Positions 1 through 64,000 of a stretch of 64,000 bases of DNA are shown here, one piece after another. Each line of letters starts with the position of its first letter. The first letter of the stretch is position 1. The notes under the pieces were generated by a model. The model did not search any database and had not been told where the DNA came from. It saw only the letters and a program-made list of their open reading frames with translations. Made by a program: the position numbers and the translations under genes. The DNA comes from Gammaproteobacteria bacterium (GTDB lineage: Bacteria > Pseudomonadota > Gammaproteobacteria > UBA6429 > Thiohalophilaceae). The stretch is taken from positions 1 to 64,000 of the forward strand of contig JAHECZ010000011.1 of the NCBI GenBank assembly GCA_024641475.1, written 5' to 3'.

Positions 1-77
1 CTGGCTACATTAAAACTGGCAAGGCTTGCGATAATAGTGATGAAACCGACCAATGGCCGGACGACAGTAGACGACAT
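1..77 (-). CDS. btuB: TonB-dependent cobalamin receptor, BtuB-like (5' fragment)
   Basis: Only the first 25 codons lie in the window; the gene runs off its left edge. It starts at the ATG at 77-75, preceded by a GGAGAAAG ribosome binding site at 89-82. The peptide begins MSSTVVRPLVGFITIIASLA, a short basic-polar start followed by a hydrophobic stretch, as in an exported protein. It lies directly downstream of a cobalamin riboswitch read in the same direction, and a BtuC/BtuD pair lies 1.3 kb away. An outer-membrane B12 receptor is therefore the likely product. This is inference from context, since no receptor domain is visible; another B12-controlled exported protein is possible. Confidence 0.6.
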   Translation of the reverse strand, partial: MSSTVVRPLVGFITIIASLASFNVA

Positions 78-203
78 GGTTCTTTCTCCGTTTGATGCGC
101 ACACCCGCGCGCGTTTATTTTTTTGGTGTCGCAATGGAGAAAAAAACAAGAATGCCACATAGACAGACTTGCCAGTTCGCCCACCGCGACACAGCGTTTT
201 GTT

Positions 204-406
204 CCGTCAGGCCGGTCTCCGGGCTCGCAAGTGGAAGAAAAAACTTCCTGGTACATCGCCTTCCCACCTGTAGGGCAGTGGCTTGTGATGTACCGTAACT
301 TGCTTACCGTTGCGGGGGCAGCGCCGGAATTGCGTATTCCGAAGAGGAATAGACTCACCGGCTTCCCGTTTCACCTGTTTTGAGAAGAATCTCGGACAGG
401 CACCTG
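204..406 (-). ncRNA. Cobalamin (B12) riboswitch
   Basis: Read on the minus strand, this stretch carries the landmarks of the cobalamin riboswitch in order: CAGGTGCC (406-399), GGTGAAACGGGAAGCCGGTG (about 376-357), GCTGCCCCCGCAACGG (322-307), the B12 box AAGCCACTGCC (284-274), and the closing segment around GAGACCGGCCTGAC (about 219-206). Adenosylcobalamin binding to this RNA normally lowers expression of the downstream gene. Here that gene is the btuB-like reading frame starting at 77. A T-rich run (minus strand, about 148-139) lies between the aptamer and the gene and could belong to the expression platform, but I could not fold it with confidence. Confidence 0.93.
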
Positions 407-641
407 AAGCGGATAACAATGGAGGCGAACTCTAGAGACTGCGTGGCATGGCGTCAAGTTGGTGGAAAATTGATTAAAGCGGGAACCAGTTCACACTCTG
501 TCTACCCAGATTAAAATTGGTGTTAAATCAGACGATTATCAGCTATTGTTAGCAAATAAGGCGAGTTGGGCATGAAGAGGGTGCGAAATCGCCCAAAACA
601 TGCTTTAATTTAAATGCTTAATTTCTATACAGGCTTTTCTC
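407..641. other. Intergenic region upstream of riboswitch and parA
   Basis: No reading frame or RNA is recognised here. It must hold the promoter for the riboswitch transcript (minus strand) and, in its right half, AT-rich sequence that probably contains the promoter of the ParA-family gene on the plus strand. Together with the riboswitch and its leader this explains the gene-free stretch 78-641. Confidence 0.4.
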
Positions 642-1406
642 ATGACCAGTGCGGTTAACACACCGACGGATATGCAGCGGATTCTCGTCCTGAATTCCAA
701 GGGTGGCTGCGGTAAAACCACGATCGCGACCAATCTGGCAAGCTATTTCAGTAGCCAGGGTTTTACCACGGCGCTCATCGATTACGACCCACAGGGCTCC
801 AGCACCAAGTGGGTAAGCCAACGTCCCAAGGAAAAGAATGCGATCCATGGTGTTGTCGCGTATGAACGTGCGCGCACCGGGATTACCCAAACCTGGCAAC
901 GGCGTGTTCCACCCGGCACGAACCGAATTATCATCGATGCGCCCGCCGGGGTGATGGGGCCACAATTGCAGGAATTTGCCCGGCAGGTCGACATTATTTT
1001 GATTCCCGTGTTACCCAGCCCAATCGATATCCATGCGGTCACCCGTTTCATCGAAGAATTGTTATTGATCGGTAAGGTACGCAGTTTTGGTGTACAGGTT
1101 GGGGTGGTGGCGAACCGGGTCAAAAAGAACACACTGGTGTATCAGTCACTGGAAAAATTTCTGACGACCCTCAAATTGCCATTTCTCAGCAGCCTGCGTG
1201 ATACGCAGATCTATGTGCGTGCGGCCGATCGCGGTGTCGGGATTTACGAAATGTGGGATGAACGCGTACAGCAGGATATGAATGACTGGAATCGAATTAT
1301 CGGTTGGCTGGAAGAACAGGCAGCCATTCGCCAGCAACAGCGTAAAGGACTTCACAACGGTACAATCACGTCTCCGACCGTTGTTTCCACCAGCGTTACC
1401 GGGTAA
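642..1406 (+). CDS. ParA/MinD-family ATPase (orphan)
   Basis: This 254-residue P-loop ATPase has the deviant Walker A motif KGGCGKTT at residues 20-27 and the DPQGSS motif at 49-54, both hallmarks of ParA-type partitioning and positioning ATPases. Such proteins dimerise on ATP and place DNA or protein complexes in the cell. No ParB, centromere-like repeats or chemotaxis genes are adjacent, so the cargo is unknown. The ATG at 642 is used; Met11 is an alternative start that would leave the ATPase fold intact. The last 55 bases overlap the end of the oppositely oriented btuD. The C-terminal tail after about residue 230 is Gln/Thr/Ser-rich. Confidence 0.85.
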   Translation: MTSAVNTPTDMQRILVLNSKGGCGKTTIATNLASYFSSQGFTTALIDYDPQGSSTKWVSQRPKEKNAIHGVVAYERARTGITQTWQRRVPPGTNRIIIDAPAGVMGPQLQEFARQVDIILIPVLPSPIDIHAVTRFIEELLLIGKVRSFGVQVGVVANRVKKNTLVYQSLEKFLTTLKLPFLSSLRDTQIYVRAADRGVGIYEMWDERVQQDMNDWNRIIGWLEEQAAIRQQQRKGLHNGTITSPTVVSTSVTG

Positions 1407-2125
1407 CCAAATAAGCGCGACAGCGTTGCGCTGTCCAGCATGACATCAATTTTTCCTGCCGCCGTCGTACCATCCGCAAACAGTAATAGTGCATGATCGC
1501 AATAACGCCTTGCCAGATTTACATCGTGCAGCGCCATGACCAATAATTGCTGCTGTTGCGTCGCCCGCGTGGCGAGATACGCGAGTAATTGATGTTGATG
1601 ACGAATATCCAGATGGTTTACTGGCTCGTCTAACAACAGCACGGGCGTTTGCTGTGTCAACACCAGTGCAATCGCTACGCGCTGTCGTTCGCCGCCCGAT
1701 AGCGTGGCGATATCCCGGTTAGCAAATTCCGCCAGATCTACACTCGTCAGTGACTGCAATGCAATTTGAATATCGACATCAGATTCCCATGTGAAGGATG
1801 GTAGATGCGGATGGCGTCCCAACAAGACGTAATCAAGCACTGTACCAGTCAATGGCGCGTCGGTTTGCTGTAACAAAATAGCCAACAGTTGGCTAAGTTT
1901 TTGTTGTGGCCATTCTGCTAACAAGCGTTGATTCAAATATATTTGTCCTGCATCAGGCGCACGCAAGTTTGCCAGCGTGTGTAACAGTGTGGATTTACCT
2001 GCACCGTTAATCCCTAACAGCGCCCAGCGTTCGCCTGCTTGCATTTGCAGATCAAACGGCTGACATAAGGTTTTACCGGCTACCTGCAAATGCAAACTGG
2101 AAAGCGTCAGTGTTGCCGGAGTCAT
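1352..2125 (-). CDS. btuD: Cobalamin/iron-chelate ABC transporter ATP-binding protein, BtuD-like
   Basis: This 257-residue ABC ATPase has Walker A GINGAGKS at 38-45, the signature LSGGERQR near 145-152, Walker B VLLLDEP just after, and the H-loop in MALHDVN. It belongs to the FecE/BtuD/FhuC family that energises uptake of cobalamin, siderophores or haem across the inner membrane. Its ATG overlaps the btuC stop by 4 bases (ATGA), so the two are translationally coupled. The riboswitch-linked btuB-like gene 1.3 kb downstream makes B12 the most likely substrate. No periplasmic binding protein (BtuF) is seen in the window. The end of the gene overlaps the end of the plus-strand parA-like gene. Confidence 0.85.
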   Translation of the reverse strand: MTPATLTLSSLHLQVAGKTLCQPFDLQMQAGERWALLGINGAGKSTLLHTLANLRAPDAGQIYLNQRLLAEWPQQKLSQLLAILLQQTDAPLTGTVLDYVLLGRHPHLPSFTWESDVDIQIALQSLTSVDLAEFANRDIATLSGGERQRVAIALVLTQQTPVLLLDEPVNHLDIRHQHQLLAYLATRATQQQQLLVMALHDVNLARRYCDHALLLFADGTTAAGKIDVMLDSATLSRLFGYPVTLVETTVGDVIVPL

Positions 2126-3126
2126 GACAGTGCCACGCGATTGCGCCGTAACAGCAGCAGAAAGATGGGGACGCCCAACAGGGCAGTAAAGACGCCAACC
2201 GGTAAACTGATATTGACAAATAAACTGCGCGACAGGGTGTCTGCCACGATCAGAAAACTGCTACCGGCCAGTACTGCGCCTGGCAACAGAAAACGGTGAT
2301 CGTGCAAACCAGCGAGGCGTAACAAATGTGGAATGATCAAGCCGACAAAACCGATACTGCCAGCCTGCATGACTGCAACGGCAGTGAGAATTGACGCCAG
2401 CACAAAGAGTTGCCATTGCAGGCGTACAACGGCAACGCCGAGAGTTTGTGCCTGCAGATGACCTAGCGATAATAAGTTGAGCGGACGTGCCTGCAAAAAA
2501 CTTAACACTAGCGCGATAAGAAGCACCAGCACGGTATAACCTGCGCCCTGTGCATAACTCAAGTCACCCATCAGCCAGTACAACATGCCACGCAGGTTGT
2601 GTTCCGGAGCCGCGCTCAATATCAGTGTTATCACGGCACCCCAACCCGAAGCGAGTATCACGCCGGTCAGTAATAAACGGGTGGGTGTCCAACTGCCTGC
2701 ACCACGGGCGAGAGCGAATACCAGCAACATCGATAGCAACGCGCCACCGAATGCACTGGCGTGAATGCTGATACCGGTGAAGCCACCCAACATACACAGC
2801 AGCACGGCGACGCTGGATCCACCGGATATACCCAGTACATACGGTTCCGCGAGTGGATTGCGCAGTAACACCTGCATGAGGACGCCAGCCAGTGCCAGCA
2901 GTGCGCCGGTGGTAAATCCGCTCAGGACGCGCGGCAGACGCAGATCGAACACAACGCGTGCTGCTGCAGATTCTGACTGGCCATGCAATATGGTCCAATA
3001 TTCTGTGGCACTAATGTGATAACTGCCACTTAACAATCCCAGTGCGATGCTGAACAGACAAAGCAGAACAAGTGCGATGAGCAAGAAGAAGGCGCGCTGA
3101 TGTCGGCGCACACGCAGCTCAGTCAT
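2122..3126 (-). CDS. btuC: Cobalamin/iron-chelate ABC transporter permease, BtuC-like
   Basis: This 334-residue integral membrane protein of the FecCD/BtuC family has about ten hydrophobic segments and the family hallmark region VYVLGISGGSSVAVL-like near residues 95-110. With BtuD it would form a BtuC2D2 importer for vitamin B12. I place the start at the ATG at 3126 (MTELRVRRHQ): it overlaps the end of the upstream phosphatase gene by 8 bases, the usual coupled arrangement. A longer frame reaching 3171 would add 15 unsupported residues. Substrate is inferred from the nearby cobalamin riboswitch; a haem or siderophore importer is the alternative. Confidence 0.85.
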   Translation of the reverse strand: MTELRVRRHQRAFFLLIALVLLCLFSIALGLLSGSYHISATEYWTILHGQSESAAARVVFDLRLPRVLSGFTTGALLALAGVLMQVLLRNPLAEPYVLGISGGSSVAVLLCMLGGFTGISIHASAFGGALLSMLLVFALARGAGSWTPTRLLLTGVILASGWGAVITLILSAAPEHNLRGMLYWLMGDLSYAQGAGYTVLVLLIALVLSFLQARPLNLLSLGHLQAQTLGVAVVRLQWQLFVLASILTAVAVMQAGSIGFVGLIIPHLLRLAGLHDHRFLLPGAVLAGSSFLIVADTLSRSLFVNISLPVGVFTALLGVPIFLLLLRRNRVALS

Positions 3127-3778
3127 GATGTAATGCCAGAATTTGCCAGCCACGTTGATTCGCGACCTCACGCAAAGTCGGATCCGGATCGACAGCGACA
3201 GGATGCGTCACCTGATTCAGAAGCGGCAGGTCGTTATGCGAATCGCTGTAAAACCAGCTATCGGTCAAGGACTGTTGTTGCTCGGCCAGCCAGTGCTGCA
3301 ACCGGGTGACTTTACCTTCCCTAAAGCAGGGGACGCCACTGACTTTACCGGTATAACGTCCTGCCAGCATTTCCGGATCGGTGGCGAGCAGGTGGTCAAT
3401 GCCAAAGGCTTGGGCGATGGGCGCGGTGATAAAGCGATTGGTGGCGGTGATAATGAGCAGGCTGGCGCCTTTAGCACGATGCCGACTGACTAATTCCAGC
3501 GCTGCGGGACGAATCAGCGGCTTGATGCACTCCGTCATGTATTGTGCATGGAGCTGCTGCAGACGCAGTGGCGCTAAATCGGCCAGGGGTTTGAGGCTAA
3601 AAGCCAGAAATTCATTGATATCCAGGGTACCTGCGACATAGGCCGCGTAGTAACGGCTATTTTCCCGCTCATACCATGTCGCATCGACTACCCCCTGACG
3701 GGCCAGAAATTGCCCCCATAAATAGTCACTATCCCCTGCCAGCAGGGTGTTATCCAGATCAAAGATGGCTAAACTCAA
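3119..3778 (-). CDS. HAD-IB family phosphatase (phosphoserine/histidinol-phosphatase-like)
   Basis: This 219-residue HAD-superfamily hydrolase has motif I DLDNTLL with catalytic Asp7 and Asp9, a motif II Ser/Thr in LIITATN, and motif IV SDSHNDLPLL. The helical cap between motifs I and II fits class IB, which includes SerB and stand-alone histidinol-phosphate phosphatases. In Pseudomonas a gene of this type lies beside rppH and ptsP, and the same neighbours occur here, divergently transcribed. The exact substrate cannot be read from sequence; phosphoserine and histidinol phosphate are both plausible. The gene is the first of a coupled unit with btuC and btuD, although no functional link to B12 is evident. 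Confidence 0.85.
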   Translation of the reverse strand: MSLAIFDLDNTLLAGDSDYLWGQFLARQGVVDATWYERENSRYYAAYVAGTLDINEFLAFSLKPLADLAPLRLQQLHAQYMTECIKPLIRPAALELVSRHRAKGASLLIITATNRFITAPIAQAFGIDHLLATDPEMLAGRYTGKVSGVPCFREGKVTRLQHWLAEQQQSLTDSWFYSDSHNDLPLLNQVTHPVAVDPDPTLREVANQRGWQILALHHD

Positions 3779-3888
3779 GACAGGCTGCTCCGTAATTGAC
3801 GAGGCGCATCTTACCGCAAACCCGGGATTTACACCCCCGTGCAGCTGTGGAAGAATGGTCTCGAAAGCTAATCAAATGTGGTGCTCAA

Positions 3889-4377
3889 GTGATTGATCGG
3901 CAAGGTTACAGATCCAATGTGGGTATCATCCTGTGTAACCGGGAGGGCGAGGTATTTTGGGCCCGGCGCGCCGGCGAGAATTCCTGGCAATTTCCACAAG
4001 GCGGCATTCGCGCTGATGAAACTCCGGAACAGGCCTTGTTCCGCGAACTACATGAAGAGGTTGGGTTACATCCAGAGCATGTCCAGGTGATCGGGCGAAC
4101 CTCGCACTGGTTACGGTATCGTATTCCGCGGCGGTTTTTACGTCAGCGTCGCCCGGGTTTATTCAAGGGGCAAAAGCAATTATGGTTTTTGTTACGCCTG
4201 GTCAGCAGCGAGCAACATGTTTGTTTAACCGCTTCACCGAAACCTGAATTCGATAGCTGGCGTTGGATAAATCATTCCGAAACAGTAGATCAGGTGGTGT
4301 CATTCAAACGCATGGTGTATCACAAGGCGTTGCAGGAATTGATTCCATTAATTCAGAGTCGATCTGCTTGCGGCTAA
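3889..4377 (+). CDS. rppH: RNA pyrophosphohydrolase RppH (Nudix)
   Basis: This Nudix hydrolase converts 5'-triphosphate (or diphosphate) mRNA ends to monophosphate, which starts RNase E-dependent decay. The Nudix box G-x5-E-x7-R-E-L-x-E-E-x-G-L lies at about residues 38-60, and the N-terminus IDRQGYRSNVGI matches the family's conserved start. I use the GTG at 3889, giving 162 residues; the frame remains open upstream to a TTG at 3796, but those 31 residues do not match the family. No strong ribosome binding site is visible before this GTG, so the start is moderately certain. It precedes ptsP, as in many gammaproteobacteria. Confidence 0.93.
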   Translation: MIDRQGYRSNVGIILCNREGEVFWARRAGENSWQFPQGGIRADETPEQALFRELHEEVGLHPEHVQVIGRTSHWLRYRIPRRFLRQRRPGLFKGQKQLWFLLRLVSSEQHVCLTASPKPEFDSWRWINHSETVDQVVSFKRMVYHKALQELIPLIQSRSACG

Positions 4378-4434
4378 ACTACGGCGTTGCCGCTGTTGTA
4401 CACCAGAATGTATTGTTGCGCACGATAGTCCATC

Positions 4435-6705
4435 ATGCTTAACACGCTTCGCAGTATTATCCAGGAAGTTAACTCCGCCCGCGATCTCGATCAGGCTTTA
4501 TCGATCATTGTCTCGCGCATTCGTGATGCGATGGGTGTGGATGTCTGTTCGATATTTCTCACTGATGAACATCAGCAACAACATGTATTGATGGCGACGC
4601 AGGGATTGCAGGCTGATTCAGTCGGTAAAGTGCGACTGGATTTTAAAACCGGTTTAATCAGCCTGGTAGCTGCGCGTGCTGAGCCGCTCAATCTTGCCGA
4701 TGCGCAGGTACATCCCAATTACCACCACAGCGACAAGGCAGGGATGGAGATATTTCATTCCTTCCTGGGCGTGCCGATCATTCATCATCGTAAAATACTG
4801 GGCGTACTGGTTGTGCGTCAGAAACGCATTGAACGGTTTGACGAGGATCATGAGAACTTTTTAATTACCATGTCAGCGCAGCTGGCTGGTGCCATGGCGC
4901 ATGCCAAGGCCAGCGGTGAGACCGATTTACTGCTCAAACAACATGATCGCAAACATGATGCGCGTCCCTTGCAGGGTTTGCCAGGCGCGCCAGGTGTTGC
5001 CATTGGCACCGCGGTACACATTTATCCCAGCACCGATCTCGATGCGATACCGGATCGTAAAGTTACCAATATCCAGGCGGAGATTGACGCCTTCCATCAC
5101 GCGCTGGCCTCGGTCAAACAGGATTTAACGACGCTGTCGAATCGGTTGCGTGAAGTGTTGCCCAGCGAAGAGCGGCGTTTATTTGATGCCTATTTATTAA
5201 TGCTCGATAGTCACTCATTACGTGGCGCCACTGCAGCGCGCATCATGGAGGGTAACTGGGCGGCCGGTGCGTTACGCGCCACGATCGAAGAACAAGTCAA
5301 AGTCTTTATGGATATGGATGATGCCTATTTGCGTGAACGCGCCGAAGATTTGCGCGAGTTGGCGCGACGCATCCTGCATTATCTGTTGCGTGATGTGCAA
5401 TATAAGCGTGACTTTCCGGAACACACGGTGTTAGTAGGCGAGGAAATTACCGCACCGATGCTGGGTGAAGTGCCGACTGAACGGTTGCGCGGTATCGTCG
5501 CGGCGCGCGGCTCTCGCACATCGCATGTGGCGATTTTGGCACGTGCATTGGGTATTCCTGCGGTGATGGGTGCGGAAGATCTGCCGGTACAACGTATTGA
5601 TGGTTCGGTAATTATCGCCGATGGCTATAACGGCAATGTGTATATTTCGCCACCCTTGCATGTTATTACCGAATTTGAACGGCTCTCCAAAGAAGAAGCG
5701 GCACTGGCGGCCGATTTATTGCGCCTGGCAGATGTGCCCTCGGAAACGCAGGATGGTAAATCAATTCCATTGTATGCCAACACCGGCTTGCTTGCTGACA
5801 TCACTCCATCACTGAATACCGGCGCAGACGGCATCGGTCTGTATCGTACCGAATTTCCTTTCATGATTCGTCAGCGTTTTCCTGGTGAAGAAGAGCAAAT
5901 GCGGATCTATCGGCAAGTATTACACGCCTTTGCACCCAAACCGGTGGTGTTACGCACACTGGATATCGGTGGCGATAAATCCTTGCCGTATTTTCCTATC
6001 AAGGAAGACAACCCGTTCCTGGGTTGGCGTGGTATTCGGATTACTCTGGATCATCCGGAAATTTTTCTGGTGCAAGTGCGTGCCATGCTGCGGGCTTCGG
6101 CCGGGATGGATAATTTATATATATTGCTGCCAATGATCAGTCGTGTGGCAGAACTCGATGATGCGATTACATTGATTCGCCGTGCGCATTCGGAACTCAA
6201 TGAAGAAGGCAACATGCTGGCGATGCCCAAAATCGGCGCGATGATCGAAGTGCCCTCTGCCGTTTATCAGGCGGCGAATCTGGCGCGGCGTGCCGATTTT
6301 CTTTCTATCGGTACCAATGATCTGACGCAATATTTATTGGCCGTGGATCGTAATAATGCGCGTGTTGCGGAACTTTATGACACCTTGCATCCGGCAGTAT
6401 TGCAAGCAGTTTACAACACCATTCGCAGCAGTCATCAGGAAAACAAACCGGTAAGTGTCTGCGGTGAGATGGCATCCGATCCCATCGCGGCAGCCTTGTT
6501 GGTTGGCATGAACATCGATAGTCTGAGCATGAGCACCGCGAGTCTGAACCGGGTGAAATGGGTTATCCGTAATCTTACCCAGGAACGTGCCCGTGAATAT
6601 CTGCAAGCGGTCTTATTATTGGAAGATGCCTCGGAAGTGCGTAGTTATATGAATACGCGCATGGAAGAAATGGGATTGGGCGGGTTGGTCCGCGCAGGTC
6701 GATAA
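4435..6705 (+). CDS. ptsP: Phosphoenolpyruvate-protein phosphotransferase PtsP (EI-Ntr)
   Basis: PtsP is the first enzyme of the nitrogen-related PTS. It takes phosphate from PEP onto a histidine and passes it to NPr, a regulatory rather than sugar-transporting relay. The 756 residues comprise an N-terminal GAF domain (about 1-165), then the enzyme I core: an NPr-binding helical domain, the phosphohistidine domain with SRTSHVAI (active His364), and the PEP-binding barrel with SVCGEMASDP (Cys676). The length equals that of E. coli PtsP. It follows rppH by 57 bases and is 2 bases from the next gene, so the three probably share a transcript. NPr and EIIA-Ntr genes are not in this window. Confidence 0.96.
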   Translation: MLNTLRSIIQEVNSARDLDQALSIIVSRIRDAMGVDVCSIFLTDEHQQQHVLMATQGLQADSVGKVRLDFKTGLISLVAARAEPLNLADAQVHPNYHHSDKAGMEIFHSFLGVPIIHHRKILGVLVVRQKRIERFDEDHENFLITMSAQLAGAMAHAKASGETDLLLKQHDRKHDARPLQGLPGAPGVAIGTAVHIYPSTDLDAIPDRKVTNIQAEIDAFHHALASVKQDLTTLSNRLREVLPSEERRLFDAYLLMLDSHSLRGATAARIMEGNWAAGALRATIEEQVKVFMDMDDAYLRERAEDLRELARRILHYLLRDVQYKRDFPEHTVLVGEEITAPMLGEVPTERLRGIVAARGSRTSHVAILARALGIPAVMGAEDLPVQRIDGSVIIADGYNGNVYISPPLHVITEFERLSKEEAALAADLLRLADVPSETQDGKSIPLYANTGLLADITPSLNTGADGIGLYRTEFPFMIRQRFPGEEEQMRIYRQVLHAFAPKPVVLRTLDIGGDKSLPYFPIKEDNPFLGWRGIRITLDHPEIFLVQVRAMLRASAGMDNLYILLPMISRVAELDDAITLIRRAHSELNEEGNMLAMPKIGAMIEVPSAVYQAANLARRADFLSIGTNDLTQYLLAVDRNNARVAELYDTLHPAVLQAVYNTIRSSHQENKPVSVCGEMASDPIAAALLVGMNIDSLSMSTASLNRVKWVIRNLTQERAREYLQAVLLLEDASEVRSYMNTRMEEMGLGGLVRAGR

Positions 6706-6707
6706 AG

Positions 6708-8492
6708 ATGCAAACACAACATAACATCACGCAACAAGATCGCAAACTGACCTTGAATGAACTGGTGGAGGGCTTGCTTGCCGACAAGCGCATCAGTAAA
6801 GAAAACGCCGATACATTTCTAATTCCGGCACGCAGTGGCAAACTGGAAATTCATCCGCTGGTGATCATTTCCCAGCAGGAATGGAAAGATCAACAACCGC
6901 CACACAAACTCCTGGATTTGGAAGCCTTGACCCAATGGCTGGCCAAACATTGCAAACTTAACTATTTCCGCATTGATCCACTCAAGGTCGATGTTACCGC
7001 GGTGACCAATATTACTTCGTCGGCCTATGCCAATCGTTTCAAAATTCTACCGGTGAGCGTGAAGGAAGATAAGGTGATCGTGGCTACCGCCGAACCCTAC
7101 GTGCGCAGTTGGGAAAATGAAATAACCCACGTCAGTGGTTTGCCAGTGGAGCGGGTTATCGTTAATCCGCTGGATATTTCCCGTTATTTAAATGAATTTT
7201 ACAGCGTCAGTCATTCGATCCGTCGCGCCACCAGTGACAACGATAAAGATATTCCCGGTGTTACCAATTTTGAGCAATTGGTGGAGCTGGGTAAAACCGG
7301 CCGGTTGGATACCAACGATCAATCGGTGGTGCATATTGTCGATTGGTTGCTGCAATTTGCTTTTCAGCAACGCGCCAGTGATATTCACCTGGAACCCCGT
7401 CGCGAGATGAGCAATATCCGGTTTCGTATCGATGGCATTATGCATACCGTCTACGAAATGCCCACGCCGGTCATGAATGTGGTGATCGCCCGCGTCAAGG
7501 TGTTGGGTCGTATGGACGTGGTGGAAAAACGCCGTCCGCAGGATGGCCGCATCAAGAGTAAAACGCCCGAAGGGGATGAGATCGAATTACGTCTTTCGAC
7601 GATGCCGACTGCCTTCGGCGAAAAACTGGTGATGCGTATTTTCAATCCGGATGTACTGGTAAAAGATTTTCCGGCATTGGGTTTTAGTGAACGCGATATT
7701 GCCGATTGGAATAAAATGATCAGTCAACCGCACGGTATCGTGCTGGTGACGGGTCCGACCGGTTCCGGTAAAACCACGACCTTGTATTCCACCCTCAAGC
7801 AAATCGCCACTCCCGATGTGAACGTGTGTACCGTGGAAGATCCCATCGAAATGGTCGTGTCTGAATTCAATCAGATGCAGGTGCAGCATAACATCGGTGT
7901 CAGCTTTGCTACGGGTATTCGCACGCTGTTGCGGCAAGATCCCGACATCATCATGGTCGGTGAAATTCGCGACAAGGAAACCGCCGAGATGGCAATTCAG
8001 GCAGCATTGACCGGCCATCTGGTGCTATCGACGTTACATACCAATGATGCCGCTGCTGCCATTCCGCGCTTGCGTGAAATCGGTGTGCCCGCCTATTTGA
8101 TCAATGCCACATTGATTGGCGTGATGGCACAGCGTCTGGCGCGTGTCTTATGCCCCCGTTGCAAGGAGCCCACCACAATTGAACCGCAGCTATGGGAATC
8201 GCTGACACGGCCGTGGAAAATGTCAGGCAAGGGGCAGTTCTATAAACCGGTAGGCTGCGATGAATGTCGCCACACCGGATTCTATGGACGTGTCGGCTTG
8301 TATGAGATCATGATTATGGATCAAACCCTGCGCAGTAAAATTACACCAGATAGCGATGCCAATGCAATTCGTCGCGAAGCGGTTAAACTCGGAATGACCA
8401 AGTTACGTATCTCCGGCGCACGCAAGGTTGCAATGGGCTTGACAACGATTGAGGAAATTTTGAAAGTTTCGCCGCCGGATGACGACCTCTAA
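6708..8492 (+). CDS. GspE/PilB-type secretion or pilus assembly ATPase (orphan)
   Basis: This 594-residue type II/IV secretion ATPase has Walker A GPTGSGKT (349-356), an Asp box and Walker B around VGEIRDKETA, the His box LSTLHTND, and a C-terminal zinc-binding pair of CxxC motifs (CPRC near 480 and CDEC near 518). The N-terminal about 150 residues resemble the T2SSE/MshEN region that contacts an inner-membrane platform. Hexamers of such ATPases drive pseudopilus or pilus assembly. No platform, pilin or secretin gene lies nearby, so the machine it serves is unknown; MshE- or PilB-like roles are possible. The ATG is 2 bases after the ptsP stop. Confidence 0.88.
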   Translation: MQTQHNITQQDRKLTLNELVEGLLADKRISKENADTFLIPARSGKLEIHPLVIISQQEWKDQQPPHKLLDLEALTQWLAKHCKLNYFRIDPLKVDVTAVTNITSSAYANRFKILPVSVKEDKVIVATAEPYVRSWENEITHVSGLPVERVIVNPLDISRYLNEFYSVSHSIRRATSDNDKDIPGVTNFEQLVELGKTGRLDTNDQSVVHIVDWLLQFAFQQRASDIHLEPRREMSNIRFRIDGIMHTVYEMPTPVMNVVIARVKVLGRMDVVEKRRPQDGRIKSKTPEGDEIELRLSTMPTAFGEKLVMRIFNPDVLVKDFPALGFSERDIADWNKMISQPHGIVLVTGPTGSGKTTTLYSTLKQIATPDVNVCTVEDPIEMVVSEFNQMQVQHNIGVSFATGIRTLLRQDPDIIMVGEIRDKETAEMAIQAALTGHLVLSTLHTNDAAAAIPRLREIGVPAYLINATLIGVMAQRLARVLCPRCKEPTTIEPQLWESLTRPWKMSGKGQFYKPVGCDECRHTGFYGRVGLYEIMIMDQTLRSKITPDSDANAIRREAVKLGMTKLRISGARKVAMGLTTIEEILKVSPPDDDL

Positions 8493-8502
8493 CAGAGTGA
8501 CA

Positions 8503-8931
8503 TCAATGGCAGAGCATTTCACCAGTGGTGTATTTCTGAATTTGATCCAGCAATATACCCGGCTCATAAGGCTGCACCAGATAATCCGTTACGCCTGCGT
8601 GCAAGGCACGCTCGATATTACTTTGATTAAAGCAATTCATTAGCCCAATCACCGGTACCGCATTCCACTGTGGGTAGTTACGCAGAATCGGCATCAATGG
8701 ATAGTCATGCATTGTCAGCCAGGATTCCTCCACCATGATCAAATCCATCGGCGGGGCGTTCTGGATATACAAAATCGCATCAGCGATATCGGTAATGATA
8801 TTGACACCGTAACCTTCCCGTTCCAGCAGATATTGCAAGAGCGCCGCGAGATGATCGTCCGCTTGCATCACCAAGATATTGCAGGTGAGGTCGAAATGCG
8901 TACAAATATGGGACGTCTTGGGCGATGGCAT
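8503..8931 (-). CDS. Degenerate response-regulator receiver domain protein
   Basis: This 142-residue protein is a single CheY-like fold: strand 1 CNILVMQADDHLAALL, then LLEREGY, the strand-3 segment MDLIMVEESW, strand 4 VPVIGLMN and strand 5 DYLVQPYEP. Compared with ordinary receivers, the phospho-accepting Asp is Glu (in VEES), the conserved Thr/Ser after strand 4 is Met, and the conserved Lys before Pro is Gln. The acid pair is also altered (QADD). It is therefore probably a pseudo-receiver that cannot be phosphorylated and may be locked in one state. It is convergent with the GspE-type ATPase, 10 bases away. No output domain is present. Confidence 0.8.
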   Translation of the reverse strand: MPSPKTSHICTHFDLTCNILVMQADDHLAALLQYLLEREGYGVNIITDIADAILYIQNAPPMDLIMVEESWLTMHDYPLMPILRNYPQWNAVPVIGLMNCFNQSNIERALHAGVTDYLVQPYEPGILLDQIQKYTTGEMLCH

Positions 8932-9124
8932 GATTTGGATACCTGACTACCTGGTAGTTTGATATAGATGTACTTTTAATCGGTTTATTAGCTGAAAGCT
9001 TTACCCCTATTTCCGGCACCGAGCCAAAAGCGTGATCGTGGCCGCAGGAATTGTGCGCGGTTGGATGAGATGGCAGATTGGGAAACTGGTGTGCCTTTGC
9101 AAGGCTATATATATGCGAATCGAT

Positions 9125-9928
9125 TCATGAGTATAAGGCCAGCAGCTCTCCAGCATGACCACGTTTCTTGCCGTTGCAACTGATGAAGCGGCGTACCGAA
9201 AATTTCTTGAGATTGGAGGCGTGTTGATAGGCGGCGCGAATGAATTCGGTGTCGTGATTGGAGATCAATACCGGTATACCGCGGCGACGGGTTTGTTCGG
9301 CGAGATCGGCGAGGCGTTGTTGTTGTGGCAAATCGAAGCCGCCGCTGCTGTAAGTGGTGAAGTTAGCCGTGCGTGACAGTGGTGCATAGGGTGGATCACA
9401 ATAGATCACGTCCCCTTTGCGTGCCTGGTGTAATGCGGATTCAAAATCCAGCAGCACAAATTCGGCACGTTGGGATTTTTCGTGAAAGTAGCGCATTTCG
9501 TCGGCGGGAAAATACGGGCGAATATAACGACCGAATGGGACGTTGAAACCGCCGCCGGCGTTGTAACGACATAAACCGTTATAACCATGCCGATTGAGAT
9601 ATAAAAACAATGCGGCTTTGCGTTGCGGATCGTCACTACGATTAAATTCTTCACGCCGCCGGTAGAAATAGTCCGATTCATTGGTTCTGGCCGTAAACAG
9701 GCGTTGACAGGTTTTGATAAAAGCGTCGCCCTGATTTTGCAGCTGCTGATAGAGATTAATCAGATCCGGATTGTTATCCGCGAGCAGGTAGTGTGGAAAA
9801 TCGGTATTGAGAAATACCGCGCCCGAACCCACGAAAGGTTCCAGCAACCGTTTACCGGGGGGTAACATGCTGTGGATATGTTCCAGTAACCGGTATTTAT
9901 TGCCTGCCCACTTGAGGAACGGCCGCAT
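9125..9928 (-). CDS. dam: DNA adenine methylase Dam
   Basis: This 267-residue class D12 adenine-N6 methyltransferase contains the S-adenosylmethionine motif LEPFVGSGAVF near residue 35, the catalytic motif DPPY (YCDPPYAPLS, about residues 172-182) and the N-terminal FLKWAGNKYRLL block typical of Dam. It methylates GATC sites, giving strand information for mismatch repair and influencing replication initiation. The start codon is 1 base after the argA stop, so it is the last gene of the SH3-argE-argA-dam unit. The pairing with argA is unusual compared with the classic aroB-dam-rpe order. Family assignment is secure; GATC specificity is inferred. Confidence 0.93.
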   Translation of the reverse strand: MRPFLKWAGNKYRLLEHIHSMLPPGKRLLEPFVGSGAVFLNTDFPHYLLADNNPDLINLYQQLQNQGDAFIKTCQRLFTARTNESDYFYRRREEFNRSDDPQRKAALFLYLNRHGYNGLCRYNAGGGFNVPFGRYIRPYFPADEMRYFHEKSQRAEFVLLDFESALHQARKGDVIYCDPPYAPLSRTANFTTYSSGGFDLPQQQRLADLAEQTRRRGIPVLISNHDTEFIRAAYQHASNLKKFSVRRFISCNGKKRGHAGELLALYS

Positions 9929-9929
9929 C

Positions 9930-11255
9930 TTAAAGTTCCTTGATGAACACCTTGGATTGCCGGGAGTAGTTATACAGTCCCTGTTTTTTCATCGGTAGCG
10001 CAGCAAGCTCGGCCGGTTTGAAACCACGTTCGCGAAACCAGTCGGCCGTGCGCGTGGTCAGCACAAATAATTTGGTGAGTTTCTGTTGACGAGCGCTGCG
10101 TTCAACATAGTCAAACAACGCATGACCGCGACCGGCATCACGATAATCTTTGTGTACAGCCAGGCACGCCAGCTCACCCGCATTATCTTGCGGGTAGGGA
10201 TACAACGCCGCGCAGGCGACAATCAGGCCATCGCGCTCGACAACACTGAAGTGATCCACTTCGGTTTCGAGCAATTCACGCGAGCGATGCACCAGGATGC
10301 CTTCCTGTTCCAGCGGTGCGATCAACTCCAGAATACCGCCGATGTCTTCGATGCTTGCCTGCCGCGTGTCTTCAAAACGATAGGCAGCGATCAACGTACC
10401 GATACCATCACGGCTGAATAATTCCTGTAACAACGCGCCATCACTATGGCGATTCAGAATATGTACGCGTGGCACACCCAAACTGCATGCTTTAATGGCA
10501 TGTTGCAGGGTGATCTGCATCGCGGGTTTGAGTTTGGCGGGTTGTTGCAATAATTCCTGCGCCTGGCTCTGCGTTAATTCACGCAATATTTTATTTTTGC
10601 TGCCGACGATGCCGTCCTCATCAGTGAGCATGATCAATTTGTCGGCTTTGATCTGGATTGCAGTCGCCGTGGCCAGGTCTTCGGCGGTCAGATTATAGAT
10701 TTCACCAGTCGGCGAATAGCCCATTGGTGACAGCAACACCAGACAGCCGTCATCGAGATAACGCAGTATCGCATGACGATCGATGCGCCGTACTTCACCG
10801 GTGTGCTGATAGTCGACACCATCGCGTACGCCGAGCGGTTGGGCAGTGACAAAGTTGCCGGAGATCACGCGGATATCGGCTTTGCCGTCCGGCGTATTGG
10901 TCAAGCCCATGGATAGTTGTGCTTCGATTTCAACTCGCACACTGCCGGCGGCTTCAATGACGCCATTGAGTGCGGCGGCGTCGGTAATGCGCAGCCCGTT
11001 GACGTAACGCAACTCGGCATTTTTTTCCTGTAAGCGTTTTTCAATCTGTGGGCGTGCGCCATGTACCAGCACCAGTTTGATACCCAGCGTGTTGAGCAAG
11101 CCGATGTCGTGTACCAATGCCGGGAACTGCGCATCTGTCAGCATCTCGCCACCAAACACGATCACAAAGGTCTTGCCGCGAAAGGCGCGGATATACGGCG
11201 CGGAATTGCGGAACCAGTGAACAAAATCGGCAGGTGCTGCTTTGTTATTTTTCAT
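9930..11255 (-). CDS. argA: N-acetylglutamate synthase ArgA
   Basis: ArgA catalyses the first step of arginine synthesis, acetyl transfer from acetyl-CoA to glutamate. The 441 residues are an amino-acid-kinase-like domain (about 1-290, with LVLVHGARPQIEKRL) that carries the arginine feedback site in this family, followed by a GNAT acetyltransferase domain (about 300-441, with CLAVHKDYRDAGRGHALFD). Length matches E. coli and Pseudomonas ArgA. It lies downstream of argE and immediately upstream of dam. The presence of argE means acetylornithine is hydrolysed, so ArgA is needed for every cycle of the pathway. Confidence 0.96.
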   Translation of the reverse strand: MKNNKAAPADFVHWFRNSAPYIRAFRGKTFVIVFGGEMLTDAQFPALVHDIGLLNTLGIKLVLVHGARPQIEKRLQEKNAELRYVNGLRITDAAALNGVIEAAGSVRVEIEAQLSMGLTNTPDGKADIRVISGNFVTAQPLGVRDGVDYQHTGEVRRIDRHAILRYLDDGCLVLLSPMGYSPTGEIYNLTAEDLATATAIQIKADKLIMLTDEDGIVGSKNKILRELTQSQAQELLQQPAKLKPAMQITLQHAIKACSLGVPRVHILNRHSDGALLQELFSRDGIGTLIAAYRFEDTRQASIEDIGGILELIAPLEQEGILVHRSRELLETEVDHFSVVERDGLIVACAALYPYPQDNAGELACLAVHKDYRDAGRGHALFDYVERSARQQKLTKLFVLTTRTADWFRERGFKPAELAALPMKKQGLYNYSRQSKVFIKEL

Positions 11256-11318
11256 GACATGGCCACAACAGGATGTTGCGTATACTTTAGCGTGCGTGAT
11301 CGGAAAAGCAATAAAAAT

Positions 11319-12470
11319 TTATACGTCGGCTTGCACGCAGCAACGTTGGATAAACTGTTGGAGTAACTGCACGGTCGGATGGATCTGATCCAGGGCCAGG
11401 TATTCATCGGGTTGGTGCGCCTGATCGATATGACCGGGTCCCAGGATGATGGTTTGCATTCCCAGTTGGTTGTAATACGGACCTTCTGTACAAAACGCCA
11501 CGGCTTGGGCTGCATGCCCAGTCAGCTTCTCCGCCAGACGCACGATAGCAGTAGTGGCATCGGTATGCATCGGTGGGGTGCCCTGAATCAATGGTTGCAA
11601 CTGCAAATCCAAACCGGTGTTGGCCAGCGTGGTTTGCAGACGTTGTTGCAACTCGGCACGAATCGCCTGTGGGTCCATGGCGGGTAATGGCCGCAGATCA
11701 AATTGCAGTTCACATTCGCCGCAAATGCGATTGGGATTATCGCCACCGTGAATGTGGCCGAGATTCAAGGTCGGATACGGTACTTTGAAATGAATATCAC
11801 GATAACGTTGTTGTATATCCTTGCGGAAATGCAACACTTCTGCGATCACGGCGTGCATGCCTTCGAGAGCGCTGTTACCCAGGGAAGGATCACTGGAATG
11901 TCCGGCACGACCGGTGACGCGGATCGATTCCATCATAATGCCTTTATGCGCGCGGATCGGTTGCAAATAAGTGGGTTCACCAACAATGGCGTAGCGCGCT
12001 TTAGGTCGGCCTAATTCGACCAGGGCCGTGGCACCATCCATGGAACTTTCTTCATCGGCCGTGGCGATGATGATCAAGGGTTCCTTGAAATCACTGGCGC
12101 GAAACTGGCGTATTGCTTCAATGGCCAAACCAAAAAAACTTTTCATGTCGGCCGTACCCAGACCGTAAAGGCGATCATCGCGTTCGCTCAGCTTGAAGGG
12201 ATCGCTTTGCCAGCGCTGTGCATCAAATGGCACGGTATCGGTATGACCGGCCAATACCAATCCACCGCTGCCTTTTCCTAACGTGGCGATCAGATTGGCT
12301 TTATGCGGTTGTGTCGGTAGCGGCAGGATTTCTACGCTAAAGCCAAGATCTGTTAACCAGGTGGCGAGGTGATCAATGACGGGTCGGTTGCTTTGATCGA
12401 ATGCCGGATTAACGCAGCTGACCGAGGGCGTGGCGATCAGCGTGCGTAGCGATTCAATCAATTTAATCAA
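11319..12470 (-). CDS. argE: Acetylornithine deacetylase ArgE
   Basis: This M20-family zinc amidohydrolase releases acetate from N2-acetylornithine to give ornithine in the linear arginine pathway. The 383 residues show the metal-binding LAGHTDTVP, the bridging Asp in GTADMKSF, and the catalytic glutamates in TADEESSMDG. The start is a TTG at 12470, directly after the stop of the preceding SH3 gene, with GGGATT a few bases upstream. No ATG or GTG lies close enough to replace it without losing the conserved N-terminus (a second TTG is three codons in). Tight packing suggests co-transcription with the SH3 gene and argA. Confidence 0.94.
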   Translation of the reverse strand: MIKLIESLRTLIATPSVSCVNPAFDQSNRPVIDHLATWLTDLGFSVEILPLPTQPHKANLIATLGKGSGGLVLAGHTDTVPFDAQRWQSDPFKLSERDDRLYGLGTADMKSFFGLAIEAIRQFRASDFKEPLIIIATADEESSMDGATALVELGRPKARYAIVGEPTYLQPIRAHKGIMMESIRVTGRAGHSSDPSLGNSALEGMHAVIAEVLHFRKDIQQRYRDIHFKVPYPTLNLGHIHGGDNPNRICGECELQFDLRPLPAMDPQAIRAELQQRLQTTLANTGLDLQLQPLIQGTPPMHTDATTAIVRLAEKLTGHAAQAVAFCTEGPYYNQLGMQTIILGPGHIDQAHQPDEYLALDQIHPTVQLLQQFIQRCCVQADV

Positions 12471-13133
12471 TTAAAAATCCCAGCGGTCTTTGCGTTTGAA
12501 ACGTATTTTTGGCAGTAATAAACCGATTGCCATGCCCAGGATAATGACACCGGCGCCGGCCATGAACCAATTCTGGCGTGAGCGATCTTTCACGACCTGA
12601 TGTTCATTGCGCAACATTTCCAGCTCGTTGCTCATGGAAGCATACTTGTCGTGCAGTTCCTTGTTTTCCTTATCGAGCTGTATCGGATTGGATGCGACTT
12701 TGCCCAGATGCGACAATTCTTTTTGCGAGGCAGCGAACTCGGATTGCAGTTTGTTCAGTGATTCTTCCAGTTTGGTTTTTTCAGCCCGGAGATCCTTGTT
12801 ATCTTTTTTCAAAGACTGGTTGCTGCTATCCAATTGGGTGAATTTGTCCTGTAATTTTGCCAGTTTTTGCGCAGCGATAGGTTCATTGGTGAGAAACTGC
12901 GTGCGTACCCAGCCCTCGGTCCCGTCCGAGGTTTTAATGCGTGAATAGCCGGTATCGGTTTCTTCGAGAATTTCGATCCGTTCGCCACTTTTGATGGTTT
13001 TGATGAGTGGGGTGCTATTACCCTTACCGGAACGAATCGTGACAATCAGCTCATCGCTGATGTAACTGGACTTGGCAGCGGCAAAGCCACTAACACAACA
13101 CAGAGCAAGGACGGCAAGCAGAGTTTTTTGCAT
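12471..13133 (-). CDS. Membrane-anchored SH3-domain coiled-coil protein (YgiM/TIGR04211-like)
   Basis: This 220-residue exported protein has a signal peptide (residues 1-20, ending GFAAA), a bacterial SH3 domain (about 24-85, with SGERIEILEETDTGYSRI), a long charged coiled coil (about 90-185), a single membrane segment (WFMAGAGVIILGMAIGLLL) and a basic tail ending KRKDRWDF. This is the architecture of the YgiM family found across gammaproteobacteria, whose role at the cell envelope is poorly known. It is the first gene of the minus-strand unit with argE, argA and dam, and diverges from phoB across a 215-base region. Confidence 0.88.
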   Translation of the reverse strand: MQKTLLAVLALCCVSGFAAAKSSYISDELIVTIRSGKGNSTPLIKTIKSGERIEILEETDTGYSRIKTSDGTEGWVRTQFLTNEPIAAQKLAKLQDKFTQLDSSNQSLKKDNKDLRAEKTKLEESLNKLQSEFAASQKELSHLGKVASNPIQLDKENKELHDKYASMSNELEMLRNEHQVVKDRSRQNWFMAGAGVIILGMAIGLLLPKIRFKRKDRWDF

Positions 13134-13270
13134 AGGTTCGGTATTTTTCCCAAAATGACGTTTTTATGACGAGCGACTGTGTCGCCAGTGTATTGCACCA
13201 TTATATATAAAAGGTGAGTCGAAATGACAATTCAGTATTCAGCAGGGTAAAAATTGGCCTATATTCAATA

Positions 13271-13315
13271 GTGTCATGCCATTGTAATATTCAATTGCTG
13301 TAATCTGCCCGTCAT
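13271..13315 (+). promoter_or_regulatory. Candidate Pho boxes upstream of phoB
   Basis: Two PhoB-like direct repeat pairs with the expected 11-base spacing are visible: GTGTCAT-4-TTGTAAT (13271-13288) and CTGTAAT-4-CCGTCAT (13298-13315). The consensus half-site is CTGTCAT. They sit 34-78 bases before the phoB start and suggest autoregulation of phoB-phoR under phosphate limitation. Confidence 0.6.
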
Positions 13316-13348
13316 TGTTGATGGGAACCAAGAGCTGTGTTGCAAATT

Positions 13349-14047
13349 ATGTCGAAAGATACCCCGACTATCCTGGTCGTCGAAGACGAAGCCCCAATTC
13401 GCGAAATGCTGCAATTTTCTCTGAGCCGTGCCGGGTTTACCGTGTATGAAGCGGCCGATGCCCGTACCGCTCAGGATATGCTCAACACCAATACACCGGA
13501 TTTGATCCTGCTGGATTGGATGCTGCCTGGCATCAGCGGTGTCGATCTCGCACACAAACTCCGCCAGGTTGCCCGAACCCGGGAACTGCCCATTATTATG
13601 CTGACTGCCCGTGGCGAAGAAGAAAGCAAGATCCGTGGTCTGGAGGCGGGTGCCGATGATTACATCACCAAGCCATTTTCTACCCAGGAATTAATCGCCC
13701 GAATTCGTGCCGTATTACGCCGCACCGGTGGCGGGACGTCATCGGCGATATTACAGGCAGGTGATTTGTCCCTGGATACGGTAGGACATCGGGTCATGAT
13801 TCAGGACAAGCCGCTTGAGCTGGGACCAACCGAGTTTCGTCTGTTACACTTCTTCATGTCACATTCGGACCGGGTATTCAGTCGCAGTCAATTATTAGAT
13901 CAGGTGTGGGGCGATAATGTCTATATTGAAGAACGCACGGTGGATGTGCATATCCGTCGTTTGCGCAAAGCGCTGGAAGCCCATGCCTGTGAACAATACA
14001 TTCAGACCGTCCGCGGTTCGGGGTATCGGTTTTCACAACAGGTATAA
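13349..14047 (+). CDS. phoB: Phosphate regulon response regulator PhoB
   Basis: This OmpR-family regulator activates phosphate-starvation genes when phosphorylated by PhoR. The receiver domain has acidic residues Glu12 and Asp13, phospho-acceptor Asp56 in LLDWMLPG, Thr in IIMLTARG and Lys in ITKPFS. The C-terminal winged helix carries [14 protein letters not shown] and [15 protein letters not shown], closely PhoB-like. I start at ATG 13349 ([11 protein letters not shown]), four codons inside the longest open frame, which begins with GTG. The result is 232 residues, near the E. coli length of 229. phoR follows after 6 bases. Confidence 0.97.
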
Positions 14048-14053
14048 ATACCT

Positions 14054-15379
14054 TTGATAAACAGCTGGTTTGAAGAGTTCTGGCGAATCCTCGGGTTGCT
14101 GGCGATCGCGATATTCGTCGGTTCCCTGGTGGGCTATGTCGCGGTCAGCCTGGTACTGGTATTGGGTGGCTACCTGGGTTGGTATCTCTATAATCTGTAT
14201 CGTCTCGAATGGTGGTTACGTAAAAGCCGCTCATACGTGCCTCCCTCGTCGATGGGCATGTGGGATGCCATTTTTACTGAACTCTATCGTGTGCAGAAAC
14301 GCCATCAGAAACGCCAGCGGCGTATTGTGCAATTGCTCAGCCGGTTTCGCGATGTGACCGCGGCCATGCCCGATGGCGTCATTGTCATGCGTGGTCATGG
14401 TGAGATTGAATGGTGGAACGAACGCGCCGGGCAAATGTTTGAATTAAAATATCCGGCGGATGTCGGGCAACGACTGACGAATCTGGTGCGTAATCCCGGT
14501 TTCCATGAATATTTCCAGCGCAATGACACCAACGAAATCTATAATTTTCCTTCGCCTGAAAATGCGAATATTATTCTGGCCGTGCGTGTCACACCGTACG
14601 GTCAGGATCAATTTCTCTTGATGGCGCGCGATGTGACGTTGTTGCAGCGGGTCGAACAGATCCGCCGGGATTTTGTGGCGAATATATCCCATGAATTACG
14701 CACGCCACTGACTGTGATGAGCGGCTACCTGGAAATACTCGGTAACGACACGCAATTTCAGAGTGGTCCATTAAAACGTCCAATTGAATTGATGCAGCAA
14801 CAATCCAAACGTATGTATCGTTTGGTGGAAGATTTAATGTTGTTGTCACGCCTGGAGAATCAGCAAAAACCGATGAAGCATGAATTGGTGGCTGTCCCGC
14901 AGGTGCTGGCCACCTTGTGCGAAGAAGCGCGAATTCTCAGTGGTGAGCGACAGCATAACGTCACCTTGCAGGCAGAGCCGGAGCTGTTTATTTATGGCGA
15001 TGCCAAAGAGCTCGATAGCGCCTTTAGCAATCTGGTGATTAATGCCATCAATTACACGCCAGCAGGGGGGACGATCGCCTTACGTTGGTATCGCGATGAG
15101 CAGGGTGCTCATTTTGCTGTCAAGGACAATGGTATCGGCATTCCACCGCATCACCTGTCGCGACTCACCGAACGGTTTTATCGCGTTGATGTGGCTCGCT
15201 CGCGTGAAACCGGTGGTTCCGGTTTGGGGCTGGCGATCGTCAAACATTCCTTGAGTCGTCATGAAGCGCAATTGCGTATCGAAAGCGAAGTCGGGCGTGG
15301 CAGTACTTTTTATTGTGATTTTCCATTGGATGCAATTGCAGCAAAAGGCAGTGGCCGCGCTGCGGTGCAATCAAAGTGA
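14054..15379 (+). CDS. phoR: Phosphate regulon sensor histidine kinase PhoR
   Basis: PhoR phosphorylates and dephosphorylates PhoB according to signals from the Pst transporter and PhoU. The 441 residues comprise two N-terminal membrane segments with almost no periplasmic loop (about 10-50), a charged linker, a PAS domain (about 95-190), the HisKA helix NISHELRTPL with His213, and the ATPase domain with SNLVINAINYTP, DNGIGIPP and GGSGLGLAI. The start is a TTG at 14054, 6 bases after phoB; no ATG or GTG precedes the membrane segments in this frame. The small loop fits a sensor that reads the state of PstSCAB/PhoU rather than periplasmic phosphate itself. Confidence 0.96.
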   Translation: MINSWFEEFWRILGLLAIAIFVGSLVGYVAVSLVLVLGGYLGWYLYNLYRLEWWLRKSRSYVPPSSMGMWDAIFTELYRVQKRHQKRQRRIVQLLSRFRDVTAAMPDGVIVMRGHGEIEWWNERAGQMFELKYPADVGQRLTNLVRNPGFHEYFQRNDTNEIYNFPSPENANIILAVRVTPYGQDQFLLMARDVTLLQRVEQIRRDFVANISHELRTPLTVMSGYLEILGNDTQFQSGPLKRPIELMQQQSKRMYRLVEDLMLLSRLENQQKPMKHELVAVPQVLATLCEEARILSGERQHNVTLQAEPELFIYGDAKELDSAFSNLVINAINYTPAGGTIALRWYRDEQGAHFAVKDNGIGIPPHHLSRLTERFYRVDVARSRETGGSGLGLAIVKHSLSRHEAQLRIESEVGRGSTFYCDFPLDAIAAKGSGRAAVQSK

Positions 15380-15382
15380 CAT

Positions 15383-15433
15383 CTGTCATAAAAGCGTCAT
15401 ATAGAATTCATGATTCTGTCATACAGACATCGC
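15383..15433 (+). promoter_or_regulatory. Tandem Pho boxes upstream of pstS
   Basis: Four consecutive half-sites occur in strict 11-base register: CTGTCAT (15383), GCGTCAT (15394), AATTCAT (15405) and CTGTCAT (15416), with a weaker fifth at 15427. This is the arrangement bound by phosphorylated PhoB. They begin 4 bases after the phoR stop and end about 45 bases before pstS, so pstS has its own strong phosphate-starvation promoter. Confidence 0.88.
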
Positions 15434-15476
15434 ACACTTGGCATCACAAATATTATTCACATCGAGGATTACTTGC

Positions 15477-16445
15477 ATGTTAAAGAAAGCATTGGTTACC
15501 ACAGCTTGTCTGGTCAGTGTACTGGCCTGTTCCGCGCAGGTATTTGCTGCGGGCGTTGATCCCAAATTACACGACTACAAAAAGGCCAGTGGTGTTTCCG
15601 GCAACCTCAACAGCGTTGGTTCGGATACTTTGGCAAACCTGATGACCCTCTGGGCCGAAGAATTCAAACGTCTCTATCCAAACGTGAATATCGGGATTCA
15701 GGCCGCCGGTTCTTCAACGGCTCCTCCGGCATTGACCGAAGGTACCTCCAATGTTGGCCCGATGAGCCGGCAGATGAAGGACAAGGAACTCGAAGCCTTT
15801 GAAAAGAAATATGGCTATAAGCCTACCGCCATCCCGGTTGCGATCGATGCCTTGGCGGTGTATGTCAACAAAGACAACCCCATCAAGGGATTGGCAATGG
15901 CACAAGTGGACGCCATTTTCTCCGCCACGCGTAAATGCGGCTCACCCAAAGATGTCAAGAACTGGGGTGATTTGGGTTTAACCGGTGCCTGGGCATCGCG
16001 TGATATCCAGCTGTATGGTCGTAACTCGGTGTCGGGTACCTATGGCTACTTCAAGGAACATGCGCTGTGTAAAGGCGATTTCAAGAACACGGTTAATGAA
16101 CAACCTGGTTCCGCCTCAGTTGTCCAGTCTGTCACTGCTTCGTTAAATGGTGTTGGTTATTCAGGTATTGGCTACAAGACCTCAGGTGTTAAAGCGGTCG
16201 CGCTGGCAGATAAAGCCGGCAAGATGATTGAAGCCACTGAAGCTAACGCACTCAATGGTAGCTATCCACTGTCACGCTTCCTGTTCATTTATGTTAACAA
16301 GCATCCAAACAAATCGTTGCCCCCGCTGGAACGTGAATTCCTGAAAATGGTGCTCTCCAAGACCGGTCAGCAGGTCGTGGTAAAAGACGGTTACGTCCCA
16401 TTACCTGCCTCAGTTGCCGACAAGAACATGGCCTTGTTGAAATAA
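15477..16445 (+). CDS. pstS: Periplasmic phosphate-binding protein PstS
   Basis: PstS captures inorganic phosphate in the periplasm and delivers it to PstCA. The start at ATG 15477 has a GAGGAT ribosome binding site and gives a 322-residue precursor with a clear signal peptide ([16 protein letters not shown], cleavage after QVFAA). Phosphate-binding loops are visible in [19 protein letters not shown] and [14 protein letters not shown]. The sequence resembles the larger PstS type of marine and pseudomonad gammaproteobacteria more than that of E. coli. A Cys precedes the likely cleavage site but is not in a proper lipobox. A strong terminator follows, so pstS can be made in excess of the permease. 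Confidence 0.96.
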
Positions 16446-16485
16446 TTTAGCCACATAAACTTGAGAACAAGATTGTTCTCTCTGT

Positions 16486-16512
16486 AAGCCCCGCCCAGTG
16501 CGGGGCTTTTTT
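16486..16512 (+). terminator. Rho-independent terminator after pstS
   Basis: AAGCCCCGC is followed by a short loop and GCGGGGCTTTTTT, a GC-rich stem with a T run. It would end most pstS transcripts before pstC. A second tight hairpin, GAGAACAA/TTGTTCTC, lies just upstream at 16463-16480. Confidence 0.9.
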
Positions 16513-16521
16513 GTAACATTT

Positions 16522-16544
16522 CTGTCATAAAGCCTGCGTATCAT
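16522..16544 (+). promoter_or_regulatory. Possible partial Pho box upstream of pstC
   Basis: A perfect CTGTCAT half-site lies at 16522-16528, but the sequence 11 bases on (CCTGCGT) is a poor match. It is only 22 bases before the pstC start, too close for a conventional promoter unless pstC is leaderless or starts further downstream. It may be a chance match. Confidence 0.3.
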
Positions 16545-16550
16545 CCCCCT

Positions 16551-18857
16551 ATGATTGCTACTCCCAATAACGCCAGCCCAGCACGTGGCAGTGAACTCGA
16601 AGGCAAGCTGACGCTGTATTTCAAGTTGCGCATGATTCTGGACAAAGTGGTGCGCTATGGCGTGGCCTTTGGCGGGATAGGCATCATTCTCGCCATTACC
16701 GGTATTTTTGCGTTCCTGTTGGTCGAGGTATTTCCCATATTCCAGGCGGCCAGGATTACTGAACAGGCACATTATCAGGTGCCGGGTCTACCACAGACGC
16801 CAACCATTCATCTGGCCATAGAAGAACAAAATGAAGTGGCCTTACGCGTGGCTGCCAATGGCAGCCTGACATTTTTTGATACCCATAGCGGCAAGCTGAT
16901 TAAATCGGTACAACTGCAGATTCCGCGCGGCGCCCATATTGTGACCTTTGCCAATGCCAACGCCAAACGTGCAACCTTCGCGTTGGGTTTGGATCGTGGC
17001 CAGGTATTGCTGGTACGGCATGATTATCTATCCACCTATCAGGACAGTAAACGCACCATCACGCCAAGTGTCATCTTTCCGTACGGAGAAAAACCGGTTG
17101 TTGTCGATCCACGTGGCAAGCCCTTAAATCGACTGGCCATGCAAGAGAATGACGATAGCGTGACGCTGGCAGCGGCGACAGGCGATCAACGTCTGTTGCT
17201 GGTCAGTATTACCAAGCAAAAATCGTTTCTGAGTGAAGCAGTGACCTTTGAACGCAATAGCGTAACCCTGCCTTATCCGACCGCCGAAGTAACACAGTTA
17301 TTGATCGACAAGGATCAACGCCAACTCTATATCGCCAGCCGCAATGGCAATTTGAGTGTGTATGACATCAGTGACAAGGCACAACCCAGGTTATTGCAGC
17401 ATCTGAGTGTGACGCATGGTGCAACGAATTTGACTTCACTTGCCACGTTGACGGGTGGCATCTCGCTGCTGGTCGGCAGTTCTGATGGTTATGTCAGTCA
17501 GTGGGCTCTGGTGCGCGATGAAAATAATAATGAGCAATTGGTCAAATATCGTGACTTCGAACCATTACCCAAGGCAATCGTGCAGATTGTCCCGGAGCTG
17601 AATCGCAAAGGCTTTATCGCCATCGATGAAGGCGGATCAGCGGGGATTTATCACACCACCGCAGAACGTACGCTGGTACGGCAGGCGATTGCGAGCAAGG
17701 CGCTGCAACGCATTGGTTTGTCACCTCGCGCCAATAGTATGGTGGTGTTGGATGAAACCAATACGCTGAGTTTTTGGCAGATTCATAATCCCCATCCGGA
17801 ATTGTCCTGGTCGGCACTGTGGCAAAAAGTCTGGTATGAGAGTTATCCCGAACCGCGCTATCAGTGGCAATCTTCCTCAGCCAGTGACGACTTCGAACCC
17901 AAGTTCAGTTTAACGCCGCTGTCTTTTGGCACGTTGAAGGCGGCTTTTTATGCCATCCTTATTGCTGTGCCGCTATCAATAATGGCCGCGATCTTTACAG
18001 CGCAATTCATGTCACCGCGCATGCGTCGTACGGTGAAACCCAGCATCGAAATCATGGCTGCGTTACCCACGGTGATTCTGGGATTTCTTGCCGGTTTATG
18101 GCTGGCACCGATGATGGAAAAAAATCTGCTGGCAATTATTTTGCTGTTTGTAGTGATGCCGTTTGGCGTGGTGTTTACCGCGTATGCCTGGCACCGTTTA
18201 CCGGCAAAAGTACGTTTTGGGGTAGCGGAAGGTTGGGAAGGTGCATTACTCATTCCCGCCATTCTGATGGTGGGCTGGTTGGTGTTTGTGATTTCGCCCT
18301 ATCTGGAGCTGTGGTTCTTTCATGGCAATCTCGTCGAATGGCTGGGCAACCCGAATAAAGGCGGCTGGTTGCAGGGCTGGCGCATAGATTACGATCAGCG
18401 CAATGCGATGGTTGTTGGTATTGCCATGGGTGTAGCCGTCGTCCCGATTATTTTTTCGATTGCAGAAGATGCCCTGTTTGCTGTACCCAAACATTTAATC
18501 AATGGTTCACTCGCACTGGGCGCCACGCCGTGGCAAACGTTGGTGCGTGTAGTGATTCTCACTGCCAGTCCCGGGATTTTCTCTGCCGTGATGATTGGTC
18601 TGGGGCGTGCTGTTGGTGAAACCATGATCGTTTTGATGGCCACGGGTAATACGCCAGTCATGGACCCCAGTATCTTCCAGGGCATGCGTACCTTGTCGGC
18701 CAATATCGCCGTAGAAATGCCCGAAGCCGAAGTGGCCAGCACGCATTTTCGCGTGTTGTTCCTGGCAGCGATCGTGTTATTTATTTTTACTTTTGTAGTC
18801 AATACGCTGGCTGAAGTGATTCGGCAGCGGTTGCGACATAAATACAGCAGTTTGTAA
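16551..18857 (+). CDS. pstC: Phosphate ABC transporter permease PstC (long form)
   Basis: This is one of the two membrane subunits of the high-affinity phosphate importer. At 768 residues it is far longer than E. coli PstC (about 320). A first membrane segment (about 40-65) is followed by a roughly 390-residue extracytoplasmic domain whose repeated strand patterns (for example LYIASRNGNLSVYD) suggest a beta-propeller. The usual six-helix permease core follows, with the cytoplasmic EAA-like loop NGSLALGATPWQT. The long form is known from pseudomonads and other non-enteric gammaproteobacteria. No good ribosome binding site precedes ATG 16551, so the exact start is uncertain. Confidence 0.93.
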   Translation: MIATPNNASPARGSELEGKLTLYFKLRMILDKVVRYGVAFGGIGIILAITGIFAFLLVEVFPIFQAARITEQAHYQVPGLPQTPTIHLAIEEQNEVALRVAANGSLTFFDTHSGKLIKSVQLQIPRGAHIVTFANANAKRATFALGLDRGQVLLVRHDYLSTYQDSKRTITPSVIFPYGEKPVVVDPRGKPLNRLAMQENDDSVTLAAATGDQRLLLVSITKQKSFLSEAVTFERNSVTLPYPTAEVTQLLIDKDQRQLYIASRNGNLSVYDISDKAQPRLLQHLSVTHGATNLTSLATLTGGISLLVGSSDGYVSQWALVRDENNNEQLVKYRDFEPLPKAIVQIVPELNRKGFIAIDEGGSAGIYHTTAERTLVRQAIASKALQRIGLSPRANSMVVLDETNTLSFWQIHNPHPELSWSALWQKVWYESYPEPRYQWQSSSASDDFEPKFSLTPLSFGTLKAAFYAILIAVPLSIMAAIFTAQFMSPRMRRTVKPSIEIMAALPTVILGFLAGLWLAPMMEKNLLAIILLFVVMPFGVVFTAYAWHRLPAKVRFGVAEGWEGALLIPAILMVGWLVFVISPYLELWFFHGNLVEWLGNPNKGGWLQGWRIDYDQRNAMVVGIAMGVAVVPIIFSIAEDALFAVPKHLINGSLALGATPWQTLVRVVILTASPGIFSAVMIGLGRAVGETMIVLMATGNTPVMDPSIFQGMRTLSANIAVEMPEAEVASTHFRVLFLAAIVLFIFTFVVNTLAEVIRQRLRHKYSSL

Positions 18858-18871
18858 CAGGTGAGCATGAC

Positions 18872-20527
18872 ATGAGAAGCTGGTTCAAAAGTGGCGCTCC
18901 ATGGATATGGATCAATGCCTCGGCAGTGAGTATCAGTCTGTTAGCGGTGTTTGGCCTGCTTACCTTGATTGCCATACGCGGACTGGGATTTTTCTGGCCG
19001 GGTGATGTAGTGGCCATGGATTACAAGGAAAAGAATGGTCAGACCACCCATTTGATCGGTGAGGTTTGGGATACCGAACAGGTCAAAACCGAAGTGTTGC
19101 GCGCTAATGGTTTTGATATGCCGCAAGATAAATTATTTGTAACCCGCCATGTTCTCAAAGTGGGTAACCGTGACGCGTATGGCGTGGACTTCCAACTCAT
19201 TCTGCAACCGCATATCCTTAAACAGGAACAGCCGAAAGATTTACTGGTCGTGGTGCGCCGTGAATGGGGTAATTTCTACGGTTATCTGCAACAGGTCAAA
19301 GAAAATGGCCAGGTGGTTGCGACTGGTTCAGCCACGGCATGGCAGGAATTTGAGCCTCGCCTGCAACGTGCGGTGGCGTTATACGATCAAATCAAGCATA
19401 TTGAAAAGTCATCCATTGGGGTGATTAATGCCAAGCAGGAAAAATTGCGTCTGCAACAACGTCGCTATGAACTGAATAATGTTTTAACACCCGATCATCA
19501 GGCCGAACTTGATGCCGAGCGGTCAGAGTTGACGAATGAACGCGTTGTGTTTGAAAAACAACTCACCGATCTTTATAACCAAATCAAACGTGACAGCTTT
19601 ACGGCGACCATCCAGGATGGCCGGGTCATCGAGATTCCCTTTAGCAAGGTCGTTAAGGCGTATCAGCCAAATGCCATGAATGTATTCAGCAAGTCCTGGA
19701 TGTATCTGGCCAATGTCTGGGAATTTATATCGGATGAACCGCGTGAGGCCAATACCGAAGGCGGCATTTTTCCGGCGATTTTCGGCACGGTCATGATGGT
19801 GTTGATCATGGCCGTACTGGTCACGCCATTGGGGGTGATCGCTGCCGTGTATTTGCGCGAATACGCCAAGCAAGGTGCAATGACACGGATCATTCGTATC
19901 GCGGTGAACAATCTTGCTGGTGTGCCATCGATTGTGTATGGCGTATTTGGATTGGGCTTCTTTGTGTATATCGTGGGCGGTAGCATCGACAGTCTGTTGT
20001 ATCCTGAAGCGGCACCTGCACCGGTGTTTGGAACGCCGGGGATCATGTGGGCTTCGTTAACGCTCGCCATCATGACTCTGCCGGTTGTGATTGTCGCAAC
20101 CGAAGAAGGCTTGTCACGAATACCTCGCAGTATTCGTGAAGGCAGTCTTGCCTTGGGCGCAACCAAATTCGAAACCCTGTGGCGCACCGTAATTCCAATG
20201 GCAAGCCCGGCCATCATGACCGGATTGATTCTGGCAGTGGCGCGTGCTGCCGGTGAAGTGGCGCCACTGATGTTGGTGGGTGTTGTTAAATTGGCGCCTT
20301 CCTTGCCATTGGACAGCGTAACGCCGTTTATTCATCTGGATCGCAAATTCATGCATCTGGGTTTTCATATCTACGATGTGGGTTTTCAGAGTCCCAATGT
20401 CGAGGCGGCGCGCCCATTGGTGTATGCCACCTCCTTGTTGCTGGTTCTGGTGATTTTGTTTCTGAATCTGGCCGCGATACGTATCCGCAATCATTTGCGG
20501 GAAAAATATCGTGCGCTGGAAGGTTAA
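18872..20527 (+). CDS. pstA: Phosphate ABC transporter permease PstA (long form)
   Basis: This is the second permease subunit, 551 residues against about 296 in E. coli. After a first membrane helix (about 18-40) comes a 230-residue periplasmic insert, partly coiled-coil (around IEKSSIGVINAKQEKLRLQQ), then the permease core with the loop REGSLALGATKFETLWRTV that contacts PstB. The insert pairs with the large extracytoplasmic domain of PstC upstream, so both permeases are enlarged on the periplasmic face. ATG 18872 follows pstC by 14 bases with AGGTGAG upstream. Confidence 0.94.
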   Translation: MRSWFKSGAPWIWINASAVSISLLAVFGLLTLIAIRGLGFFWPGDVVAMDYKEKNGQTTHLIGEVWDTEQVKTEVLRANGFDMPQDKLFVTRHVLKVGNRDAYGVDFQLILQPHILKQEQPKDLLVVVRREWGNFYGYLQQVKENGQVVATGSATAWQEFEPRLQRAVALYDQIKHIEKSSIGVINAKQEKLRLQQRRYELNNVLTPDHQAELDAERSELTNERVVFEKQLTDLYNQIKRDSFTATIQDGRVIEIPFSKVVKAYQPNAMNVFSKSWMYLANVWEFISDEPREANTEGGIFPAIFGTVMMVLIMAVLVTPLGVIAAVYLREYAKQGAMTRIIRIAVNNLAGVPSIVYGVFGLGFFVYIVGGSIDSLLYPEAAPAPVFGTPGIMWASLTLAIMTLPVVIVATEEGLSRIPRSIREGSLALGATKFETLWRTVIPMASPAIMTGLILAVARAAGEVAPLMLVGVVKLAPSLPLDSVTPFIHLDRKFMHLGFHIYDVGFQSPNVEAARPLVYATSLLLVLVILFLNLAAIRIRNHLREKYRALEG

Positions 20528-20549
20528 CTATTAATTTACAGGTGAAAAG

Positions 20550-21395
20550 ATGACAACCACTGCCACCGATACCCCACGCACGCACGGCGTAAATATCAGT
20601 TCACTGAATCGGGAATTCGATCAAACCCGACTTGAGGATGAGCAGGTAGCCTTGCAGGTGGAAAACCTGAATCTGTTCTACGGCAAAGCGCAGGCATTGC
20701 ATGGCGTAAATATGGTGATTCCACGTAATCGTGTTACCGCATTTATCGGCCCCAGTGGTTGTGGTAAATCCACCTTGCTACGCTGTTTTAATCGCATGAA
20801 TGATCTGGTTGATGGTTGCCGGATCGATGGCAAGATTCGACTCGGTGCGCAGGATATCTATGAAAAGCGCGTCAATGTCGCGCAACTGCGTAGCCGCGTC
20901 GGTATGGTCTTTCAAAAACCCAATCCGTTTCCCAAGACGATCTATGAAAACGTTGCTTACGGCCTGCGTATCCAGGGTGTGCGCGACAAACGTCGTCTGG
21001 ATGAGGCGGTGGAAAAGGCCTTGCGTAGCGCAGCATTGTGGGATGAAGCTAAAGATCGCTTACATGATAATGCCTTGGGTCTTTCCGGTGGTCAGCAACA
21101 ACGTTTGGTGATTGCCCGCGCTATCGCTATCGGCCCGGAGGTTCTATTGTTAGACGAACCAGCCTCAGCGCTGGATCCGATTTCAACGCTGAAAATCGAA
21201 GAGTTGATTTATGAACTCAAAGAGAATTACACGCTCATCATCGTGACGCACAATATGCAGCAGGCAGCACGGGTATCGGATTACACCGCGTTTATGTACC
21301 TGGGTAAATTAATTGAATTTGCGGATACCAATACCTTGTTTACCAACCCGGATATGAAACAGACTGAAGACTACATCACAGGTCGTTACGGTTAA
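20550..21395 (+). CDS. pstB: Phosphate ABC transporter ATP-binding protein PstB
   Basis: This ATPase powers phosphate import and takes part in signalling through PhoU to PhoR. The 281 residues include Walker [10 protein letters not shown] (about 68-76), the Q-loop [10 protein letters not shown], the signature LSGGQQQR, Walker [14 protein letters not shown] and the switch His in [14 protein letters not shown] 35-residue N-terminal extension precedes the ABC core. It begins 22 bases after pstA with the ribosome binding site GGTGAAAAG. Confidence 0.97.
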
Positions 21396-21459
21396 GTTTG
21401 CAGATTAATGGCAGTAATATATAGTGTGAGTCGGCGCCAAATGCGCACAAGGAGTTGTT

Positions 21460-22203
21460 ATGAAGAAGCCTGAGATCGGTCACCATATCTCACAACGTTA
21501 CAATGAAGAACTCGAAGATGTCCGTAACAAGGTGTTGTACATGGGCGGTCTGGTCGAGCAGCAGTTGGCGGATGCCGTACAGGCACTGACAACGATGGAT
21601 AGCGCGCTCGCCGAAGTGGTGATTACCAATGATTATAAAGTTAATCGTCTCGAAGTCGAAATCGACGATGAGTGTATTCACATACTGGCGCGGCGTCAGC
21701 CTGCAGCCGGCGATCTACGTTTACTGATGGCGATCATTAAAACGATTACCGATCTGGAACGGATTGGTGATGAAGCCGAACGCGTAGGGCGGATGGCATT
21801 GCGCTTTATCGAAGGCGAATCGACCAAAGATACCAAGCCGTTGCTGGGTATCGGTTATTTCGGCGATCATGTGCGACGTAACCTGCACGACGCGCTGGAT
21901 GCGTTCGCCCGTATGGATGTGCAGGCGGCTACCCAGATTGCCAAGGAAGATTTAAAGATCGATCAGGAATACGAAGGCATCCTGCGGCAATTGATGACCT
22001 ACATGATGGAAGATCCTCGTTCGATTCCGCGCGTGATTGGCGTGATGTGGTCAGCGCGTGCGCTGGAGCGTATCGGTGATCGCGCCCGCAATATTTGTGA
22101 ATATGTGATCTATCTGGTTGGTGGCAAGGACGTGCGGCATACCAGTCTGGAGCAGGTCGAAGAGGATGTGCGGGGTTCGAACCGCAGCGAAAAAGATAAA
22201 TAA
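21460..22203 (+). CDS. phoU: Phosphate signalling protein PhoU
   Basis: PhoU links the Pst transporter to PhoR and represses the Pho regulon when phosphate is plentiful. The 247-residue protein is all-helical with two related three-helix halves, each with the metal-binding pattern: RIGDEAERVGRMA in the first half and RIGDRARNICEYV in the second. The ribosome binding site AAGGAG is ideal. It is the last gene of the phosphate cluster and is convergent with the Sel1 gene 6 bases away; no clear terminator is visible in that gap. Confidence 0.97.
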   Translation: MKKPEIGHHISQRYNEELEDVRNKVLYMGGLVEQQLADAVQALTTMDSALAEVVITNDYKVNRLEVEIDDECIHILARRQPAAGDLRLLMAIIKTITDLERIGDEAERVGRMALRFIEGESTKDTKPLLGIGYFGDHVRRNLHDALDAFARMDVQAATQIAKEDLKIDQEYEGILRQLMTYMMEDPRSIPRVIGVMWSARALERIGDRARNICEYVIYLVGGKDVRHTSLEQVEEDVRGSNRSEKDK

Positions 22204-22209
22204 GTTATT

Positions 22210-22806
22210 TTACGGATGTATTGCCGCTTTGCGGTCTTGCCAATATTTAGCCTGATTGGGATCGGCTTTGGCGCCGGGTAGTTTCCCGGTATAAGCGCGA
22301 ATCAACATGTCGATCGCATCGGCATGGCCTTGTTTGGCCGCAGCTTGCCACAACGATAGCGCCTTGGGAGTATCCTGTTTTATGCCAATCGCAAATGCGT
22401 ACATGACACCGAGATTGTATTGGCCATTGGCATTGCCTCCATCGGCAGCCAGTTGCCACCACTCAATCGCGCTCTGGTCGCTGCGGTAGGCGCCTTTACC
22501 TTCATAGAACATCACACCGATGTTGTACATCGCATCAGTCATGCCCTGGTGCGCCGCCTTATGCAACCATTCCAAAGCCTTACGTTCGTCTTTGGCAACG
22601 CCCGTGCCTTTCATCAGCAGTAAAGCAAGATTGTATTGTGCTTCAGCGTCACCGTTTGTCGCCAGAGGTAACCACAGCCGATACGCTTCACTGTAATTTT
22701 TGGAATTGAAAGCGGCATGCCCGTCTTCCAATGGGCCAGCCTGACTCAGTAGCGTGAGGCTGAAACAGCAGAGTAGCAGCAATGGGCGAATTGGATATTT
22801 CAACAT
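22210..22806 (-). CDS. Exported Sel1-like repeat protein
   Basis: This 198-residue protein has a signal peptide (about 1-23, ending SQAGP) and about four tandem Sel1-type TPR repeats of roughly 36 residues: WLPLATNGDAEAQYNLALLL, WLHKAAHQGMTDAMYNIGVM, WWQLAADGGNANGQYNLGVM and WQAAAKQGHADAIDML. Such solenoids bind protein partners, often at the envelope. No catalytic residues are seen. It is followed at 47 bases by argF on the same strand, with no evident functional link. Confidence 0.88.
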   Translation of the reverse strand: MLKYPIRPLLLLCCFSLTLLSQAGPLEDGHAAFNSKNYSEAYRLWLPLATNGDAEAQYNLALLLMKGTGVAKDERKALEWLHKAAHQGMTDAMYNIGVMFYEGKGAYRSDQSAIEWWQLAADGGNANGQYNLGVMYAFAIGIKQDTPKALSLWQAAAKQGHADAIDMLIRAYTGKLPGAKADPNQAKYWQDRKAAIHP

Positions 22807-22853
22807 ATAAAGAGGTATAGCATGCTTCTGCTCAACTGCAGGGGCCTGGTGGA

Positions 22854-23759
22854 TTATTTATGCGGTAACAGGTATTCAATAAGGGCCTTCTGACTATGCA
22901 GGCGGTTCTCGGCTTCTTCCCACACCACGCTGCCAGACGCATCGATAACCTCGGCGCTGACTTCTTCACCGCGATGAGCCGGCAGGCAATGCATAAACAG
23001 GGCATCGGGATTCGCCTGCGCCATCAACTCCGATGTCACCTGATAATTACGGAATGACTTTATACGTTTTTCCTGCTCATCTTCCTGCCCCATGCTGGCC
23101 CAGACGTCGGTCACGACCAGATCACTGCCGCGCACCGCTTCGCGTGGATCACGCAACAGACTGACGTGACTTCCTGCGGCTTTGACGATATCCGCGTCCG
23201 GTTCATAACCGGCAGGAGTGGCGATGTGCAAATGAAAATCGAACTGACGTGCGGCTTCGATATAAGAATGACACATGTTATTGCCATCACCGATCCACGC
23301 GACGGTGCGGCCGGCAATTTCACCGCGATGTTCAATATAGGTTTGGATATCCGCAAGCAATTGGCAGGGATGATATTTGTCGGTCAGTGCATTGATCACC
23401 GGTACCCTGGAGTATTCGGCAAAACGTTCGATGTTCGCGTGGTCGTAAGTACGGATCATGATGATATCGACCATACGTGACAATACGCGTGCGCTGTCTT
23501 CGATGGGTTCACCACGGCCTAATTGTGTATCACGTGGCGACAGAAAAATCGCATGGCCACCGAACTGCGCCATCGCCGTTTCAAAAGAAACGCGGGTACG
23601 AGTCGATGACTTGTCAAAGATCATTCCCATGATACGGCGTGGAAAATAGGCGTGGTCTTTACCGGCATGTTGCATGGCCTTGAGTTCCATGGCGCGACGT
23701 AATAAAGCCCGCAAAGTGGTTTTATCAAAATCCATGAGAGTTAAAAAATGCATAGGCAT
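22854..23759 (-). CDS. argF: Ornithine carbamoyltransferase ArgF
   Basis: This enzyme forms citrulline from ornithine and carbamoyl phosphate in arginine synthesis. The carbamoyl-phosphate motif [14 protein letters not shown] for the second phosphate contact, and the ornithine-site motif [10 protein letters not shown] with the catalytic Cys are all present. I start at ATG 23759 ([11 protein letters not shown]), giving 301 residues that align with Pseudomonas ArgF from its HFL motif; ATG 23753 is equally possible. The open frame continues 30 codons upstream into argD but that part is not family-like. argF follows argD by 25 bases on the same strand, forming an argDF unit. Confidence 0.96.
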
Positions 23760-23784
23760 AGGCTGACTATCCAGAATAAAAAGA

Positions 23785-24960
23785 TTAGCGGTGTAAGAAG
23801 GAGCGGATCTGTTCACTGACGACACGCACAATGGTGTCGGCTTCCGCATCGCTTAAGGTTAACGGCGGTAATAAACGCACAACATTGTCAGCGGTGACAT
23901 TGATCAATACACCGTTTTGCAGACATTGTTCCAGAACCGGTTTGCAGGGACGATCCAGCTCCACGCCGATCATCATGCCTTGACCGCGGATAGCAGCGAC
24001 GCCCGCTGTATTCGCCAGTGATTTGGCAAAACCATCGACCATGCGCGTACCCAATGCGGCGGCACGTGAAGTGAGTTTATCTTTTTCCAATACATCAAGT
24101 ACGGCGAGTGCCGCGCGACACGCCAGTAGATTGCCACCAAAAGTGGAACCGTGCGTTCCTGGCTGGAATACTGTAGCGGCCTTGCCAGCTGCCAGACAAG
24201 TACCAATCGGTACACCATTGCCGAGTGCCTTGGCCAGCGTCATCACATCCGGCGTGATACCGTTGTGTTGATGCGCAAACATTTTGCCGGTACGACCCAT
24301 GCCGGTTTGAATTTCATCCAGCATCAACAACCAGCCCTTGTCATCACAGATGCGGCGCAGTTGATTGAGATAATCCGGTGCAGGTAATCGCACGCCACCT
24401 TCACCGGTGATCGGTTCGACCAGAATGGCGACAACTTCTTTATGCGTCTTGGCAATAGTTTCGATAGCGCCGACATCATCATAGGGCACACGCAGGAACC
24501 CTTGCACCAGTGGTTCAAAACCGGCCTGAATTTTGCGATTACCGGTGGCGGTGAGCGTGGCCATGGTACGGCCATGGAAACTGCCTTCGGTCACAATAAT
24601 ATGCGGTATCGCGATGTCTTGTTGATGCCCATAGAGTCGTGCCAGTTTGATGGCCGCCTCATTGGCTTCCGCACCGGAGTTACAAAAAAATGCGCGATCC
24701 ATATTGGCGAGCTGGCAGAGCCGATCGGCTAACTGCGATTGCAAACCGATTTGGTAAACATTGGAGGTGTGCAATAACGTGGTGGCTTGCTCACAGATTG
24801 CCTTGGCGACAGCCGGGTGGGCATGGCCGAGCCCGCACACCGCGATCCCGCCGATTGCATCGAGATATTTTTTACCCGTGGTATCCCATAACCAGGATCC
24901 TTCACCCTTGGCGAAGGCCACCGGCAGGCGGGCGTAATTTTGCATCAAATGGTCCGTCAT
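23785..24960 (-). CDS. argD: Acetylornithine aminotransferase ArgD
   Basis: This class-III PLP aminotransferase makes N-acetylornithine from N-acetylglutamate semialdehyde, and in many bacteria also serves the lysine pathway. The motif [14 protein letters not shown] holds the Asp that pairs with PLP, and the PLP lysine is in [14 protein letters not shown]. Start at ATG 24960 ([14 protein letters not shown]) with GGGAAAA upstream gives 391 residues; an ATG six codons earlier (24978) is an alternative. The gene lies upstream of argF and downstream, in reading direction, of the terminator closing the PuuD-like gene, so its promoter lies in about 24979-25066. Confidence 0.95.
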
Positions 24961-25066
24961 CGTTTTCCCAGACACCATAAATAAAAAAGCAGCCCAAGGC
25001 CGCTTAGTTTTAATACAGAAGTCGAAATTCTAGTCCTTCATTTGTGACAACGCAAACCTTTAAGCC

Positions 25067-25098
25067 ACAAAAAACAAACCCGGCAGCGCCGGGTTTGT
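25067..25098 (-). terminator. Rho-independent terminator after the PuuD-like gene
   Basis: On the minus strand ACAAACCCGGC, a short loop and GCCGGGTTTGTTTTTT form a strong stem with a T run. It follows the stop of the membrane-protein gene at 25124 and isolates it from argD. Confidence 0.9.
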
Positions 25099-25123
25099 CA
25101 CGTTTATGACAACTTTATGTTGC

Positions 25124-25711
25124 TTAGAACGGCAAGCCGTGTGCATAGGCAGTCATGCCCAACAGCATCGGGATGGACAGCGCGGTATTGGTGCGTGAGG
25201 CCATCAGGGCGATTTTGCCGGCAGCGGCTTTTTCTGCATCAGTGGCTTGCACGATGCCCAGAATCTTCTTCTGGTTCGGCCAAATCAGTACCCAGACGTT
25301 GAACAACATGATGGTACCCAGCCAGGCGCCCATACCAATGATTGGCGCGTTGGGATTATTGGCGCCATTGAGCATAAATGCATCATGCAAAATGCCCATG
25401 TTCCATAGCGCAGCGGCGCCGGAGAGCCAGGTCAACAATGCTGCATAACGGAACCACAGGAGCGCTGAAGGGGCGATATGTTTGGTAATGCCAGCAGCCG
25501 TACCATCGGCCTTGGCTTTGGGCATGGCAGGGGTTTGTACAAAATTGAAATAATACAGCAAGCCGATCCAGGTGATACCGACAACCACATGGAACCAGAC
25601 GGTCCATTCAATATGGCTGCCACCATTGCCGGTGCGCAGGCCGAAGATAACAGCGATGGCAATAACGATGCCGGTGATAATCGTGCCAGGAATCGAAGTC
25701 AATGGATTCAT
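25124..25711 (-). CDS. Urate hydroxylase PuuD-like integral membrane protein
   Basis: This 195-residue protein has about five hydrophobic segments and conserved membrane histidines (WFHVVVGITWIGLLYYFNF; KHIAPSALLWFRYAALL), matching the membrane domain of the family annotated as PuuD urate hydroxylase. Full PuuD enzymes carry a C-terminal cytochrome c domain, which is absent here: no CxxCH is present. Calling it a urate oxidase would therefore be unsafe. No purine catabolism gene other than the adjacent divergent hydantoinase B homologue is nearby. It is a single-gene unit with its own terminator. Confidence 0.65.
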   Translation of the reverse strand: MNPLTSIPGTIITGIVIAIAVIFGLRTGNGGSHIEWTVWFHVVVGITWIGLLYYFNFVQTPAMPKAKADGTAAGITKHIAPSALLWFRYAALLTWLSGAAALWNMGILHDAFMLNGANNPNAPIIGMGAWLGTIMLFNVWVLIWPNQKKILGIVQATDAEKAAAGKIALMASRTNTALSIPMLLGMTAYAHGLPF

Positions 25712-25856
25712 TTAGTACTCCCCGTTGTGATTGTTGAGATGGGATTGGATAAAAGGTTTTTAACGTGACTAGTTTACTATGGTATTTACTGTTTTGGCAC
25801 CCATCCAGAGGTGATAATAGCTGCATGCTACAATCCCACAAAAAGCTTGTTAGATT

Positions 25857-27398
25857 ATGAATGCGATTGATCTTGCGATCTTTGCCAGTCGTTTAAACGC
25901 CGTGTGCGATGAAATGGGCGCGGTGCTGCAACGCGCGGCCTTTTCACCCAATATCCGCGATCGGCTGGATTTCTCCTGTGCGGTGTTCGATCGCACTGGT
26001 GCAATGGTTGCACAAGCGGCGCACATTCCTGTACATCTGGGCAGCATGGCCTATGCGATGCGCGACATCGTGCAACACATTTCCTGGCAAGCAGGCGACA
26101 TGATTGTTGTCAACGATCCGTATCTGGGCGGCACTCATCTTCCCGATGTCACCTTGATTGCGCCGATTTATTGCGCCACTGAGTTATACGGGTTTGTCGC
26201 CAATCGCGCGCATCATGCCGATATCGGCAGTCACAGTCCGGGATCGATGCCGATCTCAACCACCTTGGAAGAAGAAGGCATTGTGATTGCGCCACAACAT
26301 TTACTGCGCGGTGGGGAAATCGATCAGCCATGTCTGCAATGGATCCTCGCCGGTTTGCGTAACTCCGCTGATGCTCACGGCGATTTCGCCGCGCAGATCA
26401 GTGCGAATCGTATCGGTATGGAACGCATGCAACAATTATTGTCATCGATGGGGATTACGGCATATCAATTTGGGTTACATGAATTAAATGACTATGCGCA
26501 ACGTTTGGCACAGGCCAGCATCGCACAGATCCCCAACGGCGAATATCAATTCACCGATGTGATGGATGACGATGGCTTGGGACAACGCGATATTCCAATT
26601 CACGTGAGCTTACGCATTAGCGATGATCACGTCGAGGTGGATTTTTCCGGAACCGCACCGCAAGTCGCAGGCAATATTAATTGTCCATTAGCCGTGGCAG
26701 CCGCCGGTGTGTATTACGTATTTCGTTGTCTGATGCCAGCGCACACACCAGCCTGTGCTGGCAGTTTTGCACCGATACAAATTCATGCGCCATTAGGATG
26801 TTTGTTGAATGCACGGCGACCCGCTGCCGTGGCCGCCGGTAATGTTGAAACCAGTACCCGCGTCGTGGATGTGATCCTGGGTGCCCTGGCGCAAGCGATT
26901 CCGGATCGTATTCCCGCGGCGAGTCACGGCAGCATGAATAATCTGGCGATGGGTGGTGAGTATCAACGCACAAGCTGGGATTATTACGAAACAATCGGTG
27001 GTGGCATGGGTGCGAGTAGTCGAGGTTCAGGAATATCGGCCGTGCAAACTCACATGACCAATACCCGCAATACACCGATTGAAGTGTTGGAGATGCGTTA
27101 TCCTGTTCGTGTGTCTCGCTATGCCATACGCAAAAATTCCGGTGGCGCAGGTGCACGCCAAGGCGGCGATGGTTTGATTCGTGAGTTCGAATTTCTCGCG
27201 CCAACCACGGTAACTTTACTAACCGAGCGCCGTAAGCATGCGCCTTGGGGATTGCAAGGTGGTCAAGATGCTACATCAGGTGAAAATCGATTGAACGATG
27301 AATTGCTTCCGTCTAAAGTCTGTGTGCAAGTGAATACGGGTGATCGATTAACTATCGCCACACCCGGTGGTGGCGGATACGGAGCAAAGGCAAAATAG
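25857..27398 (+). CDS. Hydantoinase B/5-oxoprolinase family protein (HyuB, stand-alone)
   Basis: This 513-residue protein is a full-length HyuB-type subunit: the N-terminal block [30 protein letters not shown], the metal-site region [34 protein letters not shown], and a glycine-rich end ATPGGGGYG are all typical. HyuA and HyuB together hydrolyse N-substituted hydantoins or 5-oxoproline with ATP. No hyuA is present on either side. The stop codon is 1 base from the start of the amidotransferase gene that follows, so the two are almost certainly co-translated. The substrate is unknown; HyuA could be encoded elsewhere. Confidence 0.88.
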
Positions 27399-27399
27399 T

Positions 27400-29196
27400 A
27401 TGTGCGGTATCTGTGGTGAATTACGCCTGGATCAGGCGCAACCCGATGCGCAGGTGATGACGCGCATGTTGCCGTTGCTGGCGCGGCGTGGGCCGGATGC
27501 GCAAGGCACCTGGCAAAATGGGCCATTGCAATTCGGGCAACGACGGTTGGCGGTGATCGATCTCACCGAGCGATCCAATCAACCGTTAGTGGATGAAAAA
27601 CTGGGCCTGACGATAGTTTTTAATGGGGCAATTTATAACTATCCACAGTTGCGCCGGCAATTCATCGACGAAGGTTACACGTTTAAAAGCGACGGCGACA
27701 CCGAGGTCATCATCAAGGCGTATCACAAGTGGGGCGAGCGTTGCCCGGAATATCTCGATGGCATGTTTGCGTTTGCCATCTGGAATCGCAACGATAAATC
27801 ATTATTCATCGCGCGCGATCGCATGGGTATCAAACCCTTGTATTTTGCCCACAATAAAACCCATTTTCGCTTTGCGTCGAACATGCAAGCCTTGCTTGCC
27901 GCGGGTGACGTAAATACACAGGTTGATCCGATCGGCTTGCATCATCAGTTAACCTTGCATGGTGTGATTCCTGCACCCCGTACCATTTTACAAGGGATTA
28001 GCAAATTACCCCCCGGCACTTCGTTATTGATCAACGCCGTGGGTGATGTCACTTCGCGACGTTACTGGGAGTTGGATGCAGCACGTCCTGCGCAAGATCA
28101 TACAGAAGCAGAGTGGACCGAATTGATCCATGCGCAATTGCGCGATGCGGTAAAGAAACGCTTGCAGGTGGCGGATGTGCCGGTTGGTGTATTGCTCTCC
28201 GGTGGACTGGATTCCAGTTTGCTGGTTGCTCTGCTGGCAGAGCAAAATGTGCATGACTTGCTGACCTTCTCCATTGGCTTTGAAGATCAACCCGAAGAGA
28301 AGGGCAGTGAGTTTGAATATTCCGATCAGGTGGTAGCGCGTTATGACACCCGTCATCATAAATTTCTTATTCCCAATAATCAGGTGTTAACGCGACTTAC
28401 CGAAGCGGTACGCTGTATGTCCGAACCCATGGTGGCGCAGGATGCGGTGGCGTTTTATTTGCTGTCGGAACAGGTATCAAAGGTTGTTAAGGTTGTGCAA
28501 AGTGGTCAGGGTGCGGATGAAGTGTTTGGCGGCTATTTCTGGTTCCCGCGCCTGTGGCAGGAACACAATCATGATCCGGATGTGGATTTGTTTGCGCGAC
28601 ATTATTTTGATCGCGATCACCCCGAATTTTTAGAGACGGTTGCCCCGGCGTATCGCGGCGAGGATCACACCCGCAACAAGATCGCGGAATTGCTGGCCTT
28701 ACCGCATGCCACCGAATTTATCGATCGCGTGTTGCACATGGATGTCACCACCTTGATCGTCGATGATCCGGTCAAGCGCGTCGACAATATGACAATGGCC
28801 TTCGGTCTGGAAGCACGCGTGCCGTTTCTGGATTACCGTCTGGTGGAACTGGCCGCGCAAATGCCACCGGAATTGAAATTGAACTCCGGTGGTAAACATG
28901 TGCTGAAACAAATCGCACGTGGTTTGGTGCCGGATGCAGTGATCGATCGACCCAAAGGCTATTTTCCCATGCCGGCATTGAAATATGTTCGCGGTGAATT
29001 CCTGGGCTTCATGCGGCAGATCCTTGATTCTTCTGCCTGCCGGAATCGCGGTATCTTCAATCGGCGTTACGTGGATATGTTACTGGCCACACCGGATCAG
29101 CACTTCACCCGCCTGCAAGGTAGCAAGTTGTGGCATCTGGCCTTGCTGGAGCTGTGGTTCCAGTTGAATCTTGATCAGACGCCCTCGATGAATTGA
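27400..29196 (+). CDS. Asparagine synthase-family glutamine amidotransferase (NAGGN amidotransferase-like)
   Basis: The protein begins MCGICGE, whose Cys2 is the class-II glutaminase nucleophile, so the start is fixed at 27400. The 598 residues comprise a glutaminase domain (about 1-215, with RRGPDAQG and FNGAIYNY) and an ATP-pyrophosphatase-type synthetase domain with LLSGGLDSSLL. The segments SGQGADEVFGGYFW and VDDPVKRVDNMTMAFGLEARVPFLD resemble the amidotransferase that makes the osmolyte N-acetylglutaminylglutamine amide more than housekeeping AsnB. The usual partners of that pathway (acetyltransferase-ligase and M42 peptidase) are not in this window. Family is certain; the NAGGN role is a moderate inference, and AsnB is the alternative. 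Confidence 0.8.
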   Translation: MCGICGELRLDQAQPDAQVMTRMLPLLARRGPDAQGTWQNGPLQFGQRRLAVIDLTERSNQPLVDEKLGLTIVFNGAIYNYPQLRRQFIDEGYTFKSDGDTEVIIKAYHKWGERCPEYLDGMFAFAIWNRNDKSLFIARDRMGIKPLYFAHNKTHFRFASNMQALLAAGDVNTQVDPIGLHHQLTLHGVIPAPRTILQGISKLPPGTSLLINAVGDVTSRRYWELDAARPAQDHTEAEWTELIHAQLRDAVKKRLQVADVPVGVLLSGGLDSSLLVALLAEQNVHDLLTFSIGFEDQPEEKGSEFEYSDQVVARYDTRHHKFLIPNNQVLTRLTEAVRCMSEPMVAQDAVAFYLLSEQVSKVVKVVQSGQGADEVFGGYFWFPRLWQEHNHDPDVDLFARHYFDRDHPEFLETVAPAYRGEDHTRNKIAELLALPHATEFIDRVLHMDVTTLIVDDPVKRVDNMTMAFGLEARVPFLDYRLVELAAQMPPELKLNSGGKHVLKQIARGLVPDAVIDRPKGYFPMPALKYVRGEFLGFMRQILDSSACRNRGIFNRRYVDMLLATPDQHFTRLQGSKLWHLALLELWFQLNLDQTPSMN

Positions 29197-29256
29197 GGCA
29201 GTAGAAATATTTGCACCCCTTGAGAAGTGTGCTTGTCAGCCATATCTCTTGCGAAG

Positions 29257-29373
29257 GTGAGATTACCGTCGGCATTTAACCGCTCTTCGCATCGACGCGC
29301 CATCCTGGCTTGACGATGCGCACGCGACATCCCTGTCGCGTTGTCGCTTGTTAAATACCGACGGTAATCTCAC
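29257..29373 (-). repeat. Structured intergenic repeat, copy 1
   Basis: Two 24-base outer arms (29257-29280 and 29350-29373) are inverted copies with one mismatch, which on the minus strand becomes a G-U pair. Inside lie two smaller hairpins: CGCGACA/TGTCGCG around a TCCC loop (29323-29340) and GCATCG/CGATGC (29289-29319). Read on the minus strand, the interior closely matches the plus strand of 56567-56688: both share CGCGACAGGGATGTCGCG, then ATCGTC(A/G)AGCCA, then GTCGAT(G/A)CGAA(G/A)AGC. It is not coding and ends before grxD. No transposase is near. Confidence 0.8.
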
Positions 29374-29481
29374 GTTATATATATACCATCCCCGCTTAGG
29401 TATGGTTCCAAATCGAGCGGATGGTTAAACTTGTTTATATCCTGCATAGGGCAGGGGAATTATTTTTCAGCGAGGGTGAGT

Positions 29482-29805
29482 ATGGACGTCCTGCAACGCA
29501 TCGATCAAATCGTCAAAAGCAATCCAGTCGTAATCTTCATGAAAGGCACACCGCAATTACCGCAATGCGGCTTTTCCATGCGTGCGGCGCAAGCACTGCA
29601 ATCCTGTGGCAAACCCTTTGCACATGTGAATGTGTTAATGGATCAGGAGATTTTTCAGAACCTGCCGCAATACGCCAACTGGCCGACCTTCCCGCAGGTG
29701 TATATCAACGGTGAATTGATTGGTGGCTGTGACATTACGCTGGAAATGTTTCAAAAAGGCGAATTGCAAAAAATGATTAACGAGACCGCCGCGACGCAGA
29801 ACTAA
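29482..29805 (+). CDS. grxD: Monothiol glutaredoxin GrxD
   Basis: This 107-residue CGFS-type glutaredoxin (CGFS at 29-32) carries [2Fe-2S] clusters for transfer to target proteins and for iron signalling. The glutathione-binding blocks [30 protein letters not shown] and CDITLEM are intact. I start at ATG 29482 with a GAGGGTGAG site upstream; an in-frame extension from 29431 has no support. Its last 4 bases overlap the end of the convergent rnt gene. Confidence 0.96.
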
Positions 29806-30491
29806 TTGCCTGCAGCCTCGTCGGCATCGTTCATTTCTTTTTCAGTATTGAACGCAGCGAGTGGGATACCGACCTTGTTGTCCCACTCGTTGACGATCTT
29901 GCAAAACAACTGCGCGGTTTTTTCCGCATCGTAGATCGCACTATGCGCCTGCTTCTCTTCCCAATGGATACCTGCCGCACGAGCCGCACGCGACAAAACA
30001 GTTTGGCCATAGGCCAGGCCACCGAGTGTGGCGGTGTCAAAGGAACTGAAAGCGTGAAATGGATTTTTCTTCTCGAGTTTGCAGCGCGCCGTGGCAGCGC
30101 GTAAAAACCCCAAATCAAAAAATGCATTGTGCCCCACCAGGATGGCGCGGGTGCACTTATGTGCCTTGATCAAGGCACGCACCGGCATGAACACGGATTC
30201 CAGCGCTTCCTTCTCGGGTTTGGCCATACGAAATGGATGGTAGGGATCGATGCCATTGAATTCCAGTGAGCGCGGGTCCAAGACAGAACCGGCAAACGGT
30301 TGCACATGACAGGCGATGGTGGCACCGGGAACGAGGGTACTGTTTTCCGACATCATGATGGGTACAGCGGCAATCTCTAATAACGCATGACGGTCAGCCT
30401 CAAAGCCGGCGGTTTCGACATCGACGATCACGGGCAGGAAGCTGCGAAAACGTCGGGCGATAGAAGTGATGCGGGTGCTGTCGTCATTCAT
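29802..30491 (-). CDS. rnt: Ribonuclease T
   Basis: RNase T trims 3' ends of tRNAs and other stable RNAs. This 229-residue DEDD-family exonuclease has Exo [12 protein letters not shown], Exo [15 protein letters not shown], and Exo [17 protein letters not shown] with the catalytic His and Asp. The dimer and substrate-binding region [14 protein letters not shown] is also typical. It is slightly longer than E. coli RNase T (215). Gammaproteobacteria commonly keep rnt next to grxD, and here they are convergent with overlapping ends. Confidence 0.94.
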
Positions 30492-30556
30492 GGCATGGCA
30501 GCATAACGAATGCCATGTTAAATTGATACCGGCCAGATTGAATAGAAAAGGAATGC

Positions 30557-31423
30557 ATGATGCTGCAGAGGAAGATAGTAAAGTACAGTTACTGGTTGCT
30601 GTTGTTCGTCACCACGCCAGCCCTTGCACAACAAGGCATCCTCTGGAAAATCGAGGGCAAAAACAGCGCCGCCAGCTATCTACTGGGGACGGTGCATTCG
30701 GAAGATACCAGGGTGTTACAAGTGGCAGATGTGGTTAAACCACAGTTTGATAAGGCGCGCAGTTTTACTGCGGAAATCGACCTGAATCTTACCGATTCAT
30801 TCACGGCCGCCATGAGCATGATACTGGAGGATGGCAAGGACCTGCGTACTATATTAGGCCAGGGGCGCTACGATAAATGCGCGGCACTGTTGGCGGACTA
30901 TGGCGTACCAGAAATGCTCGTGCGCCAATTCAAACCCTGGGCGGTGATGGCGCAATTGAGTATGCCCAAACCCATGACCGGCGAATTTCTGGATCGGGTT
31001 TTATATGATCGTGCAGTACAACAAAATAAATCGGTTTATGGTCTGGAAACCTACGCTGAGCAAATCGCGGTATTCGAAACACTGTCACAGGAGCAGCAAA
31101 TCACATTGCTGGATGATGCTCTGGAAAATTATCCGAAACTGGCAGGGCAATTACAGACCTTAATCAATCTGTATGTACAGCGTGATCTGCCTGCCTTGCA
31201 ACGCTTCAGTGAAAGCCTCAATAAAACCAAACCATCCGCTTTGGTGGATCAATTTAACCAAACGCTGTTAATCGATCGCAATAAGCGCATGGCAGAACGT
31301 ATGCAGGTGCGTTTGCAGGAAGGCAATGCATTCATTGCGGTGGGTGCCTTGCATTTACCAGGAGACACAGGGATTTTGCAGGATCTGGTTAAACGTGGTT
31401 ATCGCGTCACGCCTGTGTACTAG
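30557..31423 (+). CDS. TraB/GumN family protein (exported)
   Basis: This 288-residue protein has a signal peptide (about 1-24, ending PALAQ) and the two family motifs GTVHSED near residue 44 and GALHLPG near residue 263, whose His residues are thought to bind metal. Related eukaryotic Tiki proteins are metalloproteases, but bacterial members mostly lack tested functions. Protease activity here is therefore only suggested. It diverges from rnt and is convergent with pyrC; its position as a single gene gives no clue to the substrate. Confidence 0.85.
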
Positions 31424-31453
31424 TTATTGCGCTAAGCGAATTCAAATAATTAT

Positions 31454-32491
31454 CTAAATTTTCAGCAATTGCCAATGCACGGTTTCACCTGCGCGCATCG
31501 GAATAATCTTTTCCTTGCCAAAGCGTTGCGTCAGTGGCACTTGCCAGTCTTGTTGCTGCAAAGTAATTTTCGTGGTGTTATGCGGCAGGCCATAGAAATC
31601 CGCCCCAAAACAGCTGGCGAAATTTTCCAGTCGATCGAGTTTGCCAGCGGTACTGAAGGCCTCAGCATATAATTCAATAGCGGCAGGGGCGTTGTAAAGT
31701 CCGGCGCAACCACAGTCTGTTTCTTTGGCGGATTGCGCATGCGGTGCACTGTCGGTGCCTAAAAAGAATTTGGGATTACCGGAGGTTGCCGCACGCACTA
31801 ACGCTTCGCGATGTTGTTCACGTTTGAGTACCGGCAAACAATAATAATGCGGGCGAATGCCACCGCGGAACATGGCATTACGGTTGTATAGCAAATGATG
31901 TGGTGTGATGGTGGCAGCAATGGTTGCGGCCGACTGTTCCACGAATTTAACTGCATCGGCCGTCGTGACGTGTTCAAACACAATCTTCAATTGCGGGATG
32001 CGTTGACACAGTGGCTGCAAGACGCGATCGATAAACACTTGTTCGCGATCGAATACATCGACCTGCGGATCAGTGACTTCCCCATGGACTAATAACGGCA
32101 TGCCCAGCTCTGCCATTTTTTCGAGTGTGGTATAGGTGCGGGTGATATCGGTGACACCGGCATCGGCATGCGTCGTTGCTCCGGCCGGGTAGAGCTTTAC
32201 CGCATGGATTAATCCCGATTGTTTGGCCGTGACAATCTCGGCAGGCGGTGTGTTGTCAGTAAGATACAAAGTCATTAACGGCGTGAAGTCAGCACCTTTG
32301 GGTATGGCGGCAAGAATACGCTGGCGGTATGCCAGAGCTTGTGCTGTAGTCAGAACAGGTGGTTTCAGATTCGGCATAATGATGGCACGAGCGAAACAGC
32401 GCGCGCTGTCCGGAACCACATCGCGCAGCAATTCGCCGTCACGTACGTGCAGATGCCAATCGTCCGGTTTGATGATGGTGATGGTGGTCAT
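31454..32491 (-). CDS. pyrC: Dihydroorotase PyrC
   Basis: This enzyme closes N-carbamoyl-aspartate to dihydroorotate in pyrimidine synthesis. It is the class II, E. coli-type enzyme: HLHVRDG with two zinc ligands, the carboxylated lysine in AVKLYPAGATTH, metal His residues in LLVHGEV and FEHVTT, and the catalytic Asp in FLGTDSAPH. I choose ATG 32491 (MTTITIIKPDDW) because AGGTTG lies about 8 bases upstream; an ATG three codons earlier is possible. Length is 345 residues, as expected. Confidence 0.96.
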   Translation of the reverse strand: MTTITIIKPDDWHLHVRDGELLRDVVPDSARCFARAIIMPNLKPPVLTTAQALAYRQRILAAIPKGADFTPLMTLYLTDNTPPAEIVTAKQSGLIHAVKLYPAGATTHADAGVTDITRTYTTLEKMAELGMPLLVHGEVTDPQVDVFDREQVFIDRVLQPLCQRIPQLKIVFEHVTTADAVKFVEQSAATIAATITPHHLLYNRNAMFRGGIRPHYYCLPVLKREQHREALVRAATSGNPKFFLGTDSAPHAQSAKETDCGCAGLYNAPAAIELYAEAFSTAGKLDRLENFASCFGADFYGLPHNTTKITLQQQDWQVPLTQRFGKEKIIPMRAGETVHWQLLKI

Positions 32492-32537
32492 ATGCTTCAA
32501 CCTGCGTTGCAGGTGGCATTATGCCATAAGTAATTTC

Positions 32538-32930
32538 TCAGGTGTGATTAACTGCCAACCAGGGCATGACCTGATGGGTCATGGCAACAGATGCGATATA
32601 GATAAAAACCAGAATGGCAGCTATAAAACTCGCAATTTGCGCCGATTGGCTTTTGGCAAAGCGCAGCGTAACCAGTCCGAGTGCGATGTAGCATAGCAAG
32701 GCGAAAATTTTTGCTATTAACCAGGGTTGTTGCAACAGGTTCAACTGGAGTAGAAATACAAGTGTCCCGGCGCTGAGTAGTAATAGCGCATCGACGACAT
32801 GTGGTGCGATGCGGAGCCAGCGTCGCGACAACAAATTACTCTTGTTGAATTTGAGAAATCCACGGGCGCAAAAACCAGTGATAGAGAGAACGACGCAGGT
32901 GATATGCACCAGTTTAATAGCATGTTCCAT
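32538..32930 (-). CDS. SirB2-family integral membrane protein
   Basis: This 130-residue protein has four hydrophobic segments (about 5-22, 45-64, 70-90, 100-120) and a conserved early His (KLVHITCVVLS), matching the SirB2 family, named after a Salmonella invasion-expression regulator but of unproven biochemistry. The ATG at 32930 overlaps the TGA stop of the upstream BTAD regulator by 1 base, so translation is coupled. A TTG two codons upstream is unlikely to be used. Confidence 0.8.
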   Translation of the reverse strand: MEHAIKLVHITCVVLSITGFCARGFLKFNKSNLLSRRWLRIAPHVVDALLLLSAGTLVFLLQLNLLQQPWLIAKIFALLCYIALGLVTLRFAKSQSAQIASFIAAILVFIYIASVAMTHQVMPWLAVNHT

Positions 32931-34813
32931 CAGCAAATGATATCCATGGCAAGATTTATGCGTTGTTGTGCGGCATCGTACGCCGGCAAGAGAGTCAGCA
33001 GATTAAGCTCAAAGGCCTGTTTGCGCAAGCGTTCAATTTTGGCAAGGTTGGATTGATCGTCATCGCTTGTGGCAATGCGGGCGAGCAGCAGGGCTCGATC
33101 GGCAAACATGGTGTAGAACGGTGCGATATCATTCGTCATATTTTTGCGCAGCTGCTCGGCAAAACGCCGGGCATGGTTCCAGTGTTCATGGGTAATGGCT
33201 GCTTCAATCGCATGTTGATAAAAACGCAGTTGATCCAGACTCACAGGTAAATTGGTTAAGAGCCGTTCAGCTTCTTCCCATGCCCAAAGACGCCGCTGCG
33301 GGTCCGCTGTGATACGTGAGAGCATTGCCAGGATGATCGCAGAACTGGCGGGATCATTATGTTCGAGACTTTGCATATAGGCTTTGTCTATTCGATCATC
33401 GTCGTCATGCACGTTGTGCAGCATGTGTTCAGCCAATACATGGAGCGCCTGCAATATCGCGCTTGCGACGCTTGTCGGCGCGCACTGTAAACCGGAGTCG
33501 CTATAGGCAAGTGCGGTGGCATGCCGATCTTGCCAGAGCGACAACTCAGCCAAATGTAAAAGTGTCAGGCCCTGTTGTCGCAAGTCATCATCGCGTTTGG
33601 CCAGGCTCAGTGCATATTCCAGTTCCAGGAAGCAATCGTGTAATCGATTTTGTGATAATTGTGCCTGGCCCCGCAAAATCAGGCAGGGGATTTCAAATTG
33701 ATTTAATTTGTGTGTCTGCGCATGCCGCAGGCATTGTTCAGTGTGAGTCAATGCAGATCGGAAATGTGCAAAACGCAGCGCAGTCGCAGCAAGTTCCTGC
33801 AAGGTCCGGCACAGCCATAAGGCATTCGTGGCAAGTTCGGCAAATTTTACAGCGAGGCGATGTTCATACATTGCTTGTTCACTTAGTCCCTGGCGTTGTT
33901 GCAGTATGCCTCGACAATAATGCAATTGTGCCAGTGACGTATATCTGTCCGTATTGACCAGAGTAGCCAAAGCGGGATCCAGTAGTTGATTCGCCGCAGA
34001 GAATTGCTGACGCGCCAACAATCCACGTGCCATACCAATGGATGCGTGCGCCTGTTGCAACGGATCAGGGGTTAACTTGTAGGCCTGTTCAAAGGCGGAA
34101 ATGGCGGATAAAGGCGTGCCTGATTCCAACAGGATGTCGCCACGCAGCAGTACTATCGCAGCATGCATGGCTGAATCATCGCATAAACCCTCCGCACGAT
34201 CGAGAAAGCGTAGTGCGGATTGATATTGTTGACTGGTTAAATCCAGTTGCGCAGCCTGCAGACAGGCGCTGACGATTTGCTGCGGATTATTTAACTGAGA
34301 ATTCGTTGCATGCAGTTCCTGAGTTGCGAGTGATTGCAACGAATGTTGCCGTTGCTGTTGTATCTGCTGACGCTGTTCTGCTACCCATTGATCAAAAACT
34401 GGTGTCTGCAAGTTAAAGCCTTGCATAAATTCACCACGATAAATAGCCATGGCTTGGTTTAGTGCGATGACATCTTGTGGTGATTTAATTAAGTCTATAA
34501 AAGTCAGCGCATCGATACCCAGCAGTGCATCGGGTAACTGTAACATTTGGCCTGCGGAAATCCGTAGCGGTTCCAGTTCGGGAAATTGTTTATGCAATTC
34601 CTGCAAACCCTGCCGAAGATTCAGACGGGCCTGCGACAGGGCATTCTCCGGCCAGAGGAGTGTGGCAAGTTCATCCCGGCTAAAAGACTGACCGGGATGC
34701 ATGGCAACATAGACCAGCAATGCAAAAGTTTTTTTATTAAGATACGCTACTGCTTGGCCCTGGCTATCGAGCAGCGCGGGAATACCAAGTACATTGAGTT
34801 GTAGTGTGGCCAT
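32930..34813 (-). CDS. BTAD/AfsR-type transcriptional regulator with TPR region
   Basis: The 627 residues start with an OmpR-like winged helix (about 1-95, with SFSRDELATLLWPENALSQARLNLRQ) followed by a bacterial transcriptional activator domain (about 100-235, with IYRGEFMQGF) and a long helical TPR-like region to the end. This resembles AfsR/SARP-type regulators but has no NB-ARC ATPase. Such proteins are common in Actinobacteria and scattered in Proteobacteria. Gln and Leu are very frequent. It is coupled to a SirB2-like membrane protein and diverges from a methyltransferase; its target genes are unknown. Confidence 0.82.
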   Translation of the reverse strand: MATLQLNVLGIPALLDSQGQAVAYLNKKTFALLVYVAMHPGQSFSRDELATLLWPENALSQARLNLRQGLQELHKQFPELEPLRISAGQMLQLPDALLGIDALTFIDLIKSPQDVIALNQAMAIYRGEFMQGFNLQTPVFDQWVAEQRQQIQQQRQHSLQSLATQELHATNSQLNNPQQIVSACLQAAQLDLTSQQYQSALRFLDRAEGLCDDSAMHAAIVLLRGDILLESGTPLSAISAFEQAYKLTPDPLQQAHASIGMARGLLARQQFSAANQLLDPALATLVNTDRYTSLAQLHYCRGILQQRQGLSEQAMYEHRLAVKFAELATNALWLCRTLQELAATALRFAHFRSALTHTEQCLRHAQTHKLNQFEIPCLILRGQAQLSQNRLHDCFLELEYALSLAKRDDDLRQQGLTLLHLAELSLWQDRHATALAYSDSGLQCAPTSVASAILQALHVLAEHMLHNVHDDDDRIDKAYMQSLEHNDPASSAIILAMLSRITADPQRRLWAWEEAERLLTNLPVSLDQLRFYQHAIEAAITHEHWNHARRFAEQLRKNMTNDIAPFYTMFADRALLLARIATSDDDQSNLAKIERLRKQAFELNLLTLLPAYDAAQQRINLAMDIIC

Positions 34814-34965
34814 GGATTAGTTTGTGGTTATTTGGCCTAGTCAGGTAACGGGTAGTGAGATGCCAACCCATATTGTGACAGAATACCAACTGTACAGTAC
34901 GAAGCTTACATAGGTATGGCTAAGATTACACGTGATGTCACTAAACGCTATAGGGGAAACACTGT

Positions 34966-35553
34966 ATGTGGGATGAGCGCTACGCGGATGAGGAATATGC
35001 TTATGGCAAGGAGCCTAATGAATTTTTAAGCGAAAACATCGCACGCATTCCTGCAGGAAAAGTATTGTGTTTATGTGATGGCGAGGGACGCAACGGAGTC
35101 TATCTGGCGCAGCAAGGTCACCAGGTGACGTCGGTGGATGCCTCCGCAGTCGGATTAGCCAAGGCCAATCGATTGGCACAGGAACGTGGTGTGACGATTA
35201 CCACGCATGTCGTGGACTTGACTCACTTTGTGATTGAACCGAACCATTGGGATGCCATCGTATCGATTTTTTGTCATGTCCCGCCACCCTTACGCGCCAA
35301 GGTACATCAGCAATGTGTTGCGGGTTTGCGTCACGGTGGTGTGTTGCTGTTGGAAGCATATACACCAAAGCAATTGGAATTTAAAACCGGCGGTCCGCAA
35401 GTGGCAGAAATGACCATGACACTGTCGGGTTTGGAAAATGAATTAAAGGGTTTGCAGTTTGTGCATGCTCTGGAATGTGATCGTGATGTGATTGAAGGGC
35501 GTTATCACCACGGCAAGGGTGCGGTGGTGCAGATCATTGGCATTAAACCCTGA
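34966..35553 (+). CDS. Class I SAM-dependent methyltransferase (TehB-like)
   Basis: This 195-residue protein opens with MWDERYADEEYAYGKEPNEFL and has the SAM-binding motif CLCDGEGRNGVYLA (about residues 36-49), motif II VTSVDASAVGLAKA, and a catalytic-fold strand VSIFCHVPPPLR. It resembles TehB and thiopurine-methyltransferase-like enzymes that methylate small or metalloid molecules; the true substrate is not evident. The ribosome binding site AGGGGAAA precedes the ATG. It diverges from the BTAD regulator across 152 bases, so it is a possible target of it. Confidence 0.82.
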   Translation: MWDERYADEEYAYGKEPNEFLSENIARIPAGKVLCLCDGEGRNGVYLAQQGHQVTSVDASAVGLAKANRLAQERGVTITTHVVDLTHFVIEPNHWDAIVSIFCHVPPPLRAKVHQQCVAGLRHGGVLLLEAYTPKQLEFKTGGPQVAEMTMTLSGLENELKGLQFVHALECDRDVIEGRYHHGKGAVVQIIGIKP

Positions 35554-35572
35554 TACGCGGATTGCCATGCCG

Positions 35573-36982
35573 TTATCCGCCGCCACTGCCACCACCTTCG
35601 TTAATCCCGCCGCGTGTCAGCGTGGCAGGATCAAGTAATTGTTTTAGTTCCGTCTCACTCATGCCCGTTTCGCTCATTGCAACATCGATAATCGAACGAC
35701 CCTCAGCATAAGCTTTTTTGGCAATTGCTGCCCCCTTTTCATAGCCGATGACACGATTTAATGCGGTTACCAGAATTGGATTTTTCTCCAATGCGGTTTT
35801 TATATTTTCATGGTTAACACTGAATCCGGCGACAGCTTTATCGGCGAGTACACGGGCGGCGTTGGCGAGTAGCTCAATACTTTGCAGTAAATTGTATGCA
35901 ATCACGGGTAACATGACATTCAACTGGAAATTTCCGGACTGGCCACCCATGGTGATGGTCAGATCATTGCCGATCACCTGTGCACAGACCATCGCGACGG
36001 CCTCCGGAATCACCGGGTTCACTTTGCCCGGCATGATTGAACTGCCCGGTTGCAATGCCGGCAACGCGATTTCACCCAAGCCAGCCAGCGGGCCGGAGTT
36101 CATCCAGCGCAAATCATTGGCGATCTTGGTGATGGTGACAGCCAGCGTTTTTAATTGGCCGCTCATTTCCACGGCGCTGTCCTGACTGGCGAGACCAACA
36201 AATAAATTATCCATGGGTGTAAACGCGATACCCGTGCGTACCTTGAGTGCGGCGGCGACTTTTTTACCGAAGTCGGGATGTGCATTGATACCGGTACCCA
36301 CTGCCGTACCGCCCTGTGGCAATGCCCGCAGGCGCGTCAGTGAGGCCTGGATGCGATACATGTTCTGGCGGATTTGGGTTGACCATGCCGAGAGTTCCTG
36401 GCCGAATGTGACTGGCATGGCATCCATTAAATGGGTGCGACCGGTTTTAACCGTATGCTGTAACTCCAGTGCGCGCGCATCGATACTACTGATGAGATGC
36501 GCCAAGGCCGGTAACAACTGTTCTTCAATGCCGAGGTAGGCGCTGACATGGATCGCGGTGGGAATCACATCATTGGAGCTTTGACTCATGTTGACATGAT
36601 CGTTGGCATGAACAGTCTTGCCAAGTTGTGTTGTGGCCAGCCTGGCGATCACTTCGTTGGCATTCATATTGGTGCTGGTGCCTGAGCCCGTTTGAAATAC
36701 ATCAATGGGAAATTGATCGTCATGCTTGCCGGTGGCAACGGTTTCAGCACATTCCTGAATCGCCGCTGCTATGCTGGTGTCCAGCAGTCCGAGTTGCTGA
36801 TTTGCGGCAGCACAGGCCGACTTGATGAAACCTAATGCACGTATAAATCCGCGTGGCATGCGTAAACTACTGATGGGGAAATTCATGACGGCGCGCTGGG
36901 TTTGCGCCCCATACAGTGCATCTGCGGGTACCTGTAGTTCACCCATGCTGTCACGTTCAACTCGAAATTGTTTATCCGTCAT
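35573..36982 (-). CDS. fumC: Class II fumarate hydratase FumC
   Basis: This iron-independent fumarase interconverts fumarate and malate. Family blocks are intact: QTGSGTSTNMNANEV, VNMSQSSNDVIPTAIH, TGRTHLMDAMPVTFGQE with the catalytic His, and the signature GSSIMPGKVNPV containing the catalytic Ser. The residues after the signature (IPEAV) differ from E. coli FumC (TQCEA) and are closer to aspartase, but the rest fits fumarase. The protein ends with an unusual glycine-rich tail EGGGSGGG beyond the normal C-terminus. Length is 469 residues. Confidence 0.93.
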   Translation of the reverse strand: MTDKQFRVERDSMGELQVPADALYGAQTQRAVMNFPISSLRMPRGFIRALGFIKSACAAANQQLGLLDTSIAAAIQECAETVATGKHDDQFPIDVFQTGSGTSTNMNANEVIARLATTQLGKTVHANDHVNMSQSSNDVIPTAIHVSAYLGIEEQLLPALAHLISSIDARALELQHTVKTGRTHLMDAMPVTFGQELSAWSTQIRQNMYRIQASLTRLRALPQGGTAVGTGINAHPDFGKKVAAALKVRTGIAFTPMDNLFVGLASQDSAVEMSGQLKTLAVTITKIANDLRWMNSGPLAGLGEIALPALQPGSSIMPGKVNPVIPEAVAMVCAQVIGNDLTITMGGQSGNFQLNVMLPVIAYNLLQSIELLANAARVLADKAVAGFSVNHENIKTALEKNPILVTALNRVIGYEKGAAIAKKAYAEGRSIIDVAMSETGMSETELKQLLDPATLTRGGINEGGGSGGG

Positions 36983-36996
36983 TAAATTTGTCCTGA

Positions 36997-37410
36997 TTAT
37001 TTTCTGTCGTATTTTTTAACTTTCCAGTCTTTGATCGATTCTTCCACGACACGCCAAACGTCATCTTCTTCTTTTTCCAGAATAATGGTTTTATCCAAAC
37101 GAATCAGTTTGCCGGTATTGTTCAATAAATTTTCTACGGCCGTGAAGGTGATGCGGCGTTGCATATTGGTAATGATGCGTTGTATTTCATAATTAATCGA
37201 CATCAATTCGCCACTGGTGAATTCCACCTTACGCCGCATACGCCATTCTTTAAAATCAATCACCGCTTTGCTGGGCATGCCATAGACTTGTACGCTGGCT
37301 GAGACCATTTTCATATGTGCGTCAAGATCGCGGTTTTTGACTGAGGCGGTAATGCCTTCGATCCAGCCTGCAATGATCGTTTGTGGTGCAATGTCCGGGG
37401 TGCTGCTCAT
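36997..37410 (-). CDS. Conserved protein of unknown function, possibly NTF2/SnoaL-like
   Basis: I do not recognise this 137-residue protein securely. It has no signal peptide or membrane segment. The pattern of an N-terminal helix (IIAGWIEGITASVKNRD), a following MVSASVQVYGMPSKAVIDF and alternating beta strands ending in DVWRVVEESIKDWKV is compatible with a cystatin/NTF2-like alpha+beta cone such as SnoaL-type proteins. It lies 15 bases upstream of fumC on the same strand, so the two are probably co-transcribed. Codon use looks like that of its neighbours. Confidence 0.6.
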   Translation of the reverse strand: MSSTPDIAPQTIIAGWIEGITASVKNRDLDAHMKMVSASVQVYGMPSKAVIDFKEWRMRRKVEFTSGELMSINYEIQRIITNMQRRITFTAVENLLNNTGKLIRLDKTIILEKEEDDVWRVVEESIKDWKVKKYDRK

Positions 37411-37627
37411 TGTCGGTCTGCCTGTCGGTTGTGCATTCGAGTAATCGGATTCCGAGCCTGTGTGAGTTAAGTGTTGCAGCCATTAGTGAAAAGTCCATGG
37501 CCAGAGACAAACGCTTGTTTTACCGGGAATTTTATTCGATCCGGTCGTATTCATGACAGGGAATTCCTTGATTTTCCATAAAAAAAAGTCGATCATACGC
37601 GCCTTTCAAGCTCGGTGTGGCCAAGAT

Positions 37628-37640
37628 TTGGTCAGGCCAA
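37628..37640. promoter_or_regulatory. Candidate GntR/PdhR-type operator upstream of pdhA
   Basis: The 13-base sequence TTGGTCAGGCCAA is a near-palindrome resembling the E. coli PdhR operator (TTGGT-3-ACCAA) with one changed base. A further GGCCAA lies 9 bases to its left, giving overlapping inverted pairs. It ends 29 bases before the pdhA ATG, a place where a bound repressor would block expression. No pdhR gene is in the window. Confidence 0.4.
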
Positions 37641-37669
37641 TTTCTGCAGCATAACATTAAGGGTTAGAT

Positions 37670-38686
37670 ATGACAGATGCGGACAAAAAGCGCTTGCTGC
37701 GCGAGATGATCTTCTTTCGTCGATTCGAGGATCGTACTTTTGAAGCGTACATGGAGCGTAAGATTGGTGGCTTTTTGCATTTGTACTCTGGTCAGGAAGC
37801 CGTTGCTACCGGTGTATTAGAGATGGCCAAGATGGGTGGCGGTGACAAAGCCGATTACGTCATTACCGGCTATCGCGATCATGTCCATGCACTCAAAGCT
37901 GGTGCACCCGCACGCGAAGTCATGGCAGAACTCTATGGTAAAGAAACCGGTTCCTCGCGCGGGCGTGGCGGTTCCATGCATATTTTCGATCCCACCGCGA
38001 ATTTTATGGGTGGCTATGCGCTGGTAGGACAACCATTCCCATTAGCAGCAGGACTGGCACTGGGCTGCAAGCACAAGAAAACCAATCAGATTGCCATTTG
38101 TTTTCTCGGTGATGGTGCCAATAACCAGGGTACTTTCCATGAGACCATGAACATGGCATCAGTTTGGAATCTGCCGGTGTTATTCGTCTGCGAAAATAAT
38201 ATGTATGCCATCGGTACACATATTGATCGTTCCACTGCGGTACGTGATCAATATAAACGAGTGTGTGGTTACAACATGAAGGCCAGCCAACACGATGGTA
38301 TGGACATCGATGTGGTAATGAAGGCGGCCAAGACGGCAGTTGATTATGTCCGTAAAGAATCCAAACCCTATTTCATCGAATTCATGACCTATCGTTTCCG
38401 TGGTCATTCGATGTCAGATGCCAAAGGTTATCGTACCAAGGAAGAAGAAGCCGAATGGGAAAAACGCGATCCGATCAATATTTACAAGGCGCGTTTAATT
38501 GAAGCAGGACTGATTACCGATGCTGATGTTAAAAAAATGCAGGATGACGTTCAAAATGAAATTGAAACAGACATCATCAAATTTGCCGAACAGAGTCCGG
38601 AACCCAAGGTTGCTGAGTTGACCAGGTACGTACTCGACGATAATCCGGATCCGCGTTGGATCGGTCCCTTACAGAATAAATACTAA
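37670..38686 (+). CDS. pdhA: Pyruvate (or acetoin) dehydrogenase E1 component, alpha subunit
   Basis: The E1 heterotetramer decarboxylates the 2-oxoacid with thiamine diphosphate and reductively acetylates the lipoyl groups of E2. The 338-residue alpha subunit has the TPP motif GDGANNQGTFHE...CENN at about 146-173, the phosphorylation-loop region YRFRGHSMSD, and GRGGSMHIFD. The two-subunit E1 is unlike the single-chain AceE of enterics. The ribosome binding site AAGGG is followed by ATG 37670. pdhB follows after 12 bases, and the E2-E3 gene completes the operon. Pyruvate is favoured as substrate since no acetoin genes are near, but acetoin cannot be ruled out. Confidence 0.92.
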   Translation: MTDADKKRLLREMIFFRRFEDRTFEAYMERKIGGFLHLYSGQEAVATGVLEMAKMGGGDKADYVITGYRDHVHALKAGAPAREVMAELYGKETGSSRGRGGSMHIFDPTANFMGGYALVGQPFPLAAGLALGCKHKKTNQIAICFLGDGANNQGTFHETMNMASVWNLPVLFVCENNMYAIGTHIDRSTAVRDQYKRVCGYNMKASQHDGMDIDVVMKAAKTAVDYVRKESKPYFIEFMTYRFRGHSMSDAKGYRTKEEEAEWEKRDPINIYKARLIEAGLITDADVKKMQDDVQNEIETDIIKFAEQSPEPKVAELTRYVLDDNPDPRWIGPLQNKY

Positions 38687-38698
38687 CGAGGTTACTTT

Positions 38699-39679
38699 AT
38701 GGCCCAGCTTGCATATTGGGAAGCGATTCGCCGTGCCCACGATGAAGAAATGACAAATGATCCCCTGGTCTTTGCCATGGGTGAAGATATTGGTGTTGCC
38801 GGGGGTACCTACAAGGCTACCTCGGGGCTGTATACCAAATACGGCGCTGAGCGTGTTATTGATACTCCGATCTCGGAAAATTCCTATACCGGTATCGGTA
38901 TTGGCGCATCGATGGTCGGTATGCGCCCGATCATTGAAATCATGTCGATCAACTTTGCCTTGTTGGCGCTCGACACGATCGTCAATGCCGCCGCCAAGAT
39001 CCGCTACATGTCGGGTGGCCGCGTGCATTGTCCATTGGTGATTCGTACGCCCGGTGGTACCGCGCATCAATTGGCGGCACAACACTCGGCGCGCCTGGCG
39101 CGCATGTTCATGAGTACATCCGGTTTGCGCGTGGTTACGCCGCGTGGCCCGATCGATGCCTATGGCATGCTCAAATCTGCGGTGCGTTGCAATGATCCGG
39201 TGGTGATCATCGAGCACGAACGCATGTACAACATCAAGGAAGAAATGCCGGATACCGAATTCTTCCGCCCACTCGAAGGTGCAGAGATTGTTCGTAAAGG
39301 CGAAGACATCACATTGATTGGTTACAACTACAGTGTGCATCTGTGTCTGGAAGCCGCCAAGCGTCTGGAAAAAGACGGCGTCAGTGCTGAGGTGGTGGAC
39401 CTGCGCTCCTTAAAACCTATCGATCGCGAAACCATTCGCCGCTCAGTGGAAAAAACCCATCGCGTGGTCGTAGCCGAGGAAGATGAAGCGCCAGTGGGTG
39501 TGGGCGCCGAGATTATTACCGGCATTATGGAAGATTGCTTCTTCGCGCTGGATTCGCAACCTGTGCGTATTCATGCGGCGGATGTACCGGTACCGTATAA
39601 CGCGCAATTGGAAAAGGCAGCTATCCCCAGTGCGGATGATGTCTACCAGGGCGCCTTGAAGGTACTTGGTAAAATTTAA
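38699..39679 (+). CDS. pdhB: Pyruvate (or acetoin) dehydrogenase E1 component, beta subunit
   Basis: The 326-residue beta subunit pairs with PdhA to build the TPP site. It contains GEDIGVAGGTYKAT near residue 22, DTPISENSYTGIGIGASM, and the C-terminal transketolase domain with LIGYNYSVHLCLEA, VVDLRSLKPID and VVAEEDEAPVGVGAEI. It lies between pdhA and the E2-E3 fusion, 95 bases upstream of the latter's start. Confidence 0.94.
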   Translation: MAQLAYWEAIRRAHDEEMTNDPLVFAMGEDIGVAGGTYKATSGLYTKYGAERVIDTPISENSYTGIGIGASMVGMRPIIEIMSINFALLALDTIVNAAAKIRYMSGGRVHCPLVIRTPGGTAHQLAAQHSARLARMFMSTSGLRVVTPRGPIDAYGMLKSAVRCNDPVVIIEHERMYNIKEEMPDTEFFRPLEGAEIVRKGEDITLIGYNYSVHLCLEAAKRLEKDGVSAEVVDLRSLKPIDRETIRRSVEKTHRVVVAEEDEAPVGVGAEIITGIMEDCFFALDSQPVRIHAADVPVPYNAQLEKAAIPSADDVYQGALKVLGKI

Positions 39680-39744
39680 TTATCAGTCGCGGGTGGTCGG
39701 ATTATCCGGCCACCGGCGCATACTGATTGTCGCTACGAAGAATA

Positions 39745-39769
39745 ACTAGCTACTCGCCACTAGGAACTG
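39745..39769 (+). repeat. Degenerate 7-bp tandem repeats before the E2-E3 gene
   Basis: The sequence reads in heptamers ACTAGCT, ACTCGCC, ACTAGGA and ACTG. The third unit supplies the AGGA of the ribosome binding site for the ATG at 39775. A related heptamer tract, in both orientations, follows the same gene at 42835-42899. Confidence 0.6.
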
Positions 39770-39774
39770 TTTTT

Positions 39775-42700
39775 ATGGCCGCACCCTACACAATTAAAAT
39801 GCCACAGTTATCCGACACCATGACCGAAGGGACATTGGTGACCTGGGAGAAACAAATTGGAGACTACATCGAGCGCGGCACGATCGTCGCGACGGTGGAA
39901 ACCGACAAGGCCATCATGGATGTGGAAGTGTTTCGTGATGGTTATCTGTCTGGTCCGTTAGTGGATATCAATTCAGTTGTGCCCGTTGGTCAGGCAATCG
40001 GTTATTTGGTGGCAAGCAAAGACGAAGTTGAACGTGATGGTCATGCACCGGTTGCCCATACCGAAGTTAAAACAGCGGTAGCTGCTGTGACTGCAATACC
40101 AGCCAGCAAGGTAGCTGGTCCGAAAGATGCGCATCCAATCAAGATGCCGCAATTGTCTGATACGATGACTGAAGGTCTGTTGGTCAGCTGGAGTAAGAAC
40201 GTCGGTGATGAGCTCGTGCGTGGCGATATTGTCGCGCAGGTTGAAACTGATAAAGCGATCATGGATGTCGAAGTTTTCCGTGATGGGTACCTGTCTGGAC
40301 CGATTACGGAAGAAAACAGTACCGTGCCCGTGGGCGACGTTATTGCCTACATCGTGGCAAAACAAACCGATGTTTTAAATACCAAAAATTCCGCGACAAG
40401 CGTTGCGAAAAAATCCGAATCCAAAGCGGCGCATCTGCCGGTCGAACCAGCAGGTACGGCAAAACCCAAGACCCATATTCCCGCCCAACCGCTGGGTGCT
40501 ACACCTGCACCACGCCCCGTGAAACATATGGCGACTCCGTATGCGCGGCAATTGGCCGGTGCACACGGTATCGATCTGAACAGCATTCCCAAGGGTACCG
40601 GTCCCAATGGTGTGATCATTGGTGCCGATGTGTTGAATACCGATGTACAGGCCGGTGCAACGCGGCGAGTGTTTTCGGTTCCCGGTCAAGGGCGTCCGAT
40701 GGACAGCATGGAAAAGGCTGTGGCACACAGCATGGAATTTTCCTTATCGATGCCGTTATTCCGCGTCACGGTGAATATCGATCCGAGCGCCTTACAAGCC
40801 GCATCCAAAGCCAAGGGTTTATCGTTAACCGTGACGATGGCCAAAGCAGCAGGCATGGCCATTCAAAAATATCCGAAGGTCAATGCGGTGTATCAGCATG
40901 AAGATCGCATAGTCGAGCGTGCGCAAATCGATATTGGACTGGCGGTGGAAACTGAAGGCATGGGTCTCGTTGTTCCGGTATTACGTGATGTGATGAATCA
41001 TCCGGTGAATGAACTCAATGACAGCTGGAAAGATTTGGTGAATCGCGCCCGTCTGCGGCGTTTGAAACCCAATGAGTATTCCAATCCGACATTCACGATT
41101 TCCAATATGGGCATGATGGGCGTGGCGCATTTTGATGCAATTCCTTCGCCCGGAACCTCGGCGATCTTTGCCATCTCCACGAATGGTCCACAAGGTATGC
41201 CAGTGACCATCACGGCAGATCACCGCATCGTCAATGGTGCGGATGCGGCGAAATTTTTAAATGTCTTTAAAGGGTTTGTGGAAAATCCAAGCTGGCTGGA
41301 TGCGTCAGCCGTTGCGGTCAGTCGTGCTCCGGCGGCAGCATCTTCAGGTTTTGAATTAGTTAAAGGTAAATACGATTACGATGTCGTGATTATCGGTGGC
41401 GGACCCGGCGGTGAAGACTGTGCCCGCGACCTGGTCGAACATGGTTATAAAGTGGCGATGATCAATGATGCGCCTTTCCCCGGTGGTGAGTGTCTGTGGC
41501 GTGGTTGTATCCCTTCCAAAGCCTGGCGTGCAGCAGCCGACCGCATGCGCGATCGTGTTCATGATGATCATCTGGGTGTGGAAGGAACAACCAAATCGAA
41601 ACTCAATTGGCTGAAGCTGGAAAAGACCCGCCGCAAAGTTCTCGAAACGCGTGGTGACATGGCCCTGAAAACCGACAAGGGTGTGCGCATCGATGTGATG
41701 CAGGGTTTTGGCCGGTTTGTGGATGCTCACACCGTGTTTGTAGATGTCGGTGGCAATAACAAAGATCCACACACACGTGCACAACCAGGTAATGCCAAGA
41801 AAGGCAAAGCCGTGACCTTTGGTGCCGCCGTTATTGCTACCGGTGCGCCGCCGTTCATTCCACCCATTAAGGGTGCCGACACCGGCGTCAAATCCGGTGG
41901 TGTACTGACGTCGGATACCGTTTGGTCGTTGAAAAAGGTTCCTGCCAGGATTGGCGTGATCGGTGGCGGTGCCATCGGTGTGGAAATGGCGCAGATATTC
42001 CAGGACTTCGGCAGCAAGGTATTATTGCTGGAAGTACAGGATCGCATTTTGGCGGAAGTCGAAAAAGAAGTCGCCACGCAACTCACCGCGGTACTCAATG
42101 CCGATCCGAATCTGACCATTGAAACCTCGGTCAAGATCAACGAAATCAAAGGTAAACCCGGTCTGATGAAGCTGGCCTATGCGGATGCCAGCGGGAAGGC
42201 CAAGACCTTTGCTTGTGACTACGTCATTATGGCGACGGGCAAGCGCCCGGTGCTCGAGCCGCTGCAACTCGATAAAGCCGGCATTGCGGCGGAAAAAGGT
42301 GTCATCAAGGCGGACAATCGTTGCCGCACGAATTTGCCGCATATTTTTGCCGTGGGCGATGTCATCGGTGGTTACATGCTCGCCCATACCGCAGGTCAGC
42401 AAGGCCGGGTCGCTGCTGCCAATATCAGTGGTGTGGCCCATACCTATGATCAGGATAAGGATTGCGGCGTGATCTTTACCCGTCCCGAGGCCGCTTTTGT
42501 CGGGTTATCGGTAGACCAGGCGAAAGAAAAGGGTATTGATGCCGTTGAAATCAAAGTACCGATGTCCATTGATGCCAAGGCGATGATTAATAATGAAACC
42601 CATGGCCTTATTAAACTGGTGGCCGATAAAGCCAGCCAGCGCGTCATTGGGGTACATTTCCTGGCTGATCATGCCGATACCCTCATCGGTGAGGCGGTCA

Positions 42701-42834
42701 TGATGGTCAGCGGTAATATGACCTTAGAACAGGTAGGGATGGCGATTCATCCTCATCCGACTCAAACAGAGCTGTTTGGTGACTTGGCACGCCGCCTGGC
42801 TTCCCGGTTACGGCGGAGCGCCAAGAAAAAGTAA
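39775..42834 (+). CDS. Fused E2-E3: dihydrolipoamide acetyltransferase / dihydrolipoamide dehydrogenase
   Basis: This 1019-residue protein joins two enzymes of the 2-oxoacid dehydrogenase complex. E2: two lipoyl domains (lipoyl Lys45 and Lys160, both in ETDKAIMDVEVF), a peripheral subunit-binding domain (about 253-288) and an acyltransferase domain (about 305-525) with ADHRIVNG at 481-488. E3 starts near 533 (YDVVIIGGGPGG), has the redox pair Cys573/Cys578 in GGECLWRGCIPSK, an NAD site IGVIGGGAIGVE and the active HPHPTQTE (His994, Glu999). The acyltransferase motif has Asn487 where DHRxxDG normally has Asp. The linker between E2 and E3 is only about ten residues. I start at ATG 39775 (MAAPYTIKMPQLSD); a 16-codon extension is not lipoyl-like. 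Confidence 0.95.
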   Translation: MAAPYTIKMPQLSDTMTEGTLVTWEKQIGDYIERGTIVATVETDKAIMDVEVFRDGYLSGPLVDINSVVPVGQAIGYLVASKDEVERDGHAPVAHTEVKTAVAAVTAIPASKVAGPKDAHPIKMPQLSDTMTEGLLVSWSKNVGDELVRGDIVAQVETDKAIMDVEVFRDGYLSGPITEENSTVPVGDVIAYIVAKQTDVLNTKNSATSVAKKSESKAAHLPVEPAGTAKPKTHIPAQPLGATPAPRPVKHMATPYARQLAGAHGIDLNSIPKGTGPNGVIIGADVLNTDVQAGATRRVFSVPGQGRPMDSMEKAVAHSMEFSLSMPLFRVTVNIDPSALQAASKAKGLSLTVTMAKAAGMAIQKYPKVNAVYQHEDRIVERAQIDIGLAVETEGMGLVVPVLRDVMNHPVNELNDSWKDLVNRARLRRLKPNEYSNPTFTISNMGMMGVAHFDAIPSPGTSAIFAISTNGPQGMPVTITADHRIVNGADAAKFLNVFKGFVENPSWLDASAVAVSRAPAAASSGFELVKGKYDYDVVIIGGGPGGEDCARDLVEHGYKVAMINDAPFPGGECLWRGCIPSKAWRAAADRMRDRVHDDHLGVEGTTKSKLNWLKLEKTRRKVLETRGDMALKTDKGVRIDVMQGFGRFVDAHTVFVDVGGNNKDPHTRAQPGNAKKGKAVTFGAAVIATGAPPFIPPIKGADTGVKSGGVLTSDTVWSLKKVPARIGVIGGGAIGVEMAQIFQDFGSKVLLLEVQDRILAEVEKEVATQLTAVLNADPNLTIETSVKINEIKGKPGLMKLAYADASGKAKTFACDYVIMATGKRPVLEPLQLDKAGIAAEKGVIKADNRCRTNLPHIFAVGDVIGGYMLAHTAGQQGRVAAANISGVAHTYDQDKDCGVIFTRPEAAFVGLSVDQAKEKGIDAVEIKVPMSIDAKAMINNETHGLIKLVADKASQRVIGVHFLADHADTLIGEAVMMVSGNMTLEQVGMAIHPHPTQTELFGDLARRLASRLRRSAKKK

Positions 42835-42899
42835 CAAGTTTCCAGGGACGAGTTACCAGGGAGAAAGCTGCATCCTCGTCACTCGTAACTTGCCACTGG
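42835..42899. repeat. Inverted heptamer-repeat tract after the E2-E3 gene
   Basis: The segments 42842-42867 and 42875-42899 are imperfect inverted copies (about 19 of 26 positions) separated by a short loop. Each is itself made of 7-base units such as CTCGTCA, CTCGTAA and CTTGCCA, related to those before the gene. It may fold as a transcript-end hairpin, but no T run follows on the plus strand close enough to call a terminator. Confidence 0.55.
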
Positions 42900-42933
42900 A
42901 TTTTCTGGCATTGATATTGCTTTCTTAACGGGC

Positions 42934-44109
42934 ATGACAGCCCGAATTCGAACATTTTTGCTTGGATTGCTAACCTGCGTGGTAACGAGTGTTACCCTGG
43001 CGGGACCGCCGCGCTTTGAGGATGTCCCAGGACCTGCGGCCAATCATGTGGCCAAACCCGGCAAACTACCGGAAAGTGATGCCGCCAAGTCAGCAGATAC
43101 TGTTTCCAAAGAATCAACAACTGATACAGTCGCATCGCCTGCAGCAAGCCCCGCAGCGGGTGTGGAACCCAAAAAGTCGATCCTGAGCAGCATCTTTGTC
43201 ACCGCGCCGCCGTCGGCACCGCTGGAGCAAACGAGTAAAGCTGGCGATGCACTGACACCGACGCATGACTACCATAAAGATGCACCAGAAATCTTGCAGC
43301 AGGGCGATATCAAATTTTATGCACCGGGCTATCGTGGTACCTGGTTAACTCAAAGCAGTAAAACATCGTGCAGTTTAAAACAACCTATTCCGAATTTTGG
43401 CTACGCTGAATTTCGGCAAGGTACTGCCCAACCCCTGGAATTCATGCTGCTGGCGGCGAATCCACCGGCGGGCAATGGCGTGGCACTAATCCACAGTGAA
43501 CCCCCGCTTTGGTCGCATTACACCAGACCGAGTAACCTGGGTACCATCGAAATGGAAGAGGGTGAGCATGCCATGACCGCCTCGGCAGAGTGGGCGCAAC
43601 GTCTGCTGGTTGATTTGGCCGAAGGTATGCAGACCACGCTGCAATTTTATGATGGTGCGGATGCTGCACGCGATGTCAAAATCACTTTATCGACCATGAA
43701 TTTCAAGTCGGGGATAGAGAACTTTGATAAATGCCGTGCACAACTATTACATTACGATTTTAAGCAGGTCAAAGTCACCGTCCTGCAATTTAATGCCGAT
43801 AGTTCCAGGTTAAGTAAAACGGTCACTCAGCAACTCGAAGGGATTTTGGAGCTGGTGACCAAGGATGCCGGAATTAAGAGCGTCGATATCGAGATTTATT
43901 CGCTCAACAAGGAATTGGTACAATACAACTACCGTTTGGCTACCCGCCGTGCCCAGGCGGTGCGTGATTATTTGATGCATAAGGGCGTGGACGAAGAGAA
44001 ACTCAAGATTACTATCTATACCAAGAAAAAATCCAAGCTTGAGCAGCAAGGGATAAAACCCGATCAGGTTCAGGTGGTTCTGAACCGCGATAAAAAGAAA
44101 AAGGGCTGA
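42934..44109 (+). CDS. MotY-like exported protein with OmpA-family C-terminal domain
   Basis: This 391-residue protein has a signal peptide (about 1-23), a Ser/Ala/Pro-rich linker to about residue 120, then a domain with GTWLTQSSKTSCSLKQPIPN and FGYAEFRQG, the pattern of the MotY N-terminal domain, and a C-terminal OmpA/MotB-like domain (about 270-391, with LQFNADSSRLSKT and NYRLATRRAQAVRDYL). MotY anchors the sodium-driven flagellar stator to peptidoglycan and the T-ring. No flagellar genes are nearby and the linker is longer than usual, so it may be a general peptidoglycan-associated relative. Confidence 0.68.
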   Translation: MTARIRTFLLGLLTCVVTSVTLAGPPRFEDVPGPAANHVAKPGKLPESDAAKSADTVSKESTTDTVASPAASPAAGVEPKKSILSSIFVTAPPSAPLEQTSKAGDALTPTHDYHKDAPEILQQGDIKFYAPGYRGTWLTQSSKTSCSLKQPIPNFGYAEFRQGTAQPLEFMLLAANPPAGNGVALIHSEPPLWSHYTRPSNLGTIEMEEGEHAMTASAEWAQRLLVDLAEGMQTTLQFYDGADAARDVKITLSTMNFKSGIENFDKCRAQLLHYDFKQVKVTVLQFNADSSRLSKTVTQQLEGILELVTKDAGIKSVDIEIYSLNKELVQYNYRLATRRAQAVRDYLMHKGVDEEKLKITIYTKKKSKLEQQGIKPDQVQVVLNRDKKKKG

Positions 44110-44153
44110 TATAATCCGCTCCCTCGATTTTCGTTAACCCAGAGGGGAGCGCA

Positions 44154-45365
44154 ATGTCTGTCAAGAAAGTGGTGCTGGCCTATTCCGGCGGTTTGGATAC
44201 CTCCATCATCTTAAAATGGTTGCGGGAAACCTATCAGTGTGAAGTGGTGACATTCACTGCAGACATTGGTCAGGGTGAAGAACTTGAACCCGCACGTGTC
44301 AAGGCCCAACAAATGGGCGTCAAAGAAATCTATATCGAAGATCTCAAAGAAGAATTCGTGCGTGATTACGTCTTCCCGATGTTTCGCGCCAATACCATTT
44401 ATGAAGGTGAATATCTGTTAGGCACGTCCATAGCGCGGCCGTTGATCGCCAAACGACTGGTGGAAATTGCCAAGAAAACCAACGCTGATGCTATTTCTCA
44501 CGGTGCGACCGGTAAAGGCAATGATCAGGTTCGTTTTGAGATGGGCGCCTACGCATTATTACCGGATGTGAAGATCATTGCGCCCTGGCGTATCTGGGAT
44601 CTGACTTCACGTGAAAAGCTGATGCAATATGCGGAGGCCCATGCTATCCCGGTGGATTTCAAGAAAGGCAAGAAATCACCCTATTCGATGGATGCCAATT
44701 TGTTACACATCTCTTATGAAGGCGGCGTATTGGAAGATCCCTGGTCCGAACCTGAAGAAGACATGTGGCGTTGGAGTGTCTCACCGCAAGCCGCACCCGA
44801 TAGTCCCACCGAAATCGAATTAACTTATGCCAAAGGTGATGTGGTTGCGATTGATGGCAAACCGATGACGCCGGCACAGGTGTTGGCTCATTTAAATAAA
44901 GTTGCCGGTGCCAATGGGATTGGTCGGGCGGATATTGTCGAAAATCGCTATGTCGGTATGAAGTCCCGTGGCGCGTATGAAACACCCGGTGGTACCGTTT
45001 TGCTCAAAGCCCATCGGGCAATTGAATCCCTGACACTGGATCGCGAAGTGGCGCATTTGAAAGATGATTTGATGCCGCGTTACGCGAGCCTGATTTATAA
45101 TGGCTACTGGTGGTCGCCGGAACGTCACATGTTGCAAACCATGATCGATGCCTCACAGGCAACTGTGAATGGCATAGTGCGTTTGAAATTGTATAAAGGT
45201 AATGTCAGCGTATGTGGGCGTAAGTCCGAAACCGACAGTCTGTTTGATGCCAGTATCGCCACGTTTGAGGATGATGCCGGTGCCTATAACCAGAAAGATG
45301 CCGAAGGCTTTATCAAGCTCAACGCGCTACGGATGCGTATCGCTGCCAAACGTAAACATCGATAA
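44154..45365 (+). CDS. argG: Argininosuccinate synthase ArgG
   Basis: This enzyme condenses citrulline and aspartate with ATP to argininosuccinate, the penultimate step of arginine synthesis. The PP-loop AYSGGLDTS lies at residues 9-17, followed by [15 protein letters not shown] for citrulline and aspartate binding and [18 protein letters not shown]. The 403-residue length matches the shorter type found in most bacteria rather than the E. coli form (447). The ribosome binding site AGAGGGGAG is strong. argH is not in the window. The gene ends at a bidirectional terminator. Confidence 0.97.
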
Positions 45366-45384
45366 GCAGAAATGAATGAACGCA

Positions 45385-45416
45385 ATAAAAAACCGGCCTG
45401 TTGGCCGGTTTTTTAT
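45385..45416. terminator. Bidirectional terminator between argG and doxX
   Basis: AAAAAACCGGCC, a short loop and GGCCGGTTTTTT give a GC stem with A and T runs on either side, able to end transcription of argG (plus) and of the DoxX gene (minus). Confidence 0.92.
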
Positions 45417-45428
45417 TGGAGGTTAATT

Positions 45429-45887
45429 TTATCGGAAAAATTTAGAGGCAATAAAATGATCCAGGCTCAGTTTGCCCGGGCCGTTGAAGAACAATGGCAA
45501 GAATAAAATGATGTAAATAAGTGGTAACTGATAACCATTATTACATACGTTATAACCAAGTCCGGCATGAACGCTATACCATGCGACAATCGTCAGGATA
45601 ATCAACGCAAAACTGAAAAAGCGTGTGCCCAGCCCCAATAGCAGTGCGATCGCGCCTAACACTTCAAACCAGGTTGCCAGGAACCAGCTGACATCGGTTG
45701 GGATGACGCTAAAAGGGAAAGGAAACTGATTATGGATTGCGTTAAACCAGTTTTCGCCGCGAAATTTTTCCAGTCCCGATTCCCAGAATTCATAAGCCAA
45801 CAACAGGCGTAGTCCCATCTGCGGTATGAATTGTCCAAAATGGTCAAGCGGCGTAATGAGAAGATTATTCAGTCTGTCTGTCAGCAT
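45429..45887 (-). CDS. DoxX-family membrane protein
   Basis: This 152-residue protein has four hydrophobic segments and the DoxX signature: GLRLLLAYEFWESGLEKF in the first helix, WFLATWFEVLGAIALLLGLGTRFFSFALIIL in the middle and a last helix near 120-138. DoxX proteins are small quinone-linked membrane redox components; a DoxX gene is also a frequent member of bufferin/HvfA-type modified-peptide operons. The two (E/D)GKCG proteins lie just upstream on the same strand, but a strong terminator (45965-45999) separates them, so coupling by read-through would be needed. Confidence 0.88.
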   Translation of the reverse strand: MLTDRLNNLLITPLDHFGQFIPQMGLRLLLAYEFWESGLEKFRGENWFNAIHNQFPFPFSVIPTDVSWFLATWFEVLGAIALLLGLGTRFFSFALIILTIVAWYSVHAGLGYNVCNNGYQLPLIYIILFLPLFFNGPGKLSLDHFIASKFFR

Positions 45888-45964
45888 GAGATGGTCTGCC
45901 TCGTAAAAAAATATATTTAATACTGAGAAAGACCAGAACTAAGATGGGATGCTTACAAACCGTA

Positions 45965-45999
45965 ACCAAAAAATAACGGCGGACATTGTCCGCCGTTAT
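45965..45999 (-). terminator. Terminator after the first DGKCG protein gene
   Basis: On the minus strand an 11-base perfect stem (ATAACGGCGGA/TCCGCCGTTAT, 45973-45999) is followed by a T run. It lies 56 bases after the stop codon at 46055 and before the doxX start at 45887. Confidence 0.92.
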
Positions 46000-46054
46000 C
46001 ATCATCTGTTAGAGAACTTTGCTGTCAGTAGTGACACGAGTAAATCCAATCAGA

Positions 46055-46360
46055 TTATTTCTTGTCGCCAGCGCCGCATTTGCCGGTGCCGCATTTACCG
46101 TCTTTGGCTTTTGGGCTACCGCCGCATTTGCCGTCCTTCATGTCTTCTTTCTTCATGTCTTTGCCGCATTTGCCATCTTTCTTCTTGGCTGCTTTCTTCT
46201 CGGTTTTCTTCGCGTCTTTCTTGTCGCCACCGCATTTGCCATCTTTCATTTCAGCGGCGGGGGCAGCAGCAGGGGCTTCAGCCGCGACAACAACATGGCT
46301 GAGGGCCAGGCTGGCGGCGAACATAGAACCGATGATCATTGACAGAATTTTATTCGACAT
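46055..46360 (-). CDS. Secreted DGKCG-repeat protein, HvfA/bufferin precursor-like
   Basis: This 101-residue protein starts at ATG 46360 with a GGAGAG ribosome binding site. It has a signal peptide (about 1-27), an Ala/Pro stretch, then a Lys/Asp/Gly-rich body. Its only cysteines are five, each in a KCG context: DGKCG at Cys43, Cys65, Cys79 and Cys90, and TGKCG at Cys95. Repeated EGKCG-type pentapeptides are the mark of HvfA-like precursors whose cysteines are converted to heterocycles by MNIO (DUF692) enzymes, giving copper-binding peptides. No MNIO or DUF2063 partner lies in this window. It could instead be an unmodified metal-binding protein. Confidence 0.75.
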   Translation of the reverse strand: MSNKILSMIIGSMFAASLALSHVVVAAEAPAAAPAAEMKDGKCGGDKKDAKKTEKKAAKKKDGKCGKDMKKEDMKDGKCGGSPKAKDGKCGTGKCGAGDKK

Positions 46361-46385
46361 TGATTTTCTCTCCGTGTGATAACAA

Positions 46386-46421
46386 ATACCCCTGTTTTTG
46401 TTCCCGGCATATACATAGGGG
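46386..46421 (-). promoter_or_regulatory. Shared upstream element, copy 1
   Basis: This 36-base segment, 25 bases before the start of the DGKCG gene, matches 46948-46983 before the second small gene at about 25 of 36 positions. Both begin (plus-strand view) ATACCCCT and end in GGGG, with identical spacing. Further upstream both genes also share GACCTAA(C/G)TT (46477 and 47054). This suggests the same regulator or sigma factor. Confidence 0.55.
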
Positions 46422-46634
46422 CTGAAGCTATACATGCCAGGTGGCTAACAATACGATGCCTTAAGTCAGGAATAAAGACCTAACTTTGTGGAAATTGCTT
46501 GCAGGCTAGGCAGTCTTTTTGTGATGAAATCGATTAGAAATAACAAATCTGGGGGCAAATTAACCAATAATTACGTAATGGCAATTCGGTCTAAGGAATA
46601 AAAAAGGGGGTGTATAAAGACTTGCTTGAGGGGT
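46422..46634. other. Spacer between the two small KCG-protein genes
   Basis: No reading frame with coding character or RNA is recognised. The right part is purine/AT-rich with GGGGG and AAAAAA runs (about 46550-46610). The left part belongs to the upstream region of the first small gene. Confidence 0.4.
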
Positions 46635-46668
46635 AAAAACACTGCGGCGGAGATTGATTCCGCCGCAG
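46635..46668 (-). terminator. Terminator after the EGKCG protein gene
   Basis: On the minus strand a perfect 10-base stem CTGCGGCGGA/TCCGCCGCAG with a 7-base loop (46642-46668) is followed by TGTTTTTAC, 18 bases after the stop at 46687. Each of the two small genes therefore has its own terminator. Confidence 0.92.
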
Positions 46669-46686
46669 GTGTTGGTCAGCGCGTTA

Positions 46687-46917
46687 TTACTTGGCGCCGC
46701 CGCACTTACCTTCTTCTTTCTTCTCTGCTTTCTTCTTCTTAGCATGTTTCTTAGCTGCTTTCTTCTTTTCTGCTTTCTTTTCTGCTTTGGCAGGAGCAGC
46801 GGCTGGAGCTTCAGCAGCGGCAGGTGCAGCAGGAGCGGCAGCAGGTGCATCAGCAGCTACAGCGGTACCCATGGCCAGAGCAAAGATAGAAGCGAGTGCG
46901 AGTGCTTGAATTTTCAT
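46687..46917 (-). CDS. Small secreted Ala/Lys-rich protein with C-terminal EGKCG
   Basis: This 76-residue protein starts at ATG 46917 with GGAGAG upstream. It has a signal peptide (about 1-22, ending AVAAD), an Ala/Pro linker, a Lys/Ala/Glu run and the end EEGKCGGAK, with Cys72 as its only cysteine. The layout and upstream sequence match the DGKCG protein next to it, so the two are paralogues or share origin. It may be a reduced HvfA-like precursor with one modifiable Cys, or a histone-like basic peptide in the periplasm. Low complexity limits homology claims. Confidence 0.7.
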   Translation of the reverse strand: MKIQALALASIFALAMGTAVAADAPAAAPAAPAAAEAPAAAPAKAEKKAEKKKAAKKHAKKKKAEKKEEGKCGGAK

Positions 46918-46947
46918 TTGGTTCTCTCCGTTAATTAACTGGATCAC

Positions 46948-46986
46948 ATACCCCTTTATTTTGACCTGGGGTGTATACAGGGGTAT
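46948..46986 (-). promoter_or_regulatory. Shared upstream element, copy 2
   Basis: This is the second copy of the element described at 46386-46421, here 30 bases before the ATG of the EGKCG gene. It is itself an inverted pair: ATACCCC at the left end and GGGGTAT at the right end (46948-46954 and 46980-46986), with GTATAC inside. It may be an operator. Confidence 0.55.
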
Positions 46987-47419
46987 TCAAATTTACACAC
47001 CAGGTTAAATCGTTACATCTCTCAACGTACTGAACCCTTAGAGCAAGGGGTATGACCTAAGTTCACAGGGGTTCAGAAATATTTTTCACGTTCCAGAAAC
47101 ACCATAACTCTGGAAAACAAGTCCGGCCCTCTCGGGTTAAATATGTCAGTTAATCTACGTTAACTTACCGGATTTGCACATTAATTTTTATACTGGGCGG
47201 CGATATTACACACAGTCATGAAATAGCGATAGGGGGAAGAGGGAGATTATTTTTTACGGGTTATGGAACTTTTCCTGGCCGCCGCGAGGCTCATTTTTTG
47301 TCAGTTAGCAGAATGAATAAATTGGTTATATTTTGCTCATGATTATGAGGGATAGTTGGCTGACATTGCTATGAACCACAAATATTGGATAATCCGTGTT
47401 TTACGAATAGTGCAGTTCC
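46987..47419. other. Gene-free region between the small KCG genes and nth
   Basis: No gene or structured RNA is recognised in these 433 bases. The left third continues the upstream region of the EGKCG gene, including GACCTAAGTT at 47054-47063 and several GGGG/CCCC runs. The right third is AT-rich (about 47310-47410) and probably contains the nth promoter. Confidence 0.45.
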
Positions 47420-48067
47420 ATGAATCCATCCAAGCGTAAGGCGATATTCCAGCGGCTCAAACAGCTCAATCCTGCTCCCACGACAGAATTAGCCTATCAG
47501 ACCCCTTTTCAGTTACTGGTGGCAGTGATTCTCTCTGCCCAGGCCACAGACAAAAGTGTCAATAAGGCTACCGGCCCGCTGTATGCCGCGGCGAATACCC
47601 CCGAATCCATACTTTCCCTGAAAGAGTCCGGCTTGAAGAAATACATCAAAAGTATCGGGCTGTTTAATACCAAGGCAAAAAATATCATACGTACCTGTCA
47701 GATTCTGATAGACCAGTATGGCAGCGAAGTTCCGGAAGACCGGGCTGCGCTGGAAGCCCTCCCCGGGGTCGGGCGCAAAACGGCCAATGTCATTTTAAAT
47801 ACCGCCTTTGGTCATCCCACCATTGCCGTAGATACACATATTTTTCGGGTCAGTAACAGGATAGGTATCGCCCCGGGCAAGACCGTGCGTGAGGTGGAAG
47901 ACAAGTTAAATAAAGTCGTGCCGGATGAATTCAAACAGGATGCGCATCATTGGCTGATCTTGCACGGCCGGTATGTGTGTATGGCACGCAAGCCTCACTG
48001 TAACGCCTGCGTGATTCGAGATTTGTGTGAATATTCCGCAAAAGAACCCGTCAGCAACAAAACCTGA
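47420..48067 (+). CDS. nth: Endonuclease III Nth
   Basis: This base-excision repair enzyme removes oxidised pyrimidines and nicks the abasic site. The 215 residues contain the helix-hairpin-helix LPGVGRKTANVI with the catalytic Lys, the catalytic Asp in AVDTHIFRV, and a [4Fe-4S] cluster motif C-x6-C-x2-C-x5-C near the C-terminus (YVCMARKPHCNACVIRDLC). In many gammaproteobacteria nth is the last gene of the rnf operon; here it is on the opposite strand, convergent with rnfE 5 bases away. Confidence 0.97.
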   Translation: MNPSKRKAIFQRLKQLNPAPTTELAYQTPFQLLVAVILSAQATDKSVNKATGPLYAAANTPESILSLKESGLKKYIKSIGLFNTKAKNIIRTCQILIDQYGSEVPEDRAALEALPGVGRKTANVILNTAFGHPTIAVDTHIFRVSNRIGIAPGKTVREVEDKLNKVVPDEFKQDAHHWLILHGRYVCMARKPHCNACVIRDLCEYSAKEPVSNKT

Positions 48068-48072
48068 TTCGC

Positions 48073-48759
48073 TTAGGCAGTCGCTTTTGCAGGTTGAGCG
48101 ACTGTAATTGTACTACGAGCGGCTCGCCATTGATCAATGCGATTCTTCGCCGCAATTAATAGCCCCAGTCCAAGAAATGCGCCCGGGGGTAAAATGGCAA
48201 TAAGAAAGCCGCGATAGTGATCAAATACCGTAACACTCAGATGTTTGCCGGCTTCACCAAACAATAACTGGGCATTTTGCAATAACGTACCGAATCCCAG
48301 CAGTTCACGCAATGTACCGAGTACTAACAGTACTGATCCAAAACCCAAACCCATGAACAGACCATCCAAAGCAGCTTTATATACCGGTTGTTTGGAAGCA
48401 AAGGCTTCCGCGCGTGCGATGACGATGCAGTTGGTGGTAATCAGTGCGATAAACAAACCGATGATTTGATACAGTTCAAAAAAATACGCCTTCATAATTA
48501 ATTCAATGATGGTCACTACAGAAGCAATCACCAACACGTAGACCGGTATGCGAATTTGTGGTGTGACATAATTACGGATCAGCGAAATGGTAGCGTTGGT
48601 TGCAATCAAGGTCACTATTGTCGCTAATGCCAGGCCCATGGCATTGACCATGGTATTGGACACGGCTAACAAAGGGCACATGCCTAATACCTGCACCATT
48701 GCGGGATTATTTTTCCATAGTCCGTCATTGATGATTTGCTGGATCTGCGTCATGGTCAT
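48073..48759 (-). CDS. rnfE: Ion-translocating oxidoreductase subunit RnfE
   Basis: RnfE is a six-helix inner-membrane subunit of the Rnf complex, homologous to RnfA and NqrD. The 228 residues show the half-channel motif LGMCPLLAVSNTMVNAMG with its conserved Cys and a second Cys in ALITTNCIVIARAEAFA, which together with RnfA hold a membrane [2Fe-2S] centre. The start follows the rnfG stop directly. It is the last gene of the metG-rnfABCDGE series. Confidence 0.95.
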   Translation of the reverse strand: MTMTQIQQIINDGLWKNNPAMVQVLGMCPLLAVSNTMVNAMGLALATIVTLIATNATISLIRNYVTPQIRIPVYVLVIASVVTIIELIMKAYFFELYQIIGLFIALITTNCIVIARAEAFASKQPVYKAALDGLFMGLGFGSVLLVLGTLRELLGFGTLLQNAQLLFGEAGKHLSVTVFDHYRGFLIAILPPGAFLGLGLLIAAKNRIDQWRAARSTITVAQPAKATA

Positions 48760-49401
48760 TTACCCTTGCGATTTCTCTGATAATGCGGGGGTTGAGAAAA
48801 TAATATCCCGCTGCTGCGAATAATACTCCAGCGTAGTATAGACTGCCTTGACGACAGCACGCGAAGTGATCGTCGCGCTGGTAAGCTGATCGAAATCACC
48901 ATGATCCTTGCGGACTTTCCATTTGGGCACAAGTGGGGCAAGCAGAGATTTGCCGTCAAACTGGAATATCCAGCGTGATTTGTTCTCGTCGATCAGATCA
49001 CCCAATCCTGGTGTTTCATGATGCTGCGTGACCCGTACTCCCGCCAGCGTGCCGTCATAATTAATCGCCACGAGTAATTCGATGTTACCGCTATAGCCGT
49101 TGGGAGCAATGCTGTTGATGATACAAGCCACAGGCTGTTTATCGTGGCGGGCACGGAATATCGTGCGCGGTTTTTTACTGCCCAAGCGGTTATCAGTCAC
49201 CACAATGACATCACTGGCCATGTCATTATCATGTCGTTGCGCGGAAATAAGTCGATGGAGCTTTTCCTGCAGAATAGTATGTTCGCGTTCCGCAATACGA
49301 TCTTTGGTGAGTACGGCGATAAACGCCACACTGCCGGTCGTGATTGCGGCAAACAGACTGAGCATCACCGCACTCAGTGTCATCATTCTCACTAATTTCA
49401 T
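48760..49401 (-). CDS. rnfG: Ion-translocating oxidoreductase subunit RnfG
   Basis: RnfG carries a covalent FMN on its periplasmic domain. The 213-residue protein has one N-terminal membrane helix (about 8-30), the flavin-facing segment THHETPGLGD-like (QHHETPGLGDLID), and the flavinylation motif in LTSATITSRAV, where the second Thr is the expected attachment site. The Gly usual in S/T-GAT is Ser here. It overlaps rnfD by 4 bases (ATGA). Modification would need ApbE, which is not encoded in this window. Confidence 0.94.
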   Translation of the reverse strand: MKLVRMMTLSAVMLSLFAAITTGSVAFIAVLTKDRIAEREHTILQEKLHRLISAQRHDNDMASDVIVVTDNRLGSKKPRTIFRARHDKQPVACIINSIAPNGYSGNIELLVAINYDGTLAGVRVTQHHETPGLGDLIDENKSRWIFQFDGKSLLAPLVPKWKVRKDHGDFDQLTSATITSRAVVKAVYTTLEYYSQQRDIIFSTPALSEKSQG

Positions 49402-50441
49402 GATGACGTACCGGGATGATGACCGAAGACCCGTGGCCGGGTGTAATAATCAATTGTCGGCGCTGCCAGATTCATCAATAAAACCGCAAAGGCAACGCCA
49501 TCGGGATAGCTGCCATAATTTCGGATCAGATAGGTAAAGATGCCAATACCGCAGCCGTAAATTAATTGGCCGCGAGGTGTGGTGCTGGCGGTGACCGGGT
49601 CAGTGGCGATGAAGAATGCACCGAGCATGGTGGCACCACCGAGCAAATGGAACAGCGGACTTGCGTGCAGAGTATTGTTGCTGGCATACGCAATACTGGC
49701 AAATATTGCTATTGTAATCAGCATGCTGACGGGTATGCGCCAGGTGATAACGCGTTTATATAGCAATCCTATACCGCCGAGCAAAAACAGCAAATTAATG
49801 ATGTCCCAACCTTTGCCGAACATGGCATCCGCAAGGTGCGGATGGTTTGTCACAATTTGGCTAACCGTCAGGCCGGTACCTAACTCTGTTTTAACAGTGT
49901 CTAATGGCGTTGCCATTGTTATGGCATCAAAATGTGCAATAACTGGTAGCTGACCGAGTATATTAAATTGCAGGGTACTTACAAAATCCACGGCTGGTCC
50001 AGCAGCATGCGGTGCGAGCCACAGCGTCATGTCTTTGGGAAAGGCGATCAGTAACAGCACGTAGCCAACCATGGCAGGATTAAACGGATTATTTCCCAAG
50101 CCGCCGTATAAATGTTTGGCGATAATGATCGCAAACGCGGTGGCGATAATGGCCAACCACATCGGGAACAGCGATGGCAAACCGATGGCAATCAATAAGG
50201 CGGTAACGATTGCACTACCGTCGGTAAGAAACGGCCACAAGGGTCGGTCGCGCAATTTGAGCATGCCGGCCTCACAGAGTAAGGCTGTGACAATACAGAT
50301 GATGCTGTTGATTACGATGCCGATGCCGAAGAAATAGATGTGCGCAGCAATACCGGGGATGAGCGCGGCAACTACCAATAACATGATGCGGGTGACATTA
50401 TTTGTAAATAGCGTGTGTGGTGAAGAAATAAAGGTGCTCAC
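49398..50441 (-). CDS. rnfD: Ion-translocating oxidoreductase subunit RnfD
   Basis: RnfD is a large membrane subunit with a covalent FMN and is thought to carry part of the ion path. The 347 residues have about nine hydrophobic segments, the NPFNPAMVGYVLLL block, and the flavin site in ATDPVTASTTPRGQLIYG. Start is a GTG at 50441 that overlaps the rnfC stop by 4 bases (GTGA), a coupled start. The gene order rnfABCDGE is the standard one. Confidence 0.95.
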   Translation of the reverse strand: MSTFISSPHTLFTNNVTRIMLLVVAALIPGIAAHIYFFGIGIVINSIICIVTALLCEAGMLKLRDRPLWPFLTDGSAIVTALLIAIGLPSLFPMWLAIIATAFAIIIAKHLYGGLGNNPFNPAMVGYVLLLIAFPKDMTLWLAPHAAGPAVDFVSTLQFNILGQLPVIAHFDAITMATPLDTVKTELGTGLTVSQIVTNHPHLADAMFGKGWDIINLLFLLGGIGLLYKRVITWRIPVSMLITIAIFASIAYASNNTLHASPLFHLLGGATMLGAFFIATDPVTASTTPRGQLIYGCGIGIFTYLIRNYGSYPDGVAFAVLLMNLAAPTIDYYTRPRVFGHHPGTSS

Positions 50442-52105
50442 GATTCATTATCCTTGCCGGGTTGAGATGCAACCGTTGATGGGTTTGCACGCCGCTTGTC
50501 AATCTCATCAATTTGCTGGCGCTGTTGTTCGCTGAGATGCTCGACATTTTGCGGTGATGCCTGCGTGGCTTTCTTTGCCTGAGCGCGTTGCAATGCGGCA
50601 GCGATAGCTGCTTTTTTTGCGTCAGCAGCGCTGTCGGTTTGGGTGACTTTGTCGAGCATTTCTTTTTTCTTGCGCTTACGTTCCTCATCTTCACGTTTCT
50701 TGCGTTCCAGGCGCTGCAAGTGAAACTCATGTCTTTGTCGGGCGATGTCCGACTTGCTCTTCTCCCGTTCTTTCGCCCAGATTTCTGTCTTGGCAAAACG
50801 ATAATATTGCACCAGTGGAATGTGACTCGGACAGACATAACTGCAGCAACCGCACTCTATGCAATCAAACAGATTAAAATCCTGTATCTTGTCAAAATCC
50901 TTTGCGTGTGCATGCCAAAAAAGTTGCTGTGGTAATAATTGTGCCGGACATGCTCGCGCACACTCGCCACAGCGGATACATGGCAATTCAAACTGAGTTT
51001 TGGGTAGTTCCTGAGATGTGAGTGCCAACAGGCAATTGGTGGTCTTGATAACAGGTGTCTGAAGGTCATTGATGGCAAATCCCATCATGGGTCCACCCAT
51101 GATCAATCTTGCCGGTAAAGATGGCGATGCACCGGTGTGCTCTATTAAATATTTCATCGGAGTGCCCAGGCGTACTCGATAATTACAAGCTTTGGGTATT
51201 GCAGGACCAGCTACAGTAACGATGCGTTCGATTAATGGTTGTTGGTGTGAAATAGCCTGTGCGATCGAATACGCAGTCGCCACATTATGACAAATCACCC
51301 CAACGCTGGCGGGGAGCTGATGCGACGGCACTTCAAGACCAGTCAGCGTCTTGATTAATTGTTTTTCCCCGCCAGCGGGATACAACGTTGGCACAGCGAC
51401 GATCTCAATCAGCGTGTGCTCGTCGGTATGTAACGCGGCTTGCAAGGCCTGTAGCGCGGCGGGTTTGTTATCTTCAATGCCAATGATGCAGCGTTGTGCA
51501 TGCAACGCATGTTGCATAATGCGCAGACCATCGAGAATGGCGCGCGGTTGTTCCTGCATCAGCATGGCGTCGCAAGTGATATACGGTTCGCATTCGGCAC
51601 CGTTGAGTATTAACGTGTGAATTTTTAATTGTGGCCCCGGATTGAGTTTAATGAACGCTGGAAATCCCGCGCCACCCAGGCCGACGATCCCGGCATCGCG
51701 GATGCGATTGCGTAATTCAGCCGGATCCATTTGACGATAATCGCTCAGCACTGCAGCCACCGGGGTTGCTTCATCCTTGCCATCGGTTGCAATGACAATA
51801 CAGGTGTCGGTTAAATGCGATGGATGTGGAATGACGCGTGGCTCAATCGCGATGACGGTACCCGAACTGCTGGCATGAATAGGCACGCTAACATAGCCTT
51901 CGGCACGTGCGATGATCTGATTTTTCAGGACGCGATCACCAACGTTTACAATTGGCGTTGCAACATTGCCGATGTGTTGCTGCAACGGCAAGATTAATTC
52001 GGGTGGTACTGGCGCGTCAGTTATTGGCTGTTGCATTGACTCGGCTTTGTGACCTGGCAAATGCAGGCCGCCGTGAATGCGCCAGAGTTTACGCGGAATG
52101 GACAT
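50438..52105 (-). CDS. rnfC: Ion-translocating oxidoreductase subunit RnfC
   Basis: RnfC is the peripheral subunit that takes electrons from NADH (or gives them to it) using FMN and two [4Fe-4S] clusters. The NADH/FMN region includes [16 protein letters not shown]; the clusters are in [12 protein letters not shown] and [12 protein letters not shown]. After about residue 440 a long charged Lys/Arg/Glu/Ala helix forms the C-terminal extension seen in proteobacterial RnfC. I start at ATG 52105 ([13 protein letters not shown]), inside the end of rnfB by 17 bases; an ATG two codons earlier (52111) is possible. Length is 555 residues. Confidence 0.95.
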
Positions 52106-52640
52106 GTTCATCTCGCGGCGAGGGCCAGGTCCAGGTTTGTAATGTCGTGCCGACTGGCACGATATGAATGCAATCCACCGGGCAGGGTGGAATGCAGAGA
52201 TTACAGCCGGTACATTCGCTTTTGATCACGGTGTGCATGTGTTTGGCGGCACCGAGGATCGCATCGACGGGACAAGCCTGGATGCACAATGTGCAACCGA
52301 TACACACTTGCTCATCGATTATCACCACGGTTTTTTCACCATGGGTGCCATGTTCGGCATTGAGTGGTTTGGGATCGCGTCCCAACAGATCCGCCAGGGC
52401 GAGGATGACTGTTTCGCCACCGGGCGGACATTGATTGATATCCGCTTCACCTTTGGCAATGGCCTCAGCGTAAGGGCGACAACCGGCAAATGTGCATTGA
52501 CCGCATTGCGTTTGCGGCAGGATCGCATCAATTTGATCCACAACCGGATCGCCTTCCACTTTGAATTTGATGGCACCATAGCCGAGCAATAATCCAAAGA
52601 TGATCGCCAGTATCGCTAAGGCAAGAATCGCTGCGAGCAT
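52089..52640 (-). CDS. rnfB: Ion-translocating oxidoreductase subunit RnfB
   Basis: RnfB is the ferredoxin-like electron entry subunit. After one membrane helix (about 3-25) the 183 residues contain the [4Fe-4S] domain [16 protein letters not shown]...CPPGG and a double-cubane ferredoxin domain with [16 protein letters not shown] and [16 protein letters not shown]. All cluster cysteines are present. Its end overlaps rnfC, and it follows rnfA by 1 base. The short C-terminal tail is typical of the smaller RsxB-like form. Confidence 0.96.
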
Positions 52641-52641
52641 G

Positions 52642-53223
52642 TCAGCCCTTGATTAATCCCGCAAACCCCATGAAGGCCATCGACATTAAACCAGTCGTGA
52701 TCAATGCAATCGACGCGCCTTTGAATGGAGTTGGCACATCCGCCACCATGATGCGTTCGCGCATCGCGGCAAATAAGATCAACACTAATGAGAAACCCAA
52801 TGACGCACCGAATCCATACAGAAAGGTCTGGATAAAATTATGTTCCTGCTGAATATTTAGCAAAGCCACACCGAGTACCGCGCAATTGGTAGTGATCAAT
52901 GGCAGATAAATGCCGAGTACTTTGTATAACAATGGACTGGTTTTATGCACGATCATTTCCGTCAGTTGCACGACAACGGCAATCACCAGGATGAACGTTA
53001 AGGTCTGTAAATATTCCAGTTGTAACGGTGCCAACAGATAAGTATTGACTACCCAACTGAGCACGGCGGACAGTGTTAGTACAAAGGTCGTTGCCGAGGC
53101 CATGCCCATTGCGGTTTCAAGTTTGCGCGAAACACCCAGAAACGGACACAGGCCGAGAAACTTCACCAACACGAAGTTGTTGACGAGGATCGTACTGACC
53201 AGAATGAGGGCGTATTCAGTCAT
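52642..53223 (-). CDS. rnfA: Ion-translocating oxidoreductase subunit RnfA
   Basis: RnfA is a 193-residue six-helix membrane protein, the inverted partner of RnfE. It contains [23 protein letters not shown] with the conserved Cys and [18 protein letters not shown] with the second. Together with RnfE it forms the membrane electron and ion gate. It starts 4 bases after the metG stop, so metG and the rnf genes are probably one transcript. Confidence 0.96.
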
Positions 53224-53227
53224 GATC

Positions 53228-55258
53228 TTATTTTACACGCATCCCGGGTTGTGCACCGTCATCGGGTGAAAGAATCCACAAATCTTTACCACCCGGACCA
53301 GCCGCCAATACCATGCCTTCTGACATGCCAAATTTCATTTTGCGTGGCGCCAGGTTGGCAACAACGACGGTATAACGGCCTTCGAGGGTTTTCGGATCAT
53401 AGGCGCTGCGAATCCCGGCAAAAATGTTGCGCGTGTTGCCTTCACCCAAATCCACGGTGAGTTGCAGTAGCTTGTCGGCGCCCTCGACGAAACCAGCTGT
53501 GACGATTTTGGCGATGCGCAAATCAATTTTGCCGAAATCATCAATGCTGATTTCCGGTTTGATGGCTTCGCCGCCGGGTGTTGGTGCTTGAGTAACAGCT
53601 GGAGCCAGATTTTCTTTGGATGCGTCGACCATGGCAGTCACCTTTTCAATTTCAATACGAGTGAGTAAGGGTTCGAAAGTGTTAATACGTTGTACGCCCA
53701 TTGGGATTGCTAAATCCGTCCAACGCAACGGAGCGATATTCAGGAACGCTTCGGATTGTGCGCACAGTCCGGGTAAGACCGGCTTTAATAGACCAATTAA
53801 TATTCGGAACAGATTCAAGCCCATGCTGCATACCAGATGCACATTGTCACGTTGCTCGGTTTGTTTGATCATCGCCCAGGGTTTTTGCGCATCGATATAT
53901 TGATTGGCGCTATCCGCCAGCGCCATGATTTGACGGATGGCTGAGCTAAATTCACGCTGTTCATAGTCTTTGGCTATCAACGGCATCGCCTGTGTGAATT
54001 GTTTGAATAATTCAGAATCTGCTGGAACGTTGATTAATTGATTATCAAATTGCTTATTGATGAAGCCGGCGCAGCGGCTGGCAATATTGACCACCTTGCC
54101 GACCAGATCGGCATTCACCCGTTGGGTGAAATCCTCCAGGTTCAAATCCAAATCATCAATGCCGTCGCTTAGTTTGGCAGCATAGTAATAGCGCAAATAC
54201 TCCGGATTCAGATATTGCAGATAAGTCCGTGCCTGAATAAACGTGCCGCGGCTTTTCGACATCTTGGTGCCGTTGACCGTCAGAAAGCCGTGACAGAACA
54301 CCGCGCTAGGCATGCGAAAACCGGCGCCGTGCAGCATCGCCGGCCAAAACAGCGTATGGAAATAGGCGATGTCTTTGCCGATGAAGTGATATACTTCGTA
54401 TTGGCTGTCGGCTTTCCAGTAATCATCAAAATTCAAATCTGGTTTCTTGCTACACAGATTCTTAAAACTCGCCATGTAACCGATCGGCGCATCCAGCCAA
54501 ACGTAAAAATATTTACCCGGTGCATCGGGAATTTTGAATCCCCAATACGGCGCATCGCGGGAGATCTCCCAATCCTGCAAACCGGAGGTGAACCATTCAT
54601 CGAGTTTATTGGCGATGCCAGATTGCAGCGTACCAGCCTGCGTCCATTGCCGCAGCACGGTTTCGAGTTTGCCTAATTCAAAGAAAAATTGTTTGGTGTC
54701 TTTGGCTATCGGCTTGGTACCGGATAACACCGATACCGGATTTTTCAGATCGCTGGGTGTGTAATTGGCACCGCACACCTCACAGCCATCACCGTATTGG
54801 TCGGCTGCACCACAGCGTGGACATTCACCTTTGATAAAGCGATCTGGCAGAAACATCTGCTTGGATTCATCATAGGGACGCTGAATCGTGCGCGTGGCGA
54901 TGTAGTCTTTGGCGCGCAGCTGTTTATAAATGTATTCCGCCAATTCGCGATTTTCCGGCGAATGCGTCGAATGATAGTTATCGAACTCGATCAGAAAATC
55001 AGCGAAATCGGCGCGGTGTTCCTTATCCGTCTTTGCTATCAACTGCTCCGGCGTAATCCCCAGCTTTTGCGCATTGAGCATGATCGGTGTGCCATGCGCG
55101 TCATCGGCGCAAACGTAAATACAGGTGTGACCTTGCATCTTCTGAAAGCGCACCCAAATATCAGTCTGGATATACTCCACCAGGTGGCCTAAATGAATGG
55201 AGCCATTGGCATAAGGCAATGCACTGGTGACCAGGATATGGCGTGGTGTGGCAGACAT
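53228..55258 (-). CDS. metG: Methionyl-tRNA synthetase MetG
   Basis: MetG charges tRNA-Met. The 676 residues include the class I HIGH-type motif HLGH near residue 23, a zinc-knuckle insert with CPRC and CEVC (about 146-161), the KMSKS motif at [10 protein letters not shown], an anticodon-binding helical region, and a C-terminal EMAP/OB-fold dimerisation domain (about 575-676, with [20 protein letters not shown]). This is the E. coli-type enzyme. It heads the metG-rnf transcript and diverges from mrp; the metG-mrp divergence is a conserved arrangement in many gammaproteobacteria. Confidence 0.97.
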
Positions 55259-55354
55259 CCGAGATTATTTTCCTTTGTTTAAAGGGCGCTTACCCTAGCA
55301 GGTTGGCCCGATTCTCGCCAGCAAGGCTCTGATTTGCTAATGGTTTAGAGTATA

Positions 55355-55368
55355 TTAGGAAATCCTAA
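55355..55368. promoter_or_regulatory. Palindrome in the metG-mrp divergent promoter region
   Basis: TTAGGAAATCCTAA is a perfect 14-base palindrome 70 bases before the mrp start. It could be an operator shared by the two divergent genes. I cannot assign it to a known regulator; the small size means chance is possible. Confidence 0.35.
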
Positions 55369-55437
55369 AAGTTTTGTGTAGAATGTGTCCGATTAAATTA
55401 CTCGGTTATTTAACCCTCGATAGTTCAGGAGAATTAT

Positions 55438-56529
55438 ATGGCAAGCGTCTCTCCCCAGCAGGTTGAAGAGAAAATCAAAGAATACATCGACCCGTATCTG
55501 GAGCTGGATTTGATCAGCAGTAAGGCCGTCAAAGACATTAAAGTCGATGGTGACAAGGTCAAAGTCGATATTATGCTGGGTTTTCCTGCCAAGGGTTATG
55601 TGCCAATCCTTTCGGCCAAACTCCAAGAAATGATCAAAACGATTCCCGGGGTTAAAGTCGCCGACGTGAACGTCAATTTCAAAATTGTGGCTCACACCGT
55701 ACAGAAAGGTGTGAAGATGATTAACAACGTGAAGAACATCATCGCCATCGCCTCCGGCAAAGGTGGCGTGGGTAAATCGACCACGGCGGTTAACCTGGCG
55801 CTGGCACTGTCGGCCGAAGGCGCGACGGTAGGTATCCTGGATGCGGATATCTATGGCCCGAGCCAACCCCGTATGCTGGGCGTACAACAACAACCTGAAT
55901 CCAAAGACGGCAAATCACTGGAACCCGTGATGAGCTACCACTTACAGTCAATGTCGATCGGTTATCTCATCGATGAAGAGACGCCTATGATCTGGCGTGG
56001 TCCAATGGTGACCCAAGCCCTTGAACAGTTACTCAATGATACCCAATGGAAGGATGTTGATTATTTAATCGTCGATTTGCCACCCGGCACCGGTGACACC
56101 CAACTGACACTGGCCCAAAAGGTACCGGTGACCGGCGCAGTAATCGTCACTACCCCGCAAGACATCGCGTTACTGGATGCGCGTAAGGGTCTGAAGATGT
56201 TCCAAAAGGTCGAAGTGCCGGTACTGGGCATCGTCGAGAACATGAGTATTCACATCTGTTCGCAATGTGGTCACGCCGAGCACATCTTTGGTTCTGGTGG
56301 TGGTAAGAGCATGGCGGATCAATACCACGTCGATATGTTGGGTTCGTTACCTTTGGATATCTCCATTCGTGAATCTACCGACGGTGGCAAACCTTCCGTT
56401 GTCGCTGATCCGGACGGCAAGATTGCGCAAATCTATCGCGATATCGCCCGCCGCATTGCCGCCAAGCTGTCGCAAAAGGCCAAGGACTTCAGCGCGGCCT
56501 TCCCGAAGATCGTTATTCAGAACAATTGA
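55438..56529 (+). CDS. mrp: Iron-sulfur cluster carrier ATPase Mrp/ApbC
   Basis: This P-loop ATPase of the Mrp/NBP35 family binds and transfers [4Fe-4S] clusters. The 363 residues begin with a MIP18/DUF59-like domain (about 5-90), followed by Walker A SGKGGVGKST (about 106-115), a switch region LDADIYGPSQP, and the cluster-binding pair Cys274/Cys277 in CSQCGHAE. An AGGAGA site precedes ATG 55438. It fits a neighbourhood rich in Fe-S proteins (Nth, RnfB, RnfC). Confidence 0.95.
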   Translation: MASVSPQQVEEKIKEYIDPYLELDLISSKAVKDIKVDGDKVKVDIMLGFPAKGYVPILSAKLQEMIKTIPGVKVADVNVNFKIVAHTVQKGVKMINNVKNIIAIASGKGGVGKSTTAVNLALALSAEGATVGILDADIYGPSQPRMLGVQQQPESKDGKSLEPVMSYHLQSMSIGYLIDEETPMIWRGPMVTQALEQLLNDTQWKDVDYLIVDLPPGTGDTQLTLAQKVPVTGAVIVTTPQDIALLDARKGLKMFQKVEVPVLGIVENMSIHICSQCGHAEHIFGSGGGKSMADQYHVDMLGSLPLDISIRESTDGGKPSVVADPDGKIAQIYRDIARRIAAKLSQKAKDFSAAFPKIVIQNN

Positions 56530-56542
56530 TTGGTGCCAAGGA

Positions 56543-56712
56543 GTTAGTCGCCGGGCGAATTTTAACAGCGTCAGCGCGACAGGGATGTCGCGCGCGTATC
56601 GTCGAGCCACAGGACGATGTACACGGAAGTACAAGTGTCGCGTGAGGGCAGGATGCCCGAAGCGACTGGCGAGTCGATACGAAAAGCAGTTGAATTTCAC
56701 CCGGCAACTAAC
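56543..56712 (+). repeat. Structured intergenic repeat, copy 2
   Basis: Outer arms at 56543-56566 and 56689-56712 are inverted copies with 20 of 24 matches. The interior holds four successive hairpins: GCGCGACA/TGTCGCGC (56574-56593), ATCGTC/GACGAT (56598-56618), GTAC/GTAC (56619-56632) and GGGC/GCCC (56646-56658). The core matches copy 1 (29257-29373, minus strand), with two extra hairpins inserted. The arm sequences differ from those of copy 1 apart from the inner TTTAAC. It fills most of the mrp-dcd gap; no gene is seen there. Confidence 0.8.
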
Positions 56713-56794
56713 GACCTGTATTTACGTTATCCGACTTGTCCCACCCCAGGACACACGTTAGCATGCGCACTTTCCAGGAAGCAGGGCGGATGAG

Positions 56795-57361
56795 ATGAGT
56801 ATCAAGTCGGACAAGTGGATCCGCCGGATGGCGGCGCAAACCAAGATGATCGAGCCGTTTGAGCCAGGCCAGGTGCGTCAGGCCAACGGGGGAAAGATCA
56901 TTTCGTATGGCACCTCCAGCTATGGTTATGATGTGCGTTGCGCCAATGAATTCAAAATCTTCACCAATATTAATTCCGCCATTGTCGACCCCAAAAATTT
57001 CTCTTCAACCAGTTTTGTGGATTTCAAGGGCGATGTCTGCATTATTCCACCCAACTCTTTCGCGCTGGCACGTACCGTGGAATTTTTTCGTATTCCACGC
57101 AGTGTGTTAACCGTGTGTCTGGGTAAGTCGACGTATGCGCGTTGCGGCATCATCGTCAATGTCACACCGCTGGAACCCGAATGGGAAGGCCACGTGACGC
57201 TGGAATTTTCCAACACCACGCCACTGCCGGCCAAGATCTACGCGAACGAGGGTGTGGCGCAGATGTTATTTTTTGAATCCGATGAAGTTTGCGAGACGTC
57301 GTATAAAGATCGCGGCGGCAAGTACCAGGGACAAACCGGCGTCACCTTGCCAAAAACGTAA
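56795..57361 (+). CDS. dcd: dCTP deaminase Dcd
   Basis: This enzyme deaminates dCTP to dUTP, the main route to dTTP in proteobacteria. The 188 residues are a trimeric dUTPase-like fold with [25 protein letters not shown], and the catalytic Glu in [17 protein letters not shown]. The end [15 protein letters not shown] orders over the active site in the family. It is convergent with the DUF3108 gene, stop codons almost touching. Confidence 0.96.
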
Positions 57362-57362
57362 T

Positions 57363-58079
57363 TCAGTGCATTGGCGTTTTAGTCAAAGTATGCAGTAAGA
57401 GTTCGACCGTGACATCATCGGCATCAATGTTCTGGATTTTGACCGGCAGGAATTCCAGTTGCTTGGCCAGCCACAAACGGTAGCGCTCATTGCCGTGTTT
57501 TTCAGATTCGAATAGATAAGTCGCAAATTTTCCCGCAGGTGTTTCGGTGGTGGTTTCACCTTTAAATGCCAGATGGAATACCTTTGTCTCCCTGCGTGTT
57601 GCAATGGGTATTGCCAGCGTGGTGGCGCGTTGTTGCACCTGTTGCATTAAATACAGCTGAAAGCCCAGGGCGTCCTGCGTGTCGGGTGCCAGGTCGAAGG
57701 GTTGGGGGAAATCGCTGCAGTAAAGATGCTTTTGTGACCAATCAAAACGTAACTCATATTTTTTCTTGTCGCGATTGCCTTTGGTATGGTGATGCAGATA
57801 CTGCAAGGCTTGCAATTTGTTGTCCTGAATTTGAAACGTACTGATTTCGGTAATATGGTCCGATAAAAACAGCCCGACAAAACCACGTGGTTCGATTTCG
57901 GCCCGGTATTGCATACGGCCATCAGGTAGTTTGATTAATTTGTTGGCGCTTATTCCCAGGTAAGTGCCGTTGCGCTGTACATCGTATTGCGCGCTAAAAC
58001 CTTGTTCCAGCAGTCCTGCAAATGCCGGTATTTGCATACCGAGCAAAAGTGCAAGAATGAAGACGATTTTATTTTGCAT
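57363..58079 (-). CDS. Exported DUF3108 protein
   Basis: This 238-residue protein starts at ATG 58079 (MQNKIVFILALLLG) with a signal peptide (about 1-21). The rest is beta-rich, with FSAQYDVQRNGTYLGISANK and the end PAGKFATYLFESEKHGNERYRLWLAKQLEFLPVKI typical of DUF3108, an uncharacterised periplasmic family. The start overlaps the end of purN by 11 bases, and purM-purN-DUF3108 is a recurrent gene order in gammaproteobacteria. The link with purine synthesis is probably only positional. Confidence 0.85.
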   Translation of the reverse strand: MQNKIVFILALLLGMQIPAFAGLLEQGFSAQYDVQRNGTYLGISANKLIKLPDGRMQYRAEIEPRGFVGLFLSDHITEISTFQIQDNKLQALQYLHHHTKGNRDKKKYELRFDWSQKHLYCSDFPQPFDLAPDTQDALGFQLYLMQQVQQRATTLAIPIATRRETKVFHLAFKGETTTETPAGKFATYLFESEKHGNERYRLWLAKQLEFLPVKIQNIDADDVTVELLLHTLTKTPMH

Positions 58080-58746
58080 GGTTGGCAAGCTCAATAAATC
58101 TGTTAATTGCAGTCACCGGAGAATTATCAACATAGACTATATCACCCCGCAGCTGAACCCGACCTGTCGCAATTCGCCGCAGGGCCTCTGGATATAATTG
58201 GTGTTCAGCCTGATGGACTCGTTGTTGCAATTCTTCAGCGGTGTCGTTCGGCAGGATGGGCACTTTCATTTGCAGAATAATGGGGCCGCTGTCCAATTCC
58301 GGCGTAACAAAATGGACTGTAGCGCCATGCTCGTTGTCACCCGCATCAAGAGCGCGTTGATGGGTGTGTAATCCTTTATGTTTTGGCAATAAAGAAGGAT
58401 GAATGTTGATCAGTCGACCCGCGTAATGCTGGACAAACTCTGTGGTGAGGATACGCATAAATCCGGCAAGCACAATCAACTGAGGCGAATAGCTATCTAT
58501 GCATTGCATCAGTGCCTGATCGTAGGCGGTACGGTCCGGGTGCAAGGTCGCTGCGATGACCTGGGTTGGTATGCCGTGGCGCCGGGCGCGTTCAAGTCCG
58601 TATGCTTGATCGCGATTACTGATAACCGCCACAAGCTTTGCGGAAAGCTGTCCGCTCGCAATGTTATCGATAATGGCTTGCAGATTGCTGCCATCCCCTG
58701 AAATCAAAACCACGATGGCTAGTGGTTGCACGGGATTGGTCAGCAT
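58069..58746 (-). CDS. purN: Phosphoribosylglycinamide formyltransferase PurN
   Basis: PurN transfers a formyl group from 10-formyl-THF to GAR in purine synthesis. The 225 residues contain the phosphate-binding loop LISGDGSNLQ, the catalytic Asn/His in INIHPSLLPKHKG, and the catalytic Asp in TPELDSGPII. The loop has Asp where E. coli has Asn (SGNGSN), a change that deserves a check but lies outside the catalytic trio. It starts 9 bases after purM and is co-transcribed with it. Confidence 0.95.
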   Translation of the reverse strand: MLTNPVQPLAIVVLISGDGSNLQAIIDNIASGQLSAKLVAVISNRDQAYGLERARRHGIPTQVIAATLHPDRTAYDQALMQCIDSYSPQLIVLAGFMRILTTEFVQHYAGRLINIHPSLLPKHKGLHTHQRALDAGDNEHGATVHFVTPELDSGPIILQMKVPILPNDTAEELQQRVHQAEHQLYPEALRRIATGRVQLRGDIVYVDNSPVTAINRFIELANHAK

Positions 58747-58755
58747 TCCCTGGTA

Positions 58756-59820
58756 TTAACGGATATGGACAACCGGTTCACCACTGCCGTTACTGATCAC
58801 ACCAATTTGCCAGGCAGCAAGCTGATTTGCCGCTAGATGGGCCAATACCGTACTGGCATCCGCAGCCGCTACTACCACCACCATGCCGATACCGCAATTG
58901 AAGGTGCGATGCATCTCGTGTGATGCAACGTTACCCTGTTGCTGTAGCCAGTCGAATACCGCAGGTCGTTGCCAGGATTTCCCGTCAATCTCGGCATTGG
59001 TATTGGGTGGCAGTACCCGTGGAATGTTTTCCAACAAACCGCCGCCGGTAATATGAGCAAGCGCCTTAACCTGAACTTTATTGAAAAGCGACAGTAACGG
59101 TTTGACATAAATGCGCGTGGGCGCCAGCAATTTTGCACCCAAGGTGGCGCCATCAAATGCCTGGTTTATATCCGCTTTACTGACCTCGATAATTTTACGG
59201 ATGAGGGAGTAGCCGTTGGAATGTGGTCCGCTAGAGCCGATACCGATGATGGCATCGCCGGTTTTGACCTGACTGCCATTGATGATTTTGTCTTCATCGA
59301 CGATGCCGACACAAAAACCCGCCAGGTCATAATCTTCCTGAGCGTACATGCCGGGCATTTCAGCCGTTTCTCCGCCAATTAATGCGCAGCCTGCATCTTC
59401 GCAACCGGCCGCGATACCTTTAATCACATCCGCAGCGGTATCAACCCGGAGTTTACCCGTGGCGTAATAATCCAGAAAAAACAAGGGCTCGGCACCTTGC
59501 ACGATGACATCATTGACTGACATGGCAACCAGATCGATGCCAATGGTGTCGTGCTTTTGCAATTGAATGGCCAATTTTAGTTTGGTGCCAACGCCATCGG
59601 TGCCTGAAACCAATACGGGTTTGCGAAAGCGACTCAAATCAAGTTTGAACAAGGCCCCAAAGCCACCCAGATCGGCCATGACTTCCGGGCGCATGGTACG
59701 TTTGGCGTAAGGTTTGATACGATCAACCAAGGCATCCCCGGCATCGATATCCACCCCCGCATCACGATAACTCAAAGCAGTGGCCGGGCCGGGATTACTG
59801 GGGTTTTTGGGTTGAGACAC
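58756..59820 (-). CDS. purM: Phosphoribosylformylglycinamidine cyclo-ligase PurM
   Basis: PurM closes the imidazole ring to form AIR with ATP. The 354 residues show [13 protein letters not shown], the ATP-binding [10 protein letters not shown], and [11 protein letters not shown], all characteristic. The start is a GTG at 59820 with AAAAGGAAAA placed about 6 bases upstream, which supports this unusual start codon. It leads the purM-purN-DUF3108 unit and diverges from the DUF2066 gene. Confidence 0.96.
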
Positions 59821-59963
59821 TACATTTTCCTTTTAATATATTCGGAATAAGCGAACACGAACCTTTGTGTGCCCGCGCGCGGTGGGTAATAATAGGATTT
59901 TATCAAGTTCAGCACGGTCAGGGAATGCACATTGTATCGTCAGCAGCGGAGAAGTTGAAATTT

Positions 59964-61088
59964 ATGGGAATCCATCGTTTTATTTACCTTGCCGTGGTCA
60001 TCGTTTCATGTATTTGGGCAACCCGGGCGGGTGCTGACGTCGTGACGGATATGTATGAGGCGACCATCCCGGCGAAAAGCCAGGAACGTCAGGACCGCGA
60101 TGATGCGATACGGGTGGCGTTGGCCGAGGTTTTGGTACGAGTTTCCGGTCGTACACAGATCGCGGATTCAGATGAATTTCCACGCATTAAGGCAGCGTTG
60201 GTGAATGCAACCAATTACGCGCAACAATTTCGCTTTCGTGATTCAGCACAACAGCCTGATCCAACCACCGGTACCGTCAGTCAGGAGTTATGGGTAAAAT
60301 TTGATTCTGTTGTAGTGAATAAATTGCTACGCGAAAATAAAATTCCGGTATGGGACAAGAATCGTCCTGCCACGCTGATGTGGTTAGTCAGCGATGAGCA
60401 TGCGCACCGCGATGTTATTAGCCAGTCAACGGCAGGTATGGTGCGCACCGCAGTAGATAAACACAGTCAGATTCGCGGCTTACCGTTGCGGCTGCCTGAA
60501 ATGGATCTGACCGATCGCAATTCAATTCAGATTAACGAAGTATGGACGAATAACGAGGTAGCAATACGCCGTGCGTCACAGCGTTATCCCAGCGACGCAA
60601 TTTTAGTTGGCCGGTTATTGTTGCTGCCCACCGGGCAATGGAATGTTAACTGGTCTTTTTACCACGAGGGACGCCGTGTGGATTGGGCAACGGCGGCTGT
60701 ATCATTGGAAACAGCAGTAAATCTGGGCATCGACAATACTGCCGAAGCACTTTCACAACGTTTTGCACAATTGGTGCAAGGTGATGAGACTGTAGTGATG
60801 GTGGAAATAAAAGATATTCACAACCTCGCTGATTTTAATCGCACTGTTAAATATTTGCGCTCGCTGAGCCAGGTAAAAATCGTCGACCCACAGCAGGTCA
60901 GTGCCGCAGATGCCTTGTTTCGGGTCACCACATTGGGTGGGCGCCTTGGTTTGGCGCGGGCAATCTCCTTGAGTCAGGTGTTCAGTGCAGAACCCGTGGT
61001 GGAAAGTAATCTCACCCTGTCCTCACTCCCAATTGTTAGTCAGCAAGACGCACTTAAACCGGAACTGATTTATCGTCTCACCCCGTGA
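59964..61088 (+). CDS. Exported DUF2066 protein
   Basis: This 374-residue protein has a signal peptide (MGIHRFIYLAVVIVSCIWAT, cleavage near AGADVV) and then the DUF2066 pattern VTDMYEATIPAKSQERQDRD and ALAEVLVRVSGR. Function is unknown; the family is periplasmic or envelope-associated. I use ATG 59964 with GGAGAAG upstream, since the 33-codon extension to 59865 would bury the signal peptide. It leads a unit with the CDP-alcohol transferase, perM and hda, a conserved order next to purM in many gammaproteobacteria. Confidence 0.86.
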   Translation: MGIHRFIYLAVVIVSCIWATRAGADVVTDMYEATIPAKSQERQDRDDAIRVALAEVLVRVSGRTQIADSDEFPRIKAALVNATNYAQQFRFRDSAQQPDPTTGTVSQELWVKFDSVVVNKLLRENKIPVWDKNRPATLMWLVSDEHAHRDVISQSTAGMVRTAVDKHSQIRGLPLRLPEMDLTDRNSIQINEVWTNNEVAIRRASQRYPSDAILVGRLLLLPTGQWNVNWSFYHEGRRVDWATAAVSLETAVNLGIDNTAEALSQRFAQLVQGDETVVMVEIKDIHNLADFNRTVKYLRSLSQVKIVDPQQVSAADALFRVTTLGGRLGLARAISLSQVFSAEPVVESNLTLSSLPIVSQQDALKPELIYRLTP

Positions 61089-61654
61089 AACATTTGCCTA
61101 ACATGATCAGTGTGCTGCGCATTATTCTGGTTGCGCCGACGTTGTATTATTTATGGCAGCAACATTTTACCAGTGCTTTCGTTTTGTTTTTTATTGCGGG
61201 AATATCCGATGGCCTGGATGGATATCTGGCGCGCCGGTTTAACTGGCGCAGCCGCCTGGGAACGTATCTGGATCCCATTGGCGACAAGTTATTATTAGTG
61301 GGTTGCTTCTTTGTGCTGGGATGGATGAATTATCTGCCTTTATGGCTGGTTGGCCTGGTGATTGGTCGAGACTTGATTATTGTGATTGGTGCGGCGCTGT
61401 ATCATTATGCAATTAAAGATGCCGCGATGGCGCCGTTATTGATCAGCAAGATCAATACGGTCTGCCAAATTTTTCTCGTCGTCGTGTTGCTCTATAGATT
61501 ATCGGATTTACCATTCGCTGGTTTATTCCCGGCATGGCTGGGTCAGGCGACTGTATTTATTGTTACCTTAACCACATTGTTAAGTGGCGTGGCATATATT
61601 CAGTCCTGGTGGCATCGCATTATGACGGGGTTACATACAAAGGCGAATGCATGA
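61085..61654 (+). CDS. CDP-alcohol phosphatidyltransferase family protein
   Basis: This 189-residue membrane enzyme has the family motif DG-x2-AR-x8-G-x3-D-x3-D, seen as DGLDGYLARRF...GTYLDPIGD (about residues 40-66), and about five hydrophobic helices. It transfers a phosphatidyl group from CDP-diacylglycerol to an alcohol. PgsA (glycerol-phosphate acceptor) is the closest familiar member, but paralogues next to purM/hda have not been shown to be PgsA itself. The GTG start overlaps the upstream stop by 4 bases. Confidence 0.85.
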   Translation: MKHLPNMISVLRIILVAPTLYYLWQQHFTSAFVLFFIAGISDGLDGYLARRFNWRSRLGTYLDPIGDKLLLVGCFFVLGWMNYLPLWLVGLVIGRDLIIVIGAALYHYAIKDAAMAPLLISKINTVCQIFLVVVLLYRLSDLPFAGLFPAWLGQATVFIVTLTTLLSGVAYIQSWWHRIMTGLHTKANA

Positions 61655-62703
61655 CGGACTCAGTGAAGTGGTTATGGTTGAGCGGCGCGGTACTTGCGCT
61701 TGTTCTGTTATATCTGTTGGCGCCGATACTGACCCCGTTTATGGTGGCAGCCATTTTGGCTTACATGGGAGATCCGCTGGCTGATCGTCTGGAGAAACGC
61801 CGTCTGTCGCGCACGGTGGCAGTAATTGTGGTTTTCTTCGTGATTGGCTTGACGCTGATATTATTGCTGGGAATGGTTTTACCGATGCTTGAACGGCAAA
61901 TCAAAGTATTGTCCAGTGCCACACCACACTATATCGATACGATTCAACATCAATTCCTGCCGTGGTTGCAGCAAAGTTTTGGGATCGAACTGCAACTGGA
62001 TAGCGTGCAACTCAAACAATCCGTGACAGCCCATTGGCGTGAAGCGGGCGGTGTGATGGGCACGTTAATGTCATCATTAACGCGCTCCGGGATCGCCATC
62101 TTGGGCTGGCTGGCTAATTTGTTGTTGATTCCCGTTGTCACATTTTATTTATTGCGTGACTGGGATATTCTGGTCGCGCGCATACATGAAATGCTGCCGC
62201 GGCGATTTGAGCCGATTATCGTGCAGCTAGCCAAATCATCTGATGATGTATTGGGTGCATTTTTTCGCGGACAATTACTGGTAATGCTCGCTTTGGCGGT
62301 ATTTTACAGTATCGGCCTGGGGTTCGCTGGATTGGATCTGGCGATTTTATTGGGGATTACAGCGGGCTTGCTCAGTTTCGTACCTTATCTGGGATTGATT
62401 GTTGGAATTGTTTTGGCCTGTCTTGCTGCGTTGCTGCAGTTTCATGATCTCACCCATGTCATATATATAGCTATCGTATTCGGCGTTGGGCAATTATTGG
62501 AAGGTATGGTGTTAACGCCCTGGTTGGTCGGCAATCGCATCGGCTTACATCCTGTCGCCGTGATATTTGCGGTGTTGGCGGGCGGCCAGTTATTCGGATT
62601 TTTCGGTATTTTAGTGGCATTACCTGCAGCGGCTGTGATAGCAGTCATTCTCCGTGTTGCCCATGAAAAATATTTGGCCAGTCATACCTATTCGAAGACC
62701 TGA
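61651..62703 (+). CDS. perM: AI-2E family transporter PerM
   Basis: This 350-residue membrane protein of the AI-2E/PerM family has about eight hydrophobic segments, the PLADRLEKRRLSRT block near residue 40, and the conserved LGITAGLLSFVPYLGLIVGI and GQLLEGMVLTPWLVGNRIGLHP. Members include the autoinducer-2 exporter TqsA and sodium-proton antiporters; PerM itself is unassigned. ATG 61651 overlaps the previous stop by 4 bases (ATGA), and its own stop overlaps the hda start by 1 base. Confidence 0.9.
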   Translation: MTDSVKWLWLSGAVLALVLLYLLAPILTPFMVAAILAYMGDPLADRLEKRRLSRTVAVIVVFFVIGLTLILLLGMVLPMLERQIKVLSSATPHYIDTIQHQFLPWLQQSFGIELQLDSVQLKQSVTAHWREAGGVMGTLMSSLTRSGIAILGWLANLLLIPVVTFYLLRDWDILVARIHEMLPRRFEPIIVQLAKSSDDVLGAFFRGQLLVMLALAVFYSIGLGFAGLDLAILLGITAGLLSFVPYLGLIVGIVLACLAALLQFHDLTHVIYIAIVFGVGQLLEGMVLTPWLVGNRIGLHPVAVIFAVLAGGQLFGFFGILVALPAAAVIAVILRVAHEKYLASHTYSKT

Positions 62704-63389
62704 TGATAGCCAAGTTTGCGCAATTACCCTTGGGTATTCGGCTGGATGATTCCGCTACGTATGCCAATTTTATTGCCGAAAAAAATTCTGCGCTGCTCAC
62801 CCTGTTGCAGTCCGATATCGAGCCGCTGGTATATATATGGGGCAATGCGGGATGTGGCAAAAGTCATTTATTGCAGGCCGTTTGTCATGCCGTTGCACAG
62901 GCAGACAAACGCGTCATGTATCTACCCTTAGGCGCAGCAGAACTGCTATCACCCGCGATACTTGAAGGTATCGAGGATACTGCGGTCGTGTGTATTGATG
63001 ATCTCCATGCGATAGCCGGAGACAGTTACTGGGAAGAAGCGCTATTTCATTTTTACAATCGTTTGCGTGAACGCGGCGGCCATTTGCGTGTTACCGCCAA
63101 TGTTTCACCAACAGCACTGCCTATCCAGTTGGCGGATCTTGCTTCGCGTTTGCAATGGGGTGTGACTTTCCAGTTGCAGTCGCTGGATGATAACGACAAG
63201 CGCCAGGCATTACAGGTTCGTGCACAACAACGTGGCTTTGAATTACCGGATGAGGTGGCTAATTATTTAATGAAACGCTTGCCACGCGACATGCATACCT
63301 TGTTTGATTTATTGAACAAGTTGGATGTCGCTTCACTGCAGGCGCAACGACGTTTGACAATCCCGTTTGTGAAACAGTGGCTAGAGTAA
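62703..63389 (+). CDS. hda: DnaA regulatory inactivator Hda
   Basis: Hda is a DnaA-like AAA+ protein that, with the sliding clamp, stimulates ATP hydrolysis by DnaA and prevents re-initiation of replication. The 228 residues have Walker A GNAGCGKS (near 47-54), Walker B VCIDDLHAIAG, and the arginine-finger region LASRLQWG. The expected clamp-binding motif should be at the N-terminus; the sequence MIAKFAQLPLGIRL contains QLPLGI, a fair match. The start overlaps the perM stop by one base. Confidence 0.93.
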   Translation: MIAKFAQLPLGIRLDDSATYANFIAEKNSALLTLLQSDIEPLVYIWGNAGCGKSHLLQAVCHAVAQADKRVMYLPLGAAELLSPAILEGIEDTAVVCIDDLHAIAGDSYWEEALFHFYNRLRERGGHLRVTANVSPTALPIQLADLASRLQWGVTFQLQSLDDNDKRQALQVRAQQRGFELPDEVANYLMKRLPRDMHTLFDLLNKLDVASLQAQRRLTIPFVKQWLE

Positions 63390-63395
63390 AATTGC

Positions 63396-63998
<603 letters not shown>

Positions 63999-64000
63999 GG

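Follow-up and report, generated by a model that had tools for sequence, protein, structure and literature searches.

A reduced variant of the HvfA–HvfX system at a locus lacking MNIO and DUF2063 genes

Genes and features of the locus

In the window (the whole stretch of DNA analysed, 64,000 nucleotides), a DoxX-family gene and two small genes lie between argG and nth. The features are as follows:

44154–45365, plus strand: argG, anchor gene on one flank of the ancestral hvf site
45429–45887 (coding 45432–45887), minus strand: hvfX, DoxX family, short subfamily, 152 aa
45972–46000, minus strand: intrinsic terminator between hvfA and hvfX, 13-pair stem with T tail
46055–46360 (stop included; coding 46058–46360), minus strand: hvfA-like gene P0001, 101 aa
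46073–46243, minus strand: P0001 repeat region, four DGKCG and one TGKCG
46388–46421, minus strand: P0001 upstream element, CCCC-TATGTATA...-GGGGT, an inverted repeat CCCC/GGGG around TATA
46642–46668, minus strand: intrinsic terminator after P0002, 10-pair stem
46687–46917 (coding 46690–46917), minus strand: P0002, Ala/Lys-rich, predicted exported, 76 aa, single C-terminal EGKCG
46950–46983, minus strand: P0002 upstream element, CCCC-TGTATACA...-GGGGT, of the P0001 type
47420–48067, plus strand: nth (endonuclease III), anchor gene on the other flank of that site

The P0001 protein (MSNKILSMIIGSMFAASLALSHVVVAAEAPAAAPAAEMKDGKCGG...DGKCGTGKCGAGDKK) consists of a Sec-type N-terminus, an Ala/Pro linker without the NPF...GY leader, and a Lys-rich tail with five GKCG repeats that hold all five of its cysteines. 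A preliminary description had placed every cysteine of both small proteins in EGKCG or DGKCG; this is right for four P0001 cysteines and for that of P0002, but the fifth P0001 cysteine lies in TGKCG. The Ala-rich hydrophobic N-termini of P0001 and P0002, judged by eye, resemble a Sec signal peptide, suggesting that both proteins are exported. Against the HvfA-domain model NF050137, P0001 scored 19.2 bits, just below the cut-off of 19.5, which was exceeded by the hvfA orthologue of a congener (G001; 26.5) and by a further precursor on contig C101 of the window genome (25.6). A DNA pattern for paired GKCG gave eight matches in the 3.16 Mb genome, all within two genes, and none in the reversed control; the clustering exceeds chance. 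The 167-nt gap between P0001 and hvfX, on the minus strand, contains a strong terminator. Since strong terminators stand at the ends of both small genes, hvfA and hvfX do not form a simple operon.

The HvfX protein matched NCBIfam NF050144 at 1.2e-41 and 142.6 bits (cut-off 80) and Pfam DoxX at 4.2e-20. This bears out the earlier proposal of an HvfA-like precursor followed by a DoxX gene on the same strand. The alignment covers model positions 2–94 and 128–164, and about 95–127 (~33 positions of the long form) are missing. A tree of HvfX proteins divides them deeply into a long and a short subfamily (support 100/100), both of which occur with hvfABC. In the window's HvfX, a protein still uncharacterised as a family (PMC13419390), the residues invariant among its relatives are conserved. 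An AlphaFold2 model (pLDDT 83.5) shows a helical protein in which the loop at 111–115 is poorly determined; the modelled helices are consistent with a membrane bundle. A fold search of the PDB with this model returned nothing at E<=0.001; the best match, NACHO/TMEM35A at E 0.27, was given no weight. Loci of family f1, to which the window genome belongs, mostly carry the long HvfX. In the window's genus and in genomes G007 and G021 (L034, L035, L039), a short HvfX occupies this site, as if the gene had been replaced in situ.

The upstream element, P0002 and a third precursor

The genes P0001 and P0002, their orthologues in G001 and the C101 precursor gene are all preceded by an inverted repeat, CCCC ... 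GGGGT, which has TATA after its left arm and ~25 nt between the arms. The pattern CCCCN{2,4}TATAN{13,20}GGGGT matched the window genome three times, at these three genes, and its reversed control not at all; the crude expected count is 0 to 2 per genome. As the pattern was written from the sites it matches, its weight lies in the lack of other sites and in its presence at two loci and in two species. In G001 it matched at both orthologues and at one further place. The element gave sub-threshold matches to Rfam only, none at gathering scores, and as RNA folded no better than shuffles; a known RNA was rejected on both counts. The element is more likely to be a DNA operator or promoter than an RNA. 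G-tract operators are reminiscent of CsoR-type repressors. The common element suggests that P0001, the C101 precursor and P0002 may be switched on together.

The C101 gene (C101:10148-10537, L060, minus strand) encodes a third HvfA-like precursor of 128 aa with seven [DE]GKCG repeats. It is unlinked to hvfX or any MNIO gene, and its NPF leader is partial. The preliminary description had counted two precursors at the locus. We found that P0001 is one, while P0002 is doubtful and the real further precursor is the unlinked one. The sole cysteine of P0002 stands in EEGKCGGAK, and its orthologue in G001 (L039:6153-6425) has no cysteine, so the single EGKCG is not conserved there. In an assay of FonBC, a two-repeat peptide was modified and a one-repeat peptide was not (PMC13097082). 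The role of second precursor for P0002 is thus unsupported by its orthologue, and P0002 is probably not a precursor. Several relatives have ECF sigma or anti-sigma-like genes upstream of hvfA (L046:1587-2234; contig C95 of G007), at the position taken by P0002 in the window's genus.

The composition of P0002 is Asr-like, which raises the question of whether the Ala/Lys-rich chain is what matters, in protection against acid or of periplasmic proteins or polyanions, with the cysteines serving a redox or secondary role. P0001, P0002 and the G001 hvfA gave weak Asr matches (24.0, 18.8 and 27.5 bits), and P0002 shares the element although its congener orthologue lacks cysteine. These scores fall short of the 50-bit cut-off of NF033636 and are probably driven by composition, and the cysteines are conserved between P0001 and its orthologue. 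We consider such an Asr-like stress protein improbable.

Loss of the modifying enzymes from a complete cluster

Neither an MNIO (DUF692) nor a DUF2063 gene lies at the P0001–hvfX locus, as had been described. Genome-wide searches revealed no PF05114 (MNIO; searched to E<=10) and no PF09836 (DUF2063) in the window genome (G000; 97.4% complete, 131 contigs), in the 99% complete G001, or in two further genomes of family f1, G007 and G012. Both domains were found in 29 of 40 relatives. The chance that both species of the genus miss the enzymes through incompleteness is roughly 0.026 x 0.01. YcaO, considered as a substitute maturase, was ruled out by its absence from the same four genomes. Of the alternatives offered in the preliminary description, a reduced relative fits these results; a satellite relying on enzymes encoded elsewhere does not. 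The lack of a DUF692 gene in the genome, which that description had itself named as refuting, counts against the reading of a modified peptide.

Such genomes are rare. In a class-wide sample of 377 genomes with completeness >=95%, the paired-GKCG DNA pattern occurred in 96 and MNIO in 214 (association p = 1e-18), and seven had the pattern without MNIO when two tables were combined (G000, G001, G007, G182, G191, G229 and G292). This agrees with a survey that reported EGKCG precursor genes without MNIO in 67 of 2583 complete genomes (PMC12452194 Table 3).

We found that relatives in family f1 share the order metG-rnf-nth-[ECF sigma]-hvfA-hvfB-hvfC-hvfX-argG-ompA-pdh, whole or largely present in eight genomes (G023, G014, G010, G006, G020, G024, G009 and G021) and partial in four (G019, G033, G013 and G005). 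The window and G001 have nth-P0002-hvfA-hvfX-argG-ompA-pdh, in which precisely hvfB (MNIO) and hvfC (DUF2063) are missing. The site therefore descends from a complete hvfABCX cluster, with the nth and argG flanks in common. An assembly gap was excluded, as hvfA adjoins hvfX on unbroken contigs in G000, G001, G007 and G012. Two pairs of genomes showed the contrast within a genus: hvfABCX in G021 against hvfA-hvfX in G007, and likewise hvfABCX in G023 against hvfA-hvfX in G012. The number of hvfBC losses in the family would be about three if they were independent, and the HvfX tree leaves their order unsettled.

Other rearrangements were seen around these sites. In G001 (L039:3964-5774), the region from metG to nth retains just an rnfB-like gene and has seemingly lost rnfA, C, D, G and E. 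The hvf genes are split in L029 and L178 (G002, G019): hvfABC adjoins nth, as seen in G019, and another hvfA with hvfX lies elsewhere, in G002 beside ECF sigma/anti-sigma genes. In the window, a frame of 1035 aa (39727-42834) appears by eye to join an E2 of pyruvate dehydrogenase, which has two lipoyl domains, to an E3 (dihydrolipoamide dehydrogenase).

The leader is lost and the repeats are kept

In precursors of MNIO-positive genomes, a conserved ...GY(M/Q)... motif closes the stretch between the signal peptide and the repeats. GY or GF before the repeats was present in 72 of 74 precursors of the MNIO-positive set and in none of the five from the four MNIO-less genomes of family f1, namely P0001, the C101 precursor and those of G001, G007 and G012 (Fisher 9e-7, or 1.4e-4 when the genomes count as three genera and 5e-6 when L095 is added), with kinship handled solely by counting genera and with G182, G191, G229 and G292 left out. 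A leader HMM gave 16.4 bits for P0001, 15.1 for G001, 27.7 for G007, 35.1 for G012 and 37.4 for the C101 precursor; the MNIO-positive set, scored by leave-one-out, had a median of 61.5 and a 5th percentile of 38. There were exceptions in both directions. L095 (G054) has an intact leader and no MNIO was found, in a MAG whose completeness is not given. The leader of the MNIO-positive G021 has no GY although hvfBC is present, and therefore loss of GY is not proof of non-modification.

Previous work bears on what a lost leader means. HvfBC favours HvfA with its signal sequence, which was taken as the leader, as in bufferin biosynthesis (PMC13419390), and MmrA leaders are highly conserved (PMC12538549). 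Because most single Ala substitutions ahead of the core were tolerated by FonBC (PMC13097082), leader loss is support for an unmodified peptide, not proof of one.

The repeats have fared differently from the leader. Each of the five P0001 GKCG motifs has a GKCG counterpart in the alignment with G001, at an argG dS of ~3 (saturated) and an hvfA dS of 1.6, and nearly all GKCG cysteines are retained in the precursors of the MNIO-less genomes. Deviations were seen in one G001 repeat, which reads DGKDG, and in G007, which has DAKCG and DDKCG. Judged as an HvfA / Buf_EGKCG-oxazolin precursor, P0001 thus has the repeated cysteine motif and lacks the conserved leader.

These results bear on three alternatives. 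If the locus were a satellite, MNIO and DUF2063 enzymes encoded elsewhere would modify its precursors. Compact hvfA-hvfX loci do occur in such a setting: 44 of 50 searched genomes with other loci of this kind have MNIO, their leaders are intact, and the window assembly, at 97.4%, is in 131 contigs. The absence of both enzymes from two nearly complete genomes and the loss of the leader make this very improbable for the window. Modification of the cysteines by a different, unrecognised enzyme would account for the conserved motif, as expected of an enzyme substrate, and NCBIfam labels HvfX a maturation protein. We regard it as quite unlikely, given the lost leader, the lack of YcaO and the finding that no new gene occupies the hvfBC position in MNIO-less loci.

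The third alternative is a decaying remnant, in which precursor and HvfX merely await deletion after the enzymes were lost. Erosion of the leader and the imperfect repeats would fit, as would the identity between the congeners of 58% for HvfX compared with 87% for ArgG. One MNIO-positive pair, however, is also only 56% identical in HvfX, and faster HvfX evolution was rejected as an unspecific mark of enzyme loss. Decay is further opposed by the retention of the five P0001 repeats across saturated synonymous divergence, the intact frames, an upstream element conserved in both species, the invariant HvfX residues and a third precursor with seven perfect repeats. Collectively, these observations make decay unlikely.

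Discussion

The explanation that we favour, at a probability of about 0.6, is that the locus is a reduced remnant of HvfABCX (captophorin/oxazolin) that is still in use, with unmodified thiolates buffering periplasmic metal. The ancestor would have carried hvfA-hvfB-hvfC-hvfX between nth and argG. Within assemblies 97% and 99% complete, hvfB and its DUF2063 partner hvfC are lost genome-wide in the genus. HvfX is retained, as are the GKCG repeats of HvfA, but not the N-terminal leader conserved in the relatives, so that the peptide would no longer be under selection to serve as a substrate of the enzymes. Both P0001 and the C101 precursor would be exported and act unmodified, as Lys/Cys-rich, disordered chains in the periplasm. 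Their free thiolates may bind a soft metal, of which Cu(I) is the most plausible, or may act as a buffer against thiol stress. By analogy, membrane-bound HvfX could be the redox or delivery partner of the peptide, and CCCC-N~25-GGGGT with its TATA may co-regulate both precursors and P0002. One published result counts against this explanation: E. coli with mmrA alone grew slightly worse under copper than with mmrABC (PMC12538549).

More tentatively, HvfA and HvfX might form a stand-alone metal (or thiol-stress) system independent of MNIO chemistry, in which EGKCG peptides bind metal through plain cysteines with HvfX as partner, the enzymes are a dispensable add-on that was repeatedly lost, and, in the window's genus, a new private regulator reads CCCC-N~25-GGGGT. 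The published survey leaves open whether a precursor without a linked MNIO gene stays unmodified or receives its modification elsewhere (PMC12452194). A syntenic case with same-genus controls makes this question testable, and could separate the roles of the repeat and of HvfX from that of the conversion of cysteines to 5-thiooxazole.

Several known systems resemble the locus in part. The Asr acid-shock protein (NF033636) is likewise small, exported and Ala/Lys-rich, but P0001 and P0002 score far under its curated cut-off, and Asr is not known to have GKCG repeats. SilE, a periplasmic disordered silver 'molecular sponge' (PMC5008109), is a precedent for the proposed unmodified, disordered, exported metal-binding chain, as an analogy in mode of action only.

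Also similar are the compact loci of the Thiobacillus type, found outside family f1 mainly in Thiobacillus and Hydrogenophilales, where hvfA also stands directly before a short-subfamily hvfX with no hvfBC between them. They differ in that the leader is kept and most of those genomes carry MNIO elsewhere, which makes a satellite reading plausible for them. Among compact arrangements, L083 has hvfA-hvfX beside hvfABC, and in L044:6386-6766 (contig C21 of G015) the precursor has EGSCG/EASCG replacing EGKCG.

A further likeness is to HvfABCX of nontypeable Haemophilus influenzae (oxazolin) and to the captophorins of MNIO-PME1 clusters (fontiphorin, gonophorin and bulbicupramide), with which the locus shares EGKCG-type repeats in an exported precursor and an HvfX-family DoxX gene. 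In contrast to these systems, the window genome lacks HvfB and HvfC, the leader motif is gone, and in place of a neighbouring ECF sigma gene the locus has an upstream element of its own. It nevertheless occupies the orthologous site of complete HvfABCX clusters within the same bacterial family, and is not a new family but a reduced variant of the HvfA–HvfX system.
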